Assembly: GCF_024296925.1 (NCBI RefSeq)
Contig: NZ_CP101125.1
Span: forward strand, 932,501 to 996,500
Length of the DNA stretch: 64,000 nucleotides
DNA from: Pseudomonas nunensis
GTDB lineage: Bacteria > Pseudomonadota > Gammaproteobacteria > Pseudomonadales > Pseudomonadaceae
Reading direction: 5' to 3'
Shown here: one piece after another, positions 1 through 64,000 of the stretch
Numbering within the stretch: position 1 is the stretch's first letter
Layout: every line of letters starts with the position of its first letter
Notes under the pieces: generated by a model
What the model was told of the DNA's origin: nothing
The model's database searches: none
The model's input: the letters and a program-made list of their open reading frames with translations, nothing else
Position numbers and translations under genes: made by a program

Positions 1-33
1 GTTTCCTGGTGTTCTGCGCGGTGATGCTCGCCC

Positions 34-888
34 TTAAAGTTTGAAGCCTTCGACGATGTGCTCGGCCAGGCATTCGGTGATCGGCGACGGGTTGTGCAGG
101 TTGCGCACCAGCATGATGCTGGCCTCGGGCAGCAGCGGCAGGTCTTCGGCGGCGCCGAGGATGCGCATGTCCGGGGTGATCAGGCTTTCCAGTTGCGCGG
201 TTACCGCCAGGCCGGCGCTGACCACGGCCATCAACGCCGACAGGCTCGAACTGTTGTAGGCGATCCGATAATCACGGCCCATCGCGTCGAGGGCATTGCA
301 CGCCCACAACCGGCAGAAACAATCACTGTTGAACATTGCCAGCGGCAATGGTGTTTGCTCGTGGGCGCTGAAACATTGCGCCTCGGCCCAGACAAAACGC
401 TCCTTGCGCAGCAACTGGCCGATCTCGGTGCCAGGCTCGCGGGTGACGATCGACAAGTCCAGGTCCTGGCGCTGCAAGAGTTGCTTGGTTGATTCGCAGT
501 GAACTTCGATCTGGATCAGCGGATAGAACTTGGCGAAGCGCGACAGGATCCCCGGCAAAAAGCGCATTACGTAATCATCCGGCGTACCAATGCGCACCGT
601 GCCGACCATGTGCGGTTCGCGAAGGGTATTGAACACTTCGCTGTGCAGTTTGAGGATGCGTCGGGCATAGCCGAGCAGCACCTGGCCTTCAGCGGTCAGC
701 TTGACCTGGCGCCCGTCGCGCTCGAACAGCTGGCGCTGCAACACGTCTTCTTCCAGGCGTTTCATCTGCATGCTCACCGCAGACTGCGTGCGGTTGACCA
801 ATTCGCCGGCGCGGGTAAAACCGCCCTGGTCGGCAATCGCGACAAAGGTACGCAGTACATCGGTATCAATACTGGGGAAAGCTGACAT
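34..888 (-). CDS. LysR-family transcriptional regulator (LrhA/HexA-like)
   Basis: 284 aa cytoplasmic DNA-binding regulator. The N-terminal winged helix-turn-helix (about residues 8-67, with the NRTQSAVSMQMKRLEE recognition region) is followed by a LysR substrate-binding domain to the C-terminus. The start FxxxDTDVLRTFVAIAD and the full length match the LrhA/HexA/PecT branch as I know it. The ATG at 888 is preceded by GGAG at 8 nt. It is divergent from the DUF1127 gene at 982, so the 90-nt gap probably holds both promoters and the LysR operator. Effector and target are not deducible. Confidence 0.9.
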   Translation of the reverse strand: MSAFPSIDTDVLRTFVAIADQGGFTRAGELVNRTQSAVSMQMKRLEEDVLQRQLFERDGRQVKLTAEGQVLLGYARRILKLHSEVFNTLREPHMVGTVRIGTPDDYVMRFLPGILSRFAKFYPLIQIEVHCESTKQLLQRQDLDLSIVTREPGTEIGQLLRKERFVWAEAQCFSAHEQTPLPLAMFNSDCFCRLWACNALDAMGRDYRIAYNSSSLSALMAVVSAGLAVTAQLESLITPDMRILGAAEDLPLLPEASIMLVRNLHNPSPITECLAEHIVEGFKL

Positions 889-981
889 CCATCAATCTCC
901 GAGATGCATACCATCAGAAACATTCGTTGGATTGATCTTAGCTCTGGCGCGAGACTTGAGCCATCCCTAAAGGAGGGCAAC

Positions 982-1200
982 ATGATGAAAGGTCAACACG
1001 AGCATGTAACGTCAGAAAAATTCTCAATCCACGCCGTTTCGGATCTGCTGCACAAGTTTAGTCGCTGGTACGAACTTCACCGCGAACGTGAGCTGTTGGC
1101 GAGCCTGAGTGATGAAGCGCTGAAGGACATTGGCGTGAGTCGTGCGGATGTCGAGCACGAGTCGATCCGGCCGTTCTGGGACGATCCGATGCATAAATGA
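982..1200 (+). CDS. DUF1127 small protein
   Basis: 72 aa. The C-terminal half carries the DUF1127 signature: RWYELHRERELLASLSDEAL followed by LKDIGVSRADV, a helix-turn rich in Arg and Leu ending in an acidic tail. The start at 982 is chosen because AAAGGAGG lies 6-7 nt upstream; an upstream in-frame ATG at 904 has no such site. Family members in other bacteria are small RNA-binding or phosphate/stress-linked proteins, but no role can be assigned here. It is divergent from the LysR gene, a common sign of a direct target. Confidence 0.85.
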   Translation: MMKGQHEHVTSEKFSIHAVSDLLHKFSRWYELHRERELLASLSDEALKDIGVSRADVEHESIRPFWDDPMHK

Positions 1201-1264
1201 TGAGGCCATTGCTACACAAACCCCTCTCTGGTGAGGTAGGTTGCGAGCAGACAAGGAGGTGCTC

Positions 1265-2494
1265 ATGCCCGCAACGCTGTCCTTTTCCATCAAACAGGCT
1301 CGACGTCTGGCACTGGCTGCCCAAGGGTTCAACGGGCGTCAGCCGCCAGCGGCGATCAAACCGGTGCAGCTCAACCGGCTGATCGAACGCCTGGGCATCT
1401 TGCAGATCGACTCCGTCAATGCGTTAGTGCGTTCGCACTACCTTCCGCTGTTTTCCCGTCTTGGTAACTACTCACCCGAACTGCTCGATCAGGCTGCCTG
1501 GAGTCAGGGCCGGCGACGCACGTTGTTCGAATATTGGGGCCATGAAGCTTCGCTGTTGCCGTTGTCCATGTATCCGTTGATGCGCTGGCGCATGCAGCGT
1601 GCGACCCGTGGCGAAGACATCTATCAGCAATTGGCGCGTTTCGGTCGTGAGCAACAAGACACGATTCGTCGGGTGCTGGCATCCGTTGAAGAGCTGGGCG
1701 CGTTGGGTGCGGGAAGCCTGTCGACCCGCCAGGAACGGGCCGGGCCGTGGTGGGACTGGAGCGCCGAGAAGCATGCGCTGGAATGGTTGTTTGCCGCCGG
1801 TGAAGTAACTGTCGCCGGGCGGCGTGGCTTCGAGCGACTTTATGATCTGCCGGAGCGGGTGATTCCTTCGGCGATTCTCCAGCAACCTTTGCTCACCGAA
1901 GCCGAGGCTCAGCGCGGGTTGTTATTGCATGCGGCTACGGCGTTGGGTGTCGGCACGGAAAAGGATTTGCGCGACTACTTTCGTTTGAACCCGGCCGACA
2001 GTCGGTTGCGATTGGCGGAGCTGGTCGAGAGTGGAGAGTTGCTGGCCTGCGAAGTGCAAAGTTGGCGGCAACCGGCCTACTGTTTGCCCGAGCCCAAAGT
2101 GCCGCGCAAGGTCGAGAGCAGCGCGTTGCTGTCGCCGTTTGATTCGCTGATCTGGGAGCGCAGCCGCACTGAGCGCATGTTCGATTTTCGCTATCGGCTG
2201 GAGATTTACACGCCGCAGGACAAGCGGGTCTACGGCTATTACGTGCTGCCGTTTTTGCACAATGAACGGATTGCTGCGCGAGTTGATCTGCGCGCTGAAC
2301 GGGCGCTGGGCCGGTTGGCGGTGCATGCGGTACATGAGGAAGAACCGGGGCTGGATGAGGCGGGGATGCTGGCGTTGGCGGTCAATTTGCGGCAAATGGC
2401 GGATTGGCTGGGGTTGGAGCATGTGCAGTTGAATTGTCAGCGGGTGAGTGCGGATCGGTTGAGGGTGGCATTGGCCAGCGTTGGCGGTGATTGA
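1265..2494 (+). CDS. YcaQ/AlkX-type winged-helix DNA glycosylase (HTH_42 family)
   Basis: 409 aa. It belongs to the HTH_42 (DUF1006) superfamily, whose E. coli member YcaQ (AlkX) unhooks interstrand DNA crosslinks. The sequence LGILQIDSVN near residue 50 has the Gln-hydrophobic-Asp motif expected at the active site of the YcaQ branch. Further family marks are SLLP, the FEYWGHEA motif and a C-terminal LSPFDSLIWERSR stretch. The start at 1265 follows AAGGAGGT at the right spacing. It stands alone, followed by a REP hairpin. A role in repairing alkylation or crosslink damage is inferred from the family. Confidence 0.85.
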   Translation: MPATLSFSIKQARRLALAAQGFNGRQPPAAIKPVQLNRLIERLGILQIDSVNALVRSHYLPLFSRLGNYSPELLDQAAWSQGRRRTLFEYWGHEASLLPLSMYPLMRWRMQRATRGEDIYQQLARFGREQQDTIRRVLASVEELGALGAGSLSTRQERAGPWWDWSAEKHALEWLFAAGEVTVAGRRGFERLYDLPERVIPSAILQQPLLTEAEAQRGLLLHAATALGVGTEKDLRDYFRLNPADSRLRLAELVESGELLACEVQSWRQPAYCLPEPKVPRKVESSALLSPFDSLIWERSRTERMFDFRYRLEIYTPQDKRVYGYYVLPFLHNERIAARVDLRAERALGRLAVHAVHEEEPGLDEAGMLALAVNLRQMADWLGLEHVQLNCQRVSADRLRVALASVGGD

Positions 2495-2501
2495 AAGGAC
2501 G

Positions 2502-2571
2502 CCTTCGCGGGCAAGCCTCGCTCCTACAAAGGATCGCGTAATCCTGTAGGAGCGAGGCTTGCCCGCGAAGG
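2502..2571. repeat. REP doublet (REPIN-like inverted repeat)
   Basis: Two 27-nt arms, CCTTCGCGGGCAAGCCTCGC... at 2502-2528 and its complement at 2545-2571, enclose a 16-nt loop. It lies between two converging gene ends (1265-2494 plus, 2584-3930 minus). This is the Pseudomonas REP type, with the GCGGGCAAGC core, mobilised in trans by RAYT transposases. Confidence 0.9.
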
Positions 2572-2583
2572 GCTCGACGCGAT

Positions 2584-3930
2584 TTAACGGCGGACTTGCT
2601 TCAACGTCTCAGCAATCAAAAACGCCAATTCCAGCGACTGATCGGCATTCATCCGCGGATCGCAATGGGTGTGGTACCGATCCGACAACCCGTCTTCAGT
2701 AATCGGCCGCGCGCCACCAATGCATTCGGTGACGTTCTGCCCGGTCATTTCGATGTGGATACCGCCGGCATAGGTGCCTTCCGCTTCGTGCACCTGGAAG
2801 AACTGCTTCACTTCGCCGAGGATCTGCGCGAAGTCGCGGGTCTTGTAGCCGCTGCTGGCCTTGATGGTATTACCGTGCATCGGGTCGGAACTCCAGAGCA
2901 CTTTCTTGCCTTCACGTTCCACGGCACGGATCAGTTGTGGCAAGTGATCGCCGACCTTGTTCGCGCCCATCCGCGCGATCAGGTTCAAGCGGCCCGGGTC
3001 GTTGTCCGGGTTGAGCACATCGATCAGGCGAATCAAGTCTTCCGGGTTCATGCTCGGGCCGACTTTCACCCCGATCGGGTTGTTCACTCCGCGCAGGAAT
3101 TCCACGTGTGCGCCGTCAAGCTGGCGGGTGCGGTCGCCGATCCACAGCATGTGGGCCGAGCAATCGTAGTAATCGTTGGTCAGGCTGTCGCGACGCACGA
3201 AGGCTTGTTCGTAGTTCAGCAGCAGCGCTTCGTGGGCGGTGAAGAAACTGGTTTCGCGCAGTTGCGGCGAACTGTCCATGCCGCAGGCGCGCATGAAGGC
3301 CAGGGTTTCATCGATGCGATCGGCCAAGTGGCTGTACTTCTCGGCCAGGGCCGAGTTGGCGATGAAATCCAGGTTCCACTTGTGCACTTGATGCAGGTCG
3401 GCAAACCCGCCCTGGGCAAAGGCGCGCAGCAGGTTCAGAGTCGCGGTGGACTGGTGATAGGACTGCAGCAGGCGTTCCGGGTCTGGAACGCGGCTTTTTT
3501 CGTCGAAACCGATGCCGTTGACGATGTCGCCACGGTAGGCCGGCAAGGTTACGCCGTCGATGGTTTCGTCATTCGACGAACGCGGTTTGGCGAACTGGCC
3601 CGCCATGCGCCCGACCTTGACCACCGGGCAGCCGGCGGCGAAGGTCATGACGATCGCCATTTGCAGCAGCACTTTAAAGGTGTCGCGGATCTTCGCGGCG
3701 GAGAATTCGGCGAAGCTTTCGGCGCAGTCGCCGCCCTGCAACAGAAACGCGCGGCCCTGGGTTACTTCGGCAAACTGACGGCGCAACTCCCGGGCTTCAC
3801 CTGCAAACACCAGCGGCGGATAGCTGGCCAGGGTTTGCTCGACGTGCAGCAAATGCGCGGCGTCGGGATAGCGGGGTTGTTGCTGGATCGGCAGGGCACG
3901 CCAGCTGTCAGGGCTCCAGGGTTGGCTCAT
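2584..3930 (-). CDS. Class II 3-deoxy-7-phosphoheptulonate (DAHP) synthase
   Basis: 448 aa. It catalyses condensation of phosphoenolpyruvate and erythrose 4-phosphate, the first shikimate-pathway step. Class II landmarks visible are [27 protein letters not shown], the [14 protein letters not shown] stretch, [12 protein letters not shown] and [18 protein letters not shown]. Start is the ATG at 3930; a GTG one codon upstream (3933) is an alternative. Its position next to the spermidine-synthase-like, crotonase and deaD genes resembles the PAO1 locus around PA2843 from memory, which is the housekeeping class II enzyme rather than the phenazine one. Confidence 0.95.
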
Positions 3931-4076
3931 CACGGTCTCTAGTGTTTACGCACGGGTCCTTATGTTATCAGCAATTAGTGCGTGACCTGTTCCCGTCGCT
4001 TCGCGGACAATCGCGCCTTTGCCGCTTCATGTTGCGGTGTATTGGTTGCCGGGCCCGGTGACGATCTGGAGACGAA

Positions 4077-4832
4077 ATGACTGAGGAGCGCGTCGAGCAT
4101 CTGCTCGCCGAGGTACAGGATGAGTTCGGCGTGATTCGCGTGCTGGAAGTGGCCGATTATCGCTTTCTCGAATTCGGCGATGCCATCGAGCAAAGCTGCG
4201 TGTTCACTGCTGACCCGAGCTGGCTGGAGTACGACTACACCCGCGCCATGCTGATCGGTGCGTTGTGCCACGAGCAGCCGGAAAGCGCGCTGTTCCTTGG
4301 TCTCGGCGCCGGGACGCTGACCCAGGCTTGCCTCAAGTTCCTGCCGCTGGAAGACGTCGAAGCCATCGAGTTACGCCCCGACGTGCCGCGCCTGGCCATC
4401 GAATACCTCGGGCTGGATGACGATCCCCGACTGTACATCCGCGTTGGCGATGCGCTGGAGTTGCTGGAAACGGCTGAGCCGGCCGACCTGATTTTCGTCG
4501 ATCTCTATACCGATGTCGGGCCGGGCGTCGGGCATCTGGCCTGGAGCTTTCTGGAAAACTGTCAGAAACGCCTGAACCCGGGTGGCTGGCTGGTGATCAA
4601 TCAGTGGGCCACCGACGACGGTAAACCGCTGGGGGCGGCATTGTTTCGCGGGCTCTATCACCGGCATTACTGGGAACTGCCGGTGAAGGAGGGCAACGTG
4701 ATCCTGATCGTGCCGTCGGAGCTGGATCAGGAACTGGACATGGACAGCCTGATCGCCCGGGCCGAAGGGCTGGCGCCGCAGTTGGGGTATTCGTTGCTGT
4801 CGTTGATCAAGGCGATTCGGCCGGCGACTTGA
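4077..4832 (+). CDS. Spermidine-synthase-like methyltransferase-fold protein
   Basis: 251 aa Rossmann-fold protein of the polyamine aminopropyltransferase/spermidine synthase-like group. The SAM/dcSAM-binding glycine loop is FLGLGAGTLTQ, followed by EAIELRPDV and DLIFVDLYTD. It is shorter than genuine SpeE, and the fully conserved catalytic set of spermidine synthase cannot be confirmed by eye, so the substrate is open. It is divergent from the DAHP synthase gene. Confidence 0.8.
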   Translation: MTEERVEHLLAEVQDEFGVIRVLEVADYRFLEFGDAIEQSCVFTADPSWLEYDYTRAMLIGALCHEQPESALFLGLGAGTLTQACLKFLPLEDVEAIELRPDVPRLAIEYLGLDDDPRLYIRVGDALELLETAEPADLIFVDLYTDVGPGVGHLAWSFLENCQKRLNPGGWLVINQWATDDGKPLGAALFRGLYHRHYWELPVKEGNVILIVPSELDQELDMDSLIARAEGLAPQLGYSLLSLIKAIRPAT

Positions 4833-4851
4833 TGTGGTGCCTGTGAGGGCC

Positions 4852-4920
4852 CCTTCGCGAGCAAGCCCGCTCCCACAAAGGTTGCGCATGACCTGTAGGA
4901 GCGAGGCTTGCCCGCGAAGG
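4852..4920. repeat. REP doublet
   Basis: CCTTCGCGAGCAAGCCCGCT... (4852-4877) pairs with a near-complementary copy at 4894-4920. The two arms are slightly different REP variants (CGAGCAAGCCCGCTCCCACA versus TGTAGGAGCGAGGCTTGCCC). It sits between converging genes. Confidence 0.85.
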
Positions 4921-4935
4921 CAATATCCGCAAACC

Positions 4936-5727
4936 TCAAACCCCTTTGAAAACGCCCGGCCGCTTCTCAATCATCGACCGCACACCTTCCTTGGCGTCCT
5001 CACTGGCCAGCAACTTCTTCACCATCGGCGGCAACGCCTGTGCCGCCGCCGTTTCCCCTTCATAACGCGCCTGTCTGGCAGACATCAACGTCGCCTGAAC
5101 CCCCAGTGGCGCCTGCCGGGCGATGCGCTCCGCCAGTTCAATCGCCCTTGGCAACAAATCCTCGCTGGCCATGACTTCCTGGACCAATCCCAGGCGCAAC
5201 GCGTCATGCGCGTCGAATTCATCGCCGGTCAGCAGCCAGCGCATGGCGTTGCCCCAGCCGGCGACCTGATGCAGGCGCAACGTGGCGCCGCCGAACGGGA
5301 AGATCCCGCGCTGCACTTCCATCTGCGCGAAACGGGTGTTGCTGGCGCAGAGGTTGATGTCGGCGGCCAGCATCAGCTCGATGCCTATGGTCAGGCAGTA
5401 ACCTTGCGCGGCGACGATCACCGGTTTGCTCACCCGTGGCCCGGCGAACACGCCCCACGGATCACAGCCGCCGGGTGGCGCCTGCCAGCCTTCGGCGAGG
5501 GCGGCGCTGGCATTGATCAGGTCGAGCCCGGCGGTGAAATGCTCGCCATGGCCGAACACCACCGCGACCCGCGCCTCGCTGTCGGCCTCGAACTCGCCGT
5601 AGGCCAGGCTCAGCTCGTTAAGCAGATCCAGGTCGAAGGCGTTGCGCTTGGCGACCCGGTCCAGGCCAAGTAACAAGACATGACCACGTCGTTCACGGCT
5701 GACACGGCTGGAAACGGTCTGATTCAT
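4936..5727 (-). CDS. Enoyl-CoA hydratase/isomerase (crotonase) family protein
   Basis: 263 aa crotonase-fold enzyme acting on acyl-CoA thioesters in the cytoplasm. Oxyanion-hole elements are FGHGEHFTAGLDL and GYCLTIGIELMLAADI; the candidate catalytic acidic region is FAQMEVQRGIFPFGGATLRL. The start at 5727 (MNQTVSS) has GAGGAAA at the proper distance; the frame stays open upstream to 5805 but that start lacks a site. Precise reaction unknown. Neighbourhood conserved in Pseudomonas next to deaD. Confidence 0.88.
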   Translation of the reverse strand: MNQTVSSRVSRERRGHVLLLGLDRVAKRNAFDLDLLNELSLAYGEFEADSEARVAVVFGHGEHFTAGLDLINASAALAEGWQAPPGGCDPWGVFAGPRVSKPVIVAAQGYCLTIGIELMLAADINLCASNTRFAQMEVQRGIFPFGGATLRLHQVAGWGNAMRWLLTGDEFDAHDALRLGLVQEVMASEDLLPRAIELAERIARQAPLGVQATLMSARQARYEGETAAAQALPPMVKKLLASEDAKEGVRSMIEKRPGVFKGV

Positions 5728-6148
5728 GGGGCATTTCCTCGGGCGGGAAGGGGAGGTCAGACCGAAGGTCTGCGTCACAAGGGTGAACCGTTTTAGCGCC
5801 ATCACCAGCAGGGCCGGGCCTTTGAAAAATAGACCGTTGCACGATTATCCGCAAAGCCTGTGACACAACGGTATATACGTCAGTTTTCCGACAAATAATG
5901 CTCCCTTTTTGGCCGAATTCCGGTATAGTGCGCGCCGGCCTTTAACCGGGCCGCGTTTAGGTAGCGCAATTCCCCGAAGTCAGCTTCGGCTGCACGTCCG
6001 CACAGCGGACTCTCCCTTGACGAATCTTTTTCATTCATTCGTTTTCGCAAATCCCCGCCGACAAAGCAGCCAGGGCGACTCTTGAGTCTTACACGGCATG
6101 CGCAGCTTTGGAGCATGGGTCTTTGCGGATGCACTTAGAGGCAGACCC
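5728..6148. promoter_or_regulatory. Intergenic region with the probable long deaD leader
   Basis: 421 nt between the divergent crotonase and deaD genes. No ORF here looks real. It contains small GC-rich hairpins (TCCCCGAAGTCAGCTTCGG and GTCCGCACAGCGGAC, 5972-6013) and a TTGACG at about 6016. Long structured leaders are typical of cold-shock DEAD-box helicase mRNAs in enterobacteria; that this one is such a leader is inference. Confidence 0.4.
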
Positions 6149-7822
6149 ATGACCCAGGAAACCGGCGGCTTCGCCGCTTTTAATCTTAATCCGAATATTC
6201 TTGCAGCCGTCATTGCGACCGGCTACGAAGAACCTTCGGCTATTCAGCAGCAATCGATCCCGATCATCATGGCCGGCCACGACATGATTGGCCAGGCGCA
6301 AACCGGTACCGGTAAAACCGCCGCGTTCGCACTGCCTATCCTGCATCGCATCGATCCTGCCAAGCGCGAGCCGCAAGCCCTGATCCTGGCGCCAACCCGT
6401 GAGTTGGCGCTGCAAGTAGCAACCGCTTTCGAAACCTACGCCAAGCAAATGCCGGGCGTTACCGTTGTGGCCGTTTACGGCGGCGCCCCTATGGGCCCAC
6501 AACTGAAAGCAATCCGTAATGGCGCACAGATCGTTGTCGCCACTCCGGGTCGTCTGTGCGACCACCTGCGTCGTGACGAAAAAGTCCTGTCGACCGTGAA
6601 CCACCTGGTTCTGGACGAAGCGGACGAAATGCTCAAACTGGGTTTCATGGACGACCTCGAAGTTATCTTCAAGGCTCTGCCACCAACCCGTCAGACCGTA
6701 TTGTTCTCGGCGACCCTGCCGCAGTCGATCCGTGCCATTGCCGAGCGTCACCTGCGTGATCCGCAGCACGTGAAGATCCAGACCAAGACTCAGACCGTTA
6801 CCGCGATCGAACAGGCTCACCTGTTGGTTCACGCTGACCAGAAGACCTCGGCTGTATTGAGCCTGCTGGAAGTCGAAGACTTCGACGCCCTGATCATGTT
6901 CGTGCGCACCAAGCAAGCGACCCTGGATCTGGCCAGTGCCCTGGAAGCCAAAGGCTACAAAGCCGCTGCGCTGAACGGTGACATTGCTCAGAACCAACGT
7001 GAGCGCGTAATCGAATCCCTCAAGGATGGCCGTCTGGACATCGTTGTTGCGACCGACGTAGCTGCTCGTGGCCTGGACGTTCCGCGCATCACTCACGTGT
7101 TCAACGTTGACATGCCGTACGACCCTGAGTCCTACGTTCACCGTATCGGCCGTACCGGCCGTGCTGGTCGCGAAGGTCGTGCACTGCTGCTGGTTACTCC
7201 TCGTGAGCGCCGCATGCTGCAAGTGATCGAGCGTGTAACCGGTCAAAAGGTTGCCGAAGTTCGCCTGCCGGACGCTCAAGCTGTTCTTGATGCCCGCATC
7301 AAGAAGTTGACCAACAGCCTGTCGCCGCTGGTGGCTGATGCCGAATCGACTCACGGTGATCTGCTTGATCGCCTGACCGCTGACATCGGTTGCACCCCGC
7401 GTGCCCTGGCCGCTGCTCTGTTGCGCAAAGCCACCAACGCTCAGGCGTTGACCCTGGCTGCAATCGAGAAAGAACGTCCACTGGTGCCGAACAACGCACC
7501 ACGTGGCGATCGTCCAGAGCGTACCGGTGATCGTCCGGACCGTGGTGATCGTGAGCGTCGTGCTCCGGTTCCATTGGCTGAAGGTCGTGCTCGTTGCCGT
7601 ACCGCGCTGGGTGCGCGTGATGGTATCGCTGCCAAGAACCTGCTGGGCGCTATCCTGAACGAAGGTGGCCTGGCTCGCGAAGCAATCGGTCGCATCCAGG
7701 TGCGTGACAGCTTCAGCCTCGTCGAGCTGCCGGAAGATGGTCTGGAAAAACTCCTGACCAAACTGAAGGACACTCGCGTTGCTGGCAAGCAGTTGAAGCT
7801 GCGTCGCTATCGCGAAGATTAA
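6149..7822 (+). CDS. deaD: DEAD-box ATP-dependent RNA helicase DeaD/CsdA
   Basis: 557 aa. It unwinds RNA secondary structure in ribosome assembly and cold adaptation. Motifs in order: Q-motif region with GYEEPSAIQ, Walker A AQTGTGKT, PTRELALQ, TPGR, DEAD within VLDEADEML, FSATLP, and in RecA2 FVRTK, ATDVAARGLD and HRIGRTGRAGR. After an Arg/Asp-rich linker (about 470-490) comes a DbpA-type RNA-binding domain. The start at 6149 follows AGAGGCAG; a frame-open ATG at 6098 would add 17 residues outside the helicase family. Confidence 0.93.
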   Translation: MTQETGGFAAFNLNPNILAAVIATGYEEPSAIQQQSIPIIMAGHDMIGQAQTGTGKTAAFALPILHRIDPAKREPQALILAPTRELALQVATAFETYAKQMPGVTVVAVYGGAPMGPQLKAIRNGAQIVVATPGRLCDHLRRDEKVLSTVNHLVLDEADEMLKLGFMDDLEVIFKALPPTRQTVLFSATLPQSIRAIAERHLRDPQHVKIQTKTQTVTAIEQAHLLVHADQKTSAVLSLLEVEDFDALIMFVRTKQATLDLASALEAKGYKAAALNGDIAQNQRERVIESLKDGRLDIVVATDVAARGLDVPRITHVFNVDMPYDPESYVHRIGRTGRAGREGRALLLVTPRERRMLQVIERVTGQKVAEVRLPDAQAVLDARIKKLTNSLSPLVADAESTHGDLLDRLTADIGCTPRALAAALLRKATNAQALTLAAIEKERPLVPNNAPRGDRPERTGDRPDRGDRERRAPVPLAEGRARCRTALGARDGIAAKNLLGAILNEGGLAREAIGRIQVRDSFSLVELPEDGLEKLLTKLKDTRVAGKQLKLRRYRED

Positions 7823-7850
7823 TCCGCTCTCGGGCTGATTGATCGCACAT

Positions 7851-7882
7851 AAAAAATCCCCGACTGGTTCGGGGATTTTTTT
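7851..7882 (+). terminator. Rho-independent terminator of deaD
   Basis: AAAAAATCCCCGA and TCGGGGATTTTTT flank a short CTGGT loop, 28 nt after the deaD stop codon, with a run of T. Confidence 0.92.
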
Positions 7883-7921
7883 GCCTGCTGTTTGTGTTTG
7901 GCTGGAGACCGAGTCGCGCCC

Positions 7922-8013
7922 TTCGCGAGCAAGCCCGCTCCCACAGGGGATCTCTGTTATACACAGATGTTGTGTTCACTGGAGATCCCTGTGGGAGCGG
8001 GCTTGCTCGCGAA
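7922..8013. repeat. REP doublet
   Basis: TTCGCGAGCAAGCCCGCTCC... at 7922 and the complementary arm ending at 8013, with a central spacer of about 30 nt; one arm carries an extra G. It lies between converging deaD and the dioxygenase gene. Confidence 0.88.
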
Positions 8014-8035
8014 TGAGGGCAACTCGGTCTACCGA

Positions 8036-8803
8036 TCAGCCAAACCGGTAAATATCCATCCCCAGCGCCCCCATGGTGAACCCCTGGTGCGCAATCCCGA
8101 ACTCACCCCCGGCCCCACGGGCAAAGTACAGCGGTAGCAAATGCTCATCACTCGGATGGTTGCGCACAGCATTCGGCGCCTGCTGACGATAATCATGCAG
8201 CGCGGCCTCGTCGTTGGCAGCGAGTTTCTCAATCATCCAGTCGCGGAACGCCTTGGCCCACGGTTCAACGCTCTCCGGGCCGGCATGCCAGTCCAGTTCA
8301 CGCAGGTTGTGGGTGATGCTGCCGGAGCCGATCAACAGCACGCCGTGTTCACGCAGACTGGCCAGCGCATGACCGACACGGGTTTGTAGCGCCGGGCCGC
8401 CACGGGTCGGCAGCGAGACTTGTACCACTGGAATATCGGCCTGCGGGTACATCAATGACAAGGGCACCCAGACCCCGTGATCAAACGGCCGCTTGGCGTC
8501 GATGCGCGCCGGCAGACCATCGGCTTTCAGCAACTCGACCACCTCGGCGGCCAGTTGTGGATCGCCGGGTGCCGGGTATTGCACGTCGAACAGGGCTTTG
8601 GGGAAGCCACCGAAGTCATGCCAGGTGTCAGGCTGCGGATTGCCGCTGACCAGCAGCTCGTTGCTTTCCCAGTGCGCAGACACGATCACGATGGCTTTCG
8701 GTTTCGGCATTTCTGCAGCCAGGCGCGCCAGGGCCGGGCCGCTGGCGCCCGGTTCCAGTGCCAACATGGGCGAACCATGGGATATGTACAGGCTGGGGAA
8801 CAT
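8036..8803 (-). CDS. YgiD-type extradiol ring-cleavage dioxygenase (DODA family)
   Basis: 255 aa member of the LigB/DODA class III extradiol dioxygenases that open catechol rings using a bound metal. SHGSPMLALE at the N-terminus supplies a metal-ligand His, with IVSAHWES and DHGVWVPLSLMYP following as in E. coli YgiD. No N-terminal export signal. Physiological substrate unknown. It is divergent from the tpm gene and separated from it by 103 nt. Confidence 0.88.
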   Translation of the reverse strand: MFPSLYISHGSPMLALEPGASGPALARLAAEMPKPKAIVIVSAHWESNELLVSGNPQPDTWHDFGGFPKALFDVQYPAPGDPQLAAEVVELLKADGLPARIDAKRPFDHGVWVPLSLMYPQADIPVVQVSLPTRGGPALQTRVGHALASLREHGVLLIGSGSITHNLRELDWHAGPESVEPWAKAFRDWMIEKLAANDEAALHDYRQQAPNAVRNHPSDEHLLPLYFARGAGGEFGIAHQGFTMGALGMDIYRFG

Positions 8804-8906
8804 GAATGAGCTCCTGAGGGGTAAGATGGCGTCATCTTCAGTCAGATCATTGATCTAAATCTAATATAAGTTTTAGGGTCTTTTGATCGAATTTTCGGGA
8901 TTAATT

Positions 8907-9563
8907 ATGCAGCCGGAGTTTTGGCACAAGCGGTGGACGACGAATCAGATCGGCTTCCACCTGCCGGAAGTGAATCCATATCTGCAACGGTACTGGCCGC
9001 AACTGAGCCTGGAAGAGGGCGCGCGGGTGCTCGTGCCGCTATGCGGGAAAAGCCTGGATCTGCTGTGGCTGGCCAAATGCGGTCACGAGGTGCTGGGCGT
9101 CGAGTTGTCGGAAAAAGCCGTGGAAGATTTTTTCCATGAGCATCAATTCGACCCGGACGTCAGCGACCAGGGCCCTTTCACCGTATATCGTGCAGGCTCG
9201 ATTGAAATCTGGTGCGGCGATTTCTTCGCACTGACTGCCGGCGATGTGGCTGATTGCAGCGCGTTGTACGACCGCGCGGCGTTGATCGCTTTGCCGCCGA
9301 AGATGCGTGAGCAATACGCCGAGCACCTGAAACGGATTCTGCCGAAGGATTCCCTGGGAATTTTGATCACCCTGGATTACGACCAGGCGCAAAAGGACGG
9401 CCCGCCGTTTGCGGTGCTGGATGACGAAGTGCAGAAGCTGTTTGGCGCATCGTGGGAGCTGAAGATTCTGGAAGACCAGGATGTTCTGGGTGAGAGCTGG
9501 AAGTTTGTCGAGAGCGGCGTGACACGGCTTGAAGAGCGGGTGTATCGGGTTTCCAGTCGTTAA
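8907..9563 (+). CDS. tpm: Thiopurine S-methyltransferase
   Basis: 218 aa, the size of Pseudomonas TPMT, which uses SAM to methylate thiopurines and in pseudomonads is linked to tellurite and selenium methylation. The N-terminus [10 protein letters not shown], the SAM loop [13 protein letters not shown], the following [11 protein letters not shown] and the [10 protein letters not shown] segment are family hallmarks. Start is the ATG at 8907; an open frame reaches back to 8883 without homology. Confidence 0.92.
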
Positions 9564-9581
9564 GGTGTGGCGAGTTTGATT

Positions 9582-9683
9582 GCCTCATCGCGAGCAAGCT
9601 CGCTCCCACAATGGATCTGTGGTGATCAAAAAATTGTGTTTCAACTCGGTCAACTGTGGGAGCGAGCTTGCTCGCGATGAGGC
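9582..9683. repeat. REP doublet
   Basis: 29-nt perfect arms, GCCTCATCGCGAGCAAGCTC... (9582-9610) and its complement (9655-9683), with a spacer of about 44 nt. Confidence 0.9.
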
Positions 9684-9715
9684 CCGACTGAGCACCACAA
9701 AAACCAGCAGACAAA

Positions 9716-9744
9716 AAAAGGCCCGCATCGAATGCGGGCCTTTT
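9716..9744. terminator. Bidirectional Rho-independent terminator
   Basis: AAAAGGCCCGCAT and ATGCGGGCCTTTT form a perfect 13-bp stem with A-run on one side and T-run on the other. It can end transcripts of tpm (plus) and htpX (minus). Confidence 0.9.
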
Positions 9745-9762
9745 CTTTTAGTGCGAAGCCAA

Positions 9763-10650
9763 TCAGCCCCGACGACGCAACGCGTCAATACGCTCTTCCA
9801 GCGGCGGGTGGCTCATGAACATGCGAGCGAAGCCCTGTTTGATGCCACCGTTGATGCCAAAGGCGTTCAGGGTGTCCGGCATGTGTACCGGCAGACCTTG
9901 TTCGGCCCGCAGGCGTTGCAGGGCGCCGATCATTGCGCTGGTACCGGCCAGGCGTGCGCCGGCTTCGTCAGCGCGGAATTCGCGTTTGCGCGAGAACCAC
10001 ATGACGATCGAGCTGGCCAGGATACCCAGCACCAGTTCGGCGAAGATGGTCGCGATGTAATAGGCGATGCCCTGGCCTTCTTCGTTCTTGAAAATCACCT
10101 TGTCGACAAAGTTGCCGATGATCCGCGCGAAGAACATCACGAAGGTGTTCACCACGCCCTGGATCAGGGCCAGGGTGACCATGTCGCCATTGGCCACGTG
10201 ACCGATCTCGTGGGCCAGCACGGCTTTGACTTCATCCGGCGAGAACCGCTCGAGCAATCCTTGGCTGACCGCGACCAGCGCGTCGTTCTTGTTCCAGCCG
10301 GTGGCGAAGGCGTTTGCCTCGTAGGCCGGGAAAATCCCGACTTCAGGCATCTTGATCCCGGCTTCCCGGGACAGTTGCTCGACCGTTTGCAGCAGCCATT
10401 GCTCGTGACGGGTGCGCGGCTGGCTGATGATTTGGGTGCTGGTGCTCATCTTCGCCATCCACTTGGAGATGAACAGCGAGAACAGGGAACCGGCGAAACC
10501 GAAGACCGCACAGAAAATCAGCAGCTGATTGAGGTTGAGATCAACCCCGTTGGCCGCCATGAACCCGTTGAAGCCGAAAAGGCTCAGGGTGATGCTGGCA
10601 ATCAGCACGACCGCCAGGTTAGTGGCCAAAAACAGCAGGATGCGCATCAT
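9763..10650 (-). CDS. htpX: Membrane zinc protease HtpX
   Basis: 295 aa, the standard length. An M48 inner-membrane endopeptidase that degrades damaged membrane proteins under heat or envelope stress. Two hydrophobic segments lie at about 5-25 and 42-62; the HEIGH zinc motif is at 147-151; two further hydrophobic segments follow, then the third zinc ligand region [17 protein letters not shown] lies upstream of the ATG. The gene is monocistronic, ending at the shared terminator. Confidence 0.95.
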
Positions 10651-10966
10651 GGTTGTAGAAATCTCCTCATACTAAAGATGTAGCGTACTGCGGGGTATAT
10701 AAGGTGCTGCACCGCGCTATTCAACCGGGTGACTATTTCAAACTGTGTCCTACAGCAATAGTTTAGCTGCGTGCAGGGCATTTCCGACGCGGACGCAGGA
10801 AGGGTTTGACAGACGATTAACCGCGTAGCCCCCGTCTTTGTTAGACGCGAGCGCAGATACCGTCATCAGGCAGCGATGGCAACAAGGGTGTGCGGCAAGA
10901 TATAGAGATGTGTTGCTGAATCAATCACCGTGCGACCCGGACCTGCGCCGCACGGTGACCGTCGGC
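10651..10966. other. Intergenic region upstream of htpX
   Basis: 316 nt containing the htpX promoter region and the tail of the aminotransferase transcript. No convincing ORF, REP element or strong terminator is visible; a heat-shock promoter could not be assigned by eye. Confidence 0.4.
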
Positions 10967-12178
10967 TTACTGGCGGTAAGTCTTGAGGAAGTTGCCGATC
11001 CGGCCGATGGCCTGATCCAGTTCGTCGACCCGGGGCAGGGTGACGACGCGGAAGTGATCCGGCCATGGCCAGTTGAACGCCGTGCCTTGCACCACCAGCA
11101 GCTTCTCGGAGAGCAGCAGGTCGAGCACGAACTTCTCGTCGTTGTGAATCGGGCAGACTTTCGGATCGATCCGCGGGAACGCATACAGCGCGCCCATCGG
11201 CTTGACGCAGCTCACGCCCGGAATGTCATTGAGCAATTCCCAGGTGCGGTTGCGTTGTTCCAGCAAGCGACCTTGAGGCAAGACCAGGTCATTGATGCTC
11301 TGATAGCCGCCGAGTGCGGTCTGGATCGCGTGCTGGCTTGGCACGTTGGCACACAGGCGCATGTTCGCCAGCATGTCGATGCCTTCGATGTAGCTCTGGG
11401 CGTGGTGTTTCGGCCCGGAAATGGCGATCCAGCCGGAACGGAAACCGGCCACGCGGTAGGACTTGGACAGACCGTTGAAGGTCAGGCACAACAGGTCCGG
11501 CGCCAGAGAAGCGGTGCAGATGTGCACGGCATCGTCGTACAAGATCTTGTCGTAGATCTCGTCGGAGAACACCACCAGATTGTGCGAACGGGCCAGTTCG
11601 AGCATGCCCAGCAACACTTCCTTCGAATACACCGCGCCGGTCGGGTTGTTCGGGTTGATGATCACCAGGGCCTTGGTGTTCGGGGTGATCTTGGCCTTGA
11701 TGTCGGCCAGGTCCGGGAACCAGTCGGCACCCTCGTCGCACAGATAATGCACCGGGTTGCCGCCCGCCAGGCTCACGGCGGCGGTCCACAGCGGGTAATC
11801 CGGAGCCGGCACCAGCACTTCGTCGCCGTTGTTGAGCAGGGCCTGCATCGACATCACGATCAGCTCGGACACGCCGTTGCCCAGGTAGATGTCTTCGATA
11901 CCGACGCCTTCGACCTGCTTCTGCTGGTAATACTGCATCACGGCTTTGCGGGCGCTGAACAGGCCCTTGGAGTCGCTATAGCCCTGGGCGGTCGGCAGAT
12001 TGCGGATCACGTCCTGGAGGATTTCATCCGGCGCTTCGAAACCAAAGGGCGCCGGGTTGCCGATGTTCAGCTTGAGGATGCGATGGCCTTCCTCTTCCAG
12101 GCGTTTGGCGTGCTTGAGCACTGGGCCGCGAATGTCGTAGCAGACGTTGGCGAGCTTGTTCGATTTGCTGACCTGCAT
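10967..12178 (-). CDS. alaA: Alanine-type pyridoxal-phosphate aminotransferase (AlaA/YfbQ-like)
   Basis: 403 aa class I/II aminotransferase. The N-terminus MQVSKSNKLANVCYDIRGPV, the INPNNPTGAVY motif and the PLP-lysine segment NGLSKSYRVAGFRSGW are those of the glutamate-pyruvate aminotransferase AlaA, which makes alanine from pyruvate. The start at 12178 matches the family; the frame continues to 12250 without homology. It is divergent from msrB. Confidence 0.9.
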   Translation of the reverse strand: MQVSKSNKLANVCYDIRGPVLKHAKRLEEEGHRILKLNIGNPAPFGFEAPDEILQDVIRNLPTAQGYSDSKGLFSARKAVMQYYQQKQVEGVGIEDIYLGNGVSELIVMSMQALLNNGDEVLVPAPDYPLWTAAVSLAGGNPVHYLCDEGADWFPDLADIKAKITPNTKALVIINPNNPTGAVYSKEVLLGMLELARSHNLVVFSDEIYDKILYDDAVHICTASLAPDLLCLTFNGLSKSYRVAGFRSGWIAISGPKHHAQSYIEGIDMLANMRLCANVPSQHAIQTALGGYQSINDLVLPQGRLLEQRNRTWELLNDIPGVSCVKPMGALYAFPRIDPKVCPIHNDEKFVLDLLLSEKLLVVQGTAFNWPWPDHFRVVTLPRVDELDQAIGRIGNFLKTYRQ

Positions 12179-12403
12179 GGCGATGTGTTCCCGAAAATGA
12201 ACGATCCAGGCGGCGGATGGACAACCGTACTGGGAATCCTGCGTAATCACACAGGCCTGACGCCTTCAATGGCGACACTCATAATCCGTTTGAATGCGCG
12301 GGGTCTGGCTGCCAGACTGGCGTTTGACGAGGCGCAATCATACGTGCCGCCCGATCCGTGGAAAAGGTACAGATCGGGCTTTTTCAGCTGCTGAGGTGTG
12401 ACG

Positions 12404-12796
12404 ATGGAAAAGTTGGATAAAACCCTGGAAGAATGGAAGGCGATGCTCGACCCGGAGCAGTACAACGTTTGCCGCCTCAAGGGCACCGAACGGCCGTTCT
12501 CCGGCAAGTACAACGACACCAAGACTGACGGCGTCTATCACTGCATCTGCTGCAACGAGCCGTTGTTCGATTCCAAGACCAAATTCGATTCCGGCTGCGG
12601 CTGGCCGAGCTTCTACGCGCCGATCGGCGAGAGTGCGATGGTCGAGATCCGTGACGTCAGCCACGGCATGATCCGCACCGAAGTGGTCTGCGCCAAGTGC
12701 GATGCGCACCTGGGGCACGTGTTCCCGGATGGCCCGCCACCGACCGGTTTGCGTTACTGCATCAACTCGGTGTGCCTGGACTTGGTGCCACGCTAG
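12404..12796 (+). CDS. msrB: Peptide-methionine (R)-S-oxide reductase MsrB
   Basis: 130 aa. It reduces the R-epimer of methionine sulfoxide in proteins, using thioredoxin. Two zinc CxxC pairs are visible (CICC and CAKC), with [30 protein letters not shown] and the catalytic Cys in RYCINS. The preferred start is the ATG at 12404; a GTG two codons upstream is possible. It begins a run of oxidative-repair genes (msrB, gpx, ospR). Confidence 0.95.
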
Positions 12797-12809
12797 TAAT
12801 CCGAGTCCC

Positions 12810-12899
12810 GTAGGAGCGAAGCTTGCTCGCGAAGGCGTCTTAACATTCAACACAGAAGTTGACTGACACGACGCCTTCGCGAGCAAGCTTCGCTCCTAC
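12810..12899. repeat. REP doublet
   Basis: Perfect 30-nt arms, GTAGGAGCGAAGCTTGCTCG... and its complement, separated by 30 nt between msrB and the glutathione peroxidase gene. Confidence 0.9.
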
Positions 12900-12986
12900 A
12901 GGGGATCGGTATTGAATAATTAGATTGCACACAATTCAATTGCTTACTATGTTTGACGCTTCTTCCTTCATCTGGAGCCCGAACCC

Positions 12987-13472
12987 ATGAGCGACAACCT
13001 GCTGAACATCCCGGTCACTACCATCAAGGGTGAACAGAAAACCCTGTCCGACTTTGCCGGCAAAGCCGTGTTGGTGGTCAATACCGCCAGCAAATGCGGT
13101 TTCACCCCGCAGTACAAAGGTCTGGAAGAACTGTGGCAGACCTACAAGGATCAAGGCTTGGTGGTGCTGGGTTTCCCCTGCAACCAGTTCGGCAAGCAGG
13201 AGCCCGGCAACGAAGGGGTGATTACCGAGTTCTGCGAGCTGAACTACGGTGTCAGCTTCCCGCTGTTCAAAAAGATCGACGTCAACGGTTCCGACGCCCA
13301 TCCGCTGTTCGTGCAATTGAAAAAGCGCGCACCGGGACTCTTGGGTTCCCAAGGCATCAAGTGGAACTTCACCAAGTTCCTGATCGGCAAGGACGGCCAG
13401 TTGGTCAAGCGCTTCGCCCCGGCCACCAAGCCGCAGGACTTGACCGCCGAGATCGAAGCCCTGCTCAAATGA
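12987..13472 (+). CDS. Glutathione peroxidase (thioredoxin/glutathione-dependent)
   Basis: 161 aa peroxidase reducing hydrogen peroxide and organic hydroperoxides. Catalytic Cys37 lies in NTASKCGFTPQY, the Gln in FPCNQFGKQEPG, and the Trp/Asn in IKWNFTKFL. It is the Cys (not selenocysteine) form. Its stop overlaps the ATG of the MarR regulator (ATGA), which as OspR in P. aeruginosa controls this gene in response to oxidants. Confidence 0.94.
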   Translation: MSDNLLNIPVTTIKGEQKTLSDFAGKAVLVVNTASKCGFTPQYKGLEELWQTYKDQGLVVLGFPCNQFGKQEPGNEGVITEFCELNYGVSFPLFKKIDVNGSDAHPLFVQLKKRAPGLLGSQGIKWNFTKFLIGKDGQLVKRFAPATKPQDLTAEIEALLK

Positions 13473-13930
13473 ACAGCGTGTCCGCCGATTCCCTGAAACT
13501 CGACAGCCAGCTCTGCTTCAAGCTGTATGCCGCTTCCCGGGCGGTGATTCGTGGCTACAAGCCGATGCTCGATCAGCTCGGCCTGACCTACCCGCAATAC
13601 CTGGTGATGCTGGTGTTGTGGGAATGGCAGGAAGAGGCGCCGGAGCAGCCGACCGTCAAGGCGCTGGGCGAACGTCTGGCGCTGGATTCCGGCACGCTCA
13701 CGCCGTTGCTCAAGCGTCTTGAGCAACTGCAACTGGTGCAGCGCCAGCGCTCGGCGCGGGATGAGCGTGAGGTGCACCTGAGCCTGTCGCCCGCCGGCCA
13801 AGCCTTGCGCGAGCAGGTCGGGCCGCTCAAGGCGCGCCTGCTGTGCGACAGCGGCGTGGACCTGAATCGCCTGAATGAACTGCGTGACGGCCTCGATCAG
13901 TTGTTGGGGCAGATCAAGGCACTGTCGTAG
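13469..13930 (+). CDS. ospR: MarR-family oxidative-stress regulator OspR
   Basis: 153 aa winged-helix repressor of the OhrR/OspR group. The redox cysteine Cys16 sits in [16 protein letters not shown] near the N-terminus as in OhrR, and the wing is [18 protein letters not shown]. The ATG at 13469 overlaps the gpx stop by 4 nt, so the two are co-translated. The PAO1 gene pair PA2826-PA2825 (gpx-ospR) has the same arrangement from memory. Its 3' end overlaps the converging sagS gene by 17 nt. Confidence 0.85.
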
Positions 13931-16235
13931 TCGGGATCCACAAGTCGAGCAGGGCAGCCAGCTCTTCTCGGCGGAAAGGCTTGGCCAGATAGTCGCTCAT
14001 GCCCGCCACACGACAGCGTTCGCGTTCTTCGGACATGGCGTTGGCGGTCAGGGCGACGATCGGCAACTGCGGCCAACGCCCGCTGCGACGAATGTGCCGA
14101 CTGGCTTCGTAGCCGTCCATCACCGGCATGTTGCAGTCCATCAGCACCAGATCGAACTCACTCAGCTCAAGTTGATCCAGGGCTTCGGCGCCGTGGGCGG
14201 CGACAACCACTTCGCAACCGAGTTTGCCGAGCATGCCCTTGGCCACCAATTGATTGACCGGGTTGTCCTCCACCAGCAGCACCCGACCGCGCCGTTGGGG
14301 CGTGAGGGCGACGAGTTGCGCGTCGTTGATCGTCGCTGTGTCCGGCTGCAACACCCGGCGCAGTGTCTGGTACAGCGCGTTGCGGGCCAATGGCCGCGCC
14401 TGTTGTTGCAAGGGCGCCAGGGCCGCAGCTTCTTCGCTGGGCATGAAACTGCCATAAGCCGTCACCAGCAGAATCGGCGCCGTCAGCGTGGGGCGCAGGC
14501 CGAATAGGCATTCCGGGCAGTCGGTGATCAGGACATCGGGATCCAGCCCAAGCAACGAGTCCTCAATGGAGCGCTGCTGATAGTCGAGGCCCCATAACGG
14601 CAGCAGGCTTTTCAAGAGTTCCGCCAGGCCACTGCTGGCCGTCGTAATCGCGATGACTTTGCCTTGCAGTGGCGCAGGTGCAATAGCGCGGGTGTGGCAA
14701 GGCAGCGGCAGGTCGGCGCAGAACTGGCTGCCGAACCCGGCCTCGGAGCTGATCGTCAGCCGTCCTTGCATCGCTTCGCAGAGGTTATACGTGAGGGCCA
14801 GGCCCAACCCGGTGCCGCCGAATTGCCGGGTAATACCGGCGCCGGCCTGGGTGAAGGGCTGGAAGATTTTGACCTGCGCATCCTGGGCGATGCCGATACC
14901 GGTGTCGCACACCTCGATGCGCACGCCATCTTCAAACGTCGAAAGCCGCACATCGACCCGTCCGAATCGGGTGAACTTGAGGGCGTTGGACAGCAGGTTG
15001 CTGACAATCTGCCGCACCCGGGTCGGGTCGCCCAGCACCAGGGCTGGAAACTGCGGATCGATCAGGCAGGCCAGTTCGACGCTGGGTGCGGCGTTCTGCG
15101 ACAGCAGGTTGGCGGTGTCCTCAATCAATGAGCCGAGGTCGAACGGTATATGTTCGAGCTCCAGTTGCCCGGCGTCGAATTTCGACAGGTCGAGGATATC
15201 GTTGAGCAGTTCCACCAACACTTTGCCCGAGTCATGCGCGATCGACAGTTGCTGTTGTTGTTCCGCATTCAACGGGCCATCGAGCGAGAGCGCGATCATC
15301 CCCAGCAAACCGTTGAGCGGGGTGCGGATCTCGTGACTCATGTTAGCCAGGAACGCCGAGCGCGCTTCAGCCATGTCGAGTGCGGTGCTGCGGGCAACTT
15401 CCAGTTCTTCATTCGATTGGCTGAGCCGGGTGTTGATAGCCTTGAGTTCGGCAGTGCGCGCCGAGACGATGTTTTCGAGTTGCGCGAGGTAGTCGGTCAG
15501 GCGGTTTTCCGCATTGCGCCGTTGCTGGATTTCGGTGGCGATGTTCTCAAACTGTTGATTGGCCACTTTGACCAGAACACCGATTTCATCGTTTTCATGC
15601 CCCGCCGGGTATTCCAGCCACGTCGGTTCCGCGCTTCGCGGATCGCGGCCGCTGAGTTCGCGGATGACCCGCACCAGCGGCTTGGTCAGCATCACATAGA
15701 ACAGCGCCAGGAGAATGCCGGTCAGGATCAGGCTACGGGCGAAACCGTTGAGCAAGGTCACTTCGGCCCGGCGCAGGAAGCGGTTACCGAAGGAATAGGT
15801 ATCAACCTCAAGCTTCAAGGTGCCGAGGGATTCGTTGGGTAAATGGTCGAGGTAGAGTCGGTCTTCGAACTGCCGGTTGGCGCCGAACAGGAAGTCGCTG
15901 ATCACCCGGTAACCGCTTTGCAGGCCCTGGCGCTTGACGCTGGCCAGCACGGTATTGTTGTTATCGGTCAATTGCGCGCTGATGATCGCCGGCGAACGCA
16001 ACAGGCCCATGGTCAGTTCCTGGGCGAGTTCGGCGTCGATGTTGTAGGCGATGCGTGAGGCCGGGTTATGGCTGATTTCCAGCAACGACAGGATTTCGCG
16101 GTTGATGGAGGCGTCTTCGCTGGCATAATCGATGCCTATTTGCACCAGACTGAGCAAGGTGCCCAGTATGAAACCGACCAGCACAGTGAGCCGGGCCTGC
16201 TTGTATGACAGCCGGTGGGTGAACTTGATATCCAT
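13914..16235 (-). CDS. sagS: Hybrid sensor histidine kinase SagS
   Basis: 773 aa inner-membrane kinase. It has a TM near 16-36, a periplasmic sensor (about 37-165), a second TM (about 168-184), HAMP, a coiled coil, HisKA with phospho-His301 in MSHEIRTPLNG, HATPase with GTGLGLAL, a divergent pseudo-receiver region and a true C-terminal receiver (Asp in LMDCNMPVMDG, Lys in YLAKPF). Architecture, length and location beside ospR match PA2824 SagS, which steers the motile-sessile switch through HptB and BfiS. Start at 16235 (MDIKF); the upstream extension to 16277 has no membrane-protein character. Confidence 0.85.
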   Translation of the reverse strand: MDIKFTHRLSYKQARLTVLVGFILGTLLSLVQIGIDYASEDASINREILSLLEISHNPASRIAYNIDAELAQELTMGLLRSPAIISAQLTDNNNTVLASVKRQGLQSGYRVISDFLFGANRQFEDRLYLDHLPNESLGTLKLEVDTYSFGNRFLRRAEVTLLNGFARSLILTGILLALFYVMLTKPLVRVIRELSGRDPRSAEPTWLEYPAGHENDEIGVLVKVANQQFENIATEIQQRRNAENRLTDYLAQLENIVSARTAELKAINTRLSQSNEELEVARSTALDMAEARSAFLANMSHEIRTPLNGLLGMIALSLDGPLNAEQQQQLSIAHDSGKVLVELLNDILDLSKFDAGQLELEHIPFDLGSLIEDTANLLSQNAAPSVELACLIDPQFPALVLGDPTRVRQIVSNLLSNALKFTRFGRVDVRLSTFEDGVRIEVCDTGIGIAQDAQVKIFQPFTQAGAGITRQFGGTGLGLALTYNLCEAMQGRLTISSEAGFGSQFCADLPLPCHTRAIAPAPLQGKVIAITTASSGLAELLKSLLPLWGLDYQQRSIEDSLLGLDPDVLITDCPECLFGLRPTLTAPILLVTAYGSFMPSEEAAALAPLQQQARPLARNALYQTLRRVLQPDTATINDAQLVALTPQRRGRVLLVEDNPVNQLVAKGMLGKLGCEVVVAAHGAEALDQLELSEFDLVLMDCNMPVMDGYEASRHIRRSGRWPQLPIVALTANAMSEERERCRVAGMSDYLAKPFRREELAALLDLWIPTTTVP

Positions 16236-16389
16236 GGGGTGTTGAACCACTTCCGTTTCCCTTCGCTGCTCAAGCATAGTCGATCATGCATGGATACCGA
16301 TGTTCCCACGTCATCCTCTTTCGAGGGTGCTGGTTGTTGTAAGTTGCTGTATCGCCATCATTACTGTGAAACGTGCCCGAGGAGAAGAC

Positions 16390-17280
16390 GTGGATTCCCG
16401 ATTGAATGCTTTTCTTGAACGCGCCGATGCCGTTCTGGCCCGTATCGAACCCCTGCTGCCGGCCCCTCGGCAAACCATCGACTGGGCGCATTGCCTGGCC
16501 GCGCGCTGGCAGCGTGAGGGTCGCAGCGGTTTCCTGTTGCCGCTGCAAGTCAGCCTCGACACCCGTTTGACCGACCTGATCGGTGTCGATCGCCAGGTCG
16601 AGCAACTGGGCCGCAACACCCAGCAATTTATCGACGGCATGCCGGCCAACCATGCGCTGCTCTGGGGCTCGCGTGGCACCGGCAAATCGTCGCTGGTCCG
16701 CGCGTTGCTGTCCGAGCACGCTGCCGCCGGTTTGCGCCTGATCGAGATCGAGCGCGATCACTTGGCGGACTTGCCGCGTATCGTCGAACAGATCGCCAAA
16801 TTGCCCCAGCGTTTCGTGCTGTTCTGCGATGACCTGTCTTTCGAATCCGGCGAAGGCGATTACCGCGTGCTCAAGAGCGTGCTCGACGGCTCCCTGGAGC
16901 AAGCGCCGGACAACGTTCTGTTGTACGCCACGTCCAACCGCCGCCACCTGGTGCCGGAAAAGGAAAGCGATAACGAAAACTGGAAACGCGTTGATGGCGA
17001 ACTGCACCCCAGCGAAGCGGTGGAAGACAAGATCGCGTTGTCGGACCGTTTTGGTCTGTGGCTGTCGTTCTATCCGTTTACCCAGGAGCACTTCCTCAAT
17101 GTGGTTGAGCACTGGATCGGGCAACTGGCCGACAAGGCCGGCCTCGCCTGGCAGCGCACCGAAGAGCTGGATATCCTCGCGGTCCGCTGGGCGACTGGCC
17201 GTGGCAATCGCAATGGCCGTTGCGCTTATCAATTTGCACGTTATTGGGTTGGACTGAAGCTGTTGGAGAACAAGGCATGA
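16390..17280 (+). CDS. DUF815 AAA+ ATPase
   Basis: 296 aa P-loop ATPase of the DUF815 family. Walker A is GSRGTGKSSLV near residue 95, Walker B FVLFCDDLSFE, with the sensor region LLYATSNRRHL and the family segment FYPFTQEHFL. The GTG start at 16390 follows GAGGAGAAGAC; the upstream open frame lacks a site. It overlaps the next gene by 4 nt (ATGA). Role unknown; the linkage to a methionine sulfoxide reductase is conserved in pseudomonads as far as I recall. Confidence 0.88.
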   Translation: MDSRLNAFLERADAVLARIEPLLPAPRQTIDWAHCLAARWQREGRSGFLLPLQVSLDTRLTDLIGVDRQVEQLGRNTQQFIDGMPANHALLWGSRGTGKSSLVRALLSEHAAAGLRLIEIERDHLADLPRIVEQIAKLPQRFVLFCDDLSFESGEGDYRVLKSVLDGSLEQAPDNVLLYATSNRRHLVPEKESDNENWKRVDGELHPSEAVEDKIALSDRFGLWLSFYPFTQEHFLNVVEHWIGQLADKAGLAWQRTEELDILAVRWATGRGNRNGRCAYQFARYWVGLKLLENKA

Positions 17281-17759
17281 TCGATTTACAACAAAGCGGC
17301 CAGGGCCTCGAAGGCTACGGCATGCTGCACGCACAGCTGGAATCCTTGCTGGCGGACGAGCGGGATTTCATCGCCAACGCGGCGCAGTTTTCTGCGTTTT
17401 TGTTCAATCAGCTCGATGACCTGAACTGGGCCGGTTTCTACCTCAATCGCAACGAAGAGCTGGTGCTGGGCCCGTTCCAGGGACAGATCGCCTGTGTACG
17501 GATTCCGTTCGGTCGTGGTGTATGCGGGGCGGCAGCGGCGACTTTGCAGACGCAACTGGTCGAGGATGTGCATGCGTTTCCCGGACATATCGCCTGCGAC
17601 AGCGCCTCGAACAGCGAACTGGTGGTGCCACTGGTCAAGGACGGCCGACTGATCGGCGTGCTGGACCTGGACAGCCCGAAACTGGCGCGGTTTACCGCTG
17701 ACGATCAGGCGGGTATCGAGCAACTGGCGGCGATATTCCTGCGCCTGACGGATTGCTGA
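17277..17759 (+). CDS. msrC: Free methionine-(R)-sulfoxide reductase (GAF domain, fRMsr)
   Basis: 160 aa single GAF-domain enzyme that reduces free methionine-R-sulfoxide. The three family cysteines are visible: IACVRIPFGRGVCGAAA and HIACDSASNSE. The LNWAGFYL motif and LIGVLDLDSP are typical of E. coli MsrC/YebR. Translationally coupled to the DUF815 ATPase. With msrB and gpx it makes this segment rich in oxidant-repair functions. Confidence 0.92.
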   Translation: MIDLQQSGQGLEGYGMLHAQLESLLADERDFIANAAQFSAFLFNQLDDLNWAGFYLNRNEELVLGPFQGQIACVRIPFGRGVCGAAAATLQTQLVEDVHAFPGHIACDSASNSELVVPLVKDGRLIGVLDLDSPKLARFTADDQAGIEQLAAIFLRLTDC

Positions 17760-17781
17760 CCACCAGTTGAAGCGCACCTCC

Positions 17782-17871
17782 TGTGGGAGCGGGCTTGCTC
17801 GCGAAGGCGGTGTGTCAGTCGCTATGTGTGTTAACTGATACACCGCCTTCGCGAGCAAGCCCGCTCCCACA
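17782..17871. repeat. REP doublet
   Basis: TGTGGGAGCGGGCTTGCTCG... (from 17782) and its complement ending at 17871, each arm about 30 nt including CGAAGGCGGTGT. It is the last REP hairpin seen in the window. Confidence 0.9.
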
Positions 17872-17885
17872 GTTGGTCTATGGCG

Positions 17886-20831
17886 CTAGCGTAAGCCTGC
17901 CTTGGCCAGCAGGCTTTCCGAATCCACGACATCGATCTGTTTCGGGTCGAGGAATTGTTCTGCGTACTGCCGGTAAATCTGCTCGTTGATAAACAGCCCG
18001 AACAGCTCGGGATCGATATGGGCATCGCGGCACATCGTGGCCATGATGCCCAGCGCTTCGCTCAAGGACTTGGCTTTCTTGTAGGGGCGATCGGCTGCGG
18101 TCAGCGCTTCGAAAATATCGGCAATCGCCATCATCCGCGCCGGCAGGCTCATGTCGTCGCGCTTCAACTGTTTGGGGTAACCGGTGCCGTCCATTTTTTC
18201 GTGGTGGCCGCCGGCGATTTCCGCGACGTTGTTGAGGTGGCCAGGGAAGGGCAGGTGGCTGAGCATCAGGATCGTCTGCACCATGTGGTGATTGATGATG
18301 TAACGCTCTTCGCGGGTCAGGGTGCCCCGGGGAATGCTCAGGTTGTAAAGCTCGCCGCGATTGTATTTGTGGTGCGGCACATCGAGCTTGAAACCCCAGG
18401 GATTGTCGGCCGGGATCAGTTCGCTTTCGGCGCGTTCCAGCAGGTGCTCGGGTTTGTCCGCCAGTAACGGTTCACTGACCGGCAGCGTCGGCGCGGGATT
18501 GCGTGCCTGGCGGCGGTTCTCTTCCCAAGACACCCCCAGGCGATCATCCAGGGTTCGGGTCCAGGTGTGTTGGGCGATCAGGTTCAGACGCTTGAGGTCG
18601 TCCTCGGCCATCGCTTCGCCGCCCAGGTTGCAACGGGCGATAAAGGCAAAGTCATCGTCCAGCCCGGCCAGATTGGCATTGCGCAGTTCAGCCAGGTGTT
18701 GTTCGTCGCCACCCAAAGCGATGGCCTGCCAATAGTTGATCCAGGCGTCACGCTTGAGCACTTCAAAACGGGTGCGGATTTCGTGGATGCGATCGTTCAG
18801 GGTTTCCAGTTTGGTCGCCTTGTCGACCACATATTCAGGCGTGGTGACCTTGCCGCAATCGTGGAGCCAGGCGGCAATGTGCAGGGCTTCCCACTCATCT
18901 TCGGTGGGCTGGTAGCCGCTGAACGCGGGCTCTTGGCTGGCTGCGGCCGCCTGGGCGAGCATCAGGGTCAGCGCCGGCACGCGCTGGCAATGGCCGCCGG
19001 TGTACGGGCTCTTGGCATCGATCGCGCCGGCCAGCAGTTGAATGAACGAATCCAGCAGTTGTTTTTGCTTGGCCTGCAGGCGCTGGCTCTCGATACTCAC
19101 CGCCGCCGCGCCGGACACCGCTTGCAGAAACGCGATGCGATCCGGGCGAAGTTTTTCCAGGTCGCCTGGGCTGCCACTGTCGGCCAGCAGCAAAATCAGC
19201 AACCCGACGGTTTCGTTATGCCGATTGCGCAGCCGAATGCCGATCAAATGCACCCGTGGGCTCTCCATGGCCAGCAAGACTTTTTGCAAATCCCCAGCCT
19301 GTTCGAAACCCAGACTGGCGACCACATTGTCGGTAACCGCCAACTGTTGCAGCCACGAAGGGCTCTGCGGGTTCTGCAGTTCGTGTCCCTGGACACCGAA
19401 CGACGGCAAGGGTTGGGACGCGCCGTTGATCACCAGGCCATGGGGCTCGATGCGATCGCTGTCACTTTCGCGCAGGTAGATCAGGCCGGCCTGGGCCTGG
19501 GCGATTTTTACCGTTTCAAACAGCACCCGTTGCAGCAAGGGCGCGAACCGGGTTTCGGCACACAGGCTGTCGGTGATCTGAAAAAAACTGCCCAAGGTGT
19601 CCTTCATCCGCACCATCGAAACATGTAACTGATCGACTTCCAGTACCGGTGAACGACGACTGACGGGAAAGTTGAAATCGAAACTGCGAATCGCATCGGC
19701 TTCCTTCACCAGCGCACGCAAGGGTTTGACCAGGATCCGCGACGTCAACCAACCCACCGGCAGGCACAACAATAAAGTGGCCAGGGTGATCAGCGCCCCT
19801 TGCCAGCGCATGCGGTAGGCATCGACCAGCAATTCATCCTCGGGCACCAGCAATGCCATCTGTAAACCCTCGGGGCCACCCTCCTGCATGTGGCTGCGGG
19901 CGACGATCCATTGCCGGCCAGCGACGTCCAGGCGCTTGCCCGTCTGTGGGTTGGCGAGCAGGGCACCGAGAACGGGGCTCAGGTCGGCGGCTTTGCTAAG
20001 GCGGGCGGTCTGGTCATCGATGATCAGTTTGCGGCTGTCGGGATAGGCAATCGCATTGCCCTCGGCATCGAACAACGCAATCTCGGTGCTGGGGGTGACG
20101 ACGTGTTTGGCCAGGGTCGCGGAAAGCTCGGCCAGGGTCAGGTCGGCGCCCATCACCGCACCATCGCCACTGCGCCGGGCCAGTGTGGTGCCGACGTTAT
20201 GGGTAGAGAAGAAAATGTAGGGTTCTGTGGTGATCTGGTCCGTGTCCTGGCGAGCATTGGTAAACCAGTCGCGAGTTCGCGGATCGTAGCTTTCGTCGGC
20301 AATCTGTTGGCGGCTGATGAGGTTCAGGGCCAGGTCGTAGAACAGGAATTGGGAGACAACCTGCGCTCCGTCGCCCTGATGTTCGATGCTCCACACCTGA
20401 TACGCCGCCGTGTCCGGCGCCTTGAGCTGCGTCTTCAAGGCTTCGGTGCGCAACGGCCGGACCATGAAGAAATCGCCATTGCCGTAGCCCAGGTACAGCG
20501 AGGCCAGGTTGGGATTGTCCTTGAGTGATTGGCTGAACGGCTTGAGCAGCGCCAGGCGCGACGCAAGTGCCGGGGCTTGGGTGTCCGGTGTATCGGCCAG
20601 CAGGCTCAGCAGGTGACGAATCGGCTCATAGGTCGATTGCAGGTCCAGGCGTACATCCTGCTCAATGCGATTGAACAGCTTTTCGCTGCTGGACAGGATG
20701 ATCTGCGTGGTCTGCTGGTAATTGAAAATGCCCAGCACCACGCCGGTCAGCAACAACAGGAAGGTGAACATGACGCTGATATGAACGTGCAGGGGAAACC
20801 GGCGTTGATCCGGGCGCAGTGGGCTGGGCAT
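17886..20831 (-). CDS. HD-GYP cyclic-di-GMP phosphodiesterase with dCache, HAMP and GAF domains
   Basis: 981 aa membrane protein. TM near 18-40, a long periplasmic dCache-like sensor to about 345, a second TM at about 355-375 and HAMP. A GAF domain (about 430-590) precedes a C-terminal HD-GYP domain. The metal and catalytic motifs AAWLHDCGKVTTPEYVVDK, GGHHEKMDGTGYP and ADIFEALTAADRPYKKAKS are intact, so c-di-GMP hydrolysis is expected. The helical insert between HD and GYP is longer than usual. Start 20831 (MPSPLRP); a frame-open start at 20873 is less likely. It lies 48 nt from the BvgS-like gene, same strand. Confidence 0.9.
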   Translation of the reverse strand: MPSPLRPDQRRFPLHVHISVMFTFLLLLTGVVLGIFNYQQTTQIILSSSEKLFNRIEQDVRLDLQSTYEPIRHLLSLLADTPDTQAPALASRLALLKPFSQSLKDNPNLASLYLGYGNGDFFMVRPLRTEALKTQLKAPDTAAYQVWSIEHQGDGAQVVSQFLFYDLALNLISRQQIADESYDPRTRDWFTNARQDTDQITTEPYIFFSTHNVGTTLARRSGDGAVMGADLTLAELSATLAKHVVTPSTEIALFDAEGNAIAYPDSRKLIIDDQTARLSKAADLSPVLGALLANPQTGKRLDVAGRQWIVARSHMQEGGPEGLQMALLVPEDELLVDAYRMRWQGALITLATLLLCLPVGWLTSRILVKPLRALVKEADAIRSFDFNFPVSRRSPVLEVDQLHVSMVRMKDTLGSFFQITDSLCAETRFAPLLQRVLFETVKIAQAQAGLIYLRESDSDRIEPHGLVINGASQPLPSFGVQGHELQNPQSPSWLQQLAVTDNVVASLGFEQAGDLQKVLLAMESPRVHLIGIRLRNRHNETVGLLILLLADSGSPGDLEKLRPDRIAFLQAVSGAAAVSIESQRLQAKQKQLLDSFIQLLAGAIDAKSPYTGGHCQRVPALTLMLAQAAAASQEPAFSGYQPTEDEWEALHIAAWLHDCGKVTTPEYVVDKATKLETLNDRIHEIRTRFEVLKRDAWINYWQAIALGGDEQHLAELRNANLAGLDDDFAFIARCNLGGEAMAEDDLKRLNLIAQHTWTRTLDDRLGVSWEENRRQARNPAPTLPVSEPLLADKPEHLLERAESELIPADNPWGFKLDVPHHKYNRGELYNLSIPRGTLTREERYIINHHMVQTILMLSHLPFPGHLNNVAEIAGGHHEKMDGTGYPKQLKRDDMSLPARMMAIADIFEALTAADRPYKKAKSLSEALGIMATMCRDAHIDPELFGLFINEQIYRQYAEQFLDPKQIDVVDSESLLAKAGLR

Positions 20832-20879
20832 TACAGTCTCTCCATAGTGGTTAACGCACTGCTCAGCGTCCAAGCATAG

Positions 20880-23800
20880 TTAAGGCTCCGTCATTTTGCT
20901 GTGGGTGTTCAGGTCAATCTGTTGCAGCAACGCGCGCTCCAGTTCAAGCATGGCCAGATCCATGTTTTTGATGGCGAGGCTCAGTCCATTTTCAGCCGCT
21001 GGTGCCTGGCAGGCTTTTTCGAGCGCCTGGCAACAATCGATCAATCGGGAGGCCTGGATGATGCGGGCCGCGCCTTTGATTTTATGCGCGATGTCGAGCA
21101 GGGCCTGATGGTCATCGAGAGTGGACAAGCCCAGCAGCTCCTGGCGATCCAGGTGGTTGCTGCTCAACAGTTCGTCCAGCAACCGCTGGGTCATTTGCGG
21201 ATTGCCTCCCGTCAGCAAATCCAGCCCTTGCAAATTGAACGGCTGCTGACGAACCGATGGCTTGATGCCTTCGACCCACTGACTCAATGCCATCAGGCTC
21301 AGAGGTTTGAACAGGCAATCATTCATTCCTGCGTATTTGCAGCGGTGTATTTCTTCCGGCTGCGCATTGGCGGTAAACCCCAGCACGGTGCATGACGGGC
21401 GTTGTTGCTGCCGTTCATGCTCGCGGATGGCGCGGGCCAGATCGTAGCCATTCATGATGGGCATGTTGCAATCGACCACCACCAGATCGAAGGGCTCGAT
21501 CTTCCAGGCATCCAGTCCGGCCTGGCCATCGTTGGCCCCGGTAAACCGATGCCCCAGGTATTCAAGCTGTTGGCACATGAGCAAGCGGTTGGCGGGATGA
21601 TCGTCGACCACCAGAACATTCAATGGCGTGCGGGTGGTGTGGATGGGTGTTTCAACCCGGTCCGACGCCTGCTCCGGCGCCAATGTTGCCAAGTGCAATG
21701 AAAGGCTGACCTGAGTGCCCACCCCCAGCTGACTGTTCAGTTGCAGGCTGCCGCCCATCATTTCGCACAATTGGCGACTGATCACCAGGCCGAGCCCGGC
21801 GCCGCACCTGGCCATCTGCCCGGTGTTATCGGCCTGGGCAAAGGGTTCGAACAGACGCTGCTGATCCTGTTCGCTGATGCCGACCCCGCTGTCCCTCACC
21901 TGTACCTGCATCCGCGTATGCTCGGGCTCATCACCGGGCAATAGCTCGACGGTTATCCTGACCTCGCCCTGTTGCGTAAATTTGATGGCATTGCTGACCA
22001 GATTCGACAGCACCTGTTTGAAGCGCAGCGGGTCAAGCAGCACATCCACGGGCGGCTGGGGCGGGTTGAACTCCAGCAGCAAGTTAAGATTTTTTTGCCG
22101 GGCCAGTCCGTCGAAAATCCTCACCACCGAGGTCACGATTTCCCCCGGATTGACCCGCTCCGGGCTCAGGCTCAGTCGCCCGGATTCGATCCGGGCAATG
22201 TCGAGAATGTCGCCGATCAGCTCCAGCAAGTCTTTTGCCGAGCTGTAGGCGGTTTCGATGGACGAATGATGCTGATGCCCTTGATCCATTCGTTTGAGGG
22301 TCAGCTCCAGCATGCCGATCACCGCGTTCATCGGGGTGCGGATTTCGTGGCTCATGGTGGCCAGGAACGTACTTTTGGCCCGGTTGGCCTCATCGGCCTG
22401 CTCCTTGGCGGCTCGCAGCTTGTCGAACAGTTGCCGCCGCTCGCTGATGTCGATCCAGCCGCCGATGATGCCTTGCACTTCACCGCTGGAGTCGCGATAG
22501 GGCAGGATCCAGTGATAGATCGTCAGCCGGCGGCCGCCGATGTGCAACGGACGGTCGACAATCAACGGCAACCCTTCGGCCACAACCCGTTGATAGTCAG
22601 CCTGAAACTCCCGGGCTTCGAAGGCATTGTTCATGTTGCCCGGCATAACGCATTTGCCGATCACGTCTTCGCGTTTCGCCTGGAAAACTTCCAGGTAACT
22701 GTCGTTGCAACTTTGCAGCAGCCCTTGGCGGTCACGTACATAAATCGGGTGAGGCGTACCGTTGACCAGCGAGCGCATGAATTCGAACTGATCGTTCAGC
22801 GCGCGCTCGGCCGCCTTGCGCTGATTGATCTGACGGCGCATCCAGGCGTTCCAGGCCATGGAAATCAGCAACAGCACGCTGGCGCCGATCACGAGCTGAT
22901 AGAACACCCGGTGAAAGTTGTTCCAGGTCCTTTCCGAAGCCGCCGAGTAGCCACGCCAGCGACTGTTGATCACGCCCAGTTCTTCCGGAGCAATGCTCAG
23001 CAGCGCTTTGTCGATGATCGAACTGAGTTCGGTGGCGCCCCGCGCCGTGGCCAGCGAGAACGCTGCCTGTTGGGTGCCAATGGTGGTGCTGATCTGCAGT
23101 TTGTGTTCGAAGATGCGCGACGAAATAAAGTAATTGGCGATGACCAGTGAGTTGACGGCACCTTCTACCTGGCCCTCGGCGAGCAATTCCACAGCGTGAA
23201 AGGTGTCCGGCGTTTCAATCAGGTGGATCCGCGGAAATTCGCTGCGCAGATAGTCCACCAGCGGATTGCCCTGGGCGATGGCCAGGCGCTTTTCCTGTAG
23301 CTGCGAAAGGTTGGTCGCGCTGTCGGGGGACTTGCGCGTCAGCAGCACAAAGGAGTTTTCCAGATACGGGCGGCTGAAGTTCAGTTGCGCTTCGCGTTGT
23401 GGAGTCGGCAGCAGCGCTGCGATCAGATCGGCCTGATTGCCTTTGACCAGCGCGATCATCTGATCGTCGCCGCGGCTGCGCTGAATGTCGAAGCGCAAGC
23501 CGGTGCGCAAGCGGATCAGTTCGAGAAGGTCGGCGGTAACGCCGCGAAAGTTGCCGTCGCTGTCAAAAAACGTCAACGGCGCAAACGCCTCGTTGACCAC
23601 CACACGGACGACAGGGTGCTGCGCCAGCCAGCGCTGTTCGCGGTCCGTCAGTTGCAGTTTGTGATCGGTGAGGAGAATGTCGCTGCCGGCGCTCCAGCGC
23701 TTGGCGATGTTTTCCCGTTCGCTGGTGGGGACAGCGTTAAGTATCGCGTTGACGATCTGCAGCAGGTCCGTGTTGTTCTTGTGTACGGCAAAACTGAAAC

Positions 23801-24524
23801 CGTGAGCTTCGTGTTTACCGAAATTGGCCATGCGGATGTTGTTCAGGTAACCCTTGTTGATCATGTAGTGGGCGGAAATGGTGTCGCCGAGAAAAACGTC
23901 AGCCTGGTCAAAGGCCACCGCATTGATTGCATTTTGATAAGAGGGGTAGTCGGTGATGATTGCCTTCGGGTACAGCGCCTGAACTTCCTCCCGCGGTAAA
24001 TAGTGATACACCATGCTCAGGCGCAGCCCGGCGAGTCCGTCGGTCAGAGACCGGGTTTCTCCCTCCCGGGTTACCAATACCGGTTGATCCACGGCATAGG
24101 GCACGGACAGTTGAATGTCGGCATTGTGTGCTTCGAATCCGTTGGCCGTGCCGAGCAGGTCGACCTCACCGTTTTCCAGTGCATCGATGGCGGCATTACG
24201 GCTCGCGTAGCGCTGGACCTTGACCGGCAAGCCCATGGCCTGCCCGAGGATCCCGGCATAATCAGCGGTGAAGCCTTCATAGTCACGGCCGCTGACAGTC
24301 AGGTCAAAAGGCGGGTAATCCGGGGCAGATGTGCCCACGATCAGTTCGCGTTTATTGTTAGCCCATTGCCGTTGTGATTTATCCAGTTGGACTTCCAGAT
24401 GCCCGACTGTGGCGCGGCTGAGCAGGGTGTAGTTCTCGACGGCGTTATGCGTCGCGGACACTGAAGTGCTCAGGCATAAACCCGTGCTCAATATTATTAG
24501 ATAGTCCTTTATGCTGCTGGGCAT
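20880..24524 (-). CDS. BvgS/EvgS-type multidomain sensor histidine kinase
   Basis: 1214 aa. After a signal/TM segment come two periplasmic Venus-flytrap (SBP_bac_3) modules (about 50-275 and 295-525). Then a TM at about 540-560, PAS (about 580-700), HisKA with MSHEIRTPMNAVIGM, HATPase with GAGLGLVISRQL, a receiver with Asp in VVDCNMPIMNGYD and a C-terminal Hpt with AHKIKGAARII. This is the full phosphorelay of BvgS/EvgS. The start could be ATG 24524 or a GTG at 24536 that overlaps the regulator stop (GTGA). It pairs with the BvgA-like regulator upstream. Confidence 0.92.
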   Translation of the reverse strand: MPSSIKDYLIILSTGLCLSTSVSATHNAVENYTLLSRATVGHLEVQLDKSQRQWANNKRELIVGTSAPDYPPFDLTVSGRDYEGFTADYAGILGQAMGLPVKVQRYASRNAAIDALENGEVDLLGTANGFEAHNADIQLSVPYAVDQPVLVTREGETRSLTDGLAGLRLSMVYHYLPREEVQALYPKAIITDYPSYQNAINAVAFDQADVFLGDTISAHYMINKGYLNNIRMANFGKHEAHGFSFAVHKNNTDLLQIVNAILNAVPTSERENIAKRWSAGSDILLTDHKLQLTDREQRWLAQHPVVRVVVNEAFAPLTFFDSDGNFRGVTADLLELIRLRTGLRFDIQRSRGDDQMIALVKGNQADLIAALLPTPQREAQLNFSRPYLENSFVLLTRKSPDSATNLSQLQEKRLAIAQGNPLVDYLRSEFPRIHLIETPDTFHAVELLAEGQVEGAVNSLVIANYFISSRIFEHKLQISTTIGTQQAAFSLATARGATELSSIIDKALLSIAPEELGVINSRWRGYSAASERTWNNFHRVFYQLVIGASVLLLISMAWNAWMRRQINQRKAAERALNDQFEFMRSLVNGTPHPIYVRDRQGLLQSCNDSYLEVFQAKREDVIGKCVMPGNMNNAFEAREFQADYQRVVAEGLPLIVDRPLHIGGRRLTIYHWILPYRDSSGEVQGIIGGWIDISERRQLFDKLRAAKEQADEANRAKSTFLATMSHEIRTPMNAVIGMLELTLKRMDQGHQHHSSIETAYSSAKDLLELIGDILDIARIESGRLSLSPERVNPGEIVTSVVRIFDGLARQKNLNLLLEFNPPQPPVDVLLDPLRFKQVLSNLVSNAIKFTQQGEVRITVELLPGDEPEHTRMQVQVRDSGVGISEQDQQRLFEPFAQADNTGQMARCGAGLGLVISRQLCEMMGGSLQLNSQLGVGTQVSLSLHLATLAPEQASDRVETPIHTTRTPLNVLVVDDHPANRLLMCQQLEYLGHRFTGANDGQAGLDAWKIEPFDLVVVDCNMPIMNGYDLARAIREHERQQQRPSCTVLGFTANAQPEEIHRCKYAGMNDCLFKPLSLMALSQWVEGIKPSVRQQPFNLQGLDLLTGGNPQMTQRLLDELLSSNHLDRQELLGLSTLDDHQALLDIAHKIKGAARIIQASRLIDCCQALEKACQAPAAENGLSLAIKNMDLAMLELERALLQQIDLNTHSKMTEP

Positions 24525-24532
24525 CCTGTCTC

Positions 24533-25176
24533 TCACACTAAGGCGTTACGTTTTGCCATCTCGATGAGCGCTACCAGGGATTTGGCCTTGAGTTTTTGCA
24601 TGAGTCGTTTTTTATAAGTGCTTACCGTCTTGTTGCTCAGGAACATGCCCTTGGCGATTTCCTTGTTAGTGCGCCCTTGAGCGAAAAGTTGCAACACCAT
24701 CAGTTCCCGGTCATTCACGGACTTGAACAATTCAAGTTCGGCGTAGCGCACATCATCCGGGCGCACCGGGTTCAAGGCCTGGCTCGGGAAGTAGTTGTAG
24801 CCCGACAGAACGGCCTTGATGGCGCTCATCAGTTCACTCAGATCTTCCTGTTTGCACACATACCCCGAAGCGCCGGATTGCATGCAGCGAATCCCGAACA
24901 GCGTTGGGCATTGCGCCGTCAGCACCAGTGTTTTCAACGGGGTGCTCATTGCATTGAAGCGAGAGAGAACTTCCAGCCCGTCGAGTTTGGGAATGCTGAT
25001 GTCGAGAATGATCAAGTCGGGCATGCATTCACGAACCATCTGCATGGCATCGACCCCATTATCGGTTTCGCCCACGACTTTATAACCCTCATGCTCCAGC
25101 AGCATCCGGACAGCAAGACGGATGACGGGGTGATCGTCGACAATAAAAACGTTTTGTGGACAGATATCTCTTTGGT

Positions 25177-25188
<12 letters not shown>
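24533..25188 (-). pseudogene. BvgA/EvgA-type LuxR response regulator, probable one-base frameshift near the 5' end
   Basis: Receiver plus GerE/LuxR helix-turn-helix regulator, partner of the kinase downstream. The receiver reads NVFIVDDHPVIRLAVRM (25153-25103 on the minus strand), with phospho-Asp in IILDISIPKLDGLEV, Lys in YVCKQED and HTH FLSNKTVSTYKKRLMQKLKA. Upstream of Asn the frame hits TGA after 9 codons with no ATG, GTG or TTG. An ATG at 25188 opens the neighbouring frame (MGFDTKEISVHK). Adding one base to the four-T run at 25152-25155 joins the two as ...SVHKNVFIVDD... and gives 218 codons. Either a real inactivating or phase-type deletion, or a sequence error; a non-canonical ATC/ATT start is less likely. 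Confidence 0.7.
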
Positions 25189-25322
<134 letters not shown>

Positions 25323-25866
25323 ATTAACAAGCTTAAGCTCTGCTTTCGATAGGGAGTGCTCTAAGCTTGATGTTACTGACACACCACTATCTATGGCATA
25401 CCCCGGAAGCCTCAGGATTTTGCCGGTTTGCTTTTGACTCCCTAAACCGGGCCATATCGATGCATAGTCGATCTCGCCAGTTCAAGCCTCTTAGAGGTGT
25501 CGATACAGGGGAGATTTGGCTTGCCTTACGAGTCCCTCACGATCCATAAAGATCGCGACGGAGATGGGGCAGCGGGTTTCACAAAGCAGCGCAATGACGA
25601 TAGTATTGTGCCATTACCCAGGGGCACCCGGATGCCCAGTAACCCTCGCCTAGCGGGTGAGGAGGCCGGTAGGAGCTCGGCATGGATCAGCTACGCTACA
25701 GGAACGCAGACAGACAGGGATTATATCCGGAGCATTTACTCGGGAGCTTTCGTCGTGCCTGAGATTTGACGAACATCTGACCAACTCATCTGACCAACGC
25801 CCCCGATGAGTCGCCCAGCCGAACATAATCAGACGAACAACATTTCAATAACTAAGGGATTCATGC
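25323..25866. other. Intergenic boundary region before the accessory genes
   Basis: 544 nt that should contain the promoter of the BvgA-like gene (minus) and of the gene at 25867 (plus). An 8-bp inverted repeat CAAGCTTA/TAAGCTTG is at 25328-25335 and 25362-25369. Two short open frames (25367-25549, 25497-25769) have no good ribosome site or recognisable composition and are not called. No tRNA or integrase is seen at this apparent core/accessory boundary. Confidence 0.5.
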
Positions 25867-26148
25867 ATGAGTGAGCAGGAACAGGAATACGCTTTTCACC
25901 CAGCTGATCTAATCGAATATGCGATGGACAAACCAATTGGCGCAGCCCGCGCGGCGTTGACAATGGGGTTGGAAGAAGCTGACGTTTACCCCGATATTAT
26001 CATTGGTGAACTGTCAGGGAACATGGAGTTGAATCAGCGTTTCCTGAAGAAACTCACGGGTGCCTTGCGGAAGAACCCAAATAAAATTATTGGTGATATG
26101 CCAAATCATATCAAGGCTCTTCAGTTGGAGCGCGATCTCGGATTATGA
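25867..26148 (+). CDS. Small unknown protein heading the ABC-3C-like operon
   Basis: 93 aa, acidic, no TM. It is predicted mostly helical with segments LIEYAMDKPIGAARAALTM and LNQRFLKKLTGALRKNP. ATG preceded by AAGGGA. It ends 54 nt before the nuclease-like gene in the same direction, so co-transcription is likely. I do not recognise the family; it might be an accessory or antitoxin-like component of the downstream system, or an unrelated neighbour. Confidence 0.6.
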   Translation: MSEQEQEYAFHPADLIEYAMDKPIGAARAALTMGLEEADVYPDIIIGELSGNMELNQRFLKKLTGALRKNPNKIIGDMPNHIKALQLERDLGL

Positions 26149-26202
26149 CTTCCTTTAACTATTATTTTGTGGGTGGCGCACCTGGTCGGAGAGGTGTAGC
26201 TA

Positions 26203-27273
26203 ATGTCTTTTGGTGAGAACACCATCAAGCTCCCTCCAGCCCCGGAATTCGAGCTCACGGCACTGGATATAGAAAAAGGTGAGCCAGTCCACCCTCTGGA
26301 TCGTCTGCAGATCATGTCAGCAGATACTTGGGAGGTCTTTACGCTGGAGTTCGTTTCTTACCTGGGCAACGGCTACGAGTCCGTAACCCGCTGTGCTGGT
26401 GCGGGAGACAAAGGGCGTGATGTTATCGCCAAGTTTGCAACGGGGTGGGACAATTATCAATGCAAGCACTACAAAGATAAGTTGAGCGTTGCAAACGTAG
26501 TCGCGGAACTGGGTAAGCTGGTTTACTACACGTGGAGGGAAGACTACACCCTGCCGCGTGATTATCGCTTTGTTTCGCCGAAAGGATGTAGTTCTGATTG
26601 CATTGATATGCTGGTCAACAAGTCTCGCATCAAGGTCGAGATCATCAAGCGCTGGGATAAGGTCTGTAAGGATAAGATCACGAAGACAGAGTCCATTCTT
26701 CTTGAGGGTGCTCTGTTGGACTATCTCAACACCATCGACTTTTCTTTTGTTGATGAGATGTCTTCCCAGGAGTTGATTGCTAAGCATGCGCTGACACCGT
26801 ATCACTCAACGCGTTTCGGGAGCTACCATCTAAAGCGACCACAGGTTCAGAAATCCGTACCTGATGCTGTTGGAGATAACGAGAAAGTCTACATTGAAGC
26901 TCTCCTGCACGCTTTCTCCGATGCCGATGGGGCAGAGTATTCACTTGATAGCGTCATGGACACTGATTACAAGGATGACTTGGAGCGAGCGAGGATTAAC
27001 TTCTTCAGCGCTGAGTCGCTGGAGATGTTTTCCCGCGATGCGTTTCCTACGGGGTGCTATGAAAGCCTCAAGTGCGAGTGTCACGAAGGTGTTCACAGTG
27101 TAGTACGTAAAAAGTTCGATGATGGGTATCAACGGTTTCTCGACGTCAGCACTCACTGCGTGAAGATTCAATATGACGCCCATCCTCTACGTCATTTCTT
27201 GCAGACCTCTGATCGAAAGGGGCTATGCCACCAGTTGGTGAACGACCTCAAGTTTAAATGGATCAAGAAATAG
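26203..27273 (+). CDS. ABC-3C-type system protein with Mrr/PD-(D/E)XK-like nuclease domain
   Basis: 356 aa. An N-terminal restriction-endonuclease-like module (about 40-105) shows WEVFTLEFVSYL, then GAGDKGRDVI and a YQCKHYKD strand. This is the D...QxK active-site pattern of Mrr-like enzymes. The remaining 240 residues are an unassigned, largely helical domain with a Cys/His-rich patch (CYESLKCECHEGVH). GAGGTGTAGCTA precedes the ATG. It directly abuts the middle-component gene (no gap) and is followed by the ATPase, the order described for ABC-three-component systems. Predicted effector or specificity subunit; no experimental role known to me. Confidence 0.75.
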   Translation: MSFGENTIKLPPAPEFELTALDIEKGEPVHPLDRLQIMSADTWEVFTLEFVSYLGNGYESVTRCAGAGDKGRDVIAKFATGWDNYQCKHYKDKLSVANVVAELGKLVYYTWREDYTLPRDYRFVSPKGCSSDCIDMLVNKSRIKVEIIKRWDKVCKDKITKTESILLEGALLDYLNTIDFSFVDEMSSQELIAKHALTPYHSTRFGSYHLKRPQVQKSVPDAVGDNEKVYIEALLHAFSDADGAEYSLDSVMDTDYKDDLERARINFFSAESLEMFSRDAFPTGCYESLKCECHEGVHSVVRKKFDDGYQRFLDVSTHCVKIQYDAHPLRHFLQTSDRKGLCHQLVNDLKFKWIKK

Positions 27274-27708
27274 ATGATGAATTCAAAGGACTTGTACAAT
27301 AGCCCTGTTGAGATTGGTGCGCGCATCGTTTTGTTGCTCGCGGGCTTGTCCCGGGAGCTTGACTTGGATGAGCTAATCTTCTTTGACTATGCGTCGATTT
27401 ATAGCAGTGACTTTGAAGGGGAGCCGAGTCTGCACCCTGTCTTACTGAATCGACTTGCCGAACTGGTTCGTAGGCGAGAAATATTTCCAGGCGCGATTAA
27501 GCTATTCATTGCTAAGGGATTGATGACTTCTCGGGTTGACGAGCATGGTGTTCGCTATTCAATCACTGACCCCGGTAGGGCATTTTCCACCAAGTTGACC
27601 ACTGAGTATCACGCAGATTTCAAGCAGCGTGTTTTGTGGGTCGAGAGGAATATTGATTACCTCGCGGCTCAGCGTCGCAGTATTTATAAAATTGACAGGG
27701 TGGTCTGA
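27274..27708 (+). CDS. ABC-3C-type middle component (MC2-like)
   Basis: 144 aa. The opening LYNSPVEIGARIVLLLAGLS followed by DLDELIFFDYASIYSSDF is characteristic of the small middle components that accompany ABC-3C ATPases. The C-terminal half looks like a winged-helix (FIAKGLMTSRVDEHGVRYSI). It starts immediately after the nuclease gene stop and overlaps the ATPase start by one base (TGATG), implying coupled translation and a fixed stoichiometric complex. Confidence 0.75.
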   Translation: MMNSKDLYNSPVEIGARIVLLLAGLSRELDLDELIFFDYASIYSSDFEGEPSLHPVLLNRLAELVRRREIFPGAIKLFIAKGLMTSRVDEHGVRYSITDPGRAFSTKLTTEYHADFKQRVLWVERNIDYLAAQRRSIYKIDRVV

Positions 27709-29525
27709 TGTATATTGAAAGTGTGGTTGTGAGTGGCCCTGATCGGAGAGACGCTTCAGTGTATTTTACGAAGGGTGCTAATGTTGTTCAGGGTGGTTCT
27801 AATACGGGCAAATCCTACATTGTTCAGTGCATCAAATTTGCCTTGGGTTCAAATACGCCCCCAAAGACTATAGATGAGTCTTTGGGCTACACCACGGTCA
27901 GGGTTAAATTTATAAATGATGATGCGACCTCTTTTACTATTGAAAGAGGGCTTTCTGCAAGTTCAAAGCCTACCTTTTATGATGAGAGTGGGGAGGTTCA
28001 AGTTCTGGGTGTAAAGCACAACCCTACGAAAATGAATTCTATTTCCAACCAAATTTTGGACAGGTTGGGACTCAATGGAAAACTTCTGCTGAAAGGCACT
28101 ACTTCGTTAAACAATGCCTCTTTCTCTCTTCGCGATTTCGAAAAAGTTTTTTTGATGGATGAAACGCGAATTGTTGCTGATTACTCTCCATTGGGTACAG
28201 GCCAAAATGATGGAGCCACTAAAGAAAAATCTATCCTAAAGCTGCTGCTCACCGGAAAAGACGACGCCGGGGTTAAACAGGCTAAGAAGGAGCTGGCGTC
28301 AAAGGGGGCGTTGAGACATCGAGTTGCTGCGGTCGAAGACATCATCAGGCAATTCTATCCGGATGATGACGCCGCTGAGGCCCTTGAGCTCCAGAAGCTC
28401 AACTCGTTTACCGCCCAGGTCGCGCTCCGACTGGGGGTGGCCGAAAATGAGCTGGAAGGTGCGTTCCATTCGAGTGAAGACCTGTTTACCCAAAAAGCCA
28501 ACCAGCTCTCCGAGCTGGAGTCTGTTGAAGGCAAACTCGCAGAAGATAAGGCGCTTCTCGACCGATTCGACATGCTTGGCCAGAAGTACGAATCAGACCG
28601 CCAGCGCCTGCAGGGCATTGAGCAGGCGGCAGTTCTGCTTGATGGTTCAGACGCTGTGCTATGTCCAACCTGCGGCAACCATTTTGACTCCGAGTCATGC
28701 ACGACGGACGTTGAGGATATCAAAAAAGGTGTTTCCTTCGAGTTGAACCGAATTTCGAAGAACATTCACGAGCTCGCTGAAGCCCAGGGATCCTTGACCG
28801 CAGCGATCGAACGAAACGCCTCCAGCGCTGAGGCCACCAAGACGTCCATCGCCGCACTGGAGAGGTTGATCTCATCCGAGATCCAAGATTCGGTACAGGC
28901 CGTAAGCGACCTGAAGGAGCTCGCCTCGTGCCTTAGGCAAGACAAATCTGCACTGGAACGGCGTGTAGCCGATAAGGTCAGGCTGAAGGGAGAGCTAAAA
29001 CGGCTCGGTATTTTGCTGCTTGAAGAGCAAAACACCTATATGCCTGAAAGCTTTGAGGAAACAGCCCAGCCTCTGGTGAAAGAGATTGAAGCGATCTTGA
29101 AACGGTGGAGCTTCCCGAATTACAGCCCGGTAACATTCAATTTCGCAACACGAGACATCACCATTGGTGGGAGTGCGAGAGGCAATTTCGGCAAAGGGTA
29201 TCGAGCGATCGCTTCAGCTGCGTTCGCGCTGGGGCTGATGAATTTGCTGAAGCTTTCTGGGCGTCATCCTGGTTTTGTCGTGCTCGATTCGCCACTGACT
29301 ACGTACAAGGAAGGGGATCCGGAGCCAGGGGAGGAAGATAAAGAAGTAGCTGAGGATATGATATACGCGTTCTATCAGGACATTGCAGATAACTTCAAAG
29401 ATTCTCAAGTTATCGTATTTGAGAATAAGGAGCCTGATACGGCTATCATTCCTCATTTGAATTACGAGCACTTTACTAAGAGCAGGGGGAATGGTCGATA
29501 TGGCTTCTTTCCGCTAAAAAACTGA
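27708..29525 (+). CDS. ABC-3C-type SMC/Rad50-like ATPase
   Basis: 605 aa. N-terminal Walker A is GGSNTGKSYIV (about 29-39). A long coiled coil (about 180-450) is interrupted by a zinc-hook-like CPTCG near residue 323, and the C-terminal lobe carries a signature-like segment and Walker B GFVVLDSPLTTY. This is a Rad50/RecN-style split ATPase head. In the operon it would drive or license the nuclease-like partner; this is inferred from the ABC-3C class. The first 500 bases are visibly more AT-rich than the rest. Confidence 0.8.
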   Translation: MYIESVVVSGPDRRDASVYFTKGANVVQGGSNTGKSYIVQCIKFALGSNTPPKTIDESLGYTTVRVKFINDDATSFTIERGLSASSKPTFYDESGEVQVLGVKHNPTKMNSISNQILDRLGLNGKLLLKGTTSLNNASFSLRDFEKVFLMDETRIVADYSPLGTGQNDGATKEKSILKLLLTGKDDAGVKQAKKELASKGALRHRVAAVEDIIRQFYPDDDAAEALELQKLNSFTAQVALRLGVAENELEGAFHSSEDLFTQKANQLSELESVEGKLAEDKALLDRFDMLGQKYESDRQRLQGIEQAAVLLDGSDAVLCPTCGNHFDSESCTTDVEDIKKGVSFELNRISKNIHELAEAQGSLTAAIERNASSAEATKTSIAALERLISSEIQDSVQAVSDLKELASCLRQDKSALERRVADKVRLKGELKRLGILLLEEQNTYMPESFEETAQPLVKEIEAILKRWSFPNYSPVTFNFATRDITIGGSARGNFGKGYRAIASAAFALGLMNLLKLSGRHPGFVVLDSPLTTYKEGDPEPGEEDKEVAEDMIYAFYQDIADNFKDSQVIVFENKEPDTAIIPHLNYEHFTKSRGNGRYGFFPLKN

Positions 29526-29930
29526 TTCGATGCTGTGATGTAGTCCGTCACTCGTCAAGTGGGTGGTGATCGACTAACTTTATTTTTTGTTAGCAGTAAC
29601 GCAGCTTCTGGCAGATTGAACAACGATATCGGTCAAAGCTCAAAAGTGTTCGGTCGTACGGTCTGGCTCGGTGCGATTGATGGCCGTCAATTTGAACGCA
29701 AATCGAGTCCGATGAGATCGAACTGTAAACCCAGGCTGGAGTGTGGCGAGCCCCGAGTCATGGCGTCGTCAACAATGATTAACGATAAAGCAGTGAGCGA
29801 TCGCCGGTTTCACTGATTAATCCGCCTTGTCTAATCAAGATTGAGGCTGCGCGCCAGGGCTGGGTGGATGGACGGTTATGGATAGCACAATTTTGTCTCT
29901 CCCGAGCCATCGGGATACGGAGTGATTTGC
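29526..29930. other. Intergenic region after the ABC-3C-like operon
   Basis: 405 nt. An 85-codon frame at 29559-29816 has a Ser/Arg/Asn-rich composition and no recognisable fold, so it is not called. No clear terminator is seen. The 3' part holds the promoter area for the DUF3800 gene. Confidence 0.4.
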
Positions 29931-30983
29931 ATGGAATGCTTTCGAATTGATGAGAGCGGCTACACCGGATTTGACCTGTTGAACGAAGCGCAACCCTTTC
30001 AGGGGGCTTCAGCGATCGGTATCGATGACGCAGAGGCTGCGCGCCTTATTCGTGAATATTTTCCCAAGCTTCAGGCGCCTGAGCTGAAGTACCGGTCGCT
30101 CTCAAAGCGTGTAACCAACCATCCCAGGCTTCTGGGGCTAATCGGCGAACTGCTGGCCAATCACAAGTGCATTACCTACCTCTGCGACAAGCGCTTCGCA
30201 TTGCTCTTGAAGTTTGTGGATTACGGGGTTGAGCCCCATTACTACGAGCGCAACATTAATTTCTACGAGGATGGGCGAAATTACGCCTTAGCGTCTGTGT
30301 TGTATTACGCAGGGGCTCGACTGTTGGGTGACGGGGCGATGGAGAACCTGGAACGTGCATTTCAAAATGCTATGAAGCTCAAAAGCCTAGCAGCGCTTTC
30401 CGATTTAGTTACCGCCGCCCGGCAGACCGATTGGAGAAAGCTCGCAGATGCTACGGGGCCTCTGGTGTACGCCGATCCTGACTGTCTGGCGGCAATTGCA
30501 ACCCCAGGGGTTACAACAGACATGGCATTACCCGTTCTCATGGCGCTCATCAGTCAAATGGAGCTGATGAGTGACGGGCCGTATAGGGTTGAGCATGACC
30601 AGTCGAGGAATCTGCTGACCTACCATGATCTGCTCCAGCGTCAGATCGATCACACGGATGAGGCTGAGTTTCGGCAGTCTGCACTCGCGAGCATCCGGTA
30701 TCCGCTGAGGCTGAGCGAGGTGACCCAGGTCGATTCTAAGACGAGCCCAGCCGTCCAGCTTGCGGACGTGCTCATCGGCGCCACGATTGAGTCCGCGCAA
30801 CGTATGACTGGACGAATCACTGATGGATTGGATCCTCAGTGTCTGGCTGAACTGTATCGCGATGATCAGATCATCCACATGCTGCCATCCTTGGATTTGG
30901 AGGGGCAGCGTGAATTCAGGAAGGGGACTCGGGCAGCGGCGTTGATCGATTACTTCGCGGAAAATTTTTCATCGTCCCAGTGA
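29931..30983 (+). CDS. DUF3800 domain protein
   Basis: 350 aa. The N-terminal FRIDESGYTGFDLL has the DESG strand that defines DUF3800, and the C-terminal part has SPAVQLADVLIGA, the second family motif (acidic residue after QLAD). The two acidic motifs suggest an RNase-H-like or nuclease-type catalytic core, but activity is unproven for the family. The ATG at 29931 is preceded by GGAG; a GTG three codons upstream is possible. DUF3800 genes are frequent in defence islands and on mobile elements. Confidence 0.75.
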   Translation: MECFRIDESGYTGFDLLNEAQPFQGASAIGIDDAEAARLIREYFPKLQAPELKYRSLSKRVTNHPRLLGLIGELLANHKCITYLCDKRFALLLKFVDYGVEPHYYERNINFYEDGRNYALASVLYYAGARLLGDGAMENLERAFQNAMKLKSLAALSDLVTAARQTDWRKLADATGPLVYADPDCLAAIATPGVTTDMALPVLMALISQMELMSDGPYRVEHDQSRNLLTYHDLLQRQIDHTDEAEFRQSALASIRYPLRLSEVTQVDSKTSPAVQLADVLIGATIESAQRMTGRITDGLDPQCLAELYRDDQIIHMLPSLDLEGQREFRKGTRAAALIDYFAENFSSSQ

Positions 30984-31008
30984 AGCAGTTTTCGGCTCAG
31001 GAGTTCAG

Positions 31009-32327
31009 TTAGCCATGATGCGGCAACAGCGAGTAACGCTCAAACAGCGAGCGATAGAATGCAATCAGCACCTCCTCGGCATTAGGCTGCTGAAGCTCGT
31101 GAACACCGAAGCGATACACCTCATACCCCACCAACCTCAGAGCCCTGTCAGCTGCCATCATCTCCGCGTAGAGACGGGGATTTGAGCGCCCGTCTGTGTC
31201 GGAATAGTGGTGTTTGCCATCAATTTCGATGACAACCCTTGCTCCACCGGGAAGCAGCAGAAGGAAGTCCATGCGTGACCTTAGCAATGCCTCCTTGCCG
31301 CGCCGTGACACCGTCTGGGGATCCCAGTGAAACCAGACCTCGGGCAGCAAGACCGGAAGCTCGGGAATCGCTGTCGTGAAGGTTTTGAAGAAGCTGGTAA
31401 AGGCCAGTGCTTGAGGGGGCGATGATTTCGGCAGGCACCCTTCAAGACGTCGATACAGACTTTTCTTGGCTTGGCTTTCCTCGATGCCATGAGTCTGGGC
31501 GTACCAAGCTTGTAGGTCGCGCCACAGGAGACCAGAACTCCCTATCGGACGGTCATAGATCAGAACATCCATTGGGTCGGACATCACCTCGATATCGTTG
31601 TCCAGGGCGTTGCCCAGTCGCAGGTCTGGCTTTCTGGTAGAGGCGAAGATGAGATTCTTTGGTGCTGACTGTTTGCCTGATCCTACGTAGGCCAAGGAGG
31701 CCGTCAGGAAGGCATCTTCTCCCACCCCAACGACAATGTGGACTCCACACGCTTTGAGGGTATCGTTGACGACCGCGATGAATTTTCGTTGAGCAGGTTC
31801 GCTGGGCAATACCCGCGAGGAAGCCAAGGCTTCGACGAATCGGCCAAATCGGGCATGCGAGGACTGAAACGCTCCGAGTTTGTCAAAGAGCGTCGCCACA
31901 TCCCAATCGGGATTTTCGATGTAGTGTCGAGTCGCCAGAACTCACTCAGCACTTGTTCGAACGCAGTCCTGGTCATAAACAGGTCAATGTTGTTGAGCTT
32001 TTCTGCCAGTTCTCGCCGGTAGCGACCAGGGATGACAGGCGCTGTTCCATCGTCCCACACCAGCTCTTGAAGCTGGTCTCGCTCATGAACCTCAAAGCCA
32101 ATCAGCTCCAAGGCTTTCTGAGCAGCAGCCACCCGTTGTGCATCATTCGCGTCTTCTACCGCTTTCTCAAGATGGCGCCTTTTTGAGCTGTACTCACTGC
32201 AGGTATCGAGACCCAACGAGAAGAGCAGCTCAGGGATTCGCGTATCCGTGTAGTGGTCTTTCTGGTTGCCTAAGATCTGGCTGAAGGTGTCTCTCAGGCT
32301 GGTGAGGTTTTGCTGGGTTCGAGGCAT
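31009..32327 (-). pseudogene. Frameshifted gene ending in a PD-(D/E)XK nuclease domain
   Basis: Two frames join into one product of about 439 aa. The N-terminal part (32327 to about 31930) starts MPRTQQNLTSLRDTFSQIL and includes SKRRHLEKAVEDANDAQ, faintly like AbiJ N-terminal domains. The C-terminal part (about 31930 to 31009) reads HYIENPDWDVATLFDKLGAF and ends in a nuclease core, RMDFLLLLPGG then VVIEIDGKHHYS (D...E-x-D-x-K). The segment is 1319 nt, one base short of a whole number of codons, and a single added base near 31925-31932 restores the fusion. Likely inactivated endonuclease or abortive-infection-type gene, or a sequencing error. Confidence 0.65.
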
Positions 32328-32430
32328 GCGCAAGGGGGTGCTCCGAGGTCGTTGAAAGGATGTTATCACCACCAGTCGGAACATTGAGCAAGCCAGCATA
32401 TCAATTACAACCACTGATCCTCTAACGACA

Positions 32431-32455
32431 AAAACCGGCCACCTGGGCCAGCTTT
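32431..32455 (-). terminator. Probable terminator of the 33212-32457 gene
   Basis: On the minus strand GGCC-CAGGT-GGCC followed by GGTTTTTG, starting right after the stop codon at 32457. The stem is short, so moderate confidence. Confidence 0.45.
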
Positions 32456-32456
32456 T

Positions 32457-33212
32457 TTATCCGAATTTGAAGAACTGCGCGTATGCCTGATCAAGATAGG
32501 ACTTGCACATTTTTGTTACAAAAGCGTATCCCTGGTCGATCTTCATTACAGGCAGTCTGCTGGCCTTTACTTTGTCTTTAAAGCCGTGCCTGGAATCAAA
32601 GCCGGTAATAGAATAGTTGTTCGCGGTGAACGTAAAACTCTCCCGCTCCTTCTTGTCTTCGCCGATAGTGATCCCTTTAACCCTGGCATGAGAGTCAATA
32701 GTTTCCAAAAGTCGATAGTAGCCGACCCAGCTATTTTCTAACTCGAACTGTTTTAGGAGCATGTAGACATCTTCATTTTCAGTAGCCAAGATCATCAAAC
32801 CAAGCCGGGCGGACATTCGAAGAGCACATTTCACCTCCTCATTCCACTTATATTGGCTGATCGCTGGGCGCCTCAGTAGGCTAAGCGGCATCATTGGTTC
32901 ATGCCAGTCAAGCGGCTTGCCTTCGAGCAAGATCTTGTGAATCGTGATTGGTCTTGCGTCTCTCCAGAACAGCTTGGATGCTCCGTTGAAAAGACTAGAT
33001 AGTTCGTACGAGATCTGCCATATCAGATTTTCGTCATCTTCCCCCTCAAAATAGATCGAATTGAAGCTGAAATAGTCGCTTGGGCAGTCGTTCCAGTGAT
33101 CAACCCCACCCCAAATGTGAAAATACTCTGTGGTTCCTACCCGCTCGCTGAGCTCTCTCAAGTCTTGAGGGTCACCGTTCAGCATCACTTCAAAATCAGC
33201 TCGCGCTGCCAT
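32457..33212 (-). CDS. Unknown protein
   Basis: 251 aa, soluble, with no TM or recognised motif. Aromatic-rich N-terminal section (TTEYFHIWGGVDHW, DYFSFNSIYFEG) and an HEPMMPLSLLRRP segment in the middle. The start at 33212 is chosen because GAGGTGACC lies directly upstream of that ATG; in-frame ATGs at 33272 and 33242 lack sites. It sits alone between the broken nuclease gene and the CxxC protein gene, all on the minus strand, in the defence-like stretch. Confidence 0.6.
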   Translation of the reverse strand: MAARADFEVMLNGDPQDLRELSERVGTTEYFHIWGGVDHWNDCPSDYFSFNSIYFEGEDDENLIWQISYELSSLFNGASKLFWRDARPITIHKILLEGKPLDWHEPMMPLSLLRRPAISQYKWNEEVKCALRMSARLGLMILATENEDVYMLLKQFELENSWVGYYRLLETIDSHARVKGITIGEDKKERESFTFTANNYSITGFDSRHGFKDKVKASRLPVMKIDQGYAFVTKMCKSYLDQAYAQFFKFG

Positions 33213-33380
33213 GGTCACCTCGTCCATTTTGATGGCTGGCATGCTATCAAAAAGCCGGACAGTGTCCGGCATTCCTAGGCTGCATGTTTGATTCTAGTAT
33301 TAGTTCTAGTTTTGCTCGCGAGGCTTTCAAGGCGGTAATTACGGCGTTAAAAGGCCTCATTGTTCTTTTGGGGCTGGTGG

Positions 33381-34316
33381 TCAGACTTTGGCTATCTGCG
33401 ACTTCACGGCCAGCGTCAGGGTCAGGCGCCGGTTAGTGAATGTCTTGAATAACCCCTCCTTGGTGGCTTTTGTCTGGGCCGGGGTAGGGGCTTTCCACAG
33501 GCCGAAGATGATGACCTCATCGTTCTCGGTCAGCCCATCAAACCAGCTTGCCTTGATCGCCCACACGCTCACTTCGAGGCTGATTCCGTTTGTGGTTTCG
33601 TTGGGATCTTGGGTGACCCTGAGTCTTTCGAGATTCAGGACATTGAGCTTGGGATCGTCCTTGACGCCCCGCTTGATTTTACCGACGCGCCCTTGGACGG
33701 CGATGGGGTATTGAGTCGAACTCTTTGAGACGGCGTAGTGGGCTTCCATTTGCCGTGCGTGGTCGAAGTAGAACTGGTTCCAGCCAACGGTGTTGCCTGC
33801 AAACACCAGTTCCAGGTGCTCCTCGATGTCAGCGTCTTCGTCGCACATTGCGCGCAATCTGAGGACGCGCTGTGCGGTGTTGATATAGGAAGACAGCCGA
33901 TTGGATGATGGTGTGTAGCTTTTGGAGGTAGTAGGGGTTCTCTCGCCGCCGTCATCTTCCTTGAGTCGCCTAGCAGTTGCTTTCAACTCTTCTGTCACCG
34001 CGATCAGACGCATGCGGAAGCGGTTTTTCTGAACGCTTTCGACCAGGCCTTCGGAGGTGCTGGCGAGCTCAACGATTTGCTTGTCGACGCCAAAACGGCA
34101 GTTAGGGCCATGCGCTCCATTCGCTTGCAGGCGGAAGAATGCACGAACCTTAGAGGGGTTGTCGTAGCAGTCCCGAGTGAAGGAATTGACATGAATCACT
34201 GTGGCGTCGCACCGCTCACACTTCAGAGGAGCTGTTCCCATGCCCTTGGCATAGTTGTCTGCAGCCCATTTGACGCCTTTTTTGTCGAAGGCGTGGGTCA
34301 TCTTGATACCGGCCAT
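33381..34316 (-). CDS. Unknown protein with N-terminal CxxC zinc-binding module
   Basis: 311 aa. Residues 20-80 contain CERCDATVIHV, a later CYDN and GPNCRFG. The Cys spacing resembles the zinc module seen in CoiA-like nuclease-associated proteins, but no nuclease core follows. The C-terminal half (SLEVSVWAIKASWFD, DEVIIFGLWK) is beta-rich. ATG at 34316 after AAGGATTTGT. Possible partner of the FRG-domain gene 146 nt upstream on the same strand. Function not assigned. Confidence 0.6.
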   Translation of the reverse strand: MAGIKMTHAFDKKGVKWAADNYAKGMGTAPLKCERCDATVIHVNSFTRDCYDNPSKVRAFFRLQANGAHGPNCRFGVDKQIVELASTSEGLVESVQKNRFRMRLIAVTEELKATARRLKEDDGGERTPTTSKSYTPSSNRLSSYINTAQRVLRLRAMCDEDADIEEHLELVFAGNTVGWNQFYFDHARQMEAHYAVSKSSTQYPIAVQGRVGKIKRGVKDDPKLNVLNLERLRVTQDPNETTNGISLEVSVWAIKASWFDGLTENDEVIIFGLWKAPTPAQTKATKEGLFKTFTNRRLTLTLAVKSQIAKV

Positions 34317-34462
34317 ACAAATCCTTATGCGCGTGCTGCCGCCTGGCTGCGGCATAGCGTAGTGAGTCGGTTACAGCGATGAGTCGAGATTCATCTCGAC
34401 ATTGGTCGAGGCTAGCCGTCCGTGCTCCTTAGTGATCGGCACGGCTGAGTGTACGAGCTTCG

Positions 34463-35767
34463 TCACTCGAAGCCTTTGGGATCCCTCAGGAACTCTTCGG
34501 CGATGTGCAGCGCGCTGATGTGCTGCGCATGGACGATGGGATTGCCGCATGAGCAATCTGTGGTCTGCGCTTCCCGTGTCCACACTCCGCTTGCCTGCCT
34601 CCGATATGTCCAGCCCGTGATGAAGCCGGCGCCGCTCAGTCGGAGTCCTGGGTGGTTGACGGTGAGTTCACAAACCTCAAATAGGTCGGGCCCGCGAGGT
34701 ATGACGCCGACGCCCTTCTGGTAGAGCGTCAGGTGATCGAGGGTTGGATGCTTGATCAACGTGTCTGCTTCGAATGCTACCGTGCCATTCTCGTTGATTA
34801 ACTTCTCGATCTGAGGGAAGCGAAGGGGCTTGCTCGGGTCGGCTGAGCCATAGAGCACTATGCCCGGGATTTCGACGAAGATTCCACTGTGTGGGTTACC
34901 ATCAATCGAATCCTGGGTATCCAGAATCTTTGCACCACGATAGAACGCTGTTTGCGCACCTGCGATTTTCACAAAGCTCGGATGGTATTCCGGAAGCTCC
35001 AATGTTCGCTTGAACGCAGGCAGATTTTTGAGGCTTGCTTCAGACTTGATCTCCTCCCAAGGCAAGCCCAGCAGCGATCTCAAGATCGGATCTTCTGCGG
35101 GAGAGGGAAAGAGCGTGTTCGTGCCGGTTAAGCCACGGGCAGCGGCATACGCCTGCAGAACGTCGCTCGAGACAGTGATTTGTGCGAGAAAGCAATTCTG
35201 TGGAATCGGATTGTGCAGAGGGCCGAGAAGCCAAGCTGACTGAGCCACGGTGCGCGGCCTGTAGCCCTCAACGGTCAAGGTAGCCAAGTTGACCAGGCCT
35301 ACATGATTAGCGGCCTGCTTACTGAGCACATACAGATGGCCAGTGCCGATCACAGGTGCATAGCGGGCCATGCGCTTTCTGACCATCACCGCCACCTCGT
35401 CACAGTCCTCGCACAGCTCTAGAGTGGTCGCTTCAGTGTATTTGTGGCTGGCAAACCACGCGGCTACTGCTGGGCTGGAGGTGCAATCCACGTAAAACGA
35501 ACGCCACCCGTAGTGTTGAAGGAGGGCCTGCTGATAGCCAAAGTCTGCTCGATGTTTAGCGATGTATGCATCCAACACGCTTTGGGAGTAGCGGCACCAT
35601 TTGAGCATTTCGCTCGGTATACAACCCTTTCTATCAAAGGACGTGCCGATGGAGGGTGCTCCCACCTCACCGTAATGGGAGGTCTGGCCACGAAACAAAA
35701 CATCCTCACCGAAGCTCCCAATGAGCTGGTTTAACTCGTCGACGCTTTTTGCTGCATATTGCTTCAT
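34463..35767 (-). CDS. FRG-domain protein
   Basis: 434 aa. The N-terminal FRG domain shows the naming motif VLFRGQTSHYG, then LLQHYGWRSFYVDCTSSPAVAAWFAS, the conserved HYG...DxT...AxxFA pattern. A C-terminal Cys pair and His follow (DCSCGNPIVHAQH). GGGGGAGG lies upstream of the ATG. FRG domains are often found in phage-defence and toxin contexts, and a nucleotide- or NAD-linked activity has been suggested from fold comparisons. Nothing in this sequence settles the substrate. Confidence 0.75.
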   Translation of the reverse strand: MKQYAAKSVDELNQLIGSFGEDVLFRGQTSHYGEVGAPSIGTSFDRKGCIPSEMLKWCRYSQSVLDAYIAKHRADFGYQQALLQHYGWRSFYVDCTSSPAVAAWFASHKYTEATTLELCEDCDEVAVMVRKRMARYAPVIGTGHLYVLSKQAANHVGLVNLATLTVEGYRPRTVAQSAWLLGPLHNPIPQNCFLAQITVSSDVLQAYAAARGLTGTNTLFPSPAEDPILRSLLGLPWEEIKSEASLKNLPAFKRTLELPEYHPSFVKIAGAQTAFYRGAKILDTQDSIDGNPHSGIFVEIPGIVLYGSADPSKPLRFPQIEKLINENGTVAFEADTLIKHPTLDHLTLYQKGVGVIPRGPDLFEVCELTVNHPGLRLSGAGFITGWTYRRQASGVWTREAQTTDCSCGNPIVHAQHISALHIAEEFLRDPKGFE

Positions 35768-36007
35768 GCTGCCTCCCCCGCGATCGCATATGCGTTCGTG
35801 ATTTCCTGGGCCCTACAGATTCGCTGCAGCGAGCAGCGCAAGCCGAGACGCATTCTTGCACAGCCATGGTGTTGCTGAGGAGCTTCTCCAAGCCGTGCGG
35901 ATTGAGGCCGGTAATATCAGGTTATGCCTTGGGATGCTTTCTCAGTCGCCGGTTTGATATCGTGCTAGCGGTTCGACCGCAGGTAGCCTGTCCAGAAGGA
36001 ATCAGTC

Positions 36008-36256
36008 ATGTTGATGTTTAGGAAGTACAGCCCGAGGTTCGCCAGTGAGGGGGAAATTGCTGCGCAGCGCTATGCCAACAAGCTGGTGTGGCCCGGTCGT
36101 GTGGTTTCCTTATTACTCGCGTTTCCGCTAACGCAGTGGCTTGCAGCGATCCTCGGAATCGTTTTGGGACTGATCGTCTACGCGGTAGGGGGGATTTTCG
36201 GAAGCATGAGAAAGCGCTCGCCGGGCAAACTCCTTTCTGGCGTCGGCTCTGGCTGA
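36008..36256 (+). CDS. Small membrane protein, first of a coupled pair
   Basis: 82 aa. A charged N-terminus (FRKYSPRFASEGEIAAQRYAN) is followed by a long hydrophobic stretch (VVSLLLAFPLTQWLAAIL and GIVLGLIVYAVGGIFG) that could make one or two TM helices, and a basic tail (MRKRSPGK). AAGGAATCAGTC precedes the ATG; a second ATG lies two codons on. The stop overlaps the next start (TGATG). Unknown function. Confidence 0.55.
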   Translation: MLMFRKYSPRFASEGEIAAQRYANKLVWPGRVVSLLLAFPLTQWLAAILGIVLGLIVYAVGGIFGSMRKRSPGKLLSGVGSG

Positions 36257-36408
36257 TGAAAGGTGGTGCAACGTTCTTGGGTTGTACCGTTGTTGCTGCC
36301 GGCGTGGCGCTGGGTCAGACAGATTGGTTGGGCAAGGCGCATGCGTTTCATGAGGTCACCCAATCAGCTATGACATTCGTGACCCTTACCGAAGCGTTGT
36401 TTAAGTGA
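36256..36408 (+). CDS. Tiny hydrophobic protein, second of a coupled pair
   Basis: 50 aa beginning MKGGATFLGCTVVAAGVALG, one short hydrophobic segment, then a polar tail. It overlaps the previous stop by one base, which argues that it is translated by coupling. A perfect 12-bp hairpin lies just after its stop. Unknown; probably works with its partner in the membrane. Confidence 0.5.
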   Translation: MKGGATFLGCTVVAAGVALGQTDWLGKAHAFHEVTQSAMTFVTLTEALFK

Positions 36409-36415
36409 GCGACCT

Positions 36416-36444
36416 ATGAGAGGTCGGTCGCTCCGACCTCTCAT
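36416..36444. terminator. Perfect hairpin between converging genes
   Basis: ATGAGAGGTCGG and CCGACCTCTCAT form a perfect 12-bp stem with loop TCGCT, 8 nt after the small-protein gene and 53 nt after the CD-NTase stop on the other strand. There is no adjoining T-run, so it may be a terminator helper or an RNA-stability element. Confidence 0.5.
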
Positions 36445-36496
36445 GCCCGTTCTACGGAAGCACTTCTCGCACGTTCTTCTTTCATTACAATCGTAC

Positions 36497-37780
36497 TCAG
36501 ATCGGCACAATGATCCGACTGCGAGCTACACAAACATTGTCTTTCACTGCATAGCATTCCACGTAATGATCGCCTTGGAAGGTTGAGTGCTCGGTGATTT
36601 GGCTGTGGCCGCTGTCGATACGGATTTCGCCGCGAATCATATTTCGCTCGATGGCTTGGGGGCCCACATTCTTAACCTTCCAGTAGATCTTATAGGGTGG
36701 CGGCACATCGATCTCGGCGACCCAGAATGTCAACTCACGCTGCTTCGGAATCCGGTAGGTCATGACGCGAGACATGAGATTGCGAAGTCGGTCACCCTCG
36801 TTCTTAACCGAGCAATCGATGCGTAGGGTGTACTGGATGTCGAGGCTGAATTTTTGACCGATGAACTGCTCGACGTTCTTGACGCGGTTTTCCGTGATGG
36901 CCTGCTTCTTTTCCTGCTCGACGTATTCGGGGAAATGCTCGCCAAACACCGTGCTCCACCGCTCATGGGCAGCCTCGGCATCGTCAAGAGCCTCCTGTAA
37001 GCGCCTCAGCGCCTTTTTGGCTTTGGGGTGGAAGTTTCCTGATTTATTGACGATGGAGCCGCTACCGGGTGCACGCCACTGCTCCTTCTCCTCATCGATG
37101 TCTACCAGGTACGCGAAAAAATCCCGAGTCATTTCGCTGTAAGCGGCATAGGACTTGGCGTCGTAGTCCGTGGTGCTCTTGAGGAACTGGTAGCACAGTG
37201 TATCGATGAGCATCCCCTTTACCGGCACGCCATGATCGTTCTTCCAGGCTCGCACCATTTTGCAAAGACGCTTGAGGTTATGATTTTTGTCCTGGTTTAG
37301 CGTGTTGATCTCTTCGATTTCAGCGACCGGATTGCAAGTTTCCCAGCTGCCTCCATCATTGGCATCAGGGTAGGTGTAACTGCCATCCTCATGCTCGAAT
37401 GCCGGGAGCACCTCCACCACGTAGTCCGAGAAATTTATCGACACTACCTGCTGCTGGGCCCTCACCTCATGGTTCGGGAAGCGCTCTTTCAGCGCAAGCC
37501 GGATCTCACCCAGCAACGACGACTGGCTGTTGTTCTCGTAGCGCTGGAAGCGATCGTATACCGACCACGGCAGCACGAACGCCATATCCAGATCGCTCAC
37601 TCCGTGGACGGCGGTATGTCGACCGTACGAGCCGACCTGGCGGCAATGCTGGGTTTCTGAGGCACTGTCGTAGTATTTTCCGTTTAGCTTCTCAGTGACC
37701 TGCCGGTAGCTTTTGGAGATCTCGTCGGCATTCTTGACCGCCAGGTTTCTACGAAACTGCTCGAAAAGCTCTTTACTCAT
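36497..37780 (-). CDS. CD-NTase/SMODS nucleotidyltransferase with C-terminal AGS-C-like sensor
   Basis: 427 aa. The polymerase-beta-fold catalytic site is QVGSYGRHTAVHGVSDLDMAFVLP in outline: GS motif, then DLD for two metal-binding Asp. The third acidic strand appears as VVEVLPAFEH. A helical SMODS/OAS-like domain follows to about 300. The last 110 residues (from WKVKNVGPQAIERN to the end) resemble the adenylyl/guanylyl-and-SMODS C-terminal sensor. Such enzymes make cyclic or linear oligonucleotide signals that activate an effector. It overlaps the upstream SLATT gene by 8 nt, so the pair is one unit. Confidence 0.85.
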   Translation of the reverse strand: MSKELFEQFRRNLAVKNADEISKSYRQVTEKLNGKYYDSASETQHCRQVGSYGRHTAVHGVSDLDMAFVLPWSVYDRFQRYENNSQSSLLGEIRLALKERFPNHEVRAQQQVVSINFSDYVVEVLPAFEHEDGSYTYPDANDGGSWETCNPVAEIEEINTLNQDKNHNLKRLCKMVRAWKNDHGVPVKGMLIDTLCYQFLKSTTDYDAKSYAAYSEMTRDFFAYLVDIDEEKEQWRAPGSGSIVNKSGNFHPKAKKALRRLQEALDDAEAAHERWSTVFGEHFPEYVEQEKKQAITENRVKNVEQFIGQKFSLDIQYTLRIDCSVKNEGDRLRNLMSRVMTYRIPKQRELTFWVAEIDVPPPYKIYWKVKNVGPQAIERNMIRGEIRIDSGHSQITEHSTFQGDHYVECYAVKDNVCVARSRIIVPI

Positions 37781-38393
37781 GGGTGCAGACTTCCTTCAGT
37801 GAGAGTAGAAGTTCCGGGTGTGCGGTAAGCCATGACCCGCCCGCCAAAGCGATCAGAATCACTACGATCAGTGCGTAAGCTGAAAACGGGATTTTGTCCC
37901 TGAAGAACGTAAATTCACGGTGTTCTGCGATCCAGTCGATCTGTTGATCCCAAAAGAATTTTTTATGAGCAAGCCAGCCCGAAAACAGAATGTGCTTCCT
38001 CTGGCAGGCCGATCGGAAATCAGTGGTGATTTGATCCAGTTCGGCTTGATCGGCGGCGGTGAATTGCAGGTTGGATTTGCAACGAGCCGACATGCCCTTC
38101 AGCTGATCAAGCAACTGAGTCAGCTTGTTTCCAGCCTGGAAATATTGCTCTTTGGTGTCGGCGTAATAGGTGATGTAGAGGCTGCAGATGCCGATGACCG
38201 TGATGAGCGCTGAGACATGCTTTGCCGCCAAGAGATCGATGTAGAGCGCTAGCACACCGATCACCAAGGAAATCAGACCAATCCACCCTGGCGCTTTCTC
38301 AACGATGTCATAGGTGGAGAAGTGAAGTTTGGCTGAGTAACCGACGTCGTACGCCTTCTCGGCGATCAACTTCATTGCAACCTGCTGATCCAT
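37773..38393 (-). CDS. SLATT-type membrane effector
   Basis: 206 aa. Two adjacent TM helices (about 38-58 and 60-78, GWIGLISLVIGVLALYIDLL and VSALITVIGICSLYITYYAD) are followed by a long coiled helical region. A third hydrophobic segment (AYALIVVILIALAGGSWL) sits near the C-terminus. The N-terminal helix plus 2TM unit is the SLATT layout (SMODS- and SLOG-associating 2TM effector), predicted to perturb the membrane when the partner nucleotide signal appears. Overlap with the CD-NTase gene supports this reading. Confidence 0.75.
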   Translation of the reverse strand: MDQQVAMKLIAEKAYDVGYSAKLHFSTYDIVEKAPGWIGLISLVIGVLALYIDLLAAKHVSALITVIGICSLYITYYADTKEQYFQAGNKLTQLLDQLKGMSARCKSNLQFTAADQAELDQITTDFRSACQRKHILFSGWLAHKKFFWDQQIDWIAEHREFTFFRDKIPFSAYALIVVILIALAGGSWLTAHPELLLSLKEVCTHE

Positions 38394-38972
38394 TTAGCTT
38401 ACCTGCAGTGAGTCCCTAGAGATCGCCTGCCTACCGCAGATGTGCGATAGGCCGACGGCCCTGACGCCCTCAGATTGAGCTGGGCAGAGTGAAGAGGCGT
38501 TCCAGCGCAAGGCGATTCGTCAAGTGGCGGGGTAGATTTTAGCCACTTTATGCCATGTAATGGCCACTACATTTCTCTGTAAACATCGAATTTGAGAAGG
38601 AGCTTGCTTTGGTCGATACTACGGTTGTTGAGCGCGTTCTCTGCGTTGTTGATCCATGCCTTAGCTTCGTAGACACCTCCAAGCCTTAAAATGAGACCCA
38701 TTAGGAGGTGCCATGTCTGTGTGATCGGCGATGAGATTTATAATGTGTTCAGGATGATTGTTGAGTTTGCCTTGGAAGGCTTGCTAGCTTTCATTTATAA
38801 AAAACGTCAACGCGTCATTCTTCGATTGAGATGGGTCTCTAAAATCGTTAGAGGTACGCAACTGAACATCCATTCGCTCTTGTAGGCTAGCGCAAATCAT
38901 AAGGCTTCAGATCTTCTGCAATTTATAATTCGCTGCCTCGACCTAAAGCCGTCGATATTGCCTTGATCGCCG
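38394..38972. other. Intergenic region upstream of the SLATT/CD-NTase pair
   Basis: 579 nt. It must contain the promoter of the SLATT gene. On the minus strand an open frame at 38567-38701 encodes 44 plausible helical residues (RLGGVYEAKAWINNAENALN) but has no ribosome site and may be the C-terminal scrap of a lost gene. A plus-strand frame at 38691-38885 is not convincing. Nothing else is clear. Confidence 0.4.
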
Positions 38973-39443
38973 CTAGTCCTTCTGCCAGTACCGATACACC
39001 GTGGAGCTGGCCAATCCAAGCCTCCGCGCCACCTCAGCCTGCCTCAATCCTAACGCTTTCAGTTCTCTCACGGCATCGGCATTCTCGGTTTTGCCAGGCT
39101 TACCTGAAGGTCTCTTTTTCAGCTCTTTGCCCATAAATTGATTCCGGACAAGCTGCTCTCCTCCGTCTGCTTTGAATGAGGCAAGCTCTGCGCGTGCTCG
39201 CTCTAGAGTGGTGTCGGTAGGCTCATCCTTCTGGATAGCGACACAGAGGGCCATAAGAGCAACAGGATCGAAATGGAGGGCCTCTGCTATCTCGATCAAT
39301 TTCGAAACCGTGATATTGCTCTTTCCTTGCTCCAGCTTTCCTATGTTTGCTTTCGCACTGACGTCTGCCAAATCACCGTAGTCAAAACCTCGGATTGTCC
39401 TGATTGCCCTGAGTGCTCCGGCGATCTCATTCTTAAGCGACAT
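38973..39443 (-). CDS. XRE-family regulator with C-terminal recombinase-type HTH
   Basis: 156 aa. The N-terminal lambda-repressor-like HTH (about 5-60) includes DLADVSAKANIGKLEQGKSN and a VSKLIEIAEAL helix. A second, Hin/resolvase-like HTH at the end reads LGLRQAEVARRLGLASSTVYRYW. Two DNA-binding domains at opposite ends joined by a basic linker is an unusual but recurrent Pseudomonas layout. Start at 39443 after AGGGCAGACC; an ATG at 39474 is possible. Likely a local regulator of the accessory genes. Confidence 0.75.
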   Translation of the reverse strand: MSLKNEIAGALRAIRTIRGFDYGDLADVSAKANIGKLEQGKSNITVSKLIEIAEALHFDPVALMALCVAIQKDEPTDTTLERARAELASFKADGGEQLVRNQFMGKELKKRPSGKPGKTENADAVRELKALGLRQAEVARRLGLASSTVYRYWQKD

Positions 39444-39647
39444 GGTCTGCCCTAAAAGCGAGGATAGAGCCATAACGCCTGTCTTCCGATAAACCACGTT
39501 TAGTGGTAGTATCGGAAATGTGCGGTAACGCCTTCTCAGAGCTAAGCCGCACAATCATAGTTTCAGAGTCTTTTCGAGATGGGCATCAGGCAGTTTGAGC
39601 GTCCTGAGCGCCCAAACATATCACATGTATTGTCAGAGGCTTTTTGA

Positions 39648-40056
39648 TTGAAACTCGAAGAAAATCAAGCAGCCGGTGAGCTCCTCTCCAGCAATGGAGA
39701 GCCTCGGTATGGTTCTACGGAAAGCGAAGAGAGCTTGATTCAGTTGGTACGAGGCCGCTTTCCAAACAAAGGTTTTTGCATCGTCCAGCAGTGGACGATC
39801 GTGCGCGCGATAGCGAGTGATGGGGATCTCACTAAAATCCATGTCCATGGCCACCTGCCGCTCTTTGTTTTCGCCGAAAAAGTCATCCTAGACAGCCGAG
39901 GACGGTTCGATTACGGAAAATTGGGTGCGCAGCACCATGGCCATTTCGTTCCAAGACGGCTTTCTCTTTGAAACCAGAAACACTGTGTACCTCTTTGCGG
40001 GAGACGGCGACGAAAAGTCAGCCAGTCTCGCTGCAATACTGTCTCTTTATCAGTGA
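39648..40056 (+). pseudogene. Frameshifted paralogue of the 41424-41828 gene
   Basis: The first 270 nt encode ESLIQLVRGRFPNKGFCIVQ and VILDSRGRF, matching DELIALAANAFPGKAFCVVK and IVLDSKGRF of the gene at 41424. After GRFDYGK the frame is off by one. Removing one base near 39917-39925 gives WVRSTMAISFQDGFLFETRN and TVYLFAGDGDEKSASLAAIL, matching WVRSNFGVSFTEGSMFETKS in the intact copy. Length 409 nt is one base over a whole number of codons. Start is probably TTG at 39648. Unknown function. Confidence 0.7.
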
Positions 40057-40098
40057 TATTGGCTGCGACTGCGGTCTGTAGATCCACGGGAATGTGAA

Positions 40099-40521
40099 AT
40101 GTTTAGAAGTCATGAGACCGCTGCCGAGGGCGCTCCTAATATTTTTGGAGATGGATATTCGAACTGGCGCATGTTTGAACGCCACTTAGCTCATCCGTGG
40201 TATCACGTCGTCCTTGAAGAGTGCTTGGATGGCAAGGTATGGCCACGTTCCCTGATGATTAGCGACGTCGATAAGCTTGAAGAAATACTTTCTCAACAAA
40301 CCAGTGAGTTTCTCGTTACGGAGATTCAGGTCGTCACGCCCGGCTGGATGAATAGAACTGGTAAGTGGAAGATGGAAATGCTTTCGGGGCTGTTGGTCGG
40401 ATATGACTCCAATGGAGCTCGTGTTTGCCTTCATAACATAGGCGATGAAAAGGCTTATACCGATGCCCCAGGACGTCTTGTTGACCCTCACTCTCTCAAA
40501 GGGCTTCGAGTGATTTTTTAA
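40099..40521 (+). CDS. Unknown protein
   Basis: 140 aa soluble protein (HLAHPWYHVVLEECLDGKVW, VVTPGWMNRTGKWKME). No recognised domain. It follows the broken paralogue above by 42 nt, same strand. The arrangement paralogue-plus-unknown repeats at 41424/41877, although this protein and that at 41877 are not visibly related. Confidence 0.5.
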   Translation: MFRSHETAAEGAPNIFGDGYSNWRMFERHLAHPWYHVVLEECLDGKVWPRSLMISDVDKLEEILSQQTSEFLVTEIQVVTPGWMNRTGKWKMEMLSGLLVGYDSNGARVCLHNIGDEKAYTDAPGRLVDPHSLKGLRVIF

Positions 40522-40627
40522 TCCGAGTACGTAACCCGCAGCCTCTCCCGGCAAGGCGCGCCATGCTCGGAGGCCGCCGGCCGCAGCTGTATGCAATGTA
40601 CAACTAAATCGAAAGTGGTCGTCTGCT

Positions 40628-41356
40628 ATGAAAATTCAGATTTACTCAGATCTTCACCTCGGTTTCGCTCGATTCGAGCCCACCCCTAGCGACGCGGACG
40701 TAGTCATTCTCGCTGGTGACATTGATATCAAATCTCGCGGAGTGAACTGGGCGAACGACACATTCCATTGCCCTGTGATCTACGTCTGTGGAAATCATGA
40801 GTACTACAGCGGCCACATTGATCGCACGCTTCAAAAAATGAAGGACGCCGCCGCGCCACATGTCCATGTACTCGAAAATGAAGTTTTGACCCTCAACCAA
40901 ACCAGGTTTTTGGTCACTACAGCGTGGACAGACTACTCGTCGACCGGCGACGCCGTTGCGGCGAAACGCGCCGCTTGGGAACGAATGAACGACTTCACTG
41001 CCATCCGAACAGATGAGAGTTACCGACGCCTTCGTCCCGATGATTTGATCGCTAAATCTAAAGCAGCCTATGCCTGGCTCACACAGGAACTCGACAAACC
41101 TTTCGATGGCGAAACAGTTGTAGTAACGCACCATGCACCGGTACTGGATTACGTTGGTGATGAGCTTCCCACACACCTGGTGGCTGCTTATGCCAATGAC
41201 TGGAAGGAGCTCGTAGGCAGGGCCGATCTTTGGGTTTATGGGCACACTCACGTCTCAGCGGATTTCCTCACGAATGGGTGCCGTGTGATCTCCAACCCTC
41301 GCGGCTATCCGAATCAACAAACCGGTTTCAATCCGGATTTTCTGATCGAGATTTGA
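40628..41356 (+). CDS. Calcineurin-like metallophosphoesterase
   Basis: 242 aa. The dimetal phosphoesterase motifs are all present: SDLHLGF (DxH), VVILAGDID (GDxx), YVCGNHEYY (GNHE), VVVTHHAPV (H) and WVYGHTHVS (GHTH). It is cytoplasmic, without a signal peptide. Substrate unknown; relatives in Pseudomonas are annotated simply as metallophosphoesterases. The stop overlaps a 26-codon frame starting at 41356, whose status is unclear. Confidence 0.88.
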   Translation: MKIQIYSDLHLGFARFEPTPSDADVVILAGDIDIKSRGVNWANDTFHCPVIYVCGNHEYYSGHIDRTLQKMKDAAAPHVHVLENEVLTLNQTRFLVTTAWTDYSSTGDAVAAKRAAWERMNDFTAIRTDESYRRLRPDDLIAKSKAAYAWLTQELDKPFDGETVVVTHHAPVLDYVGDELPTHLVAAYANDWKELVGRADLWVYGHTHVSADFLTNGCRVISNPRGYPNQQTGFNPDFLIEI

Positions 41357-41423
41357 TGAATAGTCGTTCACCAACGAACCTCAGCGAACTGAATTTCGCT
41401 GCGTACGAATTCGAGAAACTCAC

Positions 41424-41828
41424 ATGGTTACGTTAAAAGAGATCTCCCAGCTCCTTTACGGCGCAGGCGAGGAGGTGGCCGGCTGGCAGGGCACCCAGGA
41501 CGAGCTGATTGCATTGGCCGCAAACGCCTTCCCTGGCAAAGCCTTCTGTGTTGTGAAGCAGTGGATCCTGATCGACCTTACGGTTAACTCTGATGAGAAA
41601 GAAAAGCTCACCGGGCTCGGTCTACTTCCCGCAACGCTTTTCGCTCACGAAATCGTCCTAGACAGCAAAGGCCGCTTCCAGCCTCAAATGTGGGTGCGCA
41701 GCAATTTCGGTGTGTCTTTCACTGAAGGCTCCATGTTTGAAACCAAAAGTACGGTCTATCTCCTCCTCGGGCCAGGACTGAGAAAAGAGGCCAGCATTGG
41801 TGCTGCTTTTTCGATGAAAGCAGGGTGA
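41424..41828 (+). CDS. Unknown protein, intact member of a two-copy family
   Basis: 134 aa. Segments DELIALAANAFPGKAFCVVK, TLFAHEIVLDSKGRFQPQMW and MFETKSTVYLLLGPG are shared with the frameshifted copy at 39648, which marks them as the conserved core. Small alpha/beta soluble protein, no TM. GAGAAACTCAC precedes the ATG. Not recognised beyond this. Confidence 0.6.
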   Translation: MVTLKEISQLLYGAGEEVAGWQGTQDELIALAANAFPGKAFCVVKQWILIDLTVNSDEKEKLTGLGLLPATLFAHEIVLDSKGRFQPQMWVRSNFGVSFTEGSMFETKSTVYLLLGPGLRKEASIGAAFSMKAG

Positions 41829-41876
41829 GCGATGCTCGCAGACAATTAAACAGAGTCGTTTTGGAGCATGGGTTTG

Positions 41877-42233
41877 ATGCCAGAAGTAACTGAGTTGGAG
41901 TTCCACAGTAAAGATTTAAGCGACTTTCAGCTGAGTCGCTTGGTGCGAGCAAGCCTTCGAAAATACACGGTGCCAGTCACTGCTTTCATTAGCGACGCTG
42001 TCTTCGCGGATGACACATGCCTGGGCGTTTCCTTCGACCATGCTGAGCGTGACGATGCGTACCATAGGGTGGATGGTTCTATTCTCCGGACAGGTAAAAT
42101 TCAGTCAGCGAGGAAAGAAGGGCGGTTTTGGCTGCTCGAAACCCAAGACGGCAACTACGTCATCGCTAGCTTCAAGCGAGACCTCGGAAGAGCGAGCTTT
42201 CTCAAGCTTCTTCACTCCGCTGACCCGTGCTGA
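41877..42233 (+). CDS. Unknown protein
   Basis: 118 aa, soluble; FISDAVFADDTCLGVSFDH and GRFWLLETQDGNYVIASFKR form a beta-rich core. The start is 41877 (GGAG about 10 nt upstream) rather than the ATG at 41868. It follows the 41424 gene by 48 nt and is probably co-transcribed with it. Confidence 0.5.
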   Translation: MPEVTELEFHSKDLSDFQLSRLVRASLRKYTVPVTAFISDAVFADDTCLGVSFDHAERDDAYHRVDGSILRTGKIQSARKEGRFWLLETQDGNYVIASFKRDLGRASFLKLLHSADPC

Positions 42234-42283
42234 GTGATGCTCAGGCCACCAACTAGGTTTCGTGCGACTCCGATGCGGCTGGC

Positions 42284-42625
42284 TCAATAGCCGTAATCGT
42301 TAAGCAATTTCTTCAAAAACTCACGCCGCCGTTGGACGATGCTCAAAATGAGATAGTCGCGGTCGGTGTCTCTGGTCGACAAATGCCCAGCGTCCACAAG
42401 ACCGTGGATATAGCCTTCGGCTCTGCCCTTAGCTTCGAGCAGTGCCTCTTTGGATGTGCTTTTGTAAATGTCTACAGCGATGAGCTCCCACCGCTTTTTC
42501 TGACGGTGCCCAACGGGGTCATCGGAAAATTTCGGGGCGTTGATCAGAGTGTTGAAATCGGCATGTACGTTTGGTGTGTTCAAAGCAGATTCTCGGAACG
42601 GTGATAACTGAGCGGAGGCTATCAT
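42284..42625 (-). CDS. Unknown small protein
   Basis: 113 aa if started at the ATG at 42625; a TTG at 42583 with GAG upstream is an alternative that removes 14 residues. The C-terminal half is helical and basic (ILSIVQRRREFLKKLLNDYG) and the middle (ELIAVDIYKSTSKEALLEAK) is amphipathic. It is the only minus-strand gene in this small cluster. Function unknown. Confidence 0.45.
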   Translation of the reverse strand: MIASAQLSPFRESALNTPNVHADFNTLINAPKFSDDPVGHRQKKRWELIAVDIYKSTSKEALLEAKGRAEGYIHGLVDAGHLSTRDTDRDYLILSIVQRRREFLKKLLNDYGY

Positions 42626-42781
42626 GCGCACACTATATCGCTTGTTGTTGGCTGGTTTTTATAGGCGCTGGCGCGAAGGGGCGACATCAATGATGGTGCC
42701 CGCTTTCGGTGGCGTCTTTCAACGTTGTGGCGCGTACAGGCAGTGCTATTCAGCGAGTACATTCCTAGCCCGGAGTTCGAT

Positions 42782-43081
42782 ATGGGATACCTCAGCCTAG
42801 AGGACATCTACCCCGATGACGTAAAGATATATGGCCATCTGCGGGTGGGGATGACCGACCTCTACGTAAAAGACAATCATGCCGTTTATGGTGTGGTTAC
42901 GCGTGGTCAATACCGCGAGCTGACCAGCAGGTTACTGCGTGACGAAGCATTGCAAATCATCATCAGCGCTAAGCTCGCAGCGTTGCCTGAGGATTACGAT
43001 CCGTGGATAAGGCGGATCGAGCGCAATCGCGCCTTACACGCTAGGTATGGGGACAAGTTCGATCCTTGGGCAGACGACTGA
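42782..43081 (+). CDS. Unknown small protein
   Basis: 99 aa, acidic, with YLSLEDIYPDDVKIYGHLRV and KLAALPEDYDPWIRRIERNR. The ATG at 42782 has GGAG six bases upstream; the frame extends to a TTG at 42725 without a site. Unknown. It lies 130 nt upstream of the LexA box of umuD, so is probably not in that operon. Confidence 0.5.
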   Translation: MGYLSLEDIYPDDVKIYGHLRVGMTDLYVKDNHAVYGVVTRGQYRELTSRLLRDEALQIIISAKLAALPEDYDPWIRRIERNRALHARYGDKFDPWADD

Positions 43082-43210
43082 CAGAGCCCACGTCCAATCA
43101 CAAACGCAGCGCCTCATCTTATTCGGCAGACCTGGTAGTTACGCTTGTCGCAAATCCATCGGTCGAAATTTCCTTTCGCGAGATTGACCGCAAGCGCGCT
43201 TCGACGTTAA

Positions 43211-43226
43211 CTGTATGTATATACAG
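43211..43226. promoter_or_regulatory. LexA (SOS) box of umuDC
   Basis: CTGTATGTATATACAG matches the CTGT-N8-ACAG consensus with full dyad ends, 21 nt upstream of the umuD start. Confidence 0.93.
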
Positions 43227-43246
43227 TTTCAGTTAAGGCATTGCTC

Positions 43247-43681
43247 ATGAGCGTCACCATCCTCGGCCCACTTGCAGCAGGGGGAGTCCAGCTTCCGTTT
43301 TACTCCTTCAAAGTCCCTGCAGGCTTCCCATCGCCGGCTGCGGATCACCTTGAGCAACACATATCTATCGACGAGCTTCTGGACATTCGAGCACCGCATA
43401 TCTATCTGGTGCGCATCGAAGGAAGCAGCATGGAAGGTGCTGGAATATTTGATGGTGATATGGCGGTTGTTGATCGCTCGATCACCGCTGAGCATGGGCA
43501 CATCGTGATTGCTGCTGTTAATTGTGAGCCGGTCTGCAAGCGCCTTTGCAAACGTGGGCCCAATGTCATCTTGATGTCCGAGAACGTAGGTTACCCGCCA
43601 CGATACATCCTCGAAGGCGATGAGCTGATCATCTGGGGAGTGGTGACATTCAGTGTGCGTGCTCATGATCCAAAAGCCTGA
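43247..43681 (+). CDS. umuD: UmuD-type translesion polymerase V autoproteolytic subunit
   Basis: 144 aa S24 peptidase. The nucleophile serine is in IEGSSMEGAGI and the general-base lysine in NCEPVCKRLCK. A probable self-cleavage site is in the PAADH stretch near residue 30. After RecA-stimulated cleavage the product joins UmuC as polymerase V. The preceding LexA box shows SOS control. The ATG at 43247 is used (a TTG two codons earlier is unlikely). It overlaps umuC by 17 nt. Also called rulA in pseudomonads. Confidence 0.93.
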   Translation: MSVTILGPLAAGGVQLPFYSFKVPAGFPSPAADHLEQHISIDELLDIRAPHIYLVRIEGSSMEGAGIFDGDMAVVDRSITAEHGHIVIAAVNCEPVCKRLCKRGPNVILMSENVGYPPRYILEGDELIIWGVVTFSVRAHDPKA

Positions 43682-44948
43682 GCCCGTCTTCGCTCTCATC
43701 GACTGCAACAGCTTCTACGCGAGCTGTGAGCGAGTCTTCCGTCCAGACTTGGCCAAGACTCCCATCGTGGTGCTCAGCAACAACGATGGATGCGTGATTG
43801 CCCGCAGCTATGACGCAAAACCTTTCGTGAAAATGGGTGAGCCGTTCTTTCAGATCAAGCACAAACTCAAGCAGCATGGCATCGTCGCGTTTTCATCGAA
43901 CTATGCCCTTTATGGTGACATGAGCGAGCGAGTGATGAGTGTCATCGAATCGCTCGTGCCAGCTGTCGAGGTGTACAGCATCGATGAGGCGTTCGCGGAT
44001 TTATCAGGTGTGCCAGGTGATCTTGAGGCGCTTGGTCGTCGTATCCGTGCGCAGGTATATCGCGGCACTGGAATCCCTGTCGGTGTTGGTATCGCTGGCA
44101 CTAAAACCCTCAGCAAGCTGGCCAATCACGCCGCTAAAAAATGGCAAGTACAGAGTGGTGGTGTGGTTGATCTTCGTGACCAAACCAAGCGCGATTGGGT
44201 GCTGAAGAAATGCTCGGTCTCGGACGTCTGGGGAGTTGGACGCAAGATGACTCTTCACCTCGAAGGCATGGGCATTAAGTCCGCTTGGGATCTCTCCAAA
44301 ACCGATCCCTGGACGTTGCGTAAGAAATTCAGCGTAGTGGTTGAGAAGACGGCGCGGGAGCTCGCGGGTACGCCATGCCTTGAGCTTGACGAGCCTGATC
44401 CACCAAAGCAGGAAATTTGCTGCAGTCGAATGTTCGGCAAACGTCTCACCGAGATAGCGACGATCAAGGAGGCGGTCGCTACATATATGATGCGAGCCAC
44501 GGAGAAACTTCGGGCTCAGAAGTCCTTGTGCAAGAAAATAAGGGTCAGCATTCGCACCGGTATGTTCAATCCGGAGGAAGCCAAATACGCTAATGGAGTC
44601 TTGGTCGAATTACCGTACCCAACTGACGATGTCCGGTTGATGACAAAGGCTGCCGTGGAAGCAGTGGATCGAGTCTTCCGACCTGGTTTCAAATACAGCA
44701 AAGCTGAGGTGCTTCTGGTCAACCTATGCCAGAAGGGCGAGTACACCGACGACTTGTTTTCGATCTCTCAACCGGAAGCGACCGAGAAAGTAATGGGCGT
44801 TTTAGATGCCATCAATGGCAGGTGGGGTAGGGGGACGATGCGTCTCGCGAGTGTGCCAACTGATCCAGACTGGGGGATGCGCCGGGAGATGATGAGCCAG
44901 AGTTTTACGACGCGGGTTGATCAGCTATGGACAGTGTACTGTAAATAG
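43665..44948 (+). CDS. umuC: UmuC-type Y-family DNA polymerase V catalytic subunit
   Basis: 427 aa. The Y-family active site is intact: FALIDCNSFYASCERVF (Asp), VVLSNNDGCVIARS and EVYSIDEAFADLSG (Asp-Glu). A helix-hairpin-helix (SDVWGVGRKMTLHLEGMGI) and the little-finger domain follow, and the C-terminus ends with the UmuC-specific tail. Performs error-prone bypass of lesions. The start at 43665 lies inside umuD. Equivalent to RulB in Pseudomonas plasmids and genomes. Confidence 0.94.
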   Translation: MIQKPEPVFALIDCNSFYASCERVFRPDLAKTPIVVLSNNDGCVIARSYDAKPFVKMGEPFFQIKHKLKQHGIVAFSSNYALYGDMSERVMSVIESLVPAVEVYSIDEAFADLSGVPGDLEALGRRIRAQVYRGTGIPVGVGIAGTKTLSKLANHAAKKWQVQSGGVVDLRDQTKRDWVLKKCSVSDVWGVGRKMTLHLEGMGIKSAWDLSKTDPWTLRKKFSVVVEKTARELAGTPCLELDEPDPPKQEICCSRMFGKRLTEIATIKEAVATYMMRATEKLRAQKSLCKKIRVSIRTGMFNPEEAKYANGVLVELPYPTDDVRLMTKAAVEAVDRVFRPGFKYSKAEVLLVNLCQKGEYTDDLFSISQPEATEKVMGVLDAINGRWGRGTMRLASVPTDPDWGMRREMMSQSFTTRVDQLWTVYCK

Positions 44949-45000
44949 TCAGATGAGCAGGGCTCAGGTCACGCTAGAAAACCTATGAAAGGATCGGTCG

Positions 45001-45498
45001 TTGAAGATATTCCTAGATTGCGAATTTACTCAGCTGAATCGAGACTCGAAGCTGATATCCCTGGCGCTAGTATCTGAGTCTGGCAAAGAGTTTTACGTTG
45101 AGCTGACGGATACCTATGCAGTTGAAGACTGCAGTGACTTCGTCATCCACAACGTTTTGCCGCAGCTTGATCATTCGCTATGTGGTCAGTCGCGAAGGGA
45201 AGCCCAGGCATCTCTTCGAAGATTTCTGGGGAGCTTCGCCGAGGAACTTGAGGTCTGTTCTGATGCGCCACATTGGGATTGGGGTTTTTTCTGTGATCTC
45301 GCTTGTGCAGATCATCAACCCTGGCCACTCCAGGTTGTGAGTCAACCGACCAACCTTACTATCTTGTTCAATCAGGTGAGTGCGGAAGCTCTTGAACAGG
45401 TAGTGCTGGTTGATCCGCCACACCATGCGTTGCTGGACGCGCGGATGCTTGCAGAGCTCTGTATGGCCTTGGCCTCTCGGTTGGTTTTATCACCGTAG
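45001..45498 (+). CDS. DEDD-type 3'-5' exoribonuclease-like protein
   Basis: 165 aa. The N-terminus MKIFLDCEFTQL gives the first DxE of the DEDD exonuclease fold, WDWGFFCDLAC the middle acidic element, and PHHALLDARMLAEL the HxxxxxD motif. The size matches the compact Rv2179c/RNase-AS-like group that trims RNA 3' ends. The start is TTG at 45001 with AAGGA 8 nt upstream. Monocistronic. Confidence 0.75.
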   Translation: MKIFLDCEFTQLNRDSKLISLALVSESGKEFYVELTDTYAVEDCSDFVIHNVLPQLDHSLCGQSRREAQASLRRFLGSFAEELEVCSDAPHWDWGFFCDLACADHQPWPLQVVSQPTNLTILFNQVSAEALEQVVLVDPPHHALLDARMLAELCMALASRLVLSP

Positions 45499-45800
45499 CG
45501 GTGCATCACTTCAGAGGTCGATCTGCTTTGGACGGTGGACTGCAGATAAATCGAGTTTCACCAACGATGGGGATGCCAAGCTGGATTATTCCAAATTATG
45601 GCTCCGCCATAATTATTGCTGAGCCATAATTTCTCACTTTTAAAAGCCTCGGTTCAGGCATCGAAGCAATACGCCATTTAACAGTGATCGTCTGCTGTAT
45701 TCATCCTGTATGACTCAGCGGACACCCATTGATAAGGCAATAGCTGCTCGATCTCACTTGCCGGTGCTTCGACAGCCGCGCGAGAACGCCTTTGAGATAC
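45499..45800. other. Intergenic region with nested inverted repeats
   Basis: 302 nt without a gene. Its main feature is the nested inverted repeat listed separately at 45593-45632. The rest shows nothing I can assign. Confidence 0.4.
45593..45632. repeat. Nested inverted repeat with two alternative hairpins
   Basis: AAATTATGGCTC (45593-45604) pairs perfectly with GAGCCATAATTT (45621-45632). Alternatively AATTATGG (45594-45601) pairs with an inner CCATAATT (45607-45614). The two foldings exclude each other. It could act as a terminator-type or protein-binding site. Confidence 0.7.
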
Positions 45801-46118
45801 CTAGCAACGCTGTAGCGCAAGGTACCAATCAGAGTAGGGTGTATTGGCAACCTGCTTTCTATTGAAGTCTGGGCTGCCATCGTCCCACCAAACCGGCCCG
45901 CGCTCCCCTAGCGTCTCTTTAGCTTTTTGCACGCATGCTCTTGCCGCCGACAATTGCTCGTCATCTCCAGAGGCTATCGCTGCCTTCACCGCACGACGCG
46001 CTGCCATCAGCTTGTCAACAGCACGTTGCCGGTCAACCTCATTCAGCGACGGGTTGGTGCAACGCCATAGCTTGCCTTTGACTACGAAGTAGCGACCGTC
46101 TGGAGTCGTCGGATACAT
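45801..46118 (-). CDS. Unknown protein of a Pseudomonas/Burkholderia-type small family
   Basis: 105 aa. Opening MYPTTPDGRYFVVKGKLWRC, then a basic amphipathic helix (VDKLMAARRAVKAAIASGDD) and a closing WWDDGSPDFNRK motif. I have seen this layout as a conserved hypothetical in proteobacteria, without function. ATG at 46118 with GGGAAA upstream; the frame to 46169 adds an unsupported leader. Confidence 0.65.
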   Translation of the reverse strand: MYPTTPDGRYFVVKGKLWRCTNPSLNEVDRQRAVDKLMAARRAVKAAIASGDDEQLSAARACVQKAKETLGERGPVWWDDGSPDFNRKQVANTPYSDWYLALQRC

Positions 46119-46539
46119 TTTTATGGTTTCCCATTGTATTCGTGAACTCCCCAGCTGATATCTGCTCAAGCTATCACTGAGGGATCAGTTTTGAGTGGTG
46201 CGAAACGACAAGGCTCGCCGCGTAGGAGAGTGTTTACAGGGGGCATCAGCGACAGTTTCGTCCTGAACAAATGAATGCTGCCGGCGTGTGTTTCGCAGCA
46301 TTCCCTACAACATGGAAATTGCTATCGCCGTCCATGCGCCAATCATGCTGACGGTGGTCATTGCAAGGCTCATAAATATCTCCCTTTGCTTTGTCGTCTT
46401 CAGATTCTCCTAGTAGGTGACCTTGTGCCGCTTGTGTGATTCAAATTTAATGGTGGAAATAGAGCTGCCTGATCCGCATATTGATGCAAGTTTGTCTTTT
46501 TGGTGTACCGTTAGAATACTAATCCAGAAGAGGTTTTCC
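46119..46539. other. Intergenic region upstream of the MvaT gene
   Basis: 421 nt holding one candidate short peptide gene on the minus strand (46305-46373) and the promoter area of the MvaT-type gene. Otherwise nothing recognised. Confidence 0.4.
46305..46373 (-). CDS. Candidate 22-residue hydrophobic peptide
   Basis: MSLAMTTVSMIGAWTAIAIS plus ML: an almost uncharged peptide able to span a membrane once. AAAGGGAGATATTT directly upstream is an excellent ribosome-binding site at the correct distance, which is why this otherwise too-short frame is listed. Unknown function. Confidence 0.45.
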   Translation of the reverse strand: MSLAMTTVSMIGAWTAIAISML

Positions 46540-46905
46540 ATGTCTAAGCTCGCAGAATTCCGCCAACTTGAAAAACATCTCGCCGAACAACTTGCAGCAC
46601 TTGAAACTTTGAAAGGGGATGCAGGCCTTAAGCAGGAAATCGAATTCGAAACGAAGCTTCGTGCTTTGCTGGCCAAGTACGGCTATAGCCTAAAAGACAT
46701 CGTCAATTTGCTTGATCCACATGCCGGTCGCAAAGCACCAGCGGCAGAGCAGAAATCCGGCAGCCGCAAACCTCGCCAAGTGAAGATTTACAAGAATCCT
46801 AAAACTGGCGAAGTCGTGGAAACTAAAGGTGGCAACCACAAAACTTTGAAAGAGTGGAAGGCGGAACACGGTTCGGACACTGTCGAGTCCTGGCTGACCA
46901 AATGA
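46540..46905 (+). CDS. MvaT/MvaU-family H-NS-like xenogeneic silencer
   Basis: 121 aa. The N-terminal coiled-coil oligomerisation domain (EFRQLEKHLAEQLAALETL) is followed by a linker and the AT-hook-like DNA-binding end (PRQVKIYKNPKTGEVVETKG, then NHKTLKEWKAEHG). The start at 46540 follows AGAGG. Family members bind AT-rich foreign DNA and repress it. Being inside an accessory segment, this is probably an additional paralogue rather than the core MvaT. Confidence 0.9.
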   Translation: MSKLAEFRQLEKHLAEQLAALETLKGDAGLKQEIEFETKLRALLAKYGYSLKDIVNLLDPHAGRKAPAAEQKSGSRKPRQVKIYKNPKTGEVVETKGGNHKTLKEWKAEHGSDTVESWLTK

Positions 46906-46920
46906 GTTTGGTTTGAGTAC

Positions 46921-46944
46921 AAAAAGGCCCGCGAGGGCCTTTTT
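46921..46944 (+). terminator. Rho-independent terminator of the MvaT gene
   Basis: AAAAAGGCCC-GCGA-GGGCCTTTTTT, 15 nt after the stop codon. Confidence 0.92.
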
Positions 46945-47017
46945 TAATATCGATTAATAGTGGGTCTCAGGGTGTTGGCATTTAGGTTATCACTTGCGTC
47001 ATACACGCTCACCTGCA

Positions 47018-47698
47018 CTAGAAGCTCGGACGGGAGGCAACCTCATCCAGGTGCTGCAGCAGAGACAGTGGATCTTCGTAGACTCTGAGTGCCCCTGCAC
47101 GCTCGAGCTCACCCGTGTCGTAGCCACCAGAAAGCAGCCCTATACCGGTTGCCTTACAGCGTCTGGCGGCGAGCATGTCCCAGATGGCATCTCCTATCAC
47201 CAGGCATTCTTCGATAGGCACAGCGAGTTTGGCTGCACCCGCGAGGAACAGGTCTGGATCGGGCTTGCCATATTTGACGTCATCACGGGTGATGAGATTT
47301 ACGTCTGCGATGTCGAGACCTAACGCCTTGAGATTAATTGCTGCGGTATCCATCCCACCGCTTGTGGCAATGCACCACTTGAGCTGGTCGTGGTTCAGAG
47401 TATCCAGAAGTTCAATGGCGCCAGGGAGAGCGCTGATCTGACTCTGCAGCTCTTTGTAGGCTTTAGCATGTTTATCACTAAGTCTTTTAGCCTGATCTGG
47501 ATTGATCTCCAGTCCGGTTTCACGGGCTAACATCTTAAGCATCAGTCCGCCGCTCATACCGATCTTTCGATGAATTCGCCACATGGCTAACGGAATGCCT
47601 TCTGCATCCAGCGCAGTTTTCCACGCAAAGACATTCTGGTAAACGCTATCAGTTAACGTGCCATCCAGATCAAATATGAACGAGGTTTGCTGGCGCAT
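47018..47698 (-). CDS. HAD-superfamily phosphatase (phosphoglycolate-phosphatase-like)
   Basis: 226 aa. Motif I is FIFDLDGTLTDS (nucleophile Asp), motif II WCIATSGG, motif III the Lys in DDVKYGKPDPDLFL, and motif IV LVIGDAIWDMLAA. The helical cap makes it subclass I, like Gph or beta-phosphoglucomutase. GGAGGTGACACGC precedes the ATG at 47698. It lies 99 nt downstream of glgX, same strand, so may act in sugar-phosphate turnover; this is inference. Confidence 0.88.
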   Translation of the reverse strand: MRQQTSFIFDLDGTLTDSVYQNVFAWKTALDAEGIPLAMWRIHRKIGMSGGLMLKMLARETGLEINPDQAKRLSDKHAKAYKELQSQISALPGAIELLDTLNHDQLKWCIATSGGMDTAAINLKALGLDIADVNLITRDDVKYGKPDPDLFLAGAAKLAVPIEECLVIGDAIWDMLAARRCKATGIGLLSGGYDTGELERAGALRVYEDPLSLLQHLDEVASRPSF

Positions 47699-47797
47699 GC
47701 GTGTCACCTCCTAGATAAAAGTTCAAGCGGTAGATACCTGGTTTTGAAGTGTTGGTGGAACCGCAGAGCACGAACGCCGCTGCGGTTTTATCGCGTT

Positions 47798-49972
47798 TCA
47801 CTTCCGCTTTTTCGCTGAGGGCTTTTTCAGCTCGAACATCAGCACTGAACGCCCGGTTACTTGGTATTCATCTCCAAAAGAAAACGATTCACCAGGGTCA
47901 AAATCTGTCTGGTTAGTATCCAATTGGAGAGCCCACTGTTTGCCTTGTGGCACTTCAGGCAGTTTAAAGCCCACTACATCGTGATGCGCGTTGACGATGA
48001 TCAAAAGCGAATGATCTACTCCTTCCCGGCGAATACCGCTCGTTTGAGTGCGACCGTCCAGCAGGATGCCCATGCAACGGTTGCTGCCGTCCTGCCATTG
48101 CTCCATACCCATTTCATCACCGCTCGGCTGGATCCAGCTCACGTCTTTCACGCCGAGGCTCTCGTCATACTCCCCGGTGAAAAAGCGGTTGCGACGAAGC
48201 AGTGGGTAGCGATTGCGCAAGTCGATCAGGTACCTGACAAACTCCTGGAGCTCGCCACTTTTCTCACTCACATTCCAATCGACCCAGCCGATCTCACTGT
48301 CCTGACAATAGGCATTGTTGCTACCACCTTGGGTACGAGCAAACTCGTCGCCTGCCAAGAGCATGGGCGTGCCTTGGGACAGGAAGAGCGTGGCGAGAAG
48401 ATTGCGCATCTGCCGATAACGCAGCTCGATGATGGCAGGGTCTTCGGTTGGCCCCTCGACACCACAGTTCCACGACCTGTTGTCGGAGTGCCCGTCACGG
48501 TTATCTTCGCCGTTGGCCTCGTTGTGTTTCTCGTTATACGAGACGAGGTCGTTCAGCGTGAAGCCATCGTGGGCGGTGATGAAATTGACCGATGAAGCCG
48601 GCTTGCGGCCACGTCGATTGAACTGGTCACCCGAGCCGAGAAATATCTTGGCAAAGTCACCTAGCATTTCGTCGTCACCTTTCCAGAAGGCGCGCGAGAT
48701 GTCCCTAAACTTGTCATTCCACTCCATCCAGCCCGGAGGGAAATTGCCGACTTGATAACCCCCGGGGCCGCAGTCCCAGGGTTCAGCTATAAGCTTCACC
48801 TTCGCGAGCGCTGGATCCTGACGACACGCATCAAGGAAGCCGCCTCCCTCGCTGAATCCGTCTGGTTCCCGGCCAAGGATAGTCGCCAGGTCGAAGCGGA
48901 ACCCGTCCACGCCCATCTCCGAGCTCCAATATCTCAAGGAGTCGGTCACCATCTGCAGCACGCAGGGATGGCTCATATTGAGTGTGTTGCCGGTACCTGT
49001 GTCATTGATGTAATAACGGGCATCGTCGGGCATCAAGCGGTAGTAGTTGGCGTTGTCGATACCTTTGAGTGACAGGGTAGGGCCCATCTCGTTGCCCTCG
49101 GCGGTGTGGTTGTAGACCACATCCAAAATCACCTCCAACCCTGCCTTGTGAAATCGCGAGACCATGACTTTGAATTCGCCGATGGACTGTCCTGCCATAT
49201 AGCGAGCGTGCGGAGCAAAAAAGCCAAGCGTGTTGTAGCCCCAGAAGTTGTGCAGTCCTTTTTCTAGGAGATGATTGTCATCCAGGAAGTAATGCACAGG
49301 CATTAGCTCTACAGACGTCACGCCGAGCGAGCGAATGTATTCGACGACATCGTATTGATGGAAAGCTGCAAAGGTGCCGCGTTCAGACTCCGGAACCGCA
49401 GGGTGCCGCATGGTAAAACCGCGTACATGGGCCTCATAAAAAACAGTATTTTCCCAAGGCACGTTCGGCTTTGCTGTATTGCCCCAAGTGAAGGCAGGGT
49501 CGATGACCCTACAGCGAGGCATGAAAGGTGCGCTATCACGTTCATCGAATGACAAGTCACCATCTTCATGTCCTACGGTGTAGCCGAACAGCGCATCGTC
49601 CCATTGCAGTTCACCCGAGATCTGCTTGGCATAAGGGTCGATCAGCAATTTGTTGTGATTAAAACGATGACCATTTTCCGGATCGTATGGGCCGTGCACT
49701 CGATACCCGTATAGGGTGCCTGGCCGAGCATCAGGAAGGTAGCCATGCCAAATCTCATTGGTGAATTCCGGTAACTCAATGCGTTCAATTTCTTCCTGAC
49801 CTTCAGCATCGAATAGGCACAGCTCAACCTTTGTGGCATTCGCCGAAAAAATTGCAAAGTTGACGCCCGAACCGTCCCACGTTGCGCCTAAAGGATAGGG
49901 AAGGCCTTCACTGACGCGGGTGGCTGGACGATCTTGGCTTGATGCACTGTCGCTCGCTGTTTGATCAGACAT
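47798..49972 (-). CDS. glgX: Glycogen debranching enzyme GlgX
   Basis: 724 aa GH13 isoamylase-type enzyme that hydrolyses alpha-1,6 branches of limit dextrins. N-terminal CBM48 (LPYPLGATWDGSGVNFAIFS) is followed by the catalytic barrel. Visible are DVVYNHTAEG, nucleophile Asp in VDGFRFDLATILG, acid/base Glu in LIAEPWDCGPGGYQ and transition-state Asp in FITAHDGFTLNDL. A C-terminal beta domain closes it. Start at 49972 (MSDQTAS); the upstream extension to 50125 is not family-like. It is far from other glg or tre genes here, so this may be a second copy. Confidence 0.93.
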   Translation of the reverse strand: MSDQTASDSASSQDRPATRVSEGLPYPLGATWDGSGVNFAIFSANATKVELCLFDAEGQEEIERIELPEFTNEIWHGYLPDARPGTLYGYRVHGPYDPENGHRFNHNKLLIDPYAKQISGELQWDDALFGYTVGHEDGDLSFDERDSAPFMPRCRVIDPAFTWGNTAKPNVPWENTVFYEAHVRGFTMRHPAVPESERGTFAAFHQYDVVEYIRSLGVTSVELMPVHYFLDDNHLLEKGLHNFWGYNTLGFFAPHARYMAGQSIGEFKVMVSRFHKAGLEVILDVVYNHTAEGNEMGPTLSLKGIDNANYYRLMPDDARYYINDTGTGNTLNMSHPCVLQMVTDSLRYWSSEMGVDGFRFDLATILGREPDGFSEGGGFLDACRQDPALAKVKLIAEPWDCGPGGYQVGNFPPGWMEWNDKFRDISRAFWKGDDEMLGDFAKIFLGSGDQFNRRGRKPASSVNFITAHDGFTLNDLVSYNEKHNEANGEDNRDGHSDNRSWNCGVEGPTEDPAIIELRYRQMRNLLATLFLSQGTPMLLAGDEFARTQGGSNNAYCQDSEIGWVDWNVSEKSGELQEFVRYLIDLRNRYPLLRRNRFFTGEYDESLGVKDVSWIQPSGDEMGMEQWQDGSNRCMGILLDGRTQTSGIRREGVDHSLLIIVNAHHDVVGFKLPEVPQGKQWALQLDTNQTDFDPGESFSFGDEYQVTGRSVLMFELKKPSAKKRK

Positions 49973-50201
49973 GATCAAGCACTCCGGAGAAAATTTAGGT
50001 TGGGCGAATAACCAACGCGGTCTATCGATAGAAGCCCGGAGTGCGGAACAGTTCAGGATATTTGCAGGGCATTTGTGCGTGGCCGATGCGGAACATTCTC
50101 GAGTGGGAGAACCCGCATGAATCATTTTGATGCGCTGTAATATTTTGAAACATCTGAGGCTGCGCGGGAGTCCACTGGTTTCAGCCCTTTAAGAATTCCT
50201 C

Positions 50202-51386
50202 ATGAAAACGCCTCGCCCGTCCGCACGACTTGAACCACTTTCCCAGCTTAGAAATTTGAAGATGGCTCGATCTGCTCACGCCTATGTGCGAGGGAGCACT
50301 ACTCAGTTTTATGAATGGCTACATAGTCAGTCTGGGAGGCGTCTTCCAAGTGGGCCACCCGTTTGGATCTGCGGTGATTGTCACGCGGGAAACCTTGGGC
50401 CGACGGGTGATCTAAAAGGCCGGATTGACATCCATATTCGCGATCTTGATCAGACAGTTATTGGCAATCCTGCACATGACTTGGTAAGGCTGGCTTTGTC
50501 ATTAGCGACCGCAGCTCGTGGGTCTGATCTACCTGGCGTTGCAACTGCTCGAATGCTCGAAGAGATGATGCGTGGGTATGAGCAAGCGTTCGAAGACGAT
50601 GTCGACGAAGAACCACCTCGACCTGCTCAAGTAAAAGCCGGGATGCGTAACGCAGTACAAAGGACGTGGAAGCATTTGGCAAAAGAGCGCATTGAGGACA
50701 CTCGTCCCACGATCCCCCTCGGCAAGCATTTTTGGTCTCTTTCCCGAGCCGAGCGCAATGCTCTAAAAACACTTTGCGCCACCTCTGAAATCCACACTCT
50801 GGTGACCTCACTCAAAGGCAGGTCTGAAGATGACCCAGTTGAAATGCTCGACTCTGCGTATTGGGTGAAAGGCTGCAGCTCGCTGGGTTTGAAACGGTAC
50901 GCGGTGTTGTTAGGGGTGGGTGATGAGGACAATCAAGAATTTTGCCTGCTAGATATCAAAGAGGCAGTTAGTGCGGTAGCTCCTCGGGCAGCGAGAGCTG
51001 CAATGCCAAGAGATAATGGTAAGCGAGTCGTAGAGGGGGCTCGTTTTCTTTCGCCCGGCTTGGGCAATCGGATGCTGGCAACACGTGTGCTCGATCATGG
51101 ATTTTTTATTCGTGAGCTGCTCCCTCAAGACATGAAGCTGGAGCTGGATCAGTTGAGCCAACGAGATGCAATGCTTGCAGCCGGTTACCTGGCGCGAGTG
51201 GTTGGAATTGCTCACGCAAGGCAGATGGACATGGCTACTCGATCTTCTTGGATTGGCGACCTTCGAGCTTGCCGATCAAAGACACTCGATGCACCTTCTT
51301 GGCTTTGGTCGAGTGTCGTTCAATTGGTCGGAAATCATGAGAGAGGTTACTTGGAACACTGCCGTCGTTATGCGCTTGAACATTAA
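50202..51386 (+). CDS. DUF2252 family protein
   Basis: 394 aa. The DUF2252 core is clear: RGSTTQFYEWL, WICGDCHAGNLGPTG and IRDLDQTVIGNPAHDLVRLA, a kinase-like fold with a GDxHxxN catalytic-loop analogue and DxD element. Later, ELLPQDMKLELDQL and VGIAHARQMD fit the family end. No biochemical activity is established to my knowledge. It is divergent from glgX with 229 nt between them. Confidence 0.88.
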   Translation: MKTPRPSARLEPLSQLRNLKMARSAHAYVRGSTTQFYEWLHSQSGRRLPSGPPVWICGDCHAGNLGPTGDLKGRIDIHIRDLDQTVIGNPAHDLVRLALSLATAARGSDLPGVATARMLEEMMRGYEQAFEDDVDEEPPRPAQVKAGMRNAVQRTWKHLAKERIEDTRPTIPLGKHFWSLSRAERNALKTLCATSEIHTLVTSLKGRSEDDPVEMLDSAYWVKGCSSLGLKRYAVLLGVGDEDNQEFCLLDIKEAVSAVAPRAARAAMPRDNGKRVVEGARFLSPGLGNRMLATRVLDHGFFIRELLPQDMKLELDQLSQRDAMLAAGYLARVVGIAHARQMDMATRSSWIGDLRACRSKTLDAPSWLWSSVVQLVGNHERGYLEHCRRYALEH

Positions 51387-51433
51387 GTCGAGGGTTGGGC
51401 GCGGTAAGTCTTGGTAACAGCGCAAGCGCCGCG

Positions 51434-51910
51434 TCAACCCAACGTGGTCTTAGAAGCGTCCCTTGTCTGAGGCATATGGCTCGCCCTTGAGAGCGCAGCT
51501 GTCACTGTGCTTTCTAATTGATTAAGCGTGTATGGTTTCCTTAGAAAGGACGAGGAGGAGGGAATCAGATGGTCTTCTATCACGTGACCTGACGTGAGAA
51601 TCGATGGAATTAATGGCCACTCGTCTCCCGCCATTTTAACAAAGTCTAGGGCCTCGGAAACGTTCGAAATTCCCTGGTCAGCAATTATCAGCGGGCACTT
51701 TCCTTGGACATCCACAAGATGGCTCATAGCAGCTTCTGCATGGTCGAAAATGACGGAACTGAAGCCGAATTCAGTCAATATTTCAGCTAACAGTAATCGG
51801 ACTGCTGCATTCTCATCAATGATGATTACGTCACCATAAGCCGGTTGTGGGGCATCGAAGGTATGTATTGGGTCAATTTTGTTTAGCTGCGAAGAATTAG
51901 GTTTCATCAT
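51434..51910 (-). CDS. Single-domain response regulator (receiver)
   Basis: 158 aa. Receiver fold at about 25-145 with the acidic pair in VIIIDENAAVR, probable phospho-Asp in PLIIADQGIS, Thr in SILTSGH and Lys in FLRKPYTL. The Asp is followed by Gln rather than the usual hydrophobic/Met residue. No output domain. The first ATG overlaps the stop of the DUF1652 gene (ATGA at 51907-51910), so they form an operon. Partner kinase unknown; the PAS kinase at 59345 lacks its own receiver and is a candidate. Confidence 0.82.
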   Translation of the reverse strand: MMKPNSSQLNKIDPIHTFDAPQPAYGDVIIIDENAAVRLLLAEILTEFGFSSVIFDHAEAAMSHLVDVQGKCPLIIADQGISNVSEALDFVKMAGDEWPLIPSILTSGHVIEDHLIPSSSSFLRKPYTLNQLESTVTAALSRASHMPQTRDASKTTLG

Positions 51911-52182
51911 CGCTGCAACCCAAAAGCCTGATTATTGACTGCGTAGCCAGGAGCAGACGTTGAGAGTTCGAGGTCTTGTCGGAGCCCCTCGATGAGGTTT
52001 GCGATGGCATGTCCATTACTCAGTTGAGCCACAGAAATACCGGTGACGACAAGTACTTCTTGATTTGACCTGTCGTGGAAGAAACGTACAGTCAATGCCG
52101 CTCCCAGATCGACAGTGCATTCACAACGAATTGGCAGAAAACTTTGCTCGACTAAATGGCGAATTTCTAGAATCGACAGCAT
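51907..52182 (-). CDS. DUF1652 protein
   Basis: 91 aa. ILEIRHLVEQSFLPIRCECT is the DUF1652 opening shared with the paralogue at 56695 (NLELRHIIESGFLPLSCSCT). Soluble; function unknown; a Pseudomonas-typical family. Four-base overlap with the receiver gene downstream. Confidence 0.85.
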   Translation of the reverse strand: MLSILEIRHLVEQSFLPIRCECTVDLGAALTVRFFHDRSNQEVLVVTGISVAQLSNGHAIANLIEGLRQDLELSTSAPGYAVNNQAFGLQR

Positions 52183-52740
52183 GCTCGGTCGTCTCGACGG
52201 GAGCCAGCCAAATGACTTTTGTCTGAAGGATTATGAGGAAGCGTCGTGAAAGTACGCGCTTGATAGGGCTTGACCTATTTATTGGCTAGGGGCTCACCCT
52301 TAATATTAGCCCTTTACGGCCTTCATCCTTAGACCCTTTTACGCTCGGGAAGGTTCGGCATGCATTGGTCGCGCAGGTCTACACCGCTACCAATTCGTGG
52401 GACTTCGTCAACGAGGTCATTAGTGTTCTTCTCGCTTTTTCTCATCACTGTCGGCGTCGGGTGATGCCGATAGCTGAAGGCGTCCCTCCGAATCGAAACA
52501 AGAGCTTGAAGTTGTCATGACTGCGGTTGAGGTAAGCGGCGAAAGAAAAGTTTTAATCGATTGAAGGGTGACCGACGACCGGAGGTAAAACGGGTAATTT
52601 GCACGGCTAAAAACCGCCTGTCGCGATCCCTAAATCTTTATAAAATTTTCCACAACGCATCGCCTTCAGATGACTGTGGACGTCGCATTCGGTAAATCAC
52701 CGATTGAGTATCGACGCCTTTAGGCCTGAGGAGATTCGTC
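52183..52740. other. Intergenic region upstream of the Mn-catalase
   Basis: 558 nt between divergent operons. No credible ORF, REP hairpin or terminator. A TATAAAAT string is at about 52637-52644, but I cannot assign promoter elements with confidence. The size suggests regulatory sequence for the catalase. Confidence 0.4.
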
Positions 52741-53625
52741 ATGTTTTTACATAACAAACGACTTCAATACACCGTGCGCGTTGCCCAACCTAACCCAGGG
52801 TTGGCGAACCTTTTACTTGAGCAATTTGGTGGAGCGCAGGGAGAGCTGGCGGCTGCGTCTCGATACTTCACCCAAGCATTGGCCGAAGATGATCCAGGAA
52901 GAAAGGATCTGCTGATGGACATTGCCACCGAGGAGCTAAGCCACCTTGAGATCGTCGGTTCAATCATTGTGATGCTTAACAAAGGTGCCAAAGGCCGCTT
53001 GGCCGAAGGCGTGGAAGAAGAGGGCGAGTTGTATCGTGCTATTAACGGCGCCGGCAATGACTCACATATCACCGCGCTGTTGTACGGCGCTGGTGCGCCA
53101 CTGACCAACTCTGCGGGTGTACCTTGGTCGGCAGCTTACGTCGATACCATCGGTGAACCCACAGCGGATATGCGCTCCAACATTGCCGCCGAAGCACGCG
53201 CCAAGATTGTTTACGAACGTCTGATGAACGTTACGGATGACCCTGGTGTGAAGGAGGCATTGGGGTTTCTTATGACTCGCGAAATCGCGCATCAACTGTC
53301 ATTCGAAAAAGCGCTGCACTCGATCCAGCCGAACTTCCCGCAAGGCAAGCTTCCAGGCATGCCTGATTTCACCAACGTTTATTTCAACATGTCCCAAGGC
53401 GCAGAAAGCACTCGCGGGCCATGGAATCAAGGTGACGATTGGGATTATGTGGAAGACCCCAAGCCAGCAGTCGACGGTGGCGATGGCACCGCAACTGTGG
53501 AACTGAGCGAGGGTGAAGACTCGCTGCTGATGGACTTAAAAGCTCGGACTATGTCTGACCCGGAAAGTAATCCAATCACTGGTGCTGATTTGGGTGCAGG
53601 GGTTCAAGGGCGTGAAGAAGTCTAA
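52741..53625 (+). CDS. Manganese (non-haem) catalase
   Basis: 294 aa dimanganese catalase converting hydrogen peroxide to water and oxygen. The four-helix bundle supplies Glu in GGAQGELAAASRYF, Glu and His in IATEELSHLEIVGS, Glu in NIAAEARAKIVYERL and a His in TREIAHQLSFEKAL. The acidic C-terminal tail is typical of the KatN/YjbG group. First gene of a likely operon with the 53-aa protein and the ZIP transporter. Confidence 0.94.
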   Translation: MFLHNKRLQYTVRVAQPNPGLANLLLEQFGGAQGELAAASRYFTQALAEDDPGRKDLLMDIATEELSHLEIVGSIIVMLNKGAKGRLAEGVEEEGELYRAINGAGNDSHITALLYGAGAPLTNSAGVPWSAAYVDTIGEPTADMRSNIAAEARAKIVYERLMNVTDDPGVKEALGFLMTREIAHQLSFEKALHSIQPNFPQGKLPGMPDFTNVYFNMSQGAESTRGPWNQGDDWDYVEDPKPAVDGGDGTATVELSEGEDSLLMDLKARTMSDPESNPITGADLGAGVQGREEV

Positions 53626-53687
53626 TGGAGGTCACCGCACGCCGTTCTGGCGTGCGGTGCTTTAGTTGAAGCGTTGAGGTGAACCAA

Positions 53688-53849
53688 ATGTTTTCTAATT
53701 CGAAGAATTTTTCCGCAGTATCCGTAGAACGCTTTTCGCGTCTCTTTGACTCCACCGCAATGTCGTTTGAGCGAGAAGCGCAACGTATATCGAAACAGAT
53801 TCTCACCGTCGCCAGGAGAGATTCTAAAAAGCAATCCGACGGTAATTAG
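53688..53849 (+). CDS. Small basic protein between catalase and ZIP transporter
   Basis: 53 aa: MFSNSKNFSAVSVERFSRLF then helical, charged sequence ending KKQSDGN. GAGGTGAACCAA precedes the ATG, and its stop lies within the ribosome site of the next gene (TTAGGAGGCGTC), so coupled translation is likely. Not recognised; faintly phasin-like in composition. Confidence 0.6.
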   Translation: MFSNSKNFSAVSVERFSRLFDSTAMSFEREAQRISKQILTVARRDSKKQSDGN

Positions 53850-53857
53850 GAGGCGTC

Positions 53858-54787
53858 ATGTCCGAACCATCCTTACCTGTTAAGGCATCGTGGCGTTCTG
53901 GATTCGACTCTGAAAAAAATGGCGGGTGGGTAGGCATGGTTTTTTGGTCAACCCTTATTGGGGTGACCATCTTGTTGCTTATCAGCGGTTACAGCGCCTT
54001 CACCGGCGCAAACCGTGTCAACCTGCACTATGCACTCATCGGTGGACTTTCGGGCTTTGGTGCGACTGCTCTAGGTGCGGTTGTAGCAGTGATCTTGCGC
54101 GACATTACAGCCCGCACGCAGGACACCATGCTAGGGTTTGCAGCCGGTATGATGCTCGCTGCCAGTTCCTTTTCACTTATCCTCCCAGGCATCGCGGCGG
54201 CGCAGTCTATTTGTGATAACAAACTTTTTGCTGCGTGTGTCGTGGTGCTGGGTCTGGGATTGGGCGTGGCGCTTATGATCGGGTTGGAGCGCTTCGTCCC
54301 TCACGAGCATTTGGAGAGTGGACGTAAAGGCCCCGAGGCGCAGCGGTTCAATCGAGTGTGGCTCTTCGTCCTTGCAATTACGCTGCATAACTTGCCTGAG
54401 GGCATGGCGATCGGTGTCAGCTTCGCCAATGGAGACATGAAGGTTGGTTTGCCGCTGACGACAGCAATTGCCATTCAGGATATCCCAGAAGGCCTTGCTG
54501 TTGCATTGGCCCTGCGCGTGACCGGCATCTCCGCAATGCGTGCTGCATTGATCGCCGTGGGATCAGGTCTGATGGAACCTTTAGGGTCTGTCGTCGGCCT
54601 TGGTATCTCCACAAGTTTCGCATTGGGCTACCCCGTTGCTTTAGGTCTTGCAGCAGGAGCGATGATCTTTGTTGTTTCCCATGAAGCTATCCCCGAGACA
54701 CATCGCAATGGTCACGAAACGCCAGCGACGCTGGGATTGATGCTGGGTTTCGGTGTGATGATGTTTCTTGATACGGCATTGGGTTGA
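53858..54787 (+). CDS. ZIP-family divalent metal transporter
   Basis: 309 aa inner-membrane transporter with about eight TM helices. The two family metal-site helices are ITLHNLPEGMAIGVSFA and AIQDIPEGLAVALALRV (HNxPEG and xDxPEG). A large cytoplasmic His/acidic loop follows TM3 (RFVPHEHLESG). GufA/ZupT-like importer of Zn, Mn or Fe. Placement after a dimanganese catalase makes Mn a reasonable guess. It overlaps the next frame at TTGA. Confidence 0.9.
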   Translation: MSEPSLPVKASWRSGFDSEKNGGWVGMVFWSTLIGVTILLLISGYSAFTGANRVNLHYALIGGLSGFGATALGAVVAVILRDITARTQDTMLGFAAGMMLAASSFSLILPGIAAAQSICDNKLFAACVVVLGLGLGVALMIGLERFVPHEHLESGRKGPEAQRFNRVWLFVLAITLHNLPEGMAIGVSFANGDMKVGLPLTTAIAIQDIPEGLAVALALRVTGISAMRAALIAVGSGLMEPLGSVVGLGISTSFALGYPVALGLAAGAMIFVVSHEAIPETHRNGHETPATLGLMLGFGVMMFLDTALG

Positions 54788-54825
54788 ACACCAGAGTCAT
54801 ATCAATTGGTCTGAGAGAACAAATA

Positions 54826-55362
54826 GTGCCTAAAATTTTGACTTCGCATTTATACGAAACAGAACTGAGCGCGCACAACGCCAAGATGTTCGGATCGCCT
54901 AAAGAACGTCTGGATTTTTATCGGAGAGAAATCCAATACGAGACGAGCATCTTGGCCAATCGAACAGACGCTTATCTGGCCGCGCAATCCTTTTTGGTCA
55001 TCGCCTTTGCTTCTTGTATGGCCAATCTCAATCCCGAATGGGGAAAGCTTTTCACTTTAGTCGTGCCGCCATTTCTCGCACTGTTGGGAGTTCTTAGCTC
55101 GCTGAATGCATGGCCAGGAATTCGGGCGGCCTACGACATCATCGATCACTGGTATTACAAACAGAGCGAGCTTCTGAGGAGTGAACCAATGATGGGGCTC
55201 GCGTATGACGAATCTCCGTTGTTCAGTGAACGCGAGTCGACGCACAAGGGGTATCGAAAGGCTCTGCTATTTTCCGTTCGTACACCTTGGATCTTCGCGA
55301 CGTTTTGGATTCTGCTAGCTATCTGGTCTGTCTACATCCAATTCACAAATCCGGGGGCCTAG
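54826..55362 (+). CDS. Two-TM membrane protein of unknown function
   Basis: 178 aa from the GTG at 54826 (GAGAGA upstream); a TTG at 54784 overlapping the ZIP stop is an alternative. ERLDFYRREIQYETSILANR leads into two TM helices (about 58-76 and 80-98, with LVIAFASCMANL and LVVPPFLALLGVLSSLN), and a third hydrophobic helix ends the protein (IFATFWILLAIWSVYI). The helix-2TM-helix-TM plan recalls SLATT/RipA-like membrane proteins but I cannot assign it firmly. Confidence 0.65.
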   Translation: MPKILTSHLYETELSAHNAKMFGSPKERLDFYRREIQYETSILANRTDAYLAAQSFLVIAFASCMANLNPEWGKLFTLVVPPFLALLGVLSSLNAWPGIRAAYDIIDHWYYKQSELLRSEPMMGLAYDESPLFSERESTHKGYRKALLFSVRTPWIFATFWILLAIWSVYIQFTNPGA

Positions 55363-55649
55363 ACAGATTGAGTACCAAGCTTAGGACTCGTCGGTTTTTT
55401 CTGGCGTGTTGCTTGAATCCAAATCCTAGTTGCTTCGACTCGTTTGGCGTCCGCGATAGCTTTTGCCTCCTTAAATTTCTTCCAGATTTCTCCCGTTTTG
55501 GCTTCAGCATCCAAGATGCTGTAAGCGAGTGCCTCCAGGCGATCCGCCTCGAAGAAAAGCGCAGTTGAACGAGCTACCTCGGCGACATTATTCAACTCGC
55601 TTTCGTCTTTCGAAATATATGCGCTTATGAGGGTGAGACCTCCGTCCAA
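55359..55649 (-). CDS. Small helical protein
   Basis: 96 aa from a TTG start at 55649 inside the preceding gene's end. Nearly all helical and charged (VAEVARSTALFFEADRLEAL, GEIWKKFKEAKAIADAK). The ribosome site is poor and no other start exists, so either it is coupled to the DUF6555 gene or the call is wrong. It overlaps the converging 2-TM gene by 4 nt. Confidence 0.45.
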   Translation of the reverse strand: MDGGLTLISAYISKDESELNNVAEVARSTALFFEADRLEALAYSILDAEAKTGEIWKKFKEAKAIADAKRVEATRIWIQATRQKKPTSPKLGTQSV

Positions 55650-55879
55650 TTCAAGGTTGCGGACTCACGCCATCTCACATCAGTCACCCCATACTTTTCA
55701 GCTTGAGGTTTGGAGATGACTTTGAGTGGCGGTCTTCCAGGCTTTGGTATGGGAGCTAATCCAGCATCACAACTCGCCCAATGCCAGGCGTCTGCATTGC
55801 GCATTGTCTTTGTCCGGATAATGAAGGATTTCGGCTCCCCATGGAGCTTGTACTCAATGATGAAAAGATCAGTGTTCAT
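55625..55879 (-). CDS. DUF6555-type small protein
   Basis: 84 aa: FIIEYKLHGEPKSFIIRTKT, then NADAWHWASCDAGLAPIPK. This HGE...AWHWASCDAG pattern recurs in a small Pseudomonas family that I recall as DUF6555. AGGAGGATCTC precedes the ATG at 55879. Function unknown. Confidence 0.75.
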   Translation of the reverse strand: MNTDLFIIEYKLHGEPKSFIIRTKTMRNADAWHWASCDAGLAPIPKPGRPPLKVISKPQAEKYGVTDVRWRESATLNWTEVSPS

Positions 55880-56098
55880 GAGATCCTCCTTACGCTCATG
55901 GACAAAAGAGTGGGCTCGCCAAAAAAAATTCAAAACGTTTTTCGGGCAATGTTAGGTGACTGAAATATCGACCGTTTTCCAAATTTTCATCACTCGTTAG
56001 CAACCTAGCTACTCGCTGGCGGTGCCTCTTGTGAGCTCTCAGGAACCTAAGTCGAATTTCCATGCTTCATGTTGAAATCCCTCGGGTGTAACACGGCC

Positions 56099-56359
56099 AT
56101 GAACTCATTCAAAAATATGCTGGCACTGTCTCTGAATGCACAAATTCGTGTATTGGATATGTGGCATCGTGCCCTTGAAAACTGCTCTGTCCGTATGGAG
56201 TGTCCGGATACCCACCATGAGGAATTAATTCGTCTAGCTGACGAGTTGGATCGGCAACACATGATTAGCTGGGTGGAGTGGCGTGACTTACGGCTGGAAG
56301 CAGATAGAGCGTATTTAAGTGCTGTGGCGGGAGAGGACTATCACCCTGGCGGGATGTAG
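56099..56359 (+). CDS. Unknown small protein
   Basis: 86 aa from ATG 56099; an ATG at 56069 is possible and neither has a strong ribosome site. Helical: MLALSLNAQIRVLDMWHRAL, then EELIRLADELDRQHMISWVE. No domain recognised; it resembles other small Pseudomonas orphan proteins in size and composition. Confidence 0.55.
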   Translation: MNSFKNMLALSLNAQIRVLDMWHRALENCSVRMECPDTHHEELIRLADELDRQHMISWVEWRDLRLEADRAYLSAVAGEDYHPGGM

Positions 56360-56694
56360 CTGAGAATTAGGATTGTACCGCGCGATGGATTCTCGTTTTC
56401 TGAAGCACGTTCCGATGCGTTCGATCACGATAGCCTGAGAACCCATCCACAAGTCCCGCCGAAATGTTCATGAGACTCGTAGCCACTCTGAACTTTTTTG
56501 GGGCCGGTATTTCCACTAACCACCTGCAACGAAATCTGTCCGTATCCATCGGGTTAGAGGGCAGCTTTTGATGGGAAAGCTTCGACGTGCAAGGGCGTTT
56601 TCCGGCTGGTGTATTTATCTATTGCACCACGCTTTTTACTGATCTGCCCCTCAACAATTATGAACCAACAAAATCTTACGCATAGGGCGCAAGC
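56360..56694. other. Intergenic region upstream of the second DUF1652 gene
   Basis: 335 nt. A 60-codon minus frame (56367-56549) lacks support. I see no terminator or repeat. Confidence 0.35.
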
Positions 56695-56934
56695 GTGATA
56701 TCCAACTTAGAATTACGACACATCATCGAAAGCGGTTTCCTGCCCCTTTCCTGTTCTTGCACTATGAACGCGGACGGATCGCTAAAGATACGGGTGTTCG
56801 ATAAGGATACTGGCCGGGTGGAGCTCTTAGTCACGCCCATTGCCACCTCCGGCTTGACATCCAGCCGAGCGATTGCCGAGTTGATAGGCGAAATACGTAA
56901 TGAGATGGCGGCTAGAACCAAAAATTTTGCTTGA
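56695..56934 (+). CDS. DUF1652 protein (second copy)
   Basis: 79 aa, same family as the protein at 51907: NLELRHIIESGFLPLSCSCT and SRAIAELIGEIRNEM. The start is a GTG at 56695 (ISNLELRH). Unknown function. Monocistronic and opposite in direction to the lipoprotein gene that converges on it. Confidence 0.82.
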   Translation: MISNLELRHIIESGFLPLSCSCTMNADGSLKIRVFDKDTGRVELLVTPIATSGLTSSRAIAELIGEIRNEMAARTKNFA

Positions 56935-56960
56935 AGACGACCGACAGATCAATACGGCAC

Positions 56961-57353
56961 CTAGAGCGATACAGGATTGATGCTCATCTCATCTATTCGC
57001 TGGATCAAGGCGTCGCCTGCTTTGACATTGATTTTGGTCTCTCGCATTCGACCGCCTATACAGCCTTCCAGCGGTAGCGTTAGTAGCTTGTGTACCCCAA
57101 ATGTGAGGCCGAAGTCAGCTGCCTCTTTTTGTGCGAAGTCTGCGGCGGGTCTCCCATCAATCCATAGTCGGATCGTGCATTTTTTTTCCACGGGTAGTGG
57201 ATCGTTAATCACAACAAGATGAGCGTCGGATTTTTTGGTGAGTGCGTACTGCCGCTCCAGCGGCACCCGGCTCAAGGTATCTGGACTGCTTTTGCTCGAC
57301 GTTGAGCAGGCCGCCATCAAGGCAAAAGCCACTAGGAAAATGGAATACTTCAT
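56961..57353 (-). CDS. Small lipoprotein
   Basis: 130 aa. The signal peptide MKYSIFLVAFALMAAC ends in a lipobox (LMAAC), placing lipidated Cys16 at the mature N-terminus. The mature part is a beta-rich domain with two further Cys (KKCTIRLWIDGR and LEGCIGGRMRE) likely to form a disulphide. The Ser after the lipid Cys predicts outer-membrane sorting. No family recognised. Confidence 0.75.
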   Translation of the reverse strand: MKYSIFLVAFALMAACSTSSKSSPDTLSRVPLERQYALTKKSDAHLVVINDPLPVEKKCTIRLWIDGRPAADFAQKEAADFGLTFGVHKLLTLPLEGCIGGRMRETKINVKAGDALIQRIDEMSINPVSL

Positions 57354-57395
57354 CTCGTTCCCAAGTAATTTTCGTAGAGATCGCTGTCGACAATT

Positions 57396-57635
57396 TTAGG
57401 TGCCCAAAGCGAGTTGCCTCAACGTCATCTCAGTCACTTTGTCGAAATGCTCAGCCAGCAAATCGCATTGCTCATCAGAAAGCCCCCGGGAGCACATTAT
57501 TCCCAGCACAAAGCCATTTGCTTTCGCGCCGTTTTTGACAGCTGCAATCATCGACCCAGCGTTCTCGATGTCGTGCTGGATTCTTCGCGCCTGGCGCCGA
57601 ATCGCCTCAGGCATTTCATTGGTGACGTCGTTCAT
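57396..57635 (-). CDS. Unknown small protein
   Basis: 79 aa, helical, ARRIQHDIENAGSMIAAVKN and LSDEQCDLLAEHFDKVTEMT. GGAG 8 nt upstream of the ATG at 57635. Soluble; not recognised. It precedes the lipoprotein gene on the same strand by 42 nt, possibly co-transcribed. Confidence 0.6.
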   Translation of the reverse strand: MNDVTNEMPEAIRRQARRIQHDIENAGSMIAAVKNGAKANGFVLGIMCSRGLSDEQCDLLAEHFDKVTEMTLRQLALGT

Positions 57636-57653
57636 TTGTTGCTCCGCACGCTC

Positions 57654-57815
57654 TTAACTGCCCCCCAGTGGCAGTCGAGGCACCAGTGCCTTCTGAATTA
57701 ATCGACCAATATCAGCGTTCGGAGGTTCGTTTTTTTGCCCGTGATCTGGCCAACGGCGTCGGCCATTTGATTCAAAAGGACGGTGAGGATTCGGCGTTCG
57801 GGCAGTCTTCATCAT
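57654..57815 (-). CDS. Candidate small basic protein
   Basis: 53 aa from the double ATG at 57815: TARTPNPHRPFESNGRRRWP then NADIGRLIQKAL. The composition looks protein-like and Pseudomonas-typical, but no good ribosome site is present. Confidence 0.35.
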   Translation of the reverse strand: MMKTARTPNPHRPFESNGRRRWPDHGQKNEPPNADIGRLIQKALVPRLPLGGS

Positions 57816-57908
57816 GTAGCGACTGGTGAGGACTCGCGAACTAAAAATGTGCTTTGAAATCCTGCTGAGACCTTCCATTTTCTTCCTGCTTATCGGGTAC
57901 GTGATCTC

Positions 57909-58049
57909 ATGACCACCAAATCATTTATCGCGTTTTTGCTGATTCTCGGCGCTGTCTGGACAATATTGGTTTGGAGTGTCGAGATATGGGTTTCGCCTGC
58001 GGCTCACGCTCTGGTATCAGCCACCGTGATTAGTGAAAGGTCAAAGTAA
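57909..58049 (+). CDS. Candidate small membrane protein
   Basis: 46 aa: after MTTKS, the segment FIAFLLILGAVWTILVWSVE is a clear TM helix, and the rest is mildly polar. The upstream ribosome site is weak. Too short for family assignment. Confidence 0.4.
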   Translation: MTTKSFIAFLLILGAVWTILVWSVEIWVSPAAHALVSATVISERSK

Positions 58050-58533
58050 ATGCGTTGATTAGGGGCTTAGCTGGACACATCCTTTGAATCCTTTGATAGC
58101 GGTTGCAGCATAGCTTCGGTAGATGGTGGAGTAGATCCTGCCCGTTCGAACGAGAGCCCTGAAATCTAAGGTGGGAAGCCACGGCTCATTGCAGTCGCAG
58201 CGTTGAATTTTCACTCCCGCTGGCGATGGAATGAAGCCGACTGAGGGTTTGATACGTTGCAACATTTGTGAAGTAAGCCATTGATTTGCCAAGTTGAATT
58301 TATCGTAAGCACATTGGTCTGACCTTTACTTACGTTTCTCTAATTCGCTCACCCACTCAAATCTCGAAACACTGCGATCGACGCGGGAGCGCAGGGTGGT
58401 GAGATGGCCGATTGGTTTCGCTTGCTTTCGGTTAATTTTTTGCCGCCGAGCAGAGCGGACGACGCTAGTGAATGACCTACACTGCTAAACTTGCCCAAAC
58501 GAATTCCATGTGTGATCAGCGCAGGAGGCTTAA
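58050..58533. other. Intergenic region upstream of the RsbQ-like gene
   Basis: 484 nt. A 77-codon minus frame (58059-58292, TTG start, no ribosome site) and a longer one antisense to the hydrolase start (58349-58738) are not convincing. No repeat or terminator seen. Confidence 0.35.
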
Positions 58534-59355
58534 ATGTCTGTCCATATTCGCAACAATGTACGCGTCCAAGGTTCAGGCCCTGCCACCTTAGTTTTTGCGC
58601 ATGGTTTTGGCTGTGATCAGAATATGTGGAGACTGGTCGAGCCAGCATTTCGAAAAAGCTTTCAGACGATTCTTTTCGACGTTGTAGGTTGTGGGAAGTC
58701 AGACCTCTCAGCCTACGAGATTGTGAGGTACTCATCATTGAAAGGGTACGCGCAAGACATCGTGGAGATTATTGAGGAGTTTGCGGACGGCCCGGTCATA
58801 TTTGTTGGGCATTCTGTCAGTGCTATGGCTGGCGTAATCGCCGCAAACATGCGTCCTGAGCTCATCGGGGCGCATGTCATGGTTGGGCCTTCACCGTCGT
58901 ATATCAACGATGGGGAGTATTTTGGTGGGTTCAGCCGGGAGGACATCGACTCGCTTCTGGAGACTTTGGAAAGCAACTACCTTGGCTGGTCGAGTTCCAT
59001 GGCCCCCGCGATCATGGGCGCGCCTGGACAACCCCATCTTGGTGTCGAATTAACTAACAGCTTCTGCCAGACCGACCCTGATATTGCGAAACGGTTCGCC
59101 AGGGTGACTTTCCTATCCGATAACCGCAATGATGTGGCCAAGCTACTGGCGCCAGCGCTGATTATTCAGTCATCCGACGACATCATTGCGCCTGTCGAAG
59201 TAGGTCGTTACCTCAACAAGGTCATCCCGGATAATCGTCTTGAGGTGATAGAAAACGTGGGGCACTGTCCGCACCTGAGTGCTCCTGATCTATGCATCAA
59301 TTCGATCCAAAGCTTCATTGAAAGCGTTCAGGGTCGAATTGCTCATGGGGGCTAA
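58534..59355 (+). CDS. RsbQ-like alpha/beta hydrolase
   Basis: 273 aa. The catalytic triad is visible: Ser in FVGHSVSAMAGV, Asp in IIQSSDDIIAP, His in ENVGHCPHLSAP. The start VRVQGSGPATLVFAHGFGCD and the cap region match RsbQ, the B. subtilis protein that works with the PAS-phosphatase RsbP in energy-stress signalling. Its end overlaps the PAS kinase gene by 11 nt, suggesting that the hydrolase supplies a small ligand to the PAS domain of the kinase. That last point is inference. Confidence 0.88.
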   Translation: MSVHIRNNVRVQGSGPATLVFAHGFGCDQNMWRLVEPAFRKSFQTILFDVVGCGKSDLSAYEIVRYSSLKGYAQDIVEIIEEFADGPVIFVGHSVSAMAGVIAANMRPELIGAHVMVGPSPSYINDGEYFGGFSREDIDSLLETLESNYLGWSSSMAPAIMGAPGQPHLGVELTNSFCQTDPDIAKRFARVTFLSDNRNDVAKLLAPALIIQSSDDIIAPVEVGRYLNKVIPDNRLEVIENVGHCPHLSAPDLCINSIQSFIESVQGRIAHGG

Positions 59356-60856
59356 TGACGACCCACTCCCCGATGCTGACTTGCTTTACGAGCACGCTCC
59401 CTGCGCCCTCATTATCACTAGCAAGGCTGGTTTAATCCTCCGGGCAAATGCCACCTTCTGCGAGTGGTTGGGATACCCCAAAGATCAGCTGGTTGGCCGA
59501 CGCAAACTACAAGAGTTGCTTACTATCGGAGGACGAATTTTTCATCAAACTCACTGGATGCCTTTGCTTGAGATGCAGCGTTCGGTCTCCGAAATAAAGC
59601 TTGAGTTTGCGACGTCTGAGGGTAAAAAAGTACCCATGATTCTCAACGCAACAAGGCGTGAGCACATTGGTGGCACTTTCGATGAGGTTTCCGCTTTTGT
59701 AGTGATCGAGAGGCACCGATTCGAGCAGGAAGTATTGATTTCTAAGCGGCAAGCTGAGGATTCGCTCGAAGCTCACTTAGCTCTTCAGCGGGACTTGTCG
59801 GTGGCCGATGCAAGGCTGCGAGTTGCTTTAGAGTCGGCACAGATGCATGTGTGGGACGTCGACCCGGTGACACTTGAGCGTCGTTACGATAACAGCGTCG
59901 CACAATTGCTCGGTTACCCGTCAAGCCAAGATGTTTCCGCTGCAATTTACTCAGGCTTCATAGACCCCAAAGATTTGCCAAGGGAGGCTGAGTTGTTTTC
60001 GGCGGCTCTCGGATCGGTAGCTCAAGAGTATCGCTGCATTTATAGATTGAACGGAATAGACGGCGTTCAGCGCACGGTACTCTCAACGGGTCGTGCAGCA
60101 TTCGACCCGAATAACAAGCTCGTTCAGTTTGTCGGTATCCTTCATGACATTACAGACGTAAAGCGGGAGCAGGCTGCCGCAGAAGACCGTGCTCTATTCT
60201 CTGAGCAAATGATTGGGATAGTGAGTCACGATCTTCGCAATCCCCTATCGGTGATTTCAATTGCCACCGAAATGCTTGAGCGGAATGGCCTGTCCCCTAA
60301 GCAGCAGAAATTTGTTCGGCATGCTCAGGAAGCGGCGCAAAGAGCGCGAAGGCTCATCAACGATTTGTTGGATTTCACGCAGGCCAGAATAGGGCGTGGC
60401 ATAGGGGTAACAAAAACAACCATCGATCTGCATCTGCTCATCTCAGAGGCTGTCGAGCAACTCCGAATCGTTTATCCCAAACGAGAGCTGCTGCATTCAA
60501 TGCATGGCCAAGGCTTATGTATTGCTGACAGCGATCGGCTGACGCAGCTTGCAGGTAACCTTGTTTCCAATGCTGTTACCTATGGTGCGGTGGATCGCCC
60601 TGTGACAATAATTTCCTCCATTACGGAGCGAGGTTTCGAGTTGATGGTGCACAACTGGGGTACACCGATTCCTCGAGACTTCCTCGCCACGGTTTTCAGT
60701 CCGATGACTCGCGGCGTCAATCTTCCGCAAGATAGTCGCAGCGTTGGATTGGGGCTTTTCATTGTCAGCGAAATCGTGAAGGCGCATGGCGGCACAGTTT
60801 CGGTCAGCTCGACAATTGAAAGGGGTACAGAATTTAAGGCCGCTTTTCCGTTATGA
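59345..60856 (+). CDS. PAS-domain sensor histidine kinase paired with RsbQ-like hydrolase
   Basis: 503 aa, soluble (no TM). A first PAS (about 10-125, ALIITSKAGLILRANATFCE) leads into a coiled linker (FEQEVLISKRQAEDSLEAHL). A second PAS/PAC follows (about 155-280) and then HisKA with phospho-His in GIVSHDLRNPLSVIS. HATPase has the N box LTQLAGNLVSNAVTYG and G box SVGLGLFIVSEIVKAHGG. No receiver. Start ATG 59345 within the hydrolase gene. The linker PAS-HxxF arrangement is like PAS-4/PAS-11 kinases next to RsbQ genes in other bacteria. Output regulator unknown. Confidence 0.88.
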   Translation: MGANDDPLPDADLLYEHAPCALIITSKAGLILRANATFCEWLGYPKDQLVGRRKLQELLTIGGRIFHQTHWMPLLEMQRSVSEIKLEFATSEGKKVPMILNATRREHIGGTFDEVSAFVVIERHRFEQEVLISKRQAEDSLEAHLALQRDLSVADARLRVALESAQMHVWDVDPVTLERRYDNSVAQLLGYPSSQDVSAAIYSGFIDPKDLPREAELFSAALGSVAQEYRCIYRLNGIDGVQRTVLSTGRAAFDPNNKLVQFVGILHDITDVKREQAAAEDRALFSEQMIGIVSHDLRNPLSVISIATEMLERNGLSPKQQKFVRHAQEAAQRARRLINDLLDFTQARIGRGIGVTKTTIDLHLLISEAVEQLRIVYPKRELLHSMHGQGLCIADSDRLTQLAGNLVSNAVTYGAVDRPVTIISSITERGFELMVHNWGTPIPRDFLATVFSPMTRGVNLPQDSRSVGLGLFIVSEIVKAHGGTVSVSSTIERGTEFKAAFPL

Positions 60857-61048
60857 GAGGCCCATTGATCTACCTTTGTGAGCCGTTATCGTTGCGGCGT
60901 TGGTTATTAATCTATTGATTATTAAAGATAAAAATATTTCGTTTGATGTCTCTTGAAAAATTTCCATCGATATCTATTTTGGTTTTACGCGATGCCGCAA
61001 TCGGGTCGCGTTTTTAAATCACTTGGAGAAAACTCAGGAGATTTTGCA

Positions 61049-61504
61049 ATGGCGACTACCCCTTCGTTGGCCCCTCTGTTCCGTCAATCCGTGGGCTTTG
61101 ATCGCTTCAACGACATGTTCGAATCGGCGCTTCGCAGTGAGGCCGCAAACACCTATCCACCTCATAACGTATAGAAGCATGGTGATGACCAATATCGCAT
61201 TGTGATTGCAGTAGCGGGTCTCTCAGAGGAGGACATGGATATTCAGGTCGAAAAAGGCGTTCTTACTGTCTCCGGCGGAAAACGTGAGAACGATAAGGAA
61301 GTGAAATACCTTCACCAAGGGATCGCTCAGCGGGCATTTCGTTTGTCATTCCGCTTGGCCGATCATATCGAGGTGCAAGGTGCCTCTCTCACCAACGGTC
61401 TGATGGCGATTGACCTGCTTCGGGTTGTCCCTGAAGAGGCGAAACCTAAACGGATCGAGATCGGCGCTTCGACTAAACCTGATATGCCCCAGGTGAGTTT
61501 GTAG
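61049..61504 (+). pseudogene. ibpA: Hsp20 small heat-shock protein (IbpA-like), interrupted by an amber codon
   Basis: 151 codons. Start ATG 61049 after CAGGAGATTTTGCA. It reads MATTPSLAPLFRQSVGFDRF ... YPPHNV, then TAG (61172-61174), then KHGDDQYRIVIAVAGL and the whole alpha-crystallin domain (VLTVSGGKRENDKEVKYLHQ, GIAQRAFRLSFRLADHIEV) in the same frame to 61504. IbpA proteins have NVEKHGDD or similar here, so TAG most simply derives from GAG by one change. The product would be truncated to 41 residues unless the stop is suppressed. A CTTGAAA (60952-60958) might be part of a heat-shock promoter. Confidence 0.88.
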
Positions 61505-61514
61505 TAAGGTAAAC

Positions 61515-61540
61515 AGGCGCTTTCCGGAGCGCCTTTTTTA
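61515..61540 (+). terminator. Rho-independent terminator of the Hsp20 gene
   Basis: AGGCGCT-TTCCGG-AGCGCCT followed by TTTTT, 11 nt after the stop. Confidence 0.88.
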
Positions 61541-61601
61541 CTTTAAACATTTTCTGCATTGCTACTGGTCGGATTGCAGATGTCATATGAAGCGATAGCG
61601 C

Positions 61602-62063
61602 TCAGCGCTGCGATCCAAATGACGCACGTATATTTGCGAAATCATCAATCCCTACGGTGCCAGGTTGGTCGCTTGATTTGACCGCTTCCGCCTGAGTATC
61701 GTGAACATTGATCTCTCCTTCTTCTCCCAATGAACTGTACTGTTCACGAAGTTTTCTCAGCTCCTTTGTATCCATTTTGTCCAAGCACAACGTGGCATTT
61801 TGAGCTTCTTTGGTCGCTCGGATAAGCTCATCAATTTTCAGATGCAAAATGTCATTGTCGCGATTTTGGGTGTTTTGAATAAGGAAAACCATGAGGAAGG
61901 TGATGATCGTCGTCGACGTATTAATGATTAGCTGCCAGGTGTCGTTGTAGTGAAAATACGGCCCCGTCAGTGCCCATACTGCGATCAGAGCGACAGCTAT
62001 AAGAAAGGTCTTAGAACTACCAGCCCAGTTGGAAAGTGCTTGACAGAATCGTGCGAATTTCAT
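61602..62063 (-). CDS. Low-affinity iron permease family protein
   Basis: 153 aa. A short N-terminal helix (KFARFCQALSNWAGSSKTFL) runs into TM1 (IAVALIAVWALTGPYF), then YNDTWQLIINTSTTIITFLM forms TM2 and VFLIQNTQNRDNDILHLKID is the strongly conserved family end. The acidic tail is variable. Despite its name (PF04120, from yeast Fet4) transport by these short bacterial forms is unproven. Start 62063 with GAGG upstream; the frame to 62192 adds an Arg/Lys-rich leader that is not family-like. Confidence 0.85.
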   Translation of the reverse strand: MKFARFCQALSNWAGSSKTFLIAVALIAVWALTGPYFHYNDTWQLIINTSTTIITFLMVFLIQNTQNRDNDILHLKIDELIRATKEAQNATLCLDKMDTKELRKLREQYSSLGEEGEINVHDTQAEAVKSSDQPGTVGIDDFANIRASFGSQR

Positions 62064-62243
62064 GGAGGCGACCTCTTGCTGTGGTTGGTGGATAGACCTC
62101 AGCAGCTCCTTGAAATTCTTTTTTACAAATTTTCTTTCCCGTTCTGTTCGTCGCCTAAAGGCACCCCCTTTTATAGTCTTGAAAGCTATCAACTGGATGC
62201 TGCTGGCTGGATGGCGCGTAAGCGAATGCAGCCAGCGGTTCGC

Positions 62244-64000
62244 TTAGTTATTCCCCACGGAGCTCAGTTTCACGGGAACTGATTTGGCAGCCGGCACCTT
62301 GCTTCGCTCGGCATGGTGCCAAAGCGGAACGAGCGAATTACATTCTGGATAGTAAGCAGCGGCGCAGCCTTCTGGAATGTCATAAGCAACAATTTCGAAT
62401 GGCCCAACTTGACGCTTCACTTCAGATTCTACAGCCGTGGTGATCAACACCCGCTCGCCGACTTCAAATCCCAGCCGAACGATATCGTTGAGGTGCATGA
62501 AAACCACCTCACGCGTACCGCTGATACCGCGAAAGCGATCCTCGTAGCCATAAATAGTGGTGTTGAATTGGTCGTTGCTGCGTAACGTCATCAGTTGCAG
62601 CACATCGCGTGGCACGACCTCTGGCGTTATGTCGTCATCTTCGTTGAGCGTGACCGGGGTGATGAATTGAGCCTTGCCACTTTTGGTCGACCACTCCCGC
62701 TTGGCGGCGGCGATGGGTCGATGAAACCCACCCGGTTCCGCCATGCGAGACTCCATGTCATGGAAGATTGCCGGGTAAATAGTACCGATGGCCGTCCTGA
62801 TCCTGGAGTAGTCATCGCACCATGCCTGCCAATCGATTGAATGACCAGAGGGCAGGGTGGCCAGGGCCAGGCCAGCTACGATGCTGGTTTCTGCTCGCAG
62901 GTGTGGGCCAACCGGCTCGGCGTTACCACGCCAGCCGTGGATGCAGCCGGTGCTGTCCTCGGTGGTATAGGTTTGCTCCTTCCCGTTTTGCCGATCTATC
63001 TCAATGCGCCCCAGGCACGGCAACAACCAGGTATTTTTCGCTGGCAGCAGGTGTGTGCGATTGAGCTTCGTCGAAATCTGCACGTTCAGTTCCAACGTTT
63101 CCCAGGCGGGTTCCATTCGAGAAGTGTCGGGAATGGCCCGCAGGAAATTGCCACCCAAGCCAATGAAACCTCGTACCTGGCCGGTCAATATGCCTTCACA
63201 GGCGTCGACAGTGCACAGTCCCAATTGCTGCGGCACCTTGAAGCCAAAATGCTGTTCGATCAGTTCAGCAGGTACTTTCTTTGGGTCTTCGGTAATGCCT
63301 ACTGTGCGCTGACCCTGGACGTTGGAGTGGCCCCTTACCGGACAGACACCCGCACCGGGTTTACCGATGTTCCCGCGCATCAACAGCAGATTGACCACCA
63401 TCTGCACGTTCTCCACGCCATGCCGGTGCTGGGTCAAACCCATTCCGTAAATCATCATCACCCGCTGGCTGCGGGCATAAGTTGTGGCCGCCGCTTCAAG
63501 TGCGCCTCGGGTCAAACCTGATTTACGTTCGATGTGTTGCCAGTGATGCGCGCGAACCGATAGGGCGAAGGCTTCGAAGCCTTCGGTGTGCCGGGCAATG
63601 AAGTCGTTATCGAGAATTGCATTGCCGCCATCGCGTTGCGCTTGATCGTCAAGCTCTAGCAATGCCTTGGCAATTCCGATCATCGCTGCGGTATCGCCAC
63701 CTATGGCGACCTGGTGATACTGGGTGCTGATGACAGTCGATTCCGGCGTCAGCATTTCGGTGGGTGACTGCGGGTTAACGAAGCGCTCTAACCCCCGTTC
63801 ACGTAAGGGGTTGAAGGTGATGATGGGGACGTTACGTTTGCGCACGTCCTGCAACTGATGAAGCATCCTCGGAGCGTTGCTGCCGACGTTCTGACCAAAG
63901 AAAAATAGGCAGTCGGTGTGGTTGAAATCATCTAGCGTGACCGTACCGACGGGCACACCGATACTTTCTTGCAAACCCACTGACGTGCTTTCGTGGCACA
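62244..64000 (-). CDS. FdhF/YdeP-type molybdopterin oxidoreductase (5' end beyond the window)
   Basis: Partial: 585 codons are present, and the N-terminal part lies past position 64000, since the frame stays open to the window edge (CHESTSVGLQESIGVP). It is a cytoplasmic bis-MGD enzyme of the YdeP branch, linked in E. coli to acid resistance. Visible are CLFFFGQNVGSNAPRM, PIITFNPLRERGLERF, GNIGKPGAGVCPVRGHSNVQ in pieces and the C-terminal MopB domain (RDVLQLMTLRSNDQFNTT, PEGCAAAYYPECNSLVP). A neighbouring fdhD would be expected outside the window. Confidence 0.9.
   Translation of the reverse strand, partial: CHESTSVGLQESIGVPVGTVTLDDFNHTDCLFFFGQNVGSNAPRMLHQLQDVRKRNVPIITFNPLRERGLERFVNPQSPTEMLTPESTVISTQYHQVAIGGDTAAMIGIAKALLELDDQAQRDGGNAILDNDFIARHTEGFEAFALSVRAHHWQHIERKSGLTRGALEAAATTYARSQRVMMIYGMGLTQHRHGVENVQMVVNLLLMRGNIGKPGAGVCPVRGHSNVQGQRTVGITEDPKKVPAELIEQHFGFKVPQQLGLCTVDACEGILTGQVRGFIGLGGNFLRAIPDTSRMEPAWETLELNVQISTKLNRTHLLPAKNTWLLPCLGRIEIDRQNGKEQTYTTEDSTGCIHGWRGNAEPVGPHLRAETSIVAGLALATLPSGHSIDWQAWCDDYSRIRTAIGTIYPAIFHDMESRMAEPGGFHRPIAAAKREWSTKSGKAQFITPVTLNEDDDITPEVVPRDVLQLMTLRSNDQFNTTIYGYEDRFRGISGTREVVFMHLNDIVRLGFEVGERVLITTAVESEVKRQVGPFEIVAYDIPEGCAAAYYPECNSLVPLWHHAERSKVPAAKSVPVKLSSVGNN

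Follow-up and report, generated by a model that had tools for sequence, protein, structure and literature searches.

A Lamassu (ABC-3C) operon of Pseudomonas nunensis with an Mrr-like effector, a fourth gene and a conserved leader block

The operon analysed here lies in a 64,000-nucleotide stretch of Pseudomonas nunensis DNA (the window) and is of the Lamassu (ABC-3C) anti-phage type, a kind of defence that is already known. Its three-gene core is the known system; what is new relative to it is a fourth gene, here named sml, and a conserved leader (Table 1). We consider it highly probable that the operon encodes an abortive-infection system of Lamassu type II (CTD6/MC2 class of ABC-3C) with an Mrr-like nuclease effector, working by the sensing of aberrant DNA, effector release and DNA cutting.

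Table 1. Coordinates of the operon and its leader within the window
Feature	Position	Strand	Description
Conserved leader block	25573..25775	+	about 200 bp; core 25574-25696; invariant CATGGAT, with an invariant GGA preceding
Promoter-like pair TTCACA-17-TAGTAT	25578..25606	+	9/12 consensus matches; weak
Terminator-like stem	25727..25744	+	position conserved; covariation mixed over 12 leaders
sml (name given here)	25867..26148	+	93-aa acidic helical protein, no known family
lmuA	26203..27273	+	Mrr-like nuclease domain and C-terminal domain 6; PF20282 1.1e-33, PADLOC LmuA 4.4e-101
lmuC	27274..27708	+	middle component 2; PF20288 1.7e-30, PADLOC LmuC 1.5e-34
lmuB	27708..29525	+	Rad50/SMC-like ATPase, CPTCG hook; PADLOC LmuB 3.7e-142, Pfam AAA_23

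The first-pass annotation had proposed three coupled genes on the ABC-3C plan in the interval 25867..29525. The three open reading frames were confirmed in the order lmuA, lmuC, lmuB with the proposed spacing: no nucleotide separates the end of lmuA (27273) from the start of lmuC (27274), and lmuC and lmuB have one base in common, within TGATG at 27706-27710. The obligate complex deduced from this coupling is plausible by analogy with related systems. The interval, which begins at 25867, also contains sml, which had been left unnamed, and the leader had been missed. The ABC-3C plan itself was borne out by profile matches to the ABC-3C families CTD6 and MC2 and by a three-gene linkage that is seen as far from Pseudomonas as archaea and Paenibacillus. 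The remark that this class is little studied is outdated. Parts of PMC10586767 and PMC12409362 count ABC-3C within the Lamassu superfamily, together with DdmABC, and an activation model has been published. Among the plasmid homologues listed as matches, 17 of 20 already carry the label “ABC-three component system protein”.

The C-terminal domain of LmuA matches Pfam CTD6 (PF20282), an ABC-3C C-terminal domain, with 116.8 bits (cut-off 26.4), and the whole protein matches the PADLOC LmuA profile with 337.2 bits. The D...QxK motif seen in the first reading corresponds to D73 and Q86-C87-K88, which, like D69 and E44, are invariant in all 81 aligned LmuA sequences (the window and 80 related loci). 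Because the generic Mrr_cat profile gives 15.5 bits, below its cut-off of 21, “Mrr-like” describes the domain at the right strength. In the predicted structure (mean pLDDT 87.9), a helix (40-54) is followed by three strands (60-64, 74-78 and 81-87), a second helix (96-111) and a further strand (120-124); D73 directly precedes the second strand, and Q86 and K88 lie at the end of the third. This order of helices and strands is that of PD-(D/E)xK nucleases. Motif and modelled order of structural elements agree with a nuclease. A sequence search for solved relatives of LmuA returned none at E values up to 1.

LmuC opens with MMNSKDLYNSPVEIG, as had been noted, and scores 106.3 bits against Pfam MC2 (PF20288, cut-off 26.9) and 117.3 bits against PADLOC LmuC, in agreement with the proposed similarity to ABC-3C middle components. 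Among solved structures, a sequence search yielded just two weak, unrelated matches for LmuC (E 0.027 and 0.71) and none for LmuB (E up to 0.01). The PADLOC LmuB profile matches LmuB with 473.1 bits across residues 1-603, and Pfam AAA_23 does so with 27.5 bits, at a cut-off of 27. The predicted CPTCG hook is present, and its cysteines are kept in all 77 aligned LmuB sequences. The catalytic glutamate of Walker B is absent; in 74 of the 77 sequences the aspartate is followed by serine. A glutamate-to-glutamine change at Walker B is described in part of PMC10586767, unlike the serine seen here.

LmuC was detected at all 80 related loci and LmuB at 77; two of the three loci lacking LmuB end at a contig edge, and the third, L022, bears only an LmuC fragment. 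A housekeeping DNA-repair complex of a Rad50-like ATPase and a nuclease could in principle account for the same genes, and LmuB does carry a zinc-hook motif and weakly matches the Rad50, SMC and RecN models. Its match to the LmuB profile is far stronger, however, and the distribution is hardly that of a housekeeping function: lmuA is sparse (12 of 398 Pseudomonas genomes), homologues occur on plasmids and viral contigs, and the operon stands in a defence island beside a CBASS cyclase and 2TM effector and an FRG protein. We therefore regard a role in repair rather than defence as extremely improbable. A HigA gene is found near a plasmid-borne Lamassu operon of a different clade.

As a defence system, the operon would work as follows. 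In the resting state LmuB and LmuC would keep LmuA inactive. LmuB, Rad50-like and with its zinc-hook motif, would sense aberrant DNA, such as ends or hairpins arising from phage or plasmid replication. LmuA would then be freed and assemble into an oligomer, which would cleave DNA indiscriminately and so stop the infected cell. Family membership, gene linkage, the nuclease motif, the order of structural elements and the absent catalytic glutamate come from our own analysis, whereas sensing, release, tetramer formation and cell death are taken from literature on relatives, mostly of the Cap4 type. The activation model for Lamassu relatives, as given in parts of PMC10586767, PMC12904381 and PMC12409362, rests on Cap4-type effectors, and we assume that it can be carried over to the Mrr-like LmuA. 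Some published Lamassu phage data are placed in doubt in a section of PMC12409362.

The sml gene is confined to one Pseudomonas clade of the system. It precedes lmuA in all eight genomes, the window included, that were found by searching for it, and is missing at 73 of the 80 loci with LmuA. Its dN/dS of 0.06-0.20 indicates purifying selection. Family profile searches with the window copy gave no match; the predicted structure consists of five helices (pLDDT 84.7), and the search for solved relatives found none, with three chance-level profile matches (E 0.82 and above). Distances between sml copies correlate with those of LmuA (0.87), LmuC (0.90) and LmuB (0.93), values that joint transfer alone would yield. 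The protein is a putative clade-specific accessory, with regulator or adaptor as its most likely role.

The leader homology starts at 25573 in comparisons with L002, L003, L005 and L174 and at 25593 in that with L006. A model (R1) was built from nine leader copies, which it then recovers; the window, one of these nine, scores 153 bits at 25568-25759. Leader copies are few, and several come from near relatives. A BLAST search matched 6 of 398 Pseudomonas genomes drawn from the genus, five of them with the core because the match in G352 lies only around the start of sml; this count is a lower bound and misses G088, which bears a leader by R1. Leader copies in other Pseudomonas stand before different cargo, namely a Septu system, the gene of an RTX-repeat protein or an unclassified pair of genes, and none of these copies is accompanied by an intact fourth gene. 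Two queries each against plasmid and phage records gave no match to the leader. Of three pattern scans of viral contigs, one gave nothing, one only a contig already known, and one this contig and three others, in which R1 detects no leader.

Promoter-like sites in the region are weak (two on both strands, with 0.7 expected), and in the window the terminator-like stem has no T run and is not the minimum-energy fold. For the whole window leader, the predicted fold is no more stable than those of shuffled sequences, with z 0.21 and 0.58 for the two strands, and leaders of the window, L189 and L004 have no Rfam match at E values up to 1. GGA sites are a motif that could point to Rsm-type control; at the 0.05 level they outnumber those in single-base shuffles for 6 leaders of the 12 and do not for the other six. 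A leader peptide was rejected as a candidate: its start is conserved, but by-eye reading of the alignments indicates that the residues following M-D are not. The block may be a reused promoter and leader or a module border, and we infer that it is the putative promoter region of the operon.

How sml and the leader relate to Lamassu can be read in several ways. One is that sml encodes a repressor of HigA/Xre type that binds DNA and acts on the operon. A small all-helical product of the first gene would fit this, and the HPADL...GL start resembles HigA by eye; the HigA gene near the plasmid Lamassu would also be in keeping. In a profile comparison, however, sml reached 0.46% with HigA and 0.21% with Xre, and reversed controls did just as well (0.34-0.51%), in a test limited by a shallow sml alignment (Neff 2.1) and an Xre set partly in the wrong frame; the positive control, HigA against Xre, gave 93%. 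Such an origin is not supported, and we judge a repressor of this type improbable.

A mobile cassette may have carried sml and the leader along without either having a role in Lamassu, a reading that is doubtful but deserves consideration. The gene is restricted to one clade, most LmuA loci do without sml, one of the eight sml operons (that of G352, L084; R1 was run on L084, L093 and L187) has no leader, and the leader also stands before other cargo. Against this, purifying selection acts on sml, and lmuA adjoins it wherever it was found. A speculative and rather unlikely proposal is a regulatory leader (promoter, GGA-bearing transcript some 170 nt long, conserved start codon and ribosome site, terminator-like stem) reused before at least four unrelated accessory modules of Pseudomonas, Lamassu and the three other cargos named above; it would provide common attenuation or Rsm-type control and a homologous border for module exchange, with the 93-aa protein as a Lamassu-specific partner.

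The operon itself extends a described system by one more case from Pseudomonas. Of greater importance is the leader, as the quieting and exchange of defence modules are poorly known; that unrelated modules might share a single control or border element in front of them is a testable idea, and a clade-specific fourth component would give a handle on how Lamassu spares its own cell.

With the known Lamassu type II (ABC-3C, DdmABC) systems the operon shares the order of its genes (effector first, then middle component, then SMC-like ATPase), the CTD6 and MC2 domains, the CPxCG hook and the missing Walker B catalytic glutamate. It differs from them in that its effector is Mrr-like and not Cap4, its Walker B has serine and not glutamine, and its Pseudomonas clade adds the 93-aa gene before lmuA. 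A second Mrr-type nuclease gene is present in further Lamassu operons (L029, L045 and ten more). These have the same LmuA-LmuC-LmuB core and likewise an extra gene immediately upstream of lmuA, but there it encodes a nuclease (265-285 aa and Mrr_cat above cut-off in the two scanned) unrelated to the 93-aa gene. The Septu (PtuAB) locus L189 has the same leader core and a right-hand neighbour gene related to that of three of the Lamassu loci it was compared with, whereas its cargo is PtuA and PtuB, without LmuC and without the 93-aa gene.

The first-pass annotation had described the interval 25867..29525 as three tightly coupled genes of an ABC-three-component operon. All three ORFs were found in their assigned places, with a 0-nt gap between lmuA and lmuC and a one-base TGATG overlap between lmuC and lmuB, but the interval also holds a fourth gene, sml, which had gone unnamed. 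LmuA matches Pfam CTD6 of ABC-3C (116.8 bits, cut-off 26.4) and LmuC the ABC-3C middle component 2 (106.3 bits, cut-off 26.9), and PADLOC recognizes LmuA, LmuC and LmuB with E-values of 4.4e-101, 1.5e-34 and 3.7e-142. The sole NCBIfam matches of LmuB (Rad50, SMC, RecN and an archaeal SMC-related model) all stay far below cut-off. Homologues of LmuA occur in 145 of 72,556 plasmid records, and 17 of the 20 matches listed are labelled “ABC-three component system protein”. Since the Lamassu superfamily, as outlined in PMC10586767, takes in ABC-3C and DdmABC, these profile matches and labels make the operon ABC-3C and thereby Lamassu. The finding is real and was correctly named; the Lamassu system itself is already known.

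Features of the cassette and its surroundings, in window coordinates
Feature	Position	Strand	Remarks
Leader block	25573-25775	+	core 25574-25696
sml	25867-26148	+	93-aa ORF
lmuA	26203-27273	+	ORF; Pfam CTD6, PADLOC LmuA
lmuC	27274-27708	+	ORF; Pfam ABC-3C middle component 2, PADLOC LmuC
lmuB	27708-29525	+	ORF; PADLOC LmuB
DUF3800 gene	29922-30983		downstream of operon; profile match
AbiJ_NTD3/DUF559-type gene	31009-32414	-	reads as two overlapping frames
FRG-domain protein	34463-35767	-	Pfam 2.4e-07, PADLOC PDC-S15 2e-08
SMODS cyclase of CBASS	36497-37780	-	PADLOC Cyclase 1.3e-172
SLATT_6 2TM effector of CBASS	37773-38393	-	1.7e-76
Helix-turn-helix gene	38973-39554		near CBASS operon (36497-38393)

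Relatives of LmuA were searched in the genome collection, and the best 80 loci of the 123 found were kept. The proposed three-gene linkage is conserved among them, LmuC being detected at 80/80 and LmuB at 77/80 loci. Where LmuB was not detected, the locus stops at a contig edge (L016, L070) or holds only a weak LmuC fragment (L022); at L006, L060 and L062 one or more genes are in pieces. E44, D69, D73, Q86, C87 and K88 are invariant across 81 LmuA sequences (window included) and both hook cysteines across 77 LmuB sequences, in which the Walker B aspartate is followed by serine (74), threonine (1) or a gap (2). A structure model of LmuA from 41 sequences (mean pLDDT 87.9, pTM 0.59) consists of a helix (40-54), three strands (60-64, 74-78, 81-87), a helix (96-111) and a strand (120-124), which is the order found in PD-(D/E)xK nucleases; D73 lies just ahead of the strand at 74-78, and Q86/K88 fall where the strand at 81-87 ends. 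Because the generic Mrr_cat profile scores below its cut-off, LmuA is termed Mrr-like only.

Homologues of sml fall into 69 clusters by single-sequence search (E up to 0.001) and 75 by profile (E up to 0.01); those listed with an organism name come from Pseudomonas, save one compost metagenome. No family match was obtained for the window's copy in Pfam, PADLOC, NCBIfam or PHROGs, and 49 members gave only scattered weak matches (best E 0.001 in Pfam, for two members, and 0.059 in PHROGs). A relationship to HigA/Xre, proposed by eye, received no support from profile comparison. The protein is predicted by AlphaFold2 to form five helices (pLDDT 84.7), and dN/dS values of 0.06-0.20 were obtained for the six listed pairs with silent-site differences, these sites being near saturation in some. 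We found sml in 6/398 genomes of the genus by its own sequence and in 4/398 of the family by profile, which amounts to eight distinct genomes, the window's own included, plus one viral contig; lmuA comes next in 8/8 genomes and in the contig. Twelve of the 398 genus genomes have lmuA: sml is present in 6/6 whose LmuA shows roughly 70% identity or more (lmuA being in pieces in genome G315) and was not found in the 6/12 with identities of 28-39%. Among the best 80 loci of 123, checked with at least 500 bp of upstream sequence in 79/80, it occurs in 7/7 with LmuA at least 70% identical and in 0/73 others.

BLAST homology between the window's cassette and loci L002, L003, L005 and L174 begins at 25573 (25593 for L006) and ends at 29575-29579 in all five, so the ~290 bp upstream of sml are part of the cassette. 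With L004 and L007 it begins only at sml; the leader is detected there (91 and 97 bits) by R1, a model built from nine sequences, the window and these two among them. R1 found no leader in operons without sml (L095-L100) and none in G352, one operon carrying sml; the leader is seen in 7/8 genomes with sml.

The leader core also occurs without an intact sml. A second copy in L005, 4.3 kb farther upstream, has the truncated beginning of an sml gene and then a pair of genes behind it; in G390 (L189) the core precedes Septu PtuA (4.1e-228) and PtuB (1.2e-126), and in G124, G209 and a second contig of G111 it stands ahead of a gene whose product carries RTX calcium-binding repeats. These repeats are found by Pfam in L201 (1e-54) and the incomplete L202 (6.6e-20), and the RTX cargo of L203 rests on DNA 82% identical to L201 over the RTX region. 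The adjoining genes between the two leader copies of L005 (1605-4726; 565 and 479 aa) have no Pfam match and a best PADLOC E-value of 0.0051; they are possibly an undescribed defence pair.

When loci were compared with L189 by BLAST (E up to 1e-8), only a core of ~92 bp was common to it and the window, L001 and L005. L003, L006 and L174 have in common with L189 a gene on the right-hand side of the cargo (77-78%); their core is detected by R1 and missed by BLAST at this threshold, and between core and right-hand gene the cargo differs. This gene was not seen in the window in the same comparison. L189 and L203 also match each other over ~700 bp on the left side of the leader, so a common insertion site may account for part of the shared leader/cargo pattern.

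Within the leader, an invariant CATGGAT is preceded by an invariant GGA, and a terminator-like stem lies farther on. The window's leader has a promoter-like sequence pair; none was found in that of L203, which has an 8-pair stem and a T run. A 6-pair helix was compared with 500 shuffles of the leader alignment A6 (12 rows, 70 cells). With the helix placed by eye on A6 itself, so that the covariation numbers lean towards it, 88.6% of cells pair (0/500 shuffles as high), the covariation score is 0.429 (0/500) and 7 cells are altered on both sides (1/500); the counts of doubly changed pairs (3; 82/500) and of further pair types (8; 262/500) are not unusual. When the partner is slid along, all of these fall: no more than 61.4% of cells pair, at most 5 cells have double changes and the score does not exceed 0.232. 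The number of pairs with a double change nevertheless remains 3 at shifts of -1 to -3, and at -1 there are up to 9 pair types. Folded singly, the stem stretch is clearly better than shuffles only in L004 (z -4.33; L203 -1.20, window 0.14, L201 0.93, L202 -0.29, L003 -0.31, L006 0.31). The leader as an RNA is a lead rather than established.

The window (932501-996500) belongs to a single-contig 7.33-Mb genome with one LmuB, and the operon sits in a defence island with CBASS, an FRG-domain protein and a split AbiJ_NTD3/DUF559-type gene. A region related to this last gene lies downstream of the operon in 5/8 other loci compared (L002, L003, L005, L006, L174) and not in L001, L004 and L007. A long AG/CT dinucleotide repeat (within 25089-25382) lies between the cassette and the response-regulator gene; in translation it appears as a Gly-Ala stretch in one ORF and as a row of leucines in another. 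L088/L174 is a viral contig of 64 kb on which genes for a cell-wall hydrolase and for Rz (lysis) are located a few kb from the four genes and their leader, so the cassette there is apparently carried by a prophage.

Elsewhere, an extra gene stands directly upstream of lmuA in 12/79 loci examined (L029, L045, L046, L047, L048, L050, L051, L052, L056, L058, L065, L066); it is an Mrr_cat nuclease above cut-off in both loci scanned (L045, L047), and Lamassu with this gene is a two-nuclease variant. Lamassu is also found beside type I restriction genes, with related genes ahead of lmuA in L010, L018, L027 and L071 (Methylase_S in L010, the one scanned) and an R subunit downstream on plasmid L113.

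No account of sml or the leader was found in the accessible open-access literature, which does not prove them unpublished. In PMC10586767, PMC12904381 and PMC12409362, sensing of DNA ends or of secondary structure in DNA is attributed to LmuB as its likely role, and the outcome is abortive infection; by analogy, sensing by LmuB might likewise lead to abortive infection in the Mrr-like system of the window. The lack of a Walker B glutamate in LmuB agrees with the proposal in PMC10586767 that ATP is hydrolysed slowly or not at all. In the Lamassu described there, glutamine replaces this glutamate, whereas LmuB of the window has serine.
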